Notes under the pieces: model-generated
The model's input: the letters and a program-made list of their open reading frames with translations, nothing else
What the model was told of the DNA's origin: nothing
Database searches by the model: none
Shown here: piece by piece, positions 1-31,934 of the stretch
How the letters are laid out: every line of letters begins with the position of its first letter
How positions within the stretch are numbered: position 1 is the stretch's first letter
Position numbers and translations under genes: made by a program
Origin: Myxococcota bacterium
GTDB lineage: Bacteria; Myxococcota_C; UBA6777
DNA length: 31,934 nt
Direction of reading: 5' to 3'
Assembly (NCBI GenBank): GCA_023150835.1
Contig: JAKLKB010000070.1
Span: 1-31,934, forward strand

Positions 1-1943
1 GGGAGAGCGCAGCGTTAGGTGTGCGTGCGGTGCTTGGAGAGAGTGAGGGGGATGTGTTGGTGTTTTTACCCGGGATGCGGGAGATTCGAGACTGTCAGAA
101 AGTGTTGACTCCGTTGGCGCAGGCGAACGATCTGCTATTATGCCCGCTGTATGGGGAACAAAGCATCGCGGAACAAGATATCGCGATGCGTCCTGCCAAG
201 CAGCGCAAGATCATCTTGGCGACCAACGTTGCGGAAACATCGTTGACGATCCAAGGGGTGCGCAGCGTGGTTGATACAGGTTGGGCGCGGAAGTTACGGT
301 ATGATCCAAGCTGTGGTCTGGATCGGTTGGAGACCGAGCGGATCAGTGTAGCAAGCGCCACCCAGCGGGCGGGTCGTGCAGGGCGCGAAGCAGCGGGGCT
401 GTGTTTGCGTTTGTGGTCTCCGCACCTGCGCTTGCAAGAAGAAGATGCGCCCGAAGTGTTGCGTGTCGATCTTTCAGGAGCATTGTTGCAATTGATGGCG
501 TGGGGAGAGCCGAATCCTGCGGGGTTTTCGTGGCTGACTCCCCCACCAGCGCATCATCTTGAGCAAGCTCTTGATCTACTTGGGCAGCTTGACGCGATCC
601 AGCAGGGACAGCTTGCAGAACGCGGTCGTTGGATGGCGCAGATCCCCGTCACGCCGCGTCTTGCGTCGTTTCTGTTGGACGCACAGAAGCGGGGGGTTTT
701 GCAAGAGGCGGGTTTGTTGGCGGCGTTGCTGTCTGAGAAGCATCCGTTTGGTGGGCTGTTGCGTGAGCGCCCACCCCGCGAACTGGCGGAGATCGAGTCG
801 GATCTGATCGATCAGATGAACTTGGTGGAAGAAGTAGATCTTTCGGAGCATCCGCTGTCTGCGCAGTACAGACGCAGCACCTCGCCGTTGCGCCAAGTCC
901 AACAGCAGCTTGTCCAAAGTGTTGCTTCTTCGCCGCGAACAGGGAGCCTGTCTCGTGCGCAGCGCGACGAAGCGCTTGCGAGGGCCTTGCTTGCGGGGTT
1001 TCCAGATCGTGTTGCCCAACGCCGCGACGGAGATCCCCTGCGTGCGGTCTTGGCGAATGGTCGGGGTGTTCGCCTCGATCCGCAAAGCCAAGTCAAACAA
1101 GCGCCGTTGTTTCTTGCGTTGGATGTAGACGCAGGAAAACGTCAGGAACGCGCCGAAGCATGGGCGCGTCAGAACTCTGCGATCCAAGAGGCGTGGTTGG
1201 CCCCGTCTCACCTTCGAGAAGAGCAAGAGATCGCCTTTGATGCTACACGTGGGCGGGTGGTAGGGCAACAAAAGACGCTGTACCAACAGCTTTTGTTGCG
1301 CTCTAGGCCATTTTTACCCGATGCTACGGCTGTTTCTGATCGGCTCGCGCAAGAGGCGGCTCGCGATCCTCTTGTGGCTTTGGGCCTTGATCAGCCCGTG
1401 TATGCGCAGCTTTTGCTGCGTTTGCGTGCGTTGCATCGTTGGCTGCCCGAGGCGAAAGCTCCTGCGTTTGATGAGGCGATGCTACGAGAGCGATTGCCGC
1501 TGTGGTGCTTTGGCAAGCGCTCTTTTGAAGAGATCCGTCAGTTGCCATGGGCCGAGATGTTGTTGGCGGAGCTTTCGTATCCACAACAGCGCACCCTACA
1601 GGAAGAGATCCCCGAACGCATCGAAGTTCCGAGCGGATCGGTGTTGCGGATCGAATACCGCGAAGCGGACGATCCGCCGATCCTTGCGGTGCGCATCCAA
1701 GAAGTGTTCGGTTGGTTGGATACCCCACGCATCGCGAAAGGACGGGTCGCTTTGTTGTTGCATCTGTTGGCCCCGAATCATCGGCCTCAACAAGTGACAC
1801 AAGATCTTCGTAGCTTCTGGCAAAACACATACAACGAAGTGCGCAAAGAGCTTCGCCAGCGTTATCCGAAACATGCGTGGCCTGAAGATCCTTTTTCCGC
1901 CAAAGCCGAACGACGGCCACAACGGAAGAAAACGGGCGTGTGA
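1..1943 (+). CDS. hrpB: ATP-dependent helicase HrpB, C-terminal part (5' end outside window)
   Basis: DEAH-box helicase of the HrpB family, thought to act on nucleic acids; its cellular role is poorly defined. The frame is open to the window edge (first complete codon at position 3), so the GTG at 21 is probably not the start and roughly 190 N-terminal residues, including the Walker A and DEAH motifs, are missing. Visible are GDVLVFLPG (helicase domain 2), the motif V segment ATNVAETSLTI, and motif VI QRAGRAGR. The helicase-associated region follows. The HrpB-specific C-terminal domain is recognisable around EEIPERIEVPSGS, VFGWLDTPRIAKG and the near-terminal YPKHAWPEDP. That C-terminus separates HrpB from the longer HrpA. 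The TGA at 1941 is followed by an interspersed repeat rather than another gene. Confidence 0.95.
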   Translation, partial: ESAALGVRAVLGESEGDVLVFLPGMREIRDCQKVLTPLAQANDLLLCPLYGEQSIAEQDIAMRPAKQRKIILATNVAETSLTIQGVRSVVDTGWARKLRYDPSCGLDRLETERISVASATQRAGRAGREAAGLCLRLWSPHLRLQEEDAPEVLRVDLSGALLQLMAWGEPNPAGFSWLTPPPAHHLEQALDLLGQLDAIQQGQLAERGRWMAQIPVTPRLASFLLDAQKRGVLQEAGLLAALLSEKHPFGGLLRERPPRELAEIESDLIDQMNLVEEVDLSEHPLSAQYRRSTSPLRQVQQQLVQSVASSPRTGSLSRAQRDEALARALLAGFPDRVAQRRDGDPLRAVLANGRGVRLDPQSQVKQAPLFLALDVDAGKRQERAEAWARQNSAIQEAWLAPSHLREEQEIAFDATRGRVVGQQKTLYQQLLLRSRPFLPDATAVSDRLAQEAARDPLVALGLDQPVYAQLLLRLRALHRWLPEAKAPAFDEAMLRERLPLWCFGKRSFEEIRQLPWAEMLLAELSYPQQRTLQEEIPERIEVPSGSVLRIEYREADDPPILAVRIQEVFGWLDTPRIAKGRVALLLHLLAPNHRPQQVTQDLRSFWQNTYNEVRKELRQRYPKHAWPEDPFSAKAERRPQRKKTGV

Positions 1944-1954
1944 TCTTGGTGAGA

Positions 1955-2075
1955 TACGGTGTTCGTGAGAAGTGTACTTGAAGGGTCGATGCGATCCGTT
2001 GTAAACGCCCCGTTGTTGGGAAGCTACGGGGGGCTGCCCCTACGTTTTGCGATCACACACGCTGCGGATTTCGTA
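1955..2075. repeat. Interspersed palindromic element, family 1, copy A
   Basis: About 121 bp. The right end carries CGGATTTCGTA (2065-2075), the terminal inverted repeat of the family. The left end, TACGGTGTTCGTGAG, is diverged but matches the left end of copy F near 31573. The core has the family's GGCTGCCCCTACG block in reverse orientation. It occupies most of the 194-bp gap between hrpB and the 76-aa gene; nothing else is visible there. Confidence 0.7.
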
Positions 2076-2137
2076 TCGGTGGCAGATTTTGCGGGAGATG
2101 AAGGGGAAGCGTGCTGGATCTGTTGTTTTGCGGGGGT

Positions 2138-2368
2138 TTAGGGGAGGTAGCGGGAGACGTACTGGATTAATTCTTCGAGGGTGATGCGGTTGCCCTTGCA
2201 GTCGAAGAGGCAGATCTTGCCTTCTTCGAGGCGGACATCAAAGCCATTTTCGCGGGGTGGGCCAGCGGGACGTCCCGGTGCTGCGGGGGGAGCGCCGTGT
2301 TCACCTTTGTTGAGGATGGCAGCGACAACTGTTGCGATCCCAAGAGATCTTTCTTTGTTTTGTTGCAT
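2138..2368 (-). CDS. Small conserved-looking protein of unknown function (76 aa)
   Basis: I do not recognise a family. The frame stays open far upstream, but the ATG at 2366-2368 is preceded by AGGAG eight bases away, so this start is preferred. The protein has a short helical N-terminus (residues 1-20), a Pro/Gly/Ala-rich linker (about 23-40) and a compact C-terminus (41-76) with FDVRLEEGKICLFDCKGNRI. That segment reads like a small beta-hairpin module, followed by a helix ELIQYVSRYLP. There is no signal peptide, so it is probably cytoplasmic. It is divergent from the alkyltransferase-like gene, and the 365 bp between them contain a family-2 repeat. It could be spurious, but the RBS and the non-repetitive C-terminal sequence favour a real gene. 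Confidence 0.6.
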   Translation of the reverse strand: MQQNKERSLGIATVVAAILNKGEHGAPPAAPGRPAGPPRENGFDVRLEEGKICLFDCKGNRITLEELIQYVSRYLP

Positions 2369-2579
2369 TTGGATTGCTCCTGCGGGTGGATTGGCCTTGT
2401 GCATCGGCCCAAGATGGGCATACTCAAACGTGAACCATCGCGCACAAACGCTTTTGTGAAAGCCGATGTTTCGGATATAGCTTGCTTTGCTCAAGAAAGG
2501 CAAGGATGCGTGATGCAATGCACCGTGGTTCGGGTGTTTGGTGCGTCTGAAATCAGGATTTGTGCGGTTGGAGAGTTTG

Positions 2580-2634
2580 GTGGGGTTCCACCCCACGCCC
2601 CGCCATAGAGCGCGGCTCCCTTGACCCCGTGTGG
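2580..2634 (+). repeat. Palindromic repeat family 2, copy 1
   Basis: GTGGGG-TTCCA-CCCCAC hairpin followed by GCCCCGCC and a CTCCCTTGACCCC block. The same order of blocks occurs on the minus strand at 24389-24445, where the hairpin arms are GTGGGGC/GCCCCAC. It lies in the gap upstream of the alkyltransferase-like gene. The rest of 2369-2733 shows no convincing gene. Confidence 0.55.
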
Positions 2635-2733
2635 TCCTGCGGATCGTTGGTTTCAAAAAACAACATCTCTGCTGATCGAGGCGACGCGAATACGGGAGTT
2701 TTTGTCAACCGCGCAACTTCTATGGAGTGTTCG

Positions 2734-3159
2734 ATGCGATCGTCTAAGTCTATCCATTCTGCTTCGGCTATTAAAACCACGAAGCCATCGACAAATCAGA
2801 CCAAAACACAAGCCAACGGCAAGTCAAGCAAAACGCCCGAATCATCGCGCAGTTTGTGTGATGAGTTGTTGGAGCTTGTGCGCAAGATCCCCGAAGGAAA
2901 GGTTGCAAGCTACGGATACTTGGGCCGATTGTTGTCGCGTCCCTGTTCGGGGTTGGTCGTGGGGAAGCTGCTTGCCAATCCGTACGCCGATGCCCCGTGG
3001 TGGCGGGTCGTGGGCGTGGATGGGACGCTGCTATTGCGTCGCCGCAGCCTGATGTTGGGAGAGGAACAAGCCCGATTGTTGGAGGAGGAAGGCATCGCGT
3101 GGGAGGCCGATGGGCGTGTCAAGATGGCGCTGCATCGGTGGGAAATCGCGGAGGACTGA
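2734..3159 (+). CDS. Alkyltransferase-like (ATL) DNA-repair protein, MGMT family
   Basis: Small MGMT-fold protein. ATL proteins bind O6-alkylguanine in DNA without removing the alkyl group and hand the lesion to nucleotide excision repair. Seen here: the family motif IPEGKVASYGYLG (residues 52-64), a helix-turn-helix-like segment with GKLLANP, and PWWRVVGVDG at 88-97. In active methyltransferases this last motif is PCHR with the acceptor Cys; here Trp replaces the Cys, as in ATLs, and a second Trp replaces the His. The length (141 aa) fits an ATL with a Ser/Thr/Lys-rich N-terminal extension of about 40 residues. The ATG at 2734 has GGAG six bases upstream; the in-frame ATG at 2722 has no RBS. 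Function is inferred from the motif change. Confidence 0.85.
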   Translation: MRSSKSIHSASAIKTTKPSTNQTKTQANGKSSKTPESSRSLCDELLELVRKIPEGKVASYGYLGRLLSRPCSGLVVGKLLANPYADAPWWRVVGVDGTLLLRRRSLMLGEEQARLLEEEGIAWEADGRVKMALHRWEIAED

Positions 3160-3236
3160 GAGGAAGCCTCTGTTGCGAGCCTTGATGAGGGTAAGCGAGA
3201 CGAAGTCTGTATTGCGATGATCGAGACGGGCGGGTA

Positions 3237-4961
3237 TCAGGGGGAGAGTTGGAGGGAGATATCGAGTTTGAAGCCGGTTTTTGCGGGGAGGAAGCGGAAG
3301 GTGGAGAGTTCCATGCCTTGGAGGAAGGGCAAGAAGCCAGCGAGGACCATGCGGGTGGAGAAGGGGAGATTGAGTTGGTTGATAGCGGAGTAGAGGTTGC
3401 GGAGGCTGAGGAGCAAGCCGACGCCGCGTTTTTGTTCGAGGACAGGGGGAATTTGGGAGGGGAAGAGGCGTTGTGCGGAGGCTTGTGCAGCGGAAAGTGT
3501 GAAGGCAAGGGCTTTTCGGTGAAGTGCGATCACAAGGGTGCGGCCAACGATGGTGAGATAAAGTGAAGCGCCCGGGGAGGGGGTGACTTTGTAGAGGGGA
3601 TTTCCGTTGGTGCCGGTGGTTTGTTGGATGGGAGGGAGGTTGCGTTTGGCGGCGATATCGGGGAGAGCGGCCAAGAGGCGGCTTGCTGCGCTCGGGTTGC
3701 GCAGTTCGAGGAAGATGGCGGCTTCGATCAGGCTTGGGACCATCGCGGGGCGGCGTTGGAGATAAGAGACGATCATCGGATCGACGCCAAGCAAGGCAAA
3801 GACAGCGTGGCCTGAAAACATCGGGAGGACTTCTTTTTCGAGATCCATGCCGACGGTGCGGCGGAAGCTGTTGAGTTCGGCAGCGGGATCTTGTCCTGTA
3901 CCACGTTGTGCGGCGCGGCGGGCTTCTGCGATGGAAGTTTGGAAAAGATTGCGCAGGTTGACAGAGACACGGAGGGCGGCGAGGGCGTTTTTGTGGAGCA
4001 TCTTGGCGAGGTTTGCGGGGGTTCCAGCGGTGCGACCGAAGAAGTTGCGGAGGCGCAGGATATCTTGATCTTTGGGAGCATCTGCGACCATAACGGCGCG
4101 TAGTCCGTTGTTTTCGATGTGGAGACCTGCGATCACCCAATCAAAGTTTCCGCGTTGAAGGAGTGGGAGGCCATTTGAGGAGCCTGTGATGTTGCGTTTG
4201 TTTTGCACCAAGATGGCGGCTGTTTCGGCTCCTTTGAGGCGGCGGACCCCTGCGAGGAAAGCAGGGTTGTTGGCCATCGAGGAAGAGGCGGGGAGCTGGA
4301 TCAGGCGTTGGAGGACGGTTTTTCCGTCGAGGTGGGCGGTGGAGGGAGGGATCTGAGCGGTGACTTTTTTGGAGCGGCTGACGAGCAAGACGCGGCGGCC
4401 GAGGACGGTGTAGCTTGCCAAGGCGTCTTGTGGGTTGAGCGGGCCTGCATCTGCCGCACTTGCGGGGGGATACAAGGTGACGACCTTGGAGCCTGCGACG
4501 GTGGATTCTTCGCGTCGAAGGGGTCCAACGGCGAACTTGCCGAGGCGTGCGACAGCTTCCTCGAAGCCCGCTTCATTTTGAGCGGTTCCTGCGACGACAA
4601 CCCACTCTGTGCCTTGGATATCGAGCAAAGTCATCACGCCTGCGCCGTTGCGAACAAAGCCGAGTTTTTCGAGGCTTGCAGCGCTCAACACGTCGATCTG
4701 GTGTTGTGACTTGAGTTGTTCGAGGTAGGCGCGGACTTGCGCACCCATCGGATTTTTGCTTTCAAGTTTTGTCAATAGCCGCCCGAGTTGATTGGGTAGG
4801 CGCCCAAGGACAGGAACCCACGCGACGACTTCGACGTTGGCGGGGAAGTGCAAGAGCAGCTCACGCAAGGCAGGGGAAACGGGGGCGGCTTGGGCAGGAG
4901 AGAGCGCAACAGCCCAATACAAGGCGAAGATCGCGGCGAAAGGGAAAAAGGTTCGTCTCAT
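3237..4961 (-). CDS. Secreted or periplasmic protein of unknown function (574 aa)
   Basis: Residues 1-25 form a typical Sec signal peptide ending AQA, with likely cleavage before APVSPA. The mature protein is about 550 residues with alternating strands and helices, repeated Leu-rich segments and no membrane span or catalytic motif that I recognise. Sections such as ILVQNKRN, AALRVSVNLRNLF and GLLLSLRNLYSAI look like internal repeats of a beta-alpha fold, as in large uncharacterised envelope proteins. It is the last gene of the bcp operon: its ATG lies 14 nt after the stop of the thioredoxin-like gene, and its AGGAG overlaps that stop codon, suggesting translational coupling. An envelope role linked to thiol chemistry is possible but only inferred from context. 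Confidence 0.8.
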   Translation of the reverse strand: MRRTFFPFAAIFALYWAVALSPAQAAPVSPALRELLLHFPANVEVVAWVPVLGRLPNQLGRLLTKLESKNPMGAQVRAYLEQLKSQHQIDVLSAASLEKLGFVRNGAGVMTLLDIQGTEWVVVAGTAQNEAGFEEAVARLGKFAVGPLRREESTVAGSKVVTLYPPASAADAGPLNPQDALASYTVLGRRVLLVSRSKKVTAQIPPSTAHLDGKTVLQRLIQLPASSSMANNPAFLAGVRRLKGAETAAILVQNKRNITGSSNGLPLLQRGNFDWVIAGLHIENNGLRAVMVADAPKDQDILRLRNFFGRTAGTPANLAKMLHKNALAALRVSVNLRNLFQTSIAEARRAAQRGTGQDPAAELNSFRRTVGMDLEKEVLPMFSGHAVFALLGVDPMIVSYLQRRPAMVPSLIEAAIFLELRNPSAASRLLAALPDIAAKRNLPPIQQTTGTNGNPLYKVTPSPGASLYLTIVGRTLVIALHRKALAFTLSAAQASAQRLFPSQIPPVLEQKRGVGLLLSLRNLYSAINQLNLPFSTRMVLAGFLPFLQGMELSTFRFLPAKTGFKLDISLQLSP

Positions 4962-4975
4962 GGAAGATCAGGCTC

Positions 4976-6028
4976 CTAGGGTTTGGGGGGTTGTTGAAGC
5001 ATGCGTTCGATGGATTCGCCGATCTTTTTACCGCCGCCAGCGTGCATGGCGCGGACGAGGCCATCCGGTCCGATCAAGACAAAGGTGGGGACCGTGAGGA
5101 TCTGATAGCGGGCGGATATCTCCCCTTTGGGATCGGCCAAGATCGGGCATTGTAATTTTTGTTCGGCGTGGAAGGTTTTGAGCATGTCCTTGCGCAGGTC
5201 ATCGTCAGCTTGGACGTAGGTGATCAAGCGAAAGCGGTGTTGGTTTTTTTGGGCGTATTGATCGAGGGGTGGGAGTGTGGTGCGGCAATGAGGGCATCCG
5301 ACGGACCAAAAGACCAAGAGGGTGGGGAGTTTTGGAGGTGTGAGGGCGGGTGAGGGTGTGGTGTTGGGGAGGATGGGTTGAGATTGGTAGTTTGGGGCTT
5401 TTTTGCCGATGAGGTCGAGCGGGTTGGGGGAAGCGCCCGGGGCCCGTGTATAGGGGATCTCGACGTTTGCAGCGACTTGTTGGAGGAGTTGGAAGAGGGT
5501 GGTGTGGGGTCGCACCGTTTCGGTGAGCGAGGAAGCGTTGGAGAGGCGGAGGTAGCCTTTGGTGGTGACGATCGAGTAAGACGGGACGTGGCGTGTGAGG
5601 GTGACGTAGGCGAGCAAGCCTCGGCTGTCATCGACCAAGACGGGGAGAGTGATCTTGAGTTGTTGAAGGCGGGTGAAGGCTTGCTTGACTTCTTTTTGGC
5701 TGTTGACTTTGGTGATGGCAAAGAAGCGGATCTTGTCTTTGAACATCGGGAGGTTGGAGGCGGCGTGGGCGGCTTGTAGCTCTGTTTCGGAGCCTTTGTG
5801 TCCGGGCAAGAAGTAGATCATCACGATCGGTATTTTGCCGATGACATCGGTGAAATTGAAGTCTTTGAGGTACGGTTTGGCTTTGGGGCTGGAGGCTTGA
5901 ATGTACTTGACCTTGAAGGGGGGGAAGCGAAAGCCTTTTTGGGCGGATTCTGCGTGGATGTGGGGTGCTTTCCACAGGCCAAGCCAGAGTGTAACTGTGC
6001 AATATCCGATGAATTTGATTGATTGCAT
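4976..6028 (-). CDS. Exported tandem thioredoxin-like protein (TlpA-type)
   Basis: 350 aa with a weak N-terminal signal or anchor (1-28, ending HAES). Two thioredoxin-like halves are visible. The first (about 45-190) has IVMIYFLPGHKGSE where the CxxC would be and a cis-Pro-like HVPSYS (P149), so it lacks redox cysteines. The second (about 205-345) has LLVFWSVGCPHCRTTLPPL with active site CPHC (245-248) and cis-Pro TVPTF (P314). Halves are joined by a Pro/Thr-rich linker. Expected role: thiol-disulfide exchange in the periplasm. The ATG at 6026-6028 is chosen over a longer open frame because of the AGGAAGG just upstream and because the extension is the antisense of mnmE. It lies 50 nt after mnmE and 14 nt before the 574-aa gene. 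Confidence 0.85.
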   Translation of the reverse strand: MQSIKFIGYCTVTLWLGLWKAPHIHAESAQKGFRFPPFKVKYIQASSPKAKPYLKDFNFTDVIGKIPIVMIYFLPGHKGSETELQAAHAASNLPMFKDKIRFFAITKVNSQKEVKQAFTRLQQLKITLPVLVDDSRGLLAYVTLTRHVPSYSIVTTKGYLRLSNASSLTETVRPHTTLFQLLQQVAANVEIPYTRAPGASPNPLDLIGKKAPNYQSQPILPNTTPSPALTPPKLPTLLVFWSVGCPHCRTTLPPLDQYAQKNQHRFRLITYVQADDDLRKDMLKTFHAEQKLQCPILADPKGEISARYQILTVPTFVLIGPDGLVRAMHAGGGKKIGESIERMLQQPPKP

Positions 6029-6078
6029 CGCCTTCCTCGTCGATGGAGGTTGTGTGGAGGGGGTTGGTTTTGACGTGC

Positions 6079-7755
6079 TCACTTTCCGATACAAAAGCGT
6101 GAGAAGATCGCATCCAAGATCGCTTCGGAGGAAAGCTCTCCCGTGATCTCGACAAGGGCTTTTCGTGCGGTGCGAAGGTCTTCTGCGAGAAATTCGGGTC
6201 CGAGTGAAGCGCCTTTTTCGCGGGCTTGGAGGAGCGCGTGAAGGGCCGTTTGTAAGGCGCGGTGTTGGCGTTCGTTGGTGATGATCAGTTCGTGCGCGGG
6301 TGCGGTCTCTTCCATGTGGTGGTGTAACCATTGACGCAACGAATCCAGTCCCTCCCCGTTTTGGCAACTTACGGAAAAACGCGCAAGGGGCGAAAACAGG
6401 GCCATGTCTTGTTCAGAGATCGCGGGAGGGAGATCGCACTTGTTGAGCAAAAGGACGGTAGGACGGCCAGAACAGGCTTGCGCGACTTGGCGATCTTCTT
6501 CTCCAAAAGGCCGAGAGCGATCGAGGACAGCCAAGATCAATTGGGCTTGTTGTGCAGCGCGCAGGGCACGCTCTACTCCGATCTGTTCGATATCTTCGTG
6601 GGTACAAGTGCCTTCTTCGGAGTGTGCGATCGGGGGGGCGGTATCGCGCAGAGCGGATGGGGTATGTGAGGAGGCGTTGTGTGCGGAGGCTGTAGGTTGT
6701 AGAGAAGGGGTGTGTGAGGAGGCGTTGTGTGCGGAGGCTGTAGGTTGTAGAGAAGGGTTGTGGGGGGAGGCGTTGTGTGCGGAGGCTGTAGGTTGTAGAG
6801 AAGGGTTGTGGGGGGAGGCGTCGTGTGCGGAGGCTGTAGGTTGTAGAGAAGGGGTGTGTGGGGAGGGGAGAGCGTGGTTTGGTGTGTAGCGTTGGCGCAA
6901 GCCGGCGGAGTCGATTAGGCGGATCTGTAGGCCACCCAAGGCGATTTGAGCTTCAAGCAGATCGCGTGTTGTGCCGGGGAGGGGTGTGACGATGGCGCGA
7001 TCATCACCATGAAGGCGATTGAAGAGGCTGGATTTTCCGGCATTGGGGCGTCCAAGGAGCAGGAGGGACCAGCCTTGTTGAAGCTGTTTGCCTTGGGCGT
7101 AGGAGTCGGCGAGTTTTCGGACGTCTTGGGTGAAAGCGTCCATCTCGTCAAAGATCAAGCGGACGGAAGCATCGAGGGAAGGATCGAATTCTTCGGGGAA
7201 GTCGATCCAGCTTTCGACGCGGACAGCGAGAGTGAGGGAGCGTTCGGCAAGTTGATCGAGGTGTTGTTTGAGGTCGCCTTGGAGGTGGCGTCGTGCGACG
7301 TGCAGGGCTTGTTCATTTTTGGCGGCGATCAGATCGATAATGGCCTCTGCACGGGTGAGATCGAGGCGACCGTTGAGAAAAGCGCGTCGAGTGAATTCGC
7401 CCGGTTGTGCGGGACGTGCGCCAAGATCGAGGATGACGCGCAAGATCTGCAAGAGGTTGAGTCGCCCACCGTGCATCTGAAACTCGATCACGTCGTCGCC
7501 CGTATAAGAGCGTCCTTTCGGCATCCACACGCCCAAGCCTTCGTCCAAGATCGCGCCCGAAGTGTCGCGGCATTGGCCGAGATACATACGATGAGGCTCC
7601 CATGTTGCGGGGGGGATTGTGCATTGAAAGACGATTTGGGCGATGTCACGGGCTTTTGGGCCGCTGATGCGCAAGATGCCGATGCCACCTTCTCCGATGG
7701 CGGTGGCGATGGCGGCGATGGTGTCGTGGGGTGAGGTCTGTTGTTCTAGATACAA
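6079..7755 (-). CDS. mnmE: tRNA modification GTPase MnmE with a repeat insertion in switch II
   Basis: With MnmG, MnmE installs the cmnm5 group on wobble uridine of certain tRNAs. Motifs numbered from the TTG start: DTIAAIATAIGEGGIGILRI (11-30), GRPNAGKS P-loop (235-242), PGTTRD (260-265), DSAG G3 (282-285), NKCD G4 (438-441), and the C-terminal CIGK that carries the catalytic Cys. The protein is 558 aa against about 450 usually. The excess is one insertion, residues about 288-389, between G3 and the IEQIGVERA segment; it contains four 16-residue repeats (HTPSLQPTASAHNASS type). The N- and C-terminal domains appear intact. The TTG start (7753-7755) overlaps the stop of the SDR gene by 10 nt, and the first residues match the usual MnmE N-terminus. 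No strong RBS is visible, so coupling is likely. Confidence 0.95.
   Translation of the reverse strand: MYLEQQTSPHDTIAAIATAIGEGGIGILRISGPKARDIAQIVFQCTIPPATWEPHRMYLGQCRDTSGAILDEGLGVWMPKGRSYTGDDVIEFQMHGGRLNLLQILRVILDLGARPAQPGEFTRRAFLNGRLDLTRAEAIIDLIAAKNEQALHVARRHLQGDLKQHLDQLAERSLTLAVRVESWIDFPEEFDPSLDASVRLIFDEMDAFTQDVRKLADSYAQGKQLQQGWSLLLLGRPNAGKSSLFNRLHGDDRAIVTPLPGTTRDLLEAQIALGGLQIRLIDSAGLRQRYTPNHALPSPHTPSLQPTASAHDASPHNPSLQPTASAHNASPHNPSLQPTASAHNASSHTPSLQPTASAHNASSHTPSALRDTAPPIAHSEEGTCTHEDIEQIGVERALRAAQQAQLILAVLDRSRPFGEEDRQVAQACSGRPTVLLLNKCDLPPAISEQDMALFSPLARFSVSCQNGEGLDSLRQWLHHHMEETAPAHELIITNERQHRALQTALHALLQAREKGASLGPEFLAEDLRTARKALVEITGELSSEAILDAIFSRFCIGK
6665..6868. repeat. 48-bp in-frame tandem repeat within mnmE
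   Basis: Four copies of a 48-bp unit (6665-6712, 6713-6760, 6761-6808, 6809-6856) and a 12-bp partial copy. The unit begins TGTGAGGAGGCG on the plus strand. Copies are nearly identical, differing mainly in the first dozen bases. Because 48 is divisible by three, the mnmE frame is kept; each unit encodes 16 residues rich in Ser, Ala, Pro, His and Thr. Confidence 0.95.
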
Positions 7756-8540
7756 GAGGTTCGGCCCCCATCGACGGGCAAACAGACGCCACGTATATAA
7801 GAAGCAGCAGGGGACGCAAGAAAGGCGATGGCAGCGCCGAGTTCTTCGGCATGACCGAGGCGGCCTTCGGGGATGCTTTTGATCCATTCGTCTTCGATGG
7901 TGGCGATGTCGACCCCTGCGGCAGCGGCGCGTGATTGGGCGAGAGAGACAAGGCGCTCGGTCATCGTAAAGCCGGGAAGGAGGCTGTTGATGGTGATCTG
8001 GGGGGGAAGTTCAAGGGAGAGGGTTTTGGCCCAAGAGGCCATCGCCCCGCGTATGGTGTTGCTGACGCCGAGGTTGGGGATGGGCTGGCGAACGGAAGTG
8101 GAGAGGATGTTGATGATCCGCCCGTATTGTTCGGCCTGCATCCCGGGCAACAACAAGCCGAGGATGCGTTGGGAGGCGAGCAAGTGGCGACCGATGGCCT
8201 TGAGGAAATCTTCTTCGGTGGCGTCGACAAGTCGGCCGGGTGCGGGGCCGCCCGTGTTGTTGATCCAGATGTGGATCGGGCCGTATTGTTCGAGGTGTTC
8301 GGAGAGGGTACGGGCCAAGGTCTCGCGATCATCGAGGTCGGCAACAAGGGCGAGTGCGCGTGCGGAACCTTGCTGTTCTAAGATCGGCAAGAGGTCGGTG
8401 AGACGGTCTTTTCGGCGTGCGAGGACAGTGATCTTTGCGCCCATCGAAGCCATGACACGGGCAGAGGCTTCACCGATCCCTGCACTCCCACCGCAAACAA
8501 GGGCATGTTTTCCCTCAAGTGTAAATCCGTATTGTTTCAT
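7746..8540 (-). CDS. Atypical short-chain dehydrogenase/reductase (FabG-like, catalytic Tyr-Lys not found)
   Basis: 264-aa Rossmann-fold protein. The cofactor motif GGSAGIG follows the first strand (18-24; classical TGxxxGIG), NNTGG stands for NNAG, and ILSTS holds the catalytic-type Ser. Where a classical SDR has YxxxK, this protein reads VSNTIRGAMASWAKTL, so Tyr and Lys are missing. The same deviation is known in a subgroup of 3-oxoacyl-ACP-reductase-like SDRs whose activity is unclear. The C-terminus GVCLPVDGGRTSCI is typical of the FabG superfamily. The ATG overlaps the bcp stop as ATGA, and its own stop overlaps the mnmE start, so it is the middle gene of a coupled trio. The substrate cannot be told from the sequence. 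Confidence 0.88.
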   Translation of the reverse strand: MKQYGFTLEGKHALVCGGSAGIGEASARVMASMGAKITVLARRKDRLTDLLPILEQQGSARALALVADLDDRETLARTLSEHLEQYGPIHIWINNTGGPAPGRLVDATEEDFLKAIGRHLLASQRILGLLLPGMQAEQYGRIINILSTSVRQPIPNLGVSNTIRGAMASWAKTLSLELPPQITINSLLPGFTMTERLVSLAQSRAAAAGVDIATIEDEWIKSIPEGRLGHAEELGAAIAFLASPAASYIRGVCLPVDGGRTSCI

Positions 8541-9007
8541 CCTTGCGAGCCTTTGAGGGTTTTGAGGGTTTCGAGAGCGCGTTCTGCGTGGATATGCATG
8601 TTGAATTCGTTGGAAAAGGCTTCGATGATCTGCTTTTTCTTGGGGTCCACAACAAAGGTGGCGCGGCGGATCTTGAGTAGTCCGCCCAAGCGCAGCACGC
8701 CAAATTCCCGACTCAAAGATTTGTCGGTATCGGCGATCAAAGGGAAGGGGAGGTTGTATTGTTTTCGGAAGCGTTCGTGCTTTTCGTCGCTATCGAGGCT
8801 GATGCCAAACAATGCAGCGCCTTCTTGGGTGAGATCGCCAAAGGCATCGCGGAAGCTACAGACTTCTTTGGTGCATCCTGGGGTGAAGTCTCCCGGGTAA
8901 AAAAAGAAGATCACTGCGCTGTGAGCGCGCAGATCGTCGAGCGTATGGGTTTGTCCGCTGGATGTTTTGAAGGAAAGCTCTGGAAGTGTATCGCCTTTTG
9001 TTTTCAT
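8537..9007 (-). CDS. bcp: Thiol peroxidase Bcp (peroxiredoxin Q)
   Basis: Reduces hydrogen peroxide and organic hydroperoxides with thioredoxin-type reductants in the cytoplasm. The peroxidatic and resolving cysteines are C45 and C50 in FTPGCTKEVC, the five-residue spacing of E. coli Bcp. FFFYPGDFTPGC, GISLDSDEKHERF and PFPLIADTDKSLSREFGV are family signatures. At 156 aa it has the usual length. The ATG (9005-9007) has GGAG five bases upstream. It is first in the five-gene minus-strand operon, with a promoter 36-64 bp upstream of the ATG. The operon also encodes a thioredoxin-like protein, but that one seems exported and is unlikely to be its direct reductant. Confidence 0.95.
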   Translation of the reverse strand: MKTKGDTLPELSFKTSSGQTHTLDDLRAHSAVIFFFYPGDFTPGCTKEVCSFRDAFGDLTQEGAALFGISLDSDEKHERFRKQYNLPFPLIADTDKSLSREFGVLRLGGLLKIRRATFVVDPKKKQIIEAFSNEFNMHIHAERALETLKTLKGSQG

Positions 9008-9042
9008 CGATTCTCCGATGTTGCGGGGTGGTGTGGCACGCA

Positions 9043-9071
9043 GTTATAGGGCGGCTGAGTGCGATCTGCAA
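9043..9071 (-). promoter_or_regulatory. Sigma70-type promoter for the bcp-SDR-mnmE operon
   Basis: Reading the minus strand: TTGCAG (9066-9071), a 17-bp spacer, TATAAC (9043-9048). Both boxes are close to consensus and the spacing is optimal. The predicted start of transcription is near 9036, giving a leader of about 30 nt to the bcp ATG. Confidence 0.65.
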
Positions 9072-9298
9072 GACGCATTCGCAGGTTCGTTGATTCGACA
9101 CGGCGACATCCGCCTCGAATCGGGCCTATGGTTGCGCGATGGCGAGAGGATGACGGGTTGGAGGGCGAGGATTCACCTTTTTTTCGCATTTTTTTTGCGT
9201 CGGGTTCGATTGGCACAGTATCTTTGGGACAAGGGTGAAACGAGCCTGCTCTGTGCGTAGAGCAAGCCCCCCCCACCATCGGTGTAATTGACCGATAA

Positions 9299-9412
9299 TA
9301 CGAAATCCGCTCGTTGTGTGATCGTAAAGATGTAGGGGCAGCCCCCCCGTGACTGCCCAACGACAGGGCGTCTACGCACTATCCTTTGCGCACACATCAC
9401 TCGGATATCGTA
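9299..9412. repeat. Interspersed palindromic element, family 1, copy B
   Basis: 114 bp bounded by TACGAAATCCG (9299-9309) and CGGATATCGTA (9402-9412), an inverted pair with one mismatch. The core has GTTGTGTGATCGTAAAGATG, GTAGGGGCAG and a GGGCAG/CTGCCC hairpin. It sits between the divergent bcp and ddl promoter regions. The rest of 9072-9298 and 9417-9530 shows T-runs around 9178-9197 but no gene. Confidence 0.8.
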
Positions 9413-9416
9413 TAAT
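9411..9416 (+). promoter_or_regulatory. Candidate -10 element (TATAAT) upstream of ddl
   Basis: Perfect TATAAT, 131 bp before the ddl ATG. Its first two bases are the last two of repeat copy B and the remaining four are flanking DNA. The best -35 candidate is TTGCGC (9386-9391) with a 19-bp spacer, which is weak. So the -10 is clear by sequence but promoter activity is unproven. Confidence 0.4.
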
Positions 9417-9547
9417 CCGCAAACACAGCGTTTTTTCCGTTTCGTGGATGGGTTGTGAGTTGGCCTGTTTGAGGTTGCGTGTGTTGGTCTGAGGGCATCG
9501 ATTTTCCAACAAATGGCGGGATTCGCCTGTTTTATAGGGGCTTTTGG

Positions 9548-10477
9548 ATGAAAACACAAGATTGGAAAACCAAGCGTGTGGGTGTGTTGTACGGTGGGCT
9601 TTCTTCGGAGCGTGAGGTCTCGTTGAGGTCGGGTGAAGCGGTGGCGAGTGCGTTGGAGCGTCGAGGCTACCGAGTCCAACGGATCGACGTGGGTCGTGAT
9701 CTTCCGTTTGCGCTTCGAGAACACGGGATCGAAGTGGCTGTGATCGTGTTGCATGGAAAATACGGCGAAGACGGTTGTGTCCAAGGGATGTTGGAACTGA
9801 TGGGGATCCCGTACACGGGTTCGGGAGTGCAGGCTTCGGCGATCGCGATGCACAAGACGTTGAGCAAAAAGCTGTTTCTTGCGGCGGGATTGCCGACGCC
9901 GATGTACCACCAAACGACGGCGGGAGCCTTGCGCGATCAAACGCTGTTGGATCTGTCTTGCGCGCAGGGAGCCGTGGTCAAGCCGCCTTGCGAAGGGTCA
10001 AGCGTGGGGATCTCGATCTGCCTTGATGATGCGGCGCTTCAGAAGGCAGCCCAAGGTTTTTCGCCCGAGACAGAGCTGTTGGTGGAGGCTTTTATCGAAG
10101 GAGCCGAGATCACGGTGGCGATCTTGGACGAAGAAGCGGCGATGCCGCTCCAGATCGTCCCAGCAGAGGGCTTTTATGACTACCAAGCCAAGTACCAACG
10201 CAAAGACACCCAATATCTTTGCCCTGCGCCGATATCGAGCAGTTTGCTTGTCGAAGCGCAACGGCTTTCACTTGGGGCGCACAAAGCCCTCGGATGTCGC
10301 GGCGTGACTCGCGTGGATCTGATGTTGGACAAGCAAGAGCAGTTTTGGTTGCTCGAAGTCAACACGTTGCCCGGGATGACCGCGACCAGTTTGACCCCCA
10401 AGATGGCCGCGCAACGTGGGATGTCTTTCGAGGATCTGTGTGAGATGATCTTGCGAGACGCTTCACTGCAACGCTAA
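9548..10477 (+). CDS. ddl: D-alanine--D-alanine ligase
   Basis: ATP-grasp enzyme making the D-Ala-D-Ala dipeptide for peptidoglycan precursors in the cytoplasm. Seen: GVLYGGLSSEREVSLRSG at the N-terminus, with the conserved Glu of SEREVSL. Further on are VLHGKYGEDGCVQGMLEL and GIPYTGSG, then VKPPCEGSSVGI and GFYDYQAKY. The Tyr in the last motif is the D-Ala-specific choice rather than the D-lactate-ligase pattern. EVNTLPGMT binds metal and nucleotide. Length 309 aa, as usual for Ddl. The ATG at 9548 is preceded by AGGGG seven bases upstream; the upstream open extension (from 9479) lacks family similarity. It is the first gene of a ddl-ftsQ-ftsA block. Confidence 0.96.
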   Translation: MKTQDWKTKRVGVLYGGLSSEREVSLRSGEAVASALERRGYRVQRIDVGRDLPFALREHGIEVAVIVLHGKYGEDGCVQGMLELMGIPYTGSGVQASAIAMHKTLSKKLFLAAGLPTPMYHQTTAGALRDQTLLDLSCAQGAVVKPPCEGSSVGISICLDDAALQKAAQGFSPETELLVEAFIEGAEITVAILDEEAAMPLQIVPAEGFYDYQAKYQRKDTQYLCPAPISSSLLVEAQRLSLGAHKALGCRGVTRVDLMLDKQEQFWLLEVNTLPGMTATSLTPKMAAQRGMSFEDLCEMILRDASLQR

Positions 10478-10583
10478 CACGATTCCAGAAAGATGCGCGA
10501 TCGAAGGGTCGTGCGTAGACGCCCTCTGCTTGGGCAGCCACAGGAGGCTACGTTTTATGATCACACACCCTGCGGATTTCGTA
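10478..10583. repeat. Interspersed palindromic element, family 1, copy C
   Basis: About 106 bp starting directly after the ddl stop and ending with CGGATTTCGTA (10573-10583). Inside is GGGCAGCCACAGGAGGCTACG, the family hairpin block in reverse orientation. The left end is diverged. The 89 bp from here to ftsQ contain a TATAAC at 10641-10646 without a good -35. Confidence 0.7.
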
Positions 10584-10672
10584 TCAAGGCCGATAGAGCC
10601 AACGCTTACGCGCTTTGGTGTGCTGATGCTTCCATCTCGTTATAACGCAAAAGACCGATAGGGCGAGGGATC

Positions 10673-11530
10673 ATGCCGTCTGTGTTGTTTTCTTTCCAGC
10701 GTCGAAATCGACGTCGAGTGCCTACAGCGATGCGAGTGCGGATCGTGGCGCGCTTGTTTTCGCGGCTTGTGCGTTTTGGTCGCCCGCTGCTTGTGCCGTT
10801 GTTGCTGATCTTTTTGGTGCATCAAGCGTATGCTTTTGCGCTGCGAACTCCGTTCTTTGCGCTGCGCGAAGTCAATGTCTCTGCAAAACAGCCGCTATCC
10901 GCCGAACAATTGTTGCGCATCGCAGGGATCCAGCGTGGCCAAAACTTGCTTGCGTTGGATCTGTCGGTGGCAGCAAAGCGTTTGCGAGCCTATCCACACA
11001 TCGCCCGTTCTCGGATTCGACGGGAGCTTCCAAATCGTCTGGTGTTCGATGTGGTGGTGTATCAGCCTGCGGCGGTGTTGCAGTTGGATCACCCCTATTT
11101 TCTAGACAAAGAAGGGCGGATCTTTGCGCGGGTATACGACACGCGAGCCGCTCGTGATCTGTTGCGCATCAGCGGTCTTGATCGCAAAGAGGTGGATCGC
11201 GATCCAAAAGCCTTTCGTGCGTTCTTTCGCCAAGCTCTTGCGCTGCGTGAACTGTATGATCAGCTTCGTTTGACGCAATTCAAGCGCCTTTTCGAAGTGC
11301 AAGTCGACCCTGTTCTCGGTTATATCTTGCACGCGGGTGAGGGGCGGATTTATCTCGGTCACGATCAATACCGCCAACGTCTGCAACGAGTCCATCAGAT
11401 CTACACCTACTTTGCGCAACAAGGCGTTCATTCATTGCGCTATCTCTACGCCAATCAACAAGAAAATCCACAGCGTGTTGCCGTTCAAATCGCGGGAGCC
11501 GTCCCGTTACCAAGCACGCCCAAGCCCTAA
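10673..11530 (+). CDS. ftsQ: Cell division protein FtsQ
   Basis: Bitopic inner-membrane protein that links FtsA/FtsZ with the late divisome through FtsB/FtsL. Seen: an Arg-rich cytoplasmic N-terminus (1-36), one transmembrane helix (about 38-56, LLVPLLLIFLVHQAYAFAL), then a POTRA domain (about 62-133) including FFALREVNVSAKQPLS, IAGIQRGQNLLALDL and the RELPNRLVFDVVVYQPAAVL hallmark. The FtsQ beta domain follows, with HPYFLDKEGRIFA. Length 285 aa is normal. ATG 10673 has GAGGG upstream; a later ATG at codon 20 is possible. It is followed by ftsA after 24 nt and preceded by ddl across a repeat-containing gap of 195 bp. Confidence 0.92.
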   Translation: MPSVLFSFQRRNRRRVPTAMRVRIVARLFSRLVRFGRPLLVPLLLIFLVHQAYAFALRTPFFALREVNVSAKQPLSAEQLLRIAGIQRGQNLLALDLSVAAKRLRAYPHIARSRIRRELPNRLVFDVVVYQPAAVLQLDHPYFLDKEGRIFARVYDTRAARDLLRISGLDRKEVDRDPKAFRAFFRQALALRELYDQLRLTQFKRLFEVQVDPVLGYILHAGEGRIYLGHDQYRQRLQRVHQIYTYFAQQGVHSLRYLYANQQENPQRVAVQIAGAVPLPSTPKP

Positions 11531-11554
11531 TCTTTGAAAAGTCGAGCACTACCC

Positions 11555-12817
11555 ATGATCAAACCCCGTATCCATCGAGATGTGATCCTTGCTGGCCTTG
11601 ATATCGGAACATCCAAGACGTGTGTTGTCGTCGGTGAACTCACCGAAGATGGCGACATCGACGTGATCGGTGTCGGCTCGCATCCATCGCGGGGTGTGAC
11701 GCGAGGCCAGATCACCGATATCGAAGAAACCCGTCGAGGCATCCGTGAGGCTGTTCGTGAAGCCGAGATGATGGCGGGTTGCGCGATCCGTGAAGTGTAC
11801 GTCAACGTCACAGGAAACCATATCCGCAGCAGCAACAGCAGCGGTGTGGTTCCGCTTTCGGATCGGGTGGTGCGGGATCTCGACATCCGACGCGTCATTG
11901 ATGCCGCAAGAGCGGTTCAATTCGACCAGAACGTGCAGCTTTTGCATACCCTCCCCCAAGAGTTCGTGATCGACGAACAAGACGGAATCGTCAAGCCGCT
12001 TGGGATGAGTGGGGTGCGCATGGAAGCGCGTGTCCATCTCGTCACAGCCGCTGCGGCTCGGCTTGAAAATATCAATCGCTGCGTTCAACAAAGCCAACTG
12101 CGCGTCAGTTCGTTGATCCTCAATGCGCTCGCTGCAAGCGAAGCACTTCTGCACGAAGACGAACGCGATCTTGGCGTTGCTTTGGTCGATATCGGTGCAG
12201 GGACGACGGATATCGTGATTATCGAACACGGCAACATCGTTCATACCGCTGTTCTTCCCGTTGGAGGCGATCAGATCACCAACGATATCGCCACCAGCTT
12301 GAGCACGCCTTCGCAAGAAGCTGAGACGATCAAGATGCGTTATGGCTGCGCAACAACCGCGCTTGTGCGACCGGATGAACACTTTTTGGTCCCGGGGGTC
12401 GCAGGGCGGCGAACCCGCGAACAGCCACGCATTTTGCTTGCAGAAGTCATCCAACCTCGCGTCGAAGAGATCTTCGGGATGATCAACCATGAACTCCGCC
12501 GCTCTGGGTACGAAAATGGCCTTGCTTCGGGCCTCGTCTTAACAGGGGGATGCACCAAACTTGAAGGCATCTCGCAGATCGCTGAAGAGATCACAGGACT
12601 TCCTGTTCGACAAGGCGTCCCCCAAAACCATATCGGCGGATTGACCGAAGTGGTACGCAGCCCTGTCTATTCAACCGCCATCGGGTTGCTGCTGTTTGGG
12701 CTTCGCCTTCAACAAGACCCGTACATCGGCTCTTTTTCTTCCCCACCCCGTCGGTTTGGCTCTTTCCGAAACAACCTGCAACATCTTTATCAGCGCTTTG
12801 CGTCTTTTTTCACATGA
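11555..12817 (+). CDS. ftsA: Cell division protein FtsA
   Basis: Actin-like ATPase that tethers FtsZ to the inner membrane. Seen from the ATG at 11555: the phosphate-1 loop LDIGTSKTC (15-23), the FtsA-specific 1C domain with VTGNHIRSSNSSGVV, the phosphate-2 segment LVDIGAGTTDIVI, the adenosine motif LVLTGGCTKLEG, and the C-terminal amphipathic helix FRNNLQHLYQRFASFF that binds membrane. Length 420 aa matches the family. A TTG at 11534 in the same frame has no RBS; the ATG has only a weak GAG, so coupling to ftsQ is likely. No ftsZ follows: the next gene is convergent, 7 nt away. Confidence 0.97.
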   Translation: MIKPRIHRDVILAGLDIGTSKTCVVVGELTEDGDIDVIGVGSHPSRGVTRGQITDIEETRRGIREAVREAEMMAGCAIREVYVNVTGNHIRSSNSSGVVPLSDRVVRDLDIRRVIDAARAVQFDQNVQLLHTLPQEFVIDEQDGIVKPLGMSGVRMEARVHLVTAAAARLENINRCVQQSQLRVSSLILNALAASEALLHEDERDLGVALVDIGAGTTDIVIIEHGNIVHTAVLPVGGDQITNDIATSLSTPSQEAETIKMRYGCATTALVRPDEHFLVPGVAGRRTREQPRILLAEVIQPRVEEIFGMINHELRRSGYENGLASGLVLTGGCTKLEGISQIAEEITGLPVRQGVPQNHIGGLTEVVRSPVYSTAIGLLLFGLRLQQDPYIGSFSSPPRRFGSFRNNLQHLYQRFASFFT

Positions 12818-12824
12818 TATCGTG

Positions 12825-13679
12825 TTAGAACTTCACGTTGCCACCGACATCAACAGGCAACTGGAACATACCAAGGTCGATGGCTCCACGAAGGCGATAA
12901 GGAAACTGTTTGCTGCGGATGGCGTTGGCAACAGCGAAGCCGACTTGGATCAGGTTGACGTTGAGAGGAACATCTAAGACTGTGTGTCTTCCGCCGCCGA
13001 GTTGTTGCGCGGTGGTTTGTCCGCCGCCAAGATTGGCCCCACTCACTTCGATGCTGTATTGAAAGCCCTTGAGCGCAACGGGGAAATCGGCGCGGTTGGT
13101 CAGTTTGAGACGAAAGCTAAAGGTGGCGGTGGGAGGAAAGGGATTGATTTGAGGTGGGGAGACACTTTCGACGGACACTTCGGGTAAACGGGGGACAGGG
13201 ATGTTTCCTGTGAGCGTAAAGGGGAAGTCTACCACACCAAGGACAGGCACTTTGACGCCGAAGGTCACGGCTAGATCGTAGCGAACAGAGCGCTTGTCTT
13301 GGAAGAAAGACATCAAGGCTTTGACAAAACGCTTGTATTGGATATCGAAGGGGACGGTGATCGGGCTGGTGGCGTTGGCGGCGATGGTGACGCCACGATC
13401 TGCACGCCCTTGGAACAGCGTAAATCCGTCGATATCGAGCTTGTAGGCGATGGTTGCGAAGGTGACGCCGACGGCGTTGGGGTTGGTGAGGGTGAAGTCA
13501 AAGTCCGTACTGACGCCTTGAAAAGAGATATCGCGTAAGCGCATCCGAACATACTGCATCTTGGGCTTTTGATAAGCGTTGTCGAGCAGGGCCGAAAGGG
13601 TCTTGCAGCCAAACAAGGGGAGCGCCAAAGACATCACAAGAAAAAGACGAAAGATAGGGTGTTTGTAGGTCGATCTCAT
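12825..13679 (-). CDS. LEA-type (WHy domain) lipoprotein
   Basis: Signal peptide with lipobox LPLFGC (Cys25), so lipidated and exported. Two LEA14/WHy-like domains are suggested. The first (about 45-150) has MRLRDISFQGVSTDFDFTLT followed by the LTNPNAVGVTF pattern. The second (about 165-275) has SFRLKLTNRADFPVALKGF. Such domains occur in plant dehydration proteins and in bacterial outer-membrane lipoproteins of uncertain role. AGGAG lies about seven bases before the ATG. The gene ends 7 nt from the convergent ftsA stop and starts 111 nt after the nucleoside transporter, so it may share its transcript. Exact function unknown. Confidence 0.85.
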   Translation of the reverse strand: MRSTYKHPIFRLFLVMSLALPLFGCKTLSALLDNAYQKPKMQYVRMRLRDISFQGVSTDFDFTLTNPNAVGVTFATIAYKLDIDGFTLFQGRADRGVTIAANATSPITVPFDIQYKRFVKALMSFFQDKRSVRYDLAVTFGVKVPVLGVVDFPFTLTGNIPVPRLPEVSVESVSPPQINPFPPTATFSFRLKLTNRADFPVALKGFQYSIEVSGANLGGGQTTAQQLGGGRHTVLDVPLNVNLIQVGFAVANAIRSKQFPYRLRGAIDLGMFQLPVDVGGNVKF

Positions 13680-13790
13680 TCGAAAAACTCCTTTGCTGGG
13701 TCTGTGCGAGCAGGCTCAGTGCTTGGCAAGAAGCGCGCCAAGAGGTGCGGGCGTTCGTTTGGTGTTGTACGCGGGATGGCGGTGTTTTGT

Positions 13791-15380
13791 CTATGGCCGC
13801 CATACCGCAGGACGAGAGGCTGGTGGGAAAGCCTTGTTTGTGGGCTGCGCGGCTGCTGGTTTGTGGGGCTGCGTGGATGGGCGGAGGTCGGGCTGCGTGG
13901 CTGCTGGTTTGTGGGGCAGTGCGGATGGGCGGATGTCGGGCTGTGTGAGGGAGCGGACGGGAGGTTGTGTGGATGGGTGTGTTGTTTTTGCCCGCATATC
14001 GGGGATTTTTGATGCTGCGGGATGTTGGGGGGCGATTCGACGGGTAGATGAGTTCGTGTGTACGGAAGTTGCGGGAAGTTGTGGGGCTGTTTTGGAGGCA
14101 GGTTTGCCGATGAGGAGGGTGTCTTGGCCGTGATAGAAGACGCCAGCGAGAGCGCCTGTCATCATGCAGGCGAGCGTTGCGGCAAACAAGGCACGAAAGG
14201 CGACAGCACTCAGATCGCGGGCGCGTTCGGGGGCGATGGCGGCCATGCCGCCCACAAAGATGCCAAGGGACGGGATATGGGCGAAGCCGCAAAGTGCGTA
14301 TACCGCGATGACTGCGGAGCGTGGATCGTGGAGAGTGCCTTGTTGGAGCATCTTGGAGAGTTCGAGATAGCAGGGAAATTCTGTGAGAAAAGTGCGCGTG
14401 GCGAGCAGATGCGCCACAGACCAAGCATCTTGGGTGGGTACACCCATCAGAAGCACCAAGGGATAAAAGGCGTAACTTGCGAGACTTTGGAGGCTTTGGT
14501 GGGGCGCACCAAGGCTTTGACCCGTCCATCCGACGAAGCTGTTGGCGAGTGCAACAAGGCTCACAAACGTGATCAAGGTTGCACCAATACCCACCGCGAG
14601 TTTCGCCCCTTCCATCGAGCCTTTGATCAAAGATTCGATGCTGTTTTCGTAATGAGAGCCTTCGCTTTTGACTTCTTGGCCGAGGGTTTGGGGTGTTTCC
14701 GTTTCCGGCAAGAGCAGCTTGGAGATCAACAACGCCGCAGGGGCCGAGACGATCGAAGCGGAGATCAGATGCCCTGCGATCTGTGGAAAGCTTTGTTGAA
14801 GAAACGAAGCATACAGCGCAAGCACCGTCGAGGCGATGGTGGCCATCCCTGCGGTCAAGATGGTGCAAAGCTCCGAACGTGTCATGGTCGAGAGATAGGG
14901 ACGGATCGTCAGAGAAGATTCGACGCCAACAAAGATATTACTCGATACACACAATGATTCAGCCCCGCTGACACGCATCAAACCTGTAAACAGCCTCGAA
15001 AAGAAGCGGATCAACATCGGCATGAACCCGATGTGGTAAAGGAACGCCACGATCGCTGCGAAAAACACCGCAGCAGGAAGCACTTGGAAGGCCAGAAAAA
15101 CGCCCAACGAGTCTTTTTGCCCCGGGGGTAGGGCCAATCGGCCAAAGACGAACGAGATGCCTTCGTTTGCGTGTGAAAGCAACGAAAACACCCCATCGTT
15201 GAGAAATGAAAAAAAGCGCCGACCCGCCGGCAACAAAAACACCACCGCACCAAAGACAAATTGCAGCAAAACCCCCCACAAAAGCAACGAAAGATTGATC
15301 ACCCGACGATGACTCGAAAATAACCATGCCACCAAGAGAAAGCCGAAGAATCCGAAGAATGAGACGATGTTAAAGTACAT
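13791..15380 (-). CDS. Concentrative nucleoside transporter (CNT/NupC family) with a repeat-rich C-terminal tail
   Basis: Inner-membrane ion-coupled nucleoside importer. Family segments are seen in order: LLWGVLLQFVFGAVVFLLP, the re-entrant/core FLAFQVLPAAVFFAAIVAFLYHIGFM, SGAESLCVSSNIFVGVESSL, TRSELCTILTAGMATIASTVLALYASF, ISASIVSAPAALLISKLLLPE, and the final GFAHIPSLGIFVGGMAAIAPERARDLS with its helix. The core ends near residue 415. The remaining about 110 residues are a Pro/Ala/Ser/Thr/His-rich tail with at least two copies of a 16-residue unit (QPDIRPSALPHKPAAT type) encoded by 48-bp repeats near 13855-13955. Ordinary family members lack such a tail. The ATG is at 15378-15380; a candidate promoter lies at 15443-15471. 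Confidence 0.9.
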   Translation of the reverse strand: MYFNIVSFFGFFGFLLVAWLFSSHRRVINLSLLLWGVLLQFVFGAVVFLLPAGRRFFSFLNDGVFSLLSHANEGISFVFGRLALPPGQKDSLGVFLAFQVLPAAVFFAAIVAFLYHIGFMPMLIRFFSRLFTGLMRVSGAESLCVSSNIFVGVESSLTIRPYLSTMTRSELCTILTAGMATIASTVLALYASFLQQSFPQIAGHLISASIVSAPAALLISKLLLPETETPQTLGQEVKSEGSHYENSIESLIKGSMEGAKLAVGIGATLITFVSLVALANSFVGWTGQSLGAPHQSLQSLASYAFYPLVLLMGVPTQDAWSVAHLLATRTFLTEFPCYLELSKMLQQGTLHDPRSAVIAVYALCGFAHIPSLGIFVGGMAAIAPERARDLSAVAFRALFAATLACMMTGALAGVFYHGQDTLLIGKPASKTAPQLPATSVHTNSSTRRIAPQHPAASKIPDMRAKTTHPSTQPPVRSLTQPDIRPSALPHKPAATQPDLRPSTQPHKPAAAQPTNKAFPPASRPAVWRP

Positions 15381-15442
15381 CAGCGATCCTTTGTTTTGTA
15401 CGAATCAACAACATAAGCCAAAGCGGAGTAGCGAATACAACG

Positions 15443-15471
15443 GATATCCTCGGGGCTGCACAACCTGTCAA
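15443..15471 (-). promoter_or_regulatory. Candidate promoter for the nucleoside transporter
   Basis: On the minus strand, TTGACA (15466-15471) is a perfect -35, followed after 17 bp by GATATC (15443-15448), a poor -10 with three matches. Located 63-91 bp upstream of the ATG. The position is sensible but the -10 is weak. Confidence 0.35.
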
Positions 15472-15499
15472 GAGAGCTTGTTGGGTGACAAAGCAAAGA

Positions 15500-15647
15500 A
15501 GAGTCCACGGAAAACACGGAAAGAAGGCAGAAAAAGAAGGGGGGCATGGAAAGTATGCAGAAAAAGAAGGGGGCATGGAAAGTACGGAAAGAAGGCAGAA
15601 AAAGAAGGGGGCATGGAAAGTATGGAAAGAAGGCAGAAAAAGAAGGA
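15500..15647. repeat. Degenerate tandem repeat with GTCCACGGAAA seed
   Basis: Starts at AAGAAGAGTCCACGGAAA and continues as about four imperfect copies of a purine-rich unit (GGCAGAAAAAGAAGGGGG then CATGGAAAGTA) up to the stop of the next lipoprotein gene. The seed recurs at about 23833 and 31697. Open frames through it are low-complexity and not considered genes. Confidence 0.8.
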
Positions 15648-16502
15648 TTAGATCTCACCCGGGAGTCCGGGTTGTGGGTCGGTGGGCTGCGGGTTGATGG
15701 GTTGTGGGTTGGTGGGGTGATTGGGTTGTGGGTTGGTGGGGTGATTGGGTTGTGGTTGATTGGGTTTTAAGTTGCGGCGAAAGATGCCGAGGGGACGGAC
15801 TTGTACGCGGACATCTTCGCAGATCTCGCGCATACGGATGGTTTGGATATGGGGTCGCCCGGGGAGGAGAGGTTGCCGAAAGTGGATGCGGTGAACGGAG
15901 ATCTTGCGGGTGGCGCAGAGAAAGCCGATGACATCAAGGCCAAAGAGAACCGCATGATCGGGAGAACTGTTGTAGATCATGACGCGGACAAGGGGAGATT
16001 GAAAGGCCGTGACGCGCCATTGGAGCCAAGGGAAGCGCTTATCGGCTTGGGGTTTGCCGTGTTGTCCGGGTTGGATGGCGACGGCGTTGATCAGGATGTT
16101 GTTGCAATGAACAGGCATGGCGTAGTGGAAGGTTTGCGCGCTTTGGGGTTGAAGGGGGCTGGTGGACATACGCACCCACGTTTGCTGGGGTTTGGTGCCT
16201 TCGCAAGAAGCACCGCGAATGAAGATCAAGAGAGCGCGAAAAGGTTCGGGGCTGGTGTTGTAGATGCGATAGAGGAGACTGCGTTGGTTCACGCGGTAGG
16301 TGCGGACAGTCGGGGTGGAAGAAGGAGCAGGAAGCGCGTTGGAGAATTGGTTGGTGGTTTGGGGAGGAGGGGGTTGTTGTACGGCTTTGTTTTGGGTGAC
16401 GCATCCACCGAGGAAAAGCCATAACGCACCCAGCAGAACGGTGTACGGCAAGAGGTGTTTGTTCGGTACAAGGGATGAAGAAAAAAACGTGGTTTGCGTC
16501 AT
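15648..16502 (-). CDS. Lipoprotein of unknown function with Pro/Asn repeat tail
   Basis: 284 aa. The signal peptide ends in lipobox LFLGGC (Cys34). A Pro/Gln/Thr linker (about 40-65) leads to a globular domain (about 65-245) that looks beta-rich: YRVNQRSLLYRIYNTSPEPF, LLIFIRGASCEG and VRVMIYNSSPDHAVLFGLDV resemble an immunoglobulin-like or surface domain. Four cysteines in the mature region could form disulfides. The C-terminal about 40 residues are NHPTNPQP-type repeats encoded by two 24-bp units near 15702-15755. ATG 16500-16502 has AAAGGA about ten bases upstream. I do not recognise a family. It is divergent from the 66-aa lipoprotein gene. Confidence 0.78.
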   Translation of the reverse strand: MTQTTFFSSSLVPNKHLLPYTVLLGALWLFLGGCVTQNKAVQQPPPPQTTNQFSNALPAPSSTPTVRTYRVNQRSLLYRIYNTSPEPFRALLIFIRGASCEGTKPQQTWVRMSTSPLQPQSAQTFHYAMPVHCNNILINAVAIQPGQHGKPQADKRFPWLQWRVTAFQSPLVRVMIYNSSPDHAVLFGLDVIGFLCATRKISVHRIHFRQPLLPGRPHIQTIRMREICEDVRVQVRPLGIFRRNLKPNQPQPNHPTNPQPNHPTNPQPINPQPTDPQPGLPGEI

Positions 16503-16714
16503 TTTTGCCGTCCTTTGCGATGGGAGGGTGATCTTGCGCAGCGCTTTTTATCTTCGTGATCTTGCAAAAAAAAAGAAAGGGGTTGCAAGCAAGGCATCTG
16601 TGAATTTTGTGTGAAGGAGGGAGGCTTGTGAATTCGTGGCGTTGGAGAGCGTACCGTGTTAACCTCCGAAGAAGACGATGAGCAAGACGCTCACAGCAAC
16701 ATAGAGGGTTTGCG

Positions 16715-16915
16715 ATGAAGAGAAAAAGAGCGCAGCATCTGGTGGGTTGGTTATGGATGTTTGGATATTTGGGGGTTTTGGGGGGATGGGCTGTCTCAGG
16801 CTGCGATGGATCTTCTGCGGTGTGCAAGGCGAAAGGAGATTGTGCGGCGCAGCGTCACTTCGACGCGCCGACGCTCCGCAGTTACGGCTTTCGTGTTGTC
16901 AGATCGAGCCCCTAA
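16715..16915 (+). CDS. Very small lipoprotein (66 aa)
   Basis: ATG with GAGGG seven bases upstream. The signal peptide (Lys/Arg start, Trp/Leu/Gly-rich core) ends in lipobox AVSGC (Cys30). The mature part is only 37 residues, DGSSAVCKAKGDCAAQRHFD and onward, with two further cysteines. The TAA at 16913 is two bases before a 42-bp tandem array. The protein may therefore be a truncated remnant of a longer lipoprotein, or a genuine small one. No family recognised. Confidence 0.55.
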   Translation: MKRKRAQHLVGWLWMFGYLGVLGGWAVSGCDGSSAVCKAKGDCAAQRHFDAPTLRSYGFRVVRSSP

Positions 16916-16917
16916 TT

Positions 16918-17220
16918 GAATCGAAAACGATAGCTTTGGGGATGAGAAGCAGCGTAATGGAATCGAAAACGATAGATTTTGCGATGGCGGGAGGGTTTTT
17001 TGAATCGAAAACGATAGATTTTGCGATGGCGGGAGGGTTTTTTGAATCGAAAACGATAGATTTTGCGATGGCGGGAGGGTTTTTGGGATCGAAAACGATA
17101 GATTTTGCGATGGCGGGAGGGTTTTTTGAATCGAAAACGGTAGATTTCGCGGTGGCGGGAGGGTTTTTGGGATCGAAAACAGTAGCTTTTGCGATGATGG
17201 GACGATGTTTAGAACCGAAG
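16918..17220. repeat. 42-bp tandem repeat array (about 7 copies)
   Basis: Units start at 16918, 16960, 17002, 17044, 17086, 17128 and 17170, with a short partial to 17220. Each begins GAATCGAAAACGATAG or GGATCGAAAACGATAG and ends with GGCGGGAGGGTTTTT. The middle four are nearly identical and the outer ones diverged. It fills the gap between the 66-aa lipoprotein and the stop of the next minus-strand gene. It can be read through in several frames because 42 is divisible by three, but no start, RBS or family supports a gene. Confidence 0.95.
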
Positions 17221-18120
17221 TTAGGTTGTCGGAGGTGTTGGCGTGGGTTGTGGAGTTGGGGGGGATGTCTTCTTGGAGGATGGAGAGTTTTGTAGGCTGG
17301 GGTAGCGGGTGAGGGGATCTTGTTTTCGGAAGAGATAGCGGCCTGTGTCGACAACTTCGGTGAGGGCTTGGTCGAGGAAGCTCCATGCTTTTTGGCGCAG
17401 CAGAGCGGCTTGTTGGAGTTGTGTGGGGGTGGGTTGTTTGTCGAGGTGAGCGAGGAAGCGAGCGCCATCGTTGGCGGCACGTTGTATCATGTCGAGGGTG
17501 ATCTTGGAGCGTCCTTCGGCCTCTTTCCAATGGTTTTTCCAGAGGTCGGCGAGTCGGACGAGATCATCGGCGGCGTCTTCGCGTCCTCGGCCTTTTTGGA
17601 TGTCGGCGACGAGGGGAGCGAGGGTCGGGTGATCTTCCCAGAGGTAGAGGGTGGCTTTGAGGATCTCGGCGCGTAAGTCGAGCATTTCTTTGAGAAAGGT
17701 ATCGAGGTTGGGGAAGGGAGTGCCTTTGAGGAAGCGACGCCAGACGATTTCAGCGTGCCAGAAGGCGAGTGCGCGGGTTTCGAGGGTATCAAGGAGGTTG
17801 ATGTCGAAGAGGTCTTTGTGGAGGAGGGCGAAGCGTTCTCGATCCGCGAGGGCTTGTTGGGCGATCTTGAGGGTTTGGCGGACAGCGGAAAGGGGGCGGG
17901 TGAAGAGGCGACGCGACGAAGGTTCGTGGGCTTTGATTTGTTTTTCGAGGGCTTTCCATGCTTTGGCGAGGGTTTGTTCATCGGGCGGGGTGTCGTCTTC
18001 CCATGTTTCGTCCTCATCGAGTTCTTCGATCTGAGGGGGAGCGGGGGGCAGAGCTTGCTTGGGGGGCTTGGCGCTTTTTGCGGGTGCTTTGGGGCTGGGG
18101 GAGGATGTTTTCTTGGCCAT
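17221..18120 (-). CDS. Helical cytoplasmic protein of unknown function (299 aa)
   Basis: Not recognised. Residues 1-45 are Lys/Pro/Ala-rich. A strongly acidic patch follows (IEELDEDETWEDD), then a long helical region (about 60-275) with Leu/Ala/Arg/Lys heptad-like spacing, for example LSAVRQTLKIAQQALADRER and LLRQKAWSFLDQALTEVVDT. The last 25 residues are Pro/Ser/Thr-rich. No signal peptide or membrane span. The ATG at 18118-18120 was chosen because the open frame upstream runs into the repeat element at 18242, which is clearly not coding. AGAGG lies 11 bases upstream. A scaffold or coiled-coil function is conceivable; nothing specific can be said. Confidence 0.72.
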   Translation of the reverse strand: MAKKTSSPSPKAPAKSAKPPKQALPPAPPQIEELDEDETWEDDTPPDEQTLAKAWKALEKQIKAHEPSSRRLFTRPLSAVRQTLKIAQQALADRERFALLHKDLFDINLLDTLETRALAFWHAEIVWRRFLKGTPFPNLDTFLKEMLDLRAEILKATLYLWEDHPTLAPLVADIQKGRGREDAADDLVRLADLWKNHWKEAEGRSKITLDMIQRAANDGARFLAHLDKQPTPTQLQQAALLRQKAWSFLDQALTEVVDTGRYLFRKQDPLTRYPSLQNSPSSKKTSPPTPQPTPTPPTT

Positions 18121-18241
18121 CTTTGGGTGACCTCTGGATGAATAAGGGGTGGATGGGATCCAAGCGGATGCGGATGCTGCGATGTGAGAGCGAGGATAGC
18201 AAAAGGGCAAAGGAAGGCAAGGGGCCACGTGGAGTGGGTGA

Positions 18242-18507
18242 TACGAAATCCGCCCGTTGTGTGAGCGTAAAAATGTAGGGGCAGCCCCCTGTGGCTGCCT
18301 GAGCATAGGGCGTCGAACACGAGATCCGCCCGTTGTGTGAGCGTAAGGACGTAGGGGCAGACCCCTGTGTCTGCCCGATCATAGGGCATCGAATACGAGA
18401 TCCGCCCCTTGTGTGAGCGTAAAAATGTAGGGGCAGACAGGTGTGGCTGCCCAAGAATCGGGCGTCTAGGCACTCTCCTTCGTTGTGTACATCACTCGGA
18501 TTTCGTA
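18242..18507. repeat. Interspersed palindromic element, family 1, copy D (triplicated core)
   Basis: 266 bp between TACGAAATCCG (18242-18252) and the exact inverse CGGATTTCGTA (18497-18507). The core is present three times with a 76-bp period (CGARATCCGC at 18244, 18320, 18396). Each core has GTTGTGTGAGCGTAA, GTAGGGGCAG and a hairpin: arms GGCAGCC/GGCTGCC in unit 1, GGCAGAC/GTCTGCC in unit 2, GGCAGAC/GGCTGCC in unit 3. It fills most of the 452-bp gap 18121-18572; nothing else is visible there. Confidence 0.9.
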
Positions 18508-18572
18508 CGGGTCGTGAGGGTTTTGCGAGGGGCCGTTTTTGTTGAAGACGAGCCGTTGGGTTGTGGTGAGGG

Positions 18573-21500
18573 CTACGAGAGGCGAAGTTGGCGGTAGATC
18601 AGAGCGATGACGAGGTAGCAGACGACGAGGCTGGTGCCGCCGGAGGAGATCCAAGGGAGGGTGACGCCCGTCATGGGGGTGAGGCGGAGGACGGAACCGA
18701 TATGGATAAAGTGTTGTGCGAAGAGGTAGATGCCGCCGAATAACAGGACGAGGAGACGGGTGGTTTGGAGACGTTTGAGGGCGAGGAGGGCGTCGTCGTC
18801 GTCGGGGAGGATGGGGAGCCAATGCAGGCGTGCGGTAGCGAGGGTGGCGAGGGGAAAGAAGCCCATCGCGGCGATGACGAAGAGTCCCCATGCGGGGGAA
18901 AGGACGCGAACGACAGCGGTAAAGACAAAGTCGCTGTGGAGGTTATTGAACCATTGGAAGGTGCCTTTGTAGGAGGCCAAGGCCCAGATATTGTGGAGGA
19001 TCTGTTCACCGACCAAGAAGCGCCAAGGCTGACGCCAGAGGGAAAGGCGTTCTTGGACTTTGCGGATCTCGCTTTGTTGTGCGGCGAGGTCGGGGGCAAG
19101 CCAAGCGACGAGTTCGGGTAAGAGAACGAACAGACCGATGCCTGCGAAGACAACGCCGATGCGCAAGAAGTTTCCAAGGGTGGTGAGGCGGTCGGGTCCG
19201 GGGGCAAGGAAGGAGAACAGCAAGAACAGCGAAAAGCAAAGAGTGAGGATCAGGCCGGGTCCAAGGTCGCCTTGGAGGGTGTAGAGCAGAGCGATGGAGC
19301 CAAGCAACAAGAGATAGAGAGCGGCGACGCGCAAGGCTCCACCAAGGCGTTCGGAGCGCTGTTGGGCGAGACTGGTTTCGGGGGGGGCGGAGGTTCGGTC
19401 CGGAGCGCCGCGTCGTCGTGCGCGGATCAGACGTAGGGCAAAGATATCGGGTCCAAGCGAATAAGCAAAGAAGACGATGGCTGTAAGGATGGCGGCATCG
19501 GAGAGTTTGATCGTGCCGATGATGGGGACTTTGAGAAAAAAGCGGTTATGGACAAGGGGGGGGGCGATCAGACCAAGCAACGGAACCAACGCAAGCAGCG
19601 CAAGGGTCGCAAAAAAGGCATACAAGGCTTGGCGTTGTGGGGAGTGGGGTTCGCTTTGTTGCCATGCTTGTTGGAGGATACGGCCATAAGCGTAGAGGAC
19701 AAAGACAGGCAGCCAAAGCCAAGCCCGAAGGAAGGCGAAGCACACTATCAAGGACACCAACGAGACGGCGATCCATCCCCACGGATAGACGGAAGGTTTG
19801 GAGAAGTCAGGAACAAGCGGAGCGGGTGGAGGAGCGGTTTTGCGGCGAAAGCGCAACGAACGGGGCGAAGCGAGCAGTGCAAGCAAAAACAGCAAAAGGC
19901 CGACCAGAGACCACAAGACTTGGCGATAAAGGAAGTCGTTGTGGTTGAGCCCAAGCGAAGCAAGCGAGAGCGAAGCAAGGACGTAAAGACCGAGGCCATT
20001 GAGGAAGAGAGCCAGCGGCAAAAGCAGCAAGATCGGGAGAGAGAGCAGACGCAGTCGAATGGATTGAAGGAGAGAAGGGCGCGGGCGTTCGCGTAGCCAT
20101 GCGCGACGGCGGGGATCATCGGAGGGGAGGGTGCGAAGTAAGGCATCGGAAGGGAGAGGAGACCAGCGCAGGTGGCCGTTTTGGAGGAGCCAAAACAGCA
20201 AAAAGATCATGCTCAATCCAAAGATCACCCAAAGCAGGGCGATGCGTTGTGCGAGAGGTTGATAGGAGGGTTGGAAGAGGCGTAGATAGAGACCACGCGC
20301 TCGATAAAGGGCGGGGCCAAGGGGGAGAGCGGTGGCTTGGGTAATGGTTGGAGAGAGCGGGGTGCTTTGGGCATCGGTGCGGGTGGTGGTGGTTTGGGGG
20401 GCAGGTAGAGGGAGGGGATCTCCTTGGGCGTCGGTGCGGTCGAGGGTGGTTTCTTCGAGGGGGGTGACGGTATAGGGTTTGGGGGTGGGATCGATGCGTA
20501 GGATGGGGCGTTGTGGTGAACCTTGAATGGCAGAGGTGGGTCGAGGGATCAGAGAAGTGTGCAACAACCAGCGATCTGCGCGAGGATCATCGCCTTCGCC
20601 ACCCGAGACCAAGAGTGGGCGTTGGGAGTTCAGGAGCTTTCGTGCGGGGAGAGTTTCGGACGGAAAGTAAGCAAAGAAGGGGATCAGAGAGCGGCTGGTG
20701 GGTTGGGAGTCGGCGAGCAAACGCACGCTGTCTTCGCGCAAGATCACGCGGTAGCGGATCTGTCCGAGGGAAAGATGATCGCCGTCGTGCAAGATACCCG
20801 CACCAAGGCGCAAAGGCGTTCCATTGCGTGGGACGACTTGGATCGGTTCGTCGCTTTGGCCGAGGTGTTGGAGAAAAAGGCGTTTGTGTTGAAAGAACAG
20901 ACGGGCCAGCTTGCCGATCTCAAGACCGCCCGGGAGGGCGTCGTGCGCGAGTTCAAAAGCACAAGCTGTTTGGGCGTGTTGGAGTGTGTAGCGTGGGGAG
21001 GTGAGGAGCTGTGGGCGGCGCTTGAGAGCGAGCGTGCGGGGCGGCGTTCCCCAAGAGATCGGGGTTTGAAATGGAAGCCAGATCTGTTGCGTGCGGGAAA
21101 ACAGCAGCCATTGGGCTTGTCGATATTCGAGCCATTGAAAGCCCGTAGCGAGGGGGAGTTCGTAGCGTTGGTGAGGCATGAGCCAGCGTTGGAGGGGGTG
21201 GCCTTGGTGGTGTGTGGAAAGGCGGGGTTGTTGGTGCATAAGGCGCAAAGGAGCGCGGTGTTCGCGGAAAAGAAAGGAAGAGAAGCGGCCTTTGGCGAAG
21301 GAGTGGATCTCTTTGAGTTGAAGGGTTTGAAGGAGAAGAGAAGGGCTGCATCGATCTTGTCGTTGACGTTCGAGTGCGCGGAGGGGATCGCTTGGCCAAG
21401 GCAAGAGCAGGGTGTCGCCATCGCGGATCTGACGGCGGTTGATATCGGAGGGAGGGGCGAGGGCCGAGGCGCGACGCAATGTGATACGGCGATCAGGGGA

Positions 21501-21875
21501 GCGATTGATGATCTGGGCCCACCAGCGGCCTTTTGTTCCACGTCGTTCGAGGATCAAGTGTTCGGTGGAGGCTTTGCGGTCGTGGAGGACGATATCATTG
21601 CGCTGGCGATCACGCCCAATGGAGACGAGAAAGCGTTGGGAAGATTGTTTTCGCCAAGGGGCTTCATAGCCGACAAGCGCGATCTGTGGGGGTTCGGAAA
21701 AGCTGCTAAAGCCGATCCATACGCCCCAAAACAGGATCGCAAGACCGCTGAGACCACAAAGCCATGTGGCCGCCCACCGATCCATAGGGCGCAGCGCTTC
21801 GGTGGAAAAGGAGTGTTGTGTATCAACAGAGGCAGAAGAAGACGAAAGAGGTGTGGAAGTTGAGGAGGTACGCAA
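18573..21875 (-). CDS. FHA-domain / FtsW-RodA (SEDS) fusion protein
   Basis: About 1100 aa. SEDS proteins are peptidoglycan glycosyltransferases of division or elongation; FHA domains bind phosphothreonine. Seen: a Ser/Thr-rich N-terminus, one membrane helix (about 34-56), FHA 1 (about 64-170, SIGRDRQRNDIVLHDRKAS then EH), and a second diverged FHA-like cassette (about 300-385, PIQVVPRNGTPLRLGAG then GDHLSLG). A Pro/Thr linker leads to a multi-spanning region (about 545-1100). SEDS signatures there are GDLGPGLILTL, NNLHSDFVFT with the conserved Asp, and TGVTLPWISSGGTSLV near the C-terminus. TTG 21873-21875 is preferred: GGAG lies six bases upstream, whereas the longer GTG start (21917) lies inside repeat copy E. 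ATG 21785 would drop only the disordered tip. No transpeptidase partner is nearby. Confidence 0.88.
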   Translation of the reverse strand: MRTSSTSTPLSSSSASVDTQHSFSTEALRPMDRWAATWLCGLSGLAILFWGVWIGFSSFSEPPQIALVGYEAPWRKQSSQRFLVSIGRDRQRNDIVLHDRKASTEHLILERRGTKGRWWAQIINRSPDRRITLRRASALAPPSDINRRQIRDGDTLLLPWPSDPLRALERQRQDRCSPSLLLQTLQLKEIHSFAKGRFSSFLFREHRAPLRLMHQQPRLSTHHQGHPLQRWLMPHQRYELPLATGFQWLEYRQAQWLLFSRTQQIWLPFQTPISWGTPPRTLALKRRPQLLTSPRYTLQHAQTACAFELAHDALPGGLEIGKLARLFFQHKRLFLQHLGQSDEPIQVVPRNGTPLRLGAGILHDGDHLSLGQIRYRVILREDSVRLLADSQPTSRSLIPFFAYFPSETLPARKLLNSQRPLLVSGGEGDDPRADRWLLHTSLIPRPTSAIQGSPQRPILRIDPTPKPYTVTPLEETTLDRTDAQGDPLPLPAPQTTTTRTDAQSTPLSPTITQATALPLGPALYRARGLYLRLFQPSYQPLAQRIALLWVIFGLSMIFLLFWLLQNGHLRWSPLPSDALLRTLPSDDPRRRAWLRERPRPSLLQSIRLRLLSLPILLLLPLALFLNGLGLYVLASLSLASLGLNHNDFLYRQVLWSLVGLLLFLLALLASPRSLRFRRKTAPPPAPLVPDFSKPSVYPWGWIAVSLVSLIVCFAFLRAWLWLPVFVLYAYGRILQQAWQQSEPHSPQRQALYAFFATLALLALVPLLGLIAPPLVHNRFFLKVPIIGTIKLSDAAILTAIVFFAYSLGPDIFALRLIRARRRGAPDRTSAPPETSLAQQRSERLGGALRVAALYLLLLGSIALLYTLQGDLGPGLILTLCFSLFLLFSFLAPGPDRLTTLGNFLRIGVVFAGIGLFVLLPELVAWLAPDLAAQQSEIRKVQERLSLWRQPWRFLVGEQILHNIWALASYKGTFQWFNNLHSDFVFTAVVRVLSPAWGLFVIAAMGFFPLATLATARLHWLPILPDDDDALLALKRLQTTRLLVLLFGGIYLFAQHFIHIGSVLRLTPMTGVTLPWISSGGTSLVVCYLVIALIYRQLRLS

Positions 21876-21896
21876 GATCGGCTCCAAAGGGGCTGG

Positions 21897-22037
21897 TACG
21901 ATATCCGAGTGATGCACACAGCAAAGGAGAGTATGTGAACGCCTGATTATCGGGCAACTACTGCCCCTACTCTGATTATCGGGCAGCCACAGGGGGCTGT
22001 CCCTACCTCTTTACGCACACAATGGGCGGATTTCGTA
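21897..22037. repeat. Interspersed palindromic element, family 1, copy E
   Basis: 141 bp between TACGATATCCG (21897-21907) and CGGATTTCGTA (22027-22037), in reverse orientation relative to copies B and D. It contains two ATTATCGGGCA blocks (21943 and 21975 region) and a GGGCAGCC/GGCTGTCC hairpin. The gap from here to 22134 holds a short direct repeat (GGTGGGTTTGCGCAAGG / GGTGGGTTTGTGCAAGG) and no gene. Confidence 0.8.
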
Positions 22038-22134
22038 TGATTTGGGGGAGCGGTTTTGTGTTTGGGGGCGTTGCACCCGTGGCGGAGCTTCGGTGGGTTT
22101 GCGCAAGGGAGGAGCGGTGGGTTTGTGCAAGGAA

Positions 22135-23208
22135 TTATTTGGGGAGGGTGATCTCGAAGACGAGGGGTAGGTGATCGGAAAGGAAGTTTTGGACGACTTC
22201 GTAGCGTTCGAGTTTGAGGTTTTTTTGGAGGAAAACGTGGTCGATCCAGCGGTCGGTCTGTTTGGCTCCAAAACGGATGTAAGTGTTGTATTTGTCGCGA
22301 TGTTTGTTGTATTCCTCGACGGAGAGGATGCTGCGGAACTCGGAGAACATCTTGGTGAGTGGATTGGTGTCGGGGGGGTTGTAGTACTTGGCTTCGACAA
22401 CGCCGAGGCGTTTGGGATCGTCGTTGGGGGGCAAAAGGTTAAAGTCGCCTGCCGCGATCCAAGGGGAGCCTTGTTTGTCGGCTTCGCGGATCAGTTCGGC
22501 CATACGGGCGACTTGTTTGTCAAGCGTGCCGTCGCCAAAGCTGAAGGCGTCGAAGTGCGTGTTGAGGAGGACAAAAGGTTGTTTTTGTCCTTCGATCGGG
22601 ATCTCGGCGCGTAGGATGGCGCGTTTGAGTCCGAAAGCGCGGTGGATGAAGCTTTCTTTCATTTGAGCGAGGGCAAAGCGGGTGGGATCTTGGAGCTTGA
22701 AGCGGGAGAAGATGGTGAGGTGCATATCGACACGGCCCATGTGTTGGTGGCCGGGCGTGGGGACGTAGACGGAGCGGAAGTAAGGAGCGGTCGCATAGCA
22801 AGCAAAGCGTTTGGGGTTCCAAAGCTTTTGAAGCTGATCGATGTAGGCCGAACGCTGGGAGTTTCGATCGATCTCTTGCCAGAGGACGATATCGGGTTGG
22901 AGCTTTTCGACAAGCTCGCCGATGCCTTTGACGGTTTCCTCCACCACGCTTTTTTCGGCCATTACATCTTTGCCACCGTCATAAAAGAAGTGGTATTTGC
23001 GACTGCCGCCATATTGGATATTCCACGACAAGACCTTGATCTTTTGTCCGGGCTTGAGGGAGGCAGGGGCCACACCGTTGCAAGCCGACTCTGCGGGCGT
23101 CTTCTCCGCTGGAAAATAGTTGAGGGCGCGCACCAAGATCAGGCCGCTCGCCACAAGAAGAACCACCAACACCAGCACAATTTTTAAGAGCAACCAAACG
23201 AGCCTCAT
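22135..23208 (-). CDS. Membrane-anchored endonuclease/exonuclease/phosphatase family protein
   Basis: 357 aa. An N-terminal membrane anchor (about 4-27, Leu/Val-rich) places the catalytic domain outside the cytoplasm. EEP-fold motifs are seen in order: VLSWNIQYGG (59-68), IVLWQEIDRN (metal-binding Glu), LLNTHFDAF, WIAAGDFNLLP, TDRWIDHVFLQ and the terminal LSDHLPLVFE (catalytic His). All the expected catalytic residues appear present, so an active metal-dependent phosphodiesterase or phosphatase is likely. Substrate (nucleic acid, phospholipid headgroup or phosphoinositide-like) cannot be decided. The ATG at 23206-23208 has GGAG six bases upstream; the longer frame has no such signal. It lies 66 nt downstream of the small lipoprotein gene and may be co-transcribed. 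Confidence 0.9.
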   Translation of the reverse strand: MRLVWLLLKIVLVLVVLLVASGLILVRALNYFPAEKTPAESACNGVAPASLKPGQKIKVLSWNIQYGGSRKYHFFYDGGKDVMAEKSVVEETVKGIGELVEKLQPDIVLWQEIDRNSQRSAYIDQLQKLWNPKRFACYATAPYFRSVYVPTPGHQHMGRVDMHLTIFSRFKLQDPTRFALAQMKESFIHRAFGLKRAILRAEIPIEGQKQPFVLLNTHFDAFSFGDGTLDKQVARMAELIREADKQGSPWIAAGDFNLLPPNDDPKRLGVVEAKYYNPPDTNPLTKMFSEFRSILSVEEYNKHRDKYNTYIRFGAKQTDRWIDHVFLQKNLKLERYEVVQNFLSDHLPLVFEITLPK

Positions 23209-23274
23209 CGATATCTCCGATCTGACGGGGTTTCTAGGGGTTTCACGAACAAGCAACGACGATTTGTTTTGAAG

Positions 23275-23763
23275 CTAGTTGGCGGCGCATGGCCGCATCT
23301 CGATTTGGACGGAGTTTTTGAGATCGGCGCTGGGAGTTGCACTTCCGCAAAGTGTGGCGATGCGTTCGCGGTCAAAGAAAGTGACGGTGATCCGAGTGAC
23401 GGTGAGTGTGGGGGATTGGTAGCCGATATCGACCGCACAATGGCGCAAGATCTTTTGGAGGGCGGTTCCCTGAAAGCCGAGGATGCTTTGTTTGGAGCGT
23501 TTGATCAAGTCAACGTCCGTCGCGGGTGAGGTGATCGCATCGGTGCTTTCGAGAGAAGGGATCTCTAATTCCACACGCATGGCTTGAAGGGGATTGTCGC
23601 TTGGGGATCGGCAAGGATTGTTGTTGGCAGCCGCCATCTTGATCTGGAGGGCGGGTCCCGTTTCACAAGCGATGATCGGGGAGAAATTAAGCAAGCACAA
23701 CGCAAGCAAACAAACACGACCGTAGCGTCGAGGGATCGGAGAGGAATGGAGAGACAGTTGCAT
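23275..23763 (-). CDS. Small lipoprotein or secreted protein of unknown function (162 aa)
   Basis: N-terminal signal sequence (basic residues, then VCLLALCLLNFSPIIAC); the Cys33 context PIIAC is an acceptable lipobox. The mature domain is beta-rich with LEIPSLESTDA, LTVTRITVTFFDRERIA and SVQIEMRPC, and four more cysteines that could pair. No family recognised. GAGGG precedes the ATG. It is upstream of the EEP-family gene on the same strand, so the two may serve the same envelope process; that is inference from position only. Confidence 0.75.
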   Translation of the reverse strand: MQLSLHSSPIPRRYGRVCLLALCLLNFSPIIACETGPALQIKMAAANNNPCRSPSDNPLQAMRVELEIPSLESTDAITSPATDVDLIKRSKQSILGFQGTALQKILRHCAVDIGYQSPTLTVTRITVTFFDRERIATLCGSATPSADLKNSVQIEMRPCAAN

Positions 23764-23832
23764 GGCAGCCCTCAGCCTCGCAGAAAAGGGGCATGGACGA
23801 AATAAAGAAGAGCATCCGATATGGCGGGGAAA

Positions 23833-24126
23833 AAATCAAGAGGGGTCCACGGAAAGCACGGAAAGCACGGAAAGGAGGCAAGAAGAGTTCAGAGATGGGG
23901 CGTTGGGCTTGGGTCGCGGCTTCGGCTTGAAAGCACGGAAAGCACGGAAAGGAGGCAAGAAGAGTTCAGAGACGGGGCGTTGGGCTTGGGTCGCGGCTTC
24001 GGCTTGAAAGCACGGAAAGCACGGAAAGGAGGCAAGAAGAGTTCAGAGATGGCGCGTTGGGCTTGGGTCGCGGCTTCGGCTTCGGCTTGAAAGCACGGAA
24101 AACACGGAAAGCAGGCAAGAAGAGGG
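23833..24126. repeat. GTCCACGGAAA-seeded array with 77-bp higher-order repeats
   Basis: Begins AAGAGGGGTCCACGGAAA, with ACGGAAAGC steps. Long units then start at 23855, 23932 and 24009 (77-bp period), and a further copy starts at 24092 because the third unit is 83 bp, lengthened by GGCTTC. Each unit has AGCACGGAAAGCACGGAAAG, GGAGGCAAGAAGAGTTCAGA and GGGCTTGGGTCGCGGCTTCG. No coding signal. Confidence 0.92.
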
Positions 24127-24165
24127 CAATGGGAGTTTTATGTGTGGCGGGGCATGGGAAAAGAC

Positions 24166-24340
24166 GTGTTCGCGGAAGCGAGCGGCGCAGATGTTTGTTT
24201 GGGCAGCGGCCAAAAAGGCCGTGTTCGCGGAAGTGAGCGGCGCAGATGTTTGTTTGGGCGGTGGCCAAAAAGGCCGTGTTCGTGGAAGCGAGCGGCGCAG
24301 ATGTTTGTTTGGGCGGTTGCCAAAGAGGCCGTGTTCGCGC
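24166..24340. repeat. 55-bp tandem repeat (3 copies plus partial)
   Basis: Units start at 24166, 24221 and 24276, with a partial at 24331. Each begins GTGTTCGCGGAAG, contains GGCGCAGATGTTTGTTTGGG and ends in CCAAAAAGGCC. 55 is not a multiple of three and the units are nearly identical, which argues against coding. With the neighbouring arrays it fills the 740-bp gap 23764-24503. Confidence 0.92.
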
Positions 24341-24388
24341 TGTTTCAAGCGACAGAGCTGTTGTTTTGAAGAACCTGTGATCTTTTCG

Positions 24389-24445
24389 CCAAACATGGGG
24401 TCAAGGGGGCAAAGCTCCCTTGTGGGGCGTGGGGCAAAGCCCCAC
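24389..24445 (-). repeat. Palindromic repeat family 2, copy 2
   Basis: On the minus strand it reads GTGGGGC-TTT-GCCCCAC (hairpin at 24429-24445), then GCCCCACAAGGGAGC and CCCCCTTGACCCCATG. The block order is the same as at 2580-2634. It lies downstream of hslU, but its T-run precedes the hairpin on the hslU strand, so it is not a canonical terminator for that gene. Confidence 0.6.
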
Positions 24446-24503
24446 AAAAACGAAAGTGGGGGATGGTGTAGAGTCCGAGAAAAACAAGCCAGAGTGGTGT
24501 GGG

Positions 24504-25867
<1,364 letters not shown>

Positions 25868-25868
<1 letters not shown>

Positions 25869-26395
25869 CAGATCTGCTCCATCACGATATCGTTGTTGGT
25901 GAAGACACAGATCTCAGCGGCGATCTGGATGGCGTTGCGAGCGATCTCGGGTGCGCTGAGGTTGGTGTGTCGCAGCATGGCGCGTGCGGCGGCGAGTGCG
26001 TAGGGGCCACCGCTGCCGATGGCATGGACACCTTCGTCGGGTTCGAGGACATCGCCGTTTCCGCTGATGAGGTAGACGCGTTCGTGATCGGCGACAAGGA
26101 GGAGGGCTTCGAGTCGTCGGAGATATTTGTCGGTGCGCCATTCTTTAGCGAGTTCGACGGCGGCGCGGGTGAGGTTTCCGTTAAAGTCTTTGAGTCGGCC
26201 TTCGAATTTTTCTTGGAGGGTGAGGGCGTCAGCGGTGGAGCCAGCAAAACCGCAGATGACTTTGTCGTTGTAGATACGTCGGACTTTGCGAGCGGTGTGC
26301 TTGACGATGGTGTTTTGGAGGGAGACTTGGCCGTCGCCCGCGATGGCGGTCTTGCCGTCTTTTTTGACGGCAACGATGGTCGTTCCATGAAACAT
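25868..26395 (-). CDS. hslV: HslV, peptidase subunit of the HslUV protease
   Basis: Proteasome-like N-terminal threonine peptidase. The sequence begins [15 protein letters not shown]; processing before the first Thr would leave TTIV as the active N-terminus, a four-residue propeptide. Other features: [32 protein letters not shown] and [15 protein letters not shown]. Length 175 aa is normal. The ATG 26393-26395 has AGAGG eight bases upstream; the longer open frame is Pro/Gln-rich and unlike HslV. Confidence 0.97.
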
Positions 26396-26503
26396 AATGA
26401 CGCCTCTTGATGGGGTGAGGAGTTGGTGTGAAGGGCGAGGTTCGTGTTGTTGTGTGGGTTGGAGAGAAGGGGGCAGATTCGAGAACAGCACGAAACGCGG
26501 CAG

Positions 26504-26531
26504 AAGATAATCATGGGATGAGTTGTGTCAA
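26504..26531 (-). promoter_or_regulatory. Candidate sigma70-type promoter for hslVU
   Basis: On the minus strand, a perfect -35 TTGACA (26526-26531), a 16-bp spacer, and TATCTT (26504-26509, four of six matches). Predicted leader about 100 nt to hslV. It lies just after the stop of the 779-aa gene, so hslVU can be transcribed on its own. Confidence 0.5.
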
Positions 26532-26549
26532 AGAAGGAAGGGATGGTGG

Positions 26550-28889
26550 CTATTTGCGGCGTTGTTGTGTGCGCATGGCGGAGTAGGTGTGGAAGGGAGC
26601 GAGGTCGAGTTTGGGGGAGACATCGCGGAGCATGGAGATGAGTTCTTGGAGTTGGTTGCGGAGGTCGAAGTGGTGAACGATGCCGAGGTAGATCAGTTCG
26701 AGGGGGAGGCGTTTGGGTACGATCTGGTAGAGGGAGAGGGAGAAGGATTCTTCGAGGCGGCGTTCGAGGACTTGGATGGGGATATTGACTTGGATTTGAT
26801 AGCTGAGCATGAGGCGCTGTTCGCGGAGGGGGTCGGGTGTGGGGGTGCGGTTTTGGCTTTCGAAGAGGACTTCGGTGGAGCCGTGTAGAGCGGAATGGAG
26901 GAGGGAGATTTGAGATTGACCGAGTTGGGAGATGCCGTCGCGGAGGGCGTGGGCAAAGGGTCGAGTGCCGATGAGGATCTGGCGAGCGACTTGGAGGGCG
27001 TTGGATTGTTGTTGGAGGGGTTCTTTGAGTTGAAGTTTTTCGGCGATGGTTTTGAGTTGTGGGGGTTGGAGTTGTCCGAAGCTTTCGAGGATGGGGGGTA
27101 GGATGATTTGGAGGAGGAGGGGATCGCCGCTCCATTGTAGGCAAGTTTCATCGTCGGTGTAGAGGCAACCGAGGTTGGCTTGTCGAGGGGGGCGAGAGGG
27201 GATGGCTTTTTGGACCATGAGTTGGCATTGACCGGCGAATTGGTAGAGGAAGGACATGGTGTCGAGGGAAAGTTTGGGGAAGAGCCAGATATGGAGTTCG
27301 TGGTTGGGGCATTGTTGGCGGGAGGGAAGGAAGGTCGTGGAAGCGGCGGGGAGGTTGGAAGCGCTTTTGGAGGCGGCGGGGAGGTGGGGTGCGCTTTTGC
27401 TGTTGGGGAGAGGGGAGAGGTTGTTGGGAGCGGAGGGTTCGAGAAGGTGTTCGATCGAGCCGAGGGTCGGGATTTTTCGGGTGTAGAGGTTATTGGCGGC
27501 GTCTTTGTGGGTGTCTTGCAGTTTGGAGCCGTCGAGGGATTCGCCGAGGACAGCGGGTGCAGAAAGGAAGGCGTCATCGTCAAGATCGGGATGAGAGGGG
27601 GTATGTTCGTTGGTGGGGACATCTTCAAAGTCATCGAAGAGGTCGTGTTGGGGGGGGCGTTTTGGGTGTTGTGCCAGAGTTTCGGCGGTGATGGAGCGGG
27701 CGACGGGGAAGTGTTTGGGTGGAGAGAGTTGTTCTTCGATGACGGTGCCCATGAGTACGGGCATGGTGGGTTCGGGGGGAAGAGAATGGGAGCGCATCGA
27801 AGCGGGTGGTTTGATGGGTTTGAATTTTTCGGTGGGAGCGAGGGCTTCTTGGAGGTTGTCGAGGCTTCCGCCGGAGCTTTCGAGGCTGACGCCGAGGGCA
27901 CCGCCCATTTCTTCGAGTTGGAGTTCGAGATCGGAGGGAGGGAGAGAGTGGTGGTTGGGTCGGGGGGAAGGGGGTTTGATGACGGGGACTTCTTGGGTGC
28001 TCATGAGGGCGAGGTCATCGGTGGAGAGAGGCTTGTTGGCGGCATCAAAAGAGCCGCTGGGAGCGCGAGTACCGATAGAGAGGCCGAGGGGCGGAGGTTG
28101 TAAGGGTGTGTGGGAGGGTGGTTTATGGAGTTCTTCGGTATCGAGGACGAGTTCTCCTGTGTCGAGATCAGATTCGGAGGGCAGTACGCCGCGGATGACG
28201 GGGACATCGAGGGTTTGGGCCTCTTCGAGATGGCGAGAGGATCGGGATTTGAGGGGTGGTGGTTGAAGCGGGGGTGTGGGAGGAAGTGAGGGGGGGAGTT
28301 CTTCTTCGGAGGGGAAGGGTTCAACAAAGAAGAAGACATCCATGGGATGGGCAAGGGTTTTGCGTTCTTCGGGAGTTGCGGGGGTGTAGGGTTCGGAGGG
28401 GAGATGAGGCTTGTCGAGCGTGTCGGCCTTTGCGGGGTCGCTGTGGGTGTGGAGATCGGACTCGTGGGCTTCGATGTTGGTTTCGGAGCTGGTGTCGGAG
28501 TCGGGTTCTAGGGGTAGGTTGTCGACAAAGAAGGCGATATTTTCGGCAGGCATGAGAGAGCCATGCGGGCCGGGCTGTTTGGGAGCGGGAAAGATATCGG
28601 GCGGTTCGAGTTGGCGGACAGAGGGTAGCGCATAAGGAGGCGGAGCATCGGTGATCTTGGGGGTTTGGGGTGTGGTGGCTTTGGAGGGGAGGGGGGGTGG
28701 TTTGAGAGGAGGGGTGGTTTGAGAGGGAGGTGTGGTTTGGGAGGGGGGTGTGGACAGCCCGACCGTAGCTGGCTGCATGCCGACAAAAGGTGAAGTCCCG
28801 GGCGCTTTGGGCGGTCGGGAAGGCGACACAGAGGCTTCGTTGTTTTTGGAAGCCTGCTTGGAGGATGGGTTTGTTGGGTTTTTTTCCAT
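26550..28889 (-). CDS. Large protein with a long disordered Pro/Ser region and a globular C-terminus (unknown)
   Basis: 779 aa from the ATG; a GTG two codons earlier is possible, and a TAA lies immediately before it, so the start cannot be further upstream. No clear RBS. Residues 1 to about 530 are low-complexity, rich in Pro, Ser, Thr, Leu, Glu, with short repeated motifs such as PPSQTTPP, acidic patches (EELPPSLPP, DLFDDFED) and KSAPHLPAASKSASNLPAAS. From about 535 to the end the sequence is ordered and mixed helical/beta: HELHIWLFPKLSLDTMSFLY, IILPPILESFGQLQPPQLKT, LSYQIQVNIPIQVLERRLEE. The ordered part has no family I recognise. No signal peptide, so cytoplasmic. The disordered arm with many Ser/Thr could be a phosphorylation or scaffold region (inference). 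Confidence 0.75.
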   Translation of the reverse strand: MEKNPTNPSSKQASKNNEASVSPSRPPKAPGTSPFVGMQPATVGLSTPPSQTTPPSQTTPPLKPPPLPSKATTPQTPKITDAPPPYALPSVRQLEPPDIFPAPKQPGPHGSLMPAENIAFFVDNLPLEPDSDTSSETNIEAHESDLHTHSDPAKADTLDKPHLPSEPYTPATPEERKTLAHPMDVFFFVEPFPSEEELPPSLPPTPPLQPPPLKSRSSRHLEEAQTLDVPVIRGVLPSESDLDTGELVLDTEELHKPPSHTPLQPPPLGLSIGTRAPSGSFDAANKPLSTDDLALMSTQEVPVIKPPSPRPNHHSLPPSDLELQLEEMGGALGVSLESSGGSLDNLQEALAPTEKFKPIKPPASMRSHSLPPEPTMPVLMGTVIEEQLSPPKHFPVARSITAETLAQHPKRPPQHDLFDDFEDVPTNEHTPSHPDLDDDAFLSAPAVLGESLDGSKLQDTHKDAANNLYTRKIPTLGSIEHLLEPSAPNNLSPLPNSKSAPHLPAASKSASNLPAASTTFLPSRQQCPNHELHIWLFPKLSLDTMSFLYQFAGQCQLMVQKAIPSRPPRQANLGCLYTDDETCLQWSGDPLLLQIILPPILESFGQLQPPQLKTIAEKLQLKEPLQQQSNALQVARQILIGTRPFAHALRDGISQLGQSQISLLHSALHGSTEVLFESQNRTPTPDPLREQRLMLSYQIQVNIPIQVLERRLEESFSLSLYQIVPKRLPLELIYLGIVHHFDLRNQLQELISMLRDVSPKLDLAPFHTYSAMRTQQRRK

Positions 28890-28909
28890 GTCCACTTATG
28901 CGCGTCTGG

Positions 28910-29009
28910 GTTTCAATGCTCGTTCGCCCCGAAGGACGGACGCTACAGGGAGAGAACGATCGAGGACTCGTCGAGCAGTTTCAATGTTCGTCCTGAAGAC
29001 CGAACTGCC
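28910..29009 (-). CRISPR. Possible CRISPR remnant: two palindromic repeats ending ATTGAAAC with one spacer
   Basis: Minus-strand view: repeat 1 (28910-28946, 37 nt) has GTCCGTCC-TTCG-GGGCGAAC followed by GAGC and ATTGAAAC. Repeat 2 (about 28978-29009) has GTTCGGTC-TTCA-GGACGAAC followed directly by ATTGAAAC. Both form 8-bp stems with one mismatch and a tetraloop. The ends are 68 bp apart, with a 31-nt spacer at 28947-28977. ATTGAAAC is a common 3' end of CRISPR repeats and becomes the crRNA 5' tag. There are no further repeats and no cas genes in the window, and repeat 2 is diverged. It could also be another intergenic palindrome. Confidence 0.3.
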
Positions 29010-29155
29010 GTTGTTGGAACATCAGGATGTGTGCGGTTTCGAGCGTAGAGAGCCTTGTGGGGGGATGGGTGATTTGGAGACCGATCAGACGGGATGCCAA
29101 GTCCATCGGGGGATCACAAGGCGATCTGTACGCGAACCGCGACACGGAAGTTGGA

Positions 29156-29164
29156 TTATCCACA
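29156..29164 (+). promoter_or_regulatory. Single DnaA-box match (TTATCCACA)
   Basis: Exact E. coli-type DnaA box in the 317-bp gap between the 719-aa and 779-aa genes. Only one is seen nearby, so this is not an origin; a chance match in a window of this size is quite possible. The rest of the gap has no gene. Confidence 0.25.
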
Positions 29165-29206
29165 GATCTATCTTTTAGGAAAGGGGGTGTTTTTGAGGAG
29201 AAGAGA

Positions 29207-31366
29207 TCAGCGGCCGGGGAGGAACTCGGTGAGGCAAGTGAGGTGGCCGAGTTTTCCTTTGTAAACCGAGAGGATAGAGAGTCGGACGGAGGATGTTTTG
29301 ACGTTGCGAAAAGTGACGACTTGTTTGGCGTCGGTGTCTTTGAGGGTGACGGTTTGGGAGGAACCGTCGGAGAAGGTAAGGCGAGCTTGTTTGACGCGAT
29401 TGTTGAGGATGTAGCGTTCGCCGGGGCGTCGGCAGCCGTTGGTGATGGAGACGGCGTTGAGTTCTTGGGGCATGGGGAGGAGGAATTGGAGCCATTCGCC
29501 GATGCCGTCATCGAGTCGGCCTTCGCCCCAAGCGGTGATATCGCGGCTATCGCCGGCATTTTGGGGTTCGTAGGTTTCAGCGCCTTGGGATTGGAAAGAA
29601 GAGGCGGTGTAGAGGACCTCATCAAAGACGGGGACAACTTCGCCGAGGAAGCCGAGGGAGTTTTCTTTTTCGGGGAGGGTGAGTCGTTGGGTGCGGCCTT
29701 GGGGGTCGCGGTATTCTTGGAGGATCTCGATGCGCAAGAAGGAAGTGTCGACAGGGTTGGGGAAGCGGAAAAAGGTGTAGGGTCGGCCATCTTGGAGAGC
29801 GATTTCATAGCGAGCGGATTCTGCGGTGGTGATGCGAAGATAGGAGGGTGGGACGAGGCGTGGGGCGCTTTGTTCGCCGCCGGGGAAATATTCGTCGGCG
29901 ACGTGTTTGAGTTGGGAGGGGATCTGTGCGGAGATGGCGACGCCAAGGAGTCGACGGCTTTTGATGAATTGGAGGCGAACCCATTCGCCGATGCCACGTG
30001 GGCTTTTGTTGGCGACCCAGATGGTATCACGGAAGCCATCGGCGAGGTTTTGGGGTCGAGAGCGCATGGCGAGGCGAGCTTTTTCGGCGTCGTTGCCTTT
30101 GGGGGCGACGCGATCCCAAGTGCTGCTGGTGGTGATACTCAAGATGCCACGGGCTTGATTGAGGGGTTGGTAGGTGCCGTTGTGGAACTTGTACATGGTG
30201 CGCCCAAGGAGGCCGTTGAAGTTGGGGGTTTCGTAATAGTGATCGACGATCAATTCGAGCCACGCGTCAGCGTCCATATTTTGGAAGCGGAATTGAGCCC
30301 ATTGACGGCCAGCGGCATCGGATTCTTCGCCTTCTTTGGAAGTGGTGAGTGTGAGGATGTTGTTTAACTTTTTATTGATCGGGTCGTAGGTGTGGAAGGA
30401 TTGTTCTTGTTTGCGCATGGTGCCGAGCTTGAGGTTGTTTTCGCATTGGAGGGCGATCAAGCTACCTTCGGAGTTGAGGGGCCGCAGTTCGATGTTGTCG
30501 GCTTGGAGGCGTCCGATGACTTCGATTTTGGGTCCGGTGGGAGCGGCGGGAGCGTCGTCTTCTTTGGGGGCGTCGGGCTTGGGTTCGGTTTTGGCGGCAG
30601 GTGGGGAAGGGATCTCCGCGGCGACGATGATCTCAAGGGGTTTGTGGGCGATGCGTTTGGGTTTGACTTTGGGGCATGGGCACAGCGGGATATCGGTTTC
30701 GCCCGTTTGTTTGTACCAGCGATCGAAGAAAGATTGTCGTTTGCGGGGGGGGGCAGAAGCGATCTTTTTGATGCGCCAAGCGTTGATTTTGTAGGTGTTG
30801 TTGTTGTCGACGTTGACGAACACGATATCGTTGAGGTTCCAACGCTTCCAACGTCCGAGTTTGCTGCCGAGGGTACGGACCATCTGAAAGCTGAGATCGG
30901 TTTCTTTGATCGGAGGTTTGGTTTGAAGTTGATACCAGAGGTGGAGGGTTTTGCGTTTTTTGCCTTCGATCTTGATCTGGTAGAGGTAGTCTTCGTGTTT
31001 GGAGAGGGCTTCGGTGACTTGTTTGATCATGGCGAGGGTTTTGGCGTCGCCTTGGGGGGTGGGTTTGGGGCAGAGGCAGCCTTTGCGTTTGGGAGCCTCT
31101 TTTTTGGCGGTGGGATTGGGGTTGTAGACGACGACCCATTCTTTTTGCTTGTCGCCGTTGAGATCGATCTGGATGCTGCGGTATTGGGGGATCTGATCGG
31201 GGGTGATGGTTTGTCCGGGGAAAAGCTGAGCGAGGATGGCCGCAGGGACGGGGGTTTGGGCAGAAGAAGAATCGGCGTCTTGGGCGATCACGGCGTGGCT
31301 TCCGCCAAACAAGAGCACGAGGCCAAGAGAGCATAACCAGAAGAACTTGTGTCGCAGGTGTTTCAA
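29207..31366 (-). CDS. Secreted protein with two discoidin-like (NADase-type glycan-binding) domains
   Basis: 719 aa. Signal peptide 1-29 (ends VIAQD). Residues 45-85 include IDLNGDKQKEWVVVYN, a calcium-loop or FG-GAP-like segment; a Cys pair CLCP (97-100) and another CPCP (229-232) flank a domain with IVFVNVDNNNTYKI. A Pro/Lys/Ala linker (250-280) follows. Two related C-terminal domains are seen: 438-580 (PQNLADGFRDTIWVANKS then GIGEWVRLQF) and 585-719 (YTASSFQSQGAETYEPQNAG then GIGEWLQFLLP, ITNGCRRPGERYILNNRVKQ). They share the ADG/DSRDxTxW...GIGEW pattern of glycan-binding discoidin-like modules. The TTG start (31364-31366) has GGAGG six bases upstream. Probably a periplasmic or surface binding protein; the ligand is unknown. 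Confidence 0.82.
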   Translation of the reverse strand: MKHLRHKFFWLCSLGLVLLFGGSHAVIAQDADSSSAQTPVPAAILAQLFPGQTITPDQIPQYRSIQIDLNGDKQKEWVVVYNPNPTAKKEAPKRKGCLCPKPTPQGDAKTLAMIKQVTEALSKHEDYLYQIKIEGKKRKTLHLWYQLQTKPPIKETDLSFQMVRTLGSKLGRWKRWNLNDIVFVNVDNNNTYKINAWRIKKIASAPPRKRQSFFDRWYKQTGETDIPLCPCPKVKPKRIAHKPLEIIVAAEIPSPPAAKTEPKPDAPKEDDAPAAPTGPKIEVIGRLQADNIELRPLNSEGSLIALQCENNLKLGTMRKQEQSFHTYDPINKKLNNILTLTTSKEGEESDAAGRQWAQFRFQNMDADAWLELIVDHYYETPNFNGLLGRTMYKFHNGTYQPLNQARGILSITTSSTWDRVAPKGNDAEKARLAMRSRPQNLADGFRDTIWVANKSPRGIGEWVRLQFIKSRRLLGVAISAQIPSQLKHVADEYFPGGEQSAPRLVPPSYLRITTAESARYEIALQDGRPYTFFRFPNPVDTSFLRIEILQEYRDPQGRTQRLTLPEKENSLGFLGEVVPVFDEVLYTASSFQSQGAETYEPQNAGDSRDITAWGEGRLDDGIGEWLQFLLPMPQELNAVSITNGCRRPGERYILNNRVKQARLTFSDGSSQTVTLKDTDAKQVVTFRNVKTSSVRLSILSVYKGKLGHLTCLTEFLPGR

Positions 31367-31432
31367 GGTTGCCTCCGCATTTGCGTGGTGAGTGCAGCAA
31401 GGCGACGGGATGAACCCGTACGGCGTGTTGCG

Positions 31433-31470
31433 TTTGGGTGGAGTGCGCTGATTTGGGTGGAGTGCGCTAG
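31433..31470. repeat. 19-bp tandem duplication upstream of the 719-aa gene
   Basis: TTTGGGTGGAGTGCGCTGA (31433-31451) is followed directly by TTTGGGTGGAGTGCGCTAG (31452-31470). It lies in the leader or promoter region of the secreted-protein gene, where a duplicated regulator site is possible. The rest of 31367-31572 shows no gene. Confidence 0.7.
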
Positions 31471-31572
31471 TTGGATGGAAGTGATGCGATATCTTGGGTC
31501 AAAGCGTCAAGCGCCCGCGTTGATTTGTCTGATACGACCGCACGATCGGGTAGCAGCCTTTGGGATCTAATC

Positions 31573-31698
31573 TGATATCCGTGAGAAGCGTACACGAAGG
31601 GCCGATGCGATCCGTTGTAAAAGCCCTGTGGTTGGGCAGCCACAGATGGCCCCTCTTACGTGGGTACAAAACGCGGGCATCACGCAGAGGATATCGAA
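31573..31698. repeat. Interspersed palindromic element, family 1, copy F
   Basis: Left end GATATCCGTGAGAAGCGTAC resembles copy A (GTGAGAAGTGTAC). It shares GAAGGG-CGATGCGATCCGTTGTAAA with A and has TTGGGCAGCCACAG, the hairpin arm. The right end is diverged (GGATATCG, 31689-31696) and runs straight into the GTCCACGGAAA seed of the final array. Confidence 0.65.
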
Positions 31699-31699
31699 A

Positions 31700-31934
31700 A
31701 GAAGAGTCCACGGAAAGCACGGAAAACACGGAAAATACGGAAAGTACCGAAAGTACGGAAAGTACGGAAAGTACGGAAAGTACGGAAAGTACGAAAAGTA
31801 CGGAAAGTACGGAAAGTACGGAAAGCACGGAAAGTACGGAAAGTACGGAAAGTACGGAAAGTACGGAAAGTACGGAAAGTACGGAAAGTACGGAAAGTAC
31901 GGAAAGTACGGAAAGTACGGAAAGTACGGAAAGT
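31700..31934. repeat. 9-bp satellite (GTACGGAAA)n with GTCCACGGAAA seed, continuing beyond the window
   Basis: After AAGAAGAGTCCACGGAAA the unit GCACGGAAA or GTACGGAAA repeats about 25 times to the window end with few changes (ACACGGAAA, ATACGGAAA, ACCGAAA, ACGAAAA early on). On the minus strand it reads as endless Leu-Ser-Val, which is not a gene. Confidence 0.97.

Follow-up and report, generated by a model that had tools for sequence, protein, structure and literature searches.

MnmE (TrmE/ThdF) is a K+-activated tRNA-modification GTPase represented by the structures 1XZP, 2GJ8, 3GEE, 3GEH, and 9HIP. In Escherichia coli MnmE, E282 is the catalytic glutamate. Switch II is disordered in open states of MnmE, and dimerization in the presence of K+ and GTP orders switch II and positions E282, with helix alpha-2 lengthening by two turns and R275 steadying E282 (PMC2749940; PMC3695501). 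Ser278, inside the linker between R275 and E282, was picked as a surface-exposed position and could be spin labeled without loss of K+-stimulated GTPase activity, and in the AlFx dimer the C-beta atoms of the Ser278 pair stand 18 Å apart (PMC2749940). Contacts between R252 and D279 also pass through this linker (PMC3695501), so that a loop placed here may affect the coupling of switches I and II. In known MnmE proteins the G3 Arg and the catalytic Glu are typically six residues apart, whereas the MnmE described here has a 102-residue, predicted-disordered repeat loop at this point; all domains, the G motifs, the K-loop, the catalytic Glu and the C-terminal CIGK are common to both, and the full fold is predicted.

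Intragenic tandem repeats are known from other bacteria, e.g., Legionella pneumophila, where, as here, the units are in frame, array length turns over between close relatives and the arrays form a genome-wide set (PMC2639597). Rickettsia palindromic elements likewise place an extra in-frame peptide inside conserved enzymes (PMC10969869), but these elements are dispersed, whereas the MnmE array is tandem and occurs at one place in the genome. No report of switch-II insertions in MnmE was found in the open-access literature.

The mnmE gene and its switch-II insertion

The window, i.e., the whole stretch of 31,934 nucleotides that we analyzed, carries an open reading frame on the minus strand (6079-7887) that reaches upstream as far as an ATG at 7887. 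The start codon is likely the TTG at 7755, because the upstream SDR gene (7746-8540) ends at 7746, overlapping the part of the frame beyond 7755, and the PF10396 match begins at residue 56 of the translated product P0001. In profile searches, P0001 matched TIGR00450 (345.7 bits, cut-off 252.6), PF12631 (164.5, cut-off 40.1) and PF10396 (129, cut-off 29.8), while NF003661 scored 372.4, slightly below its cut-off of 380, with the match split at the insertion. The features, of which the motifs were placed by alignment, are as follows.

6079..7755, minus strand: mnmE coding sequence, 558 codons plus stop, with a putative TTG start
7027..7053, minus strand: P-loop GRPNAGKSS
6961..6978, minus strand: switch I/K-loop motif PGTTRD, invariant in all aligned rows
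6895..6912, minus strand: G3 motif DSAGLR, residues 326-331 of P0001, its final Arg equivalent to E. coli R275
6589..6894, minus strand: switch-II insertion, 102 residues from DSAGLR to the catalytic Glu (usually 6)
6659..6866, minus strand: tandem array HTPSLQPTASAHNASS, 48-bp (16-aa) unit, 4.3 copies (TRF)
6586..6588, minus strand: codon of the catalytic Glu (E434 of P0001, E. coli E282), the Glu of IEQIGVER
6433..6444, minus strand: G4 motif NKCD
6082..6093, minus strand: C-terminal CIGK

The first-pass annotation, made from the sequence of the window alone, had located an insertion between G3 and the catalytic Glu at 6598-6900, and the alignment bore this out with exactly 102 residues and boundaries only a few bases away. 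Its claim that 16-aa repeats fill the approximately 96 extra residues holds in part: the linker is 96 residues above the usual six, but the array accounts for no more than about 69 of these 102 positions, with about 12 residues of non-repeated low-complexity sequence before it and about 26 after it. The alignment agrees with the annotation that the remaining motifs (P-loop, K-loop PGTTRD, DxAG, NKxD and C-terminal C[IL]GK, together with the catalytic Glu) are intact, and it further shows an acidic residue at the position of E. coli D279 (E431) in the MnmE of the genus. A second, repeat-free mnmE had been named as an observation that would overturn the reading; a search of the genome (7.56 Mb, draft, 239 contigs) found a single mnmE, along with one full-length, strong GIDA match for the partner MnmG (E 2.5e-160).

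The array makes up about two thirds of the insertion and consists of four complete units and partial ones, a copy number that rests on a draft assembly. TRF reported 95% matches, no indels and a score of 360. The 48-bp unit keeps the frame, as had been claimed, and the four full units read H[TN]PSLQPTASAH[DN]AS[PS], with HTPS and HNAS standing 33 bp apart inside the unit. A chance repeat was ruled out, since first-order Markov resampling of the window (50 resamples) gave a TRF score of 64 at best. The array has the features of a coding minisatellite, i.e., head-to-tail units with a period that is a multiple of three inside an open reading frame, and a length that varies between the two species of the genus (102 and 76 aa for the whole insertion). 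The repeat in the switch II of MnmE is thus real and not due to chance, and its position is surprising.

Linker length in the MnmE family and in relatives

Among 115 aligned MnmE rows, which include a few duplicate fetches of the same gene, the switch-II linker has six residues in 98 and seven or nine in a few, and linkers of 16, 22, 76, and 102 residues are confined to the phylum of this genome. In 16 additional MnmE regions drawn from 386 genomes, mostly picked for long PF12631 spans, the linker has 5-12 residues and the extra length is placed elsewhere, mostly after G4. The MnmE studied here thus falls outside the 5-12 residue spacing from G3 Arg to Glu seen in the family, this spacing being an observed regularity that curated models do not impose. 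Two further outliers lie outside the phylum, with linkers of 38 (L019) and 46 (L040) residues. Judging by these alignments, the switch-II stretch is length-constrained, yet the rule is broken in at least three lineages. When the other GTPases of the genome with a readable G3 region were inspected (Era, Der, Obg-like, EngB-like, IF-2-like, and others), no switch-II insertion of the same kind was found; in Era (L183, G000), a non-repeated extension of about 26 residues is located past this site, between G3 and G4.

The outlier L019 is the MnmE of an unrelated lineage (G027) with a non-repetitive insert at the same site. L040 (3767-3904) is the MnmE of a MAG labeled Nitrospira sp., where the insert (...GPELVEGVPVLSSE...) occupies the same switch-II site and has a strong RNA fold (-51.9 kcal/mol), and could therefore represent the in-frame insertion of a palindromic mobile repeat.

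A mobile in-frame element resembling the Rickettsia palindromic elements could also be proposed for the MnmE insertion itself, since in-frame entry into genes is documented for these elements (PMC10969869) and the Nitrospira MAG shows a strongly folding segment at the same site. We consider this origin extremely unlikely, as the 208-bp array has no match elsewhere in the genome and the lengthening within the phylum is graded (16, 22, 76, and 102), with the same core present in the sister species. A dispersed element of the Rickettsia type was consequently rejected, the array being present at one place in the genome and without dispersed copies.

The alignment with close relatives that the first-pass annotation had proposed was carried out on a phylum sample of five genomes from one family, and all five, this one included, show lengthening of the linker at one shared position: 102 residues here, 76 in the sister species, 22 and 16 in two other MAGs, and one linker interrupted by a run of N, the assembly gap in this relative (G002) falling exactly in the linker. 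The sister species belongs to the same genus and is collinear across the contig, with approximately 92-95% nucleotide identity in most blocks. Its array has a 33-bp (11-aa) unit in 3.2 copies, as compared to 48 bp and 4.3 copies here, and both are built on the core HTPSxQPTxSA. The 33-bp spacing of HTPS and HNAS within the 48-bp unit would be a plausible seed for the 33-bp period of the sister. A further difference between the two species was observed near the C-terminus of a nucleoside transporter (window 13842-13947), where a 48-bp array is found here and a 36-bp array in the sister.

The break in the assembly of G002 raises the question of whether misassembly has produced the array or at least set its length, and the presence of 208 bp of near-identical repeats in a draft of 239 contigs points in the same direction. 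On the other hand, the frame is kept and the copies differ by substitutions, the separately deposited sister genome also has a long in-frame insert, and two more MAGs have longer linkers, which makes an artefact a highly doubtful explanation.

Selection and predicted structure

Comparison of this genome with the sister species by the Nei-Gojobori method gave dN/dS of 0.035/0.249 before the insert (omega 0.14) and 0.033/0.263 after it (omega 0.13), as compared to 0.205/0.553 in the unique flanks of the insert (omega 0.37), so that dN of the insert is approximately six times that of the core (approximately 0.034). According to these estimates, the MnmE core is under ordinary purifying selection and the insert changes faster, though not freely, as omega of its flanks is below 1. 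Since the core is under purifying selection and MnmG is present, it is likely that MnmE is a working enzyme, which would hydrolyze GTP with the loop in place. The opposite reading, that the catalytic role of MnmE has been lost and that the gene is decaying or otherwise used, could be suggested by the insertion parting catalytic elements that are six residues apart in nearly all other MnmEs. It is very improbable considering that all motifs are intact, including the catalytic Glu and CIGK, that omega of the core is 0.13-0.14, that the gene is without stops in either species of the genus, and that MnmG is retained at full length in a genome with no second mnmE.

In an AlphaFold model based on 36 sequences the MnmE fold is kept, with a mean pLDDT of 81 and core blocks mostly over 85, and the nearest solved folds to the model are MnmE structures. 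The insert was modeled with a pLDDT of about 30 and no secondary structure, a prediction in line with the disordered loop that the first-pass annotation had anticipated, and helix alpha-2 (386-403) begins just before the catalytic Glu (E390 in model numbering). Since Ser278 of E. coli is surface-exposed and tolerates a label, the linker plausibly loops out to the solvent while both of its ends meet.

The position of the loop could be taken to indicate a functional, tunable regulatory element, in which length, a bound partner or modification of the Ser/Thr/Pro-rich sequence sets the GTPase cycle and repeat number tunes tRNA modification. The longer linker that all five phylum genomes retain at this site and the flank omega below 1 are consistent with such a role; moreover, the site touches residues that control when GTP is hydrolyzed and the G domains come apart (PMC3695501), and two disordered loops of about 100 residues would plausibly leave the closed dimer close together, only about 18 Å apart (PMC2749940). 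However, sequence, unit (48 and 33 bp) and total length (102 and 76 residues) vary widely within the genus, dN is about six times that of the core, and similar arrays are found in many unrelated genes. We therefore regard a regulatory loop as unlikely. A slippage-driven tuning knob, by which changes in repeat number would alter the GTPase cycle and so make cells of the same population differ in U34 modification and decoding, seems quite improbable.

Tandem arrays across the genome and the origin of the loop

In the 398 kb sampled from this genome, tandem arrays with a TRF score of at least 80 have a density of 22 per 100 kb, and in the sister species one of 32 per 100 kb, compared to 10.5 and 3.7 in two other sampled relatives and 0-3 in four controls; arrays are thus about ten times denser in the genus than in control genomes. 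The period is a multiple of three in 50 of 52 arrays in predicted genes and in 17 of 32 intergenic arrays (Fisher p = 3e-6), a comparison that is partly circular, as arrays with other periods break reading frames and drop from the coding class, and that relies on a home-made gene caller. Arrays were found, for example, in the tail of RNase E/G, ahead of the domain in GrpE and in linkers of Ser/Thr kinases. Most position-checked arrays of the genome lie in linkers or tails, whereas in MnmE, a conserved GTPase, the array is placed within the catalytic switch.

Several other arrays were recorded. Within the window, arrays of a GAAAGCACG/ACGGAAAGT-like 9-mer are present at 15495-15646, 23848-24124, and 31710-31934, and two others at 16916-17196 (42 bp, 6.7 copies) and 18243-18466 (76 bp, 2.9 copies). 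We counted 38 occurrences of CACGGAAAG in 398 kb of this genome, as compared to none in the sister (71 kb), the other relatives (251 kb) and the controls (400 kb). An RqcH/NFACT homolog of this genome (L129 864-2888, G000 contig C15, minus strand) carries a PPQNTAASQNTE-type in-frame tandem repeat within its NFACT-N match.

Because the longer linker is phylum-wide, the sister has a different unit and in-frame minisatellites are numerous, the MnmE array belongs to a class found throughout the genome and sits in a loop that had been lengthened before, in an unusually sensitive place. The anatomy given by the first-pass annotation thus stands, but its treatment of the insertion as a singular oddity of MnmE does not.

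Most probably, an in-frame minisatellite, neutral or nearly so, has grown within the switch-II linker of a working MnmE, at a solvent-exposed site where the linker was already longer in the ancestor. At that ancestral stage of the phylum, the linker from G3 (R275) to Glu (E282) would have grown from six to about 16-22 or more polar residues, and in one genus the linker segment HTPSxQPTxSAxNxxx would then have been tandemly duplicated by slippage or unequal recombination, giving the 48-bp unit here and the 33-bp unit in the sister, with only frame-keeping steps surviving. The disordered loop would exit the G domain at a solvent-exposed point, such that G3, the following Arg, the Glu and helix alpha-2 could still assemble upon G-domain dimerization, and it would be tolerated rather than selected for. 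The slippage mechanism, inferred from two genomes, is presumptive, as are the near-neutrality of the loop and the catalytic competence of the enzyme.

Should this MnmE prove functional, a spacing of six residues would be no mechanical necessity, and what counts would be the ends of the linker alone, the Arg on one side and the Glu with helix alpha-2 on the other, providing a natural experiment on how K+-activated GTPases place their catalytic residue. The stretch of switch II from G3 to the catalytic Glu is among the most length-constrained parts of MnmE surveyed, yet the loop differs between sister species. A minisatellite-rich genome can push conserved enzymes far, the RqcH/NFACT homolog having a similar insertion within NFACT-N, and where minisatellites abound throughout a genome, one can be accommodated even in a highly constrained region of a conserved enzyme.
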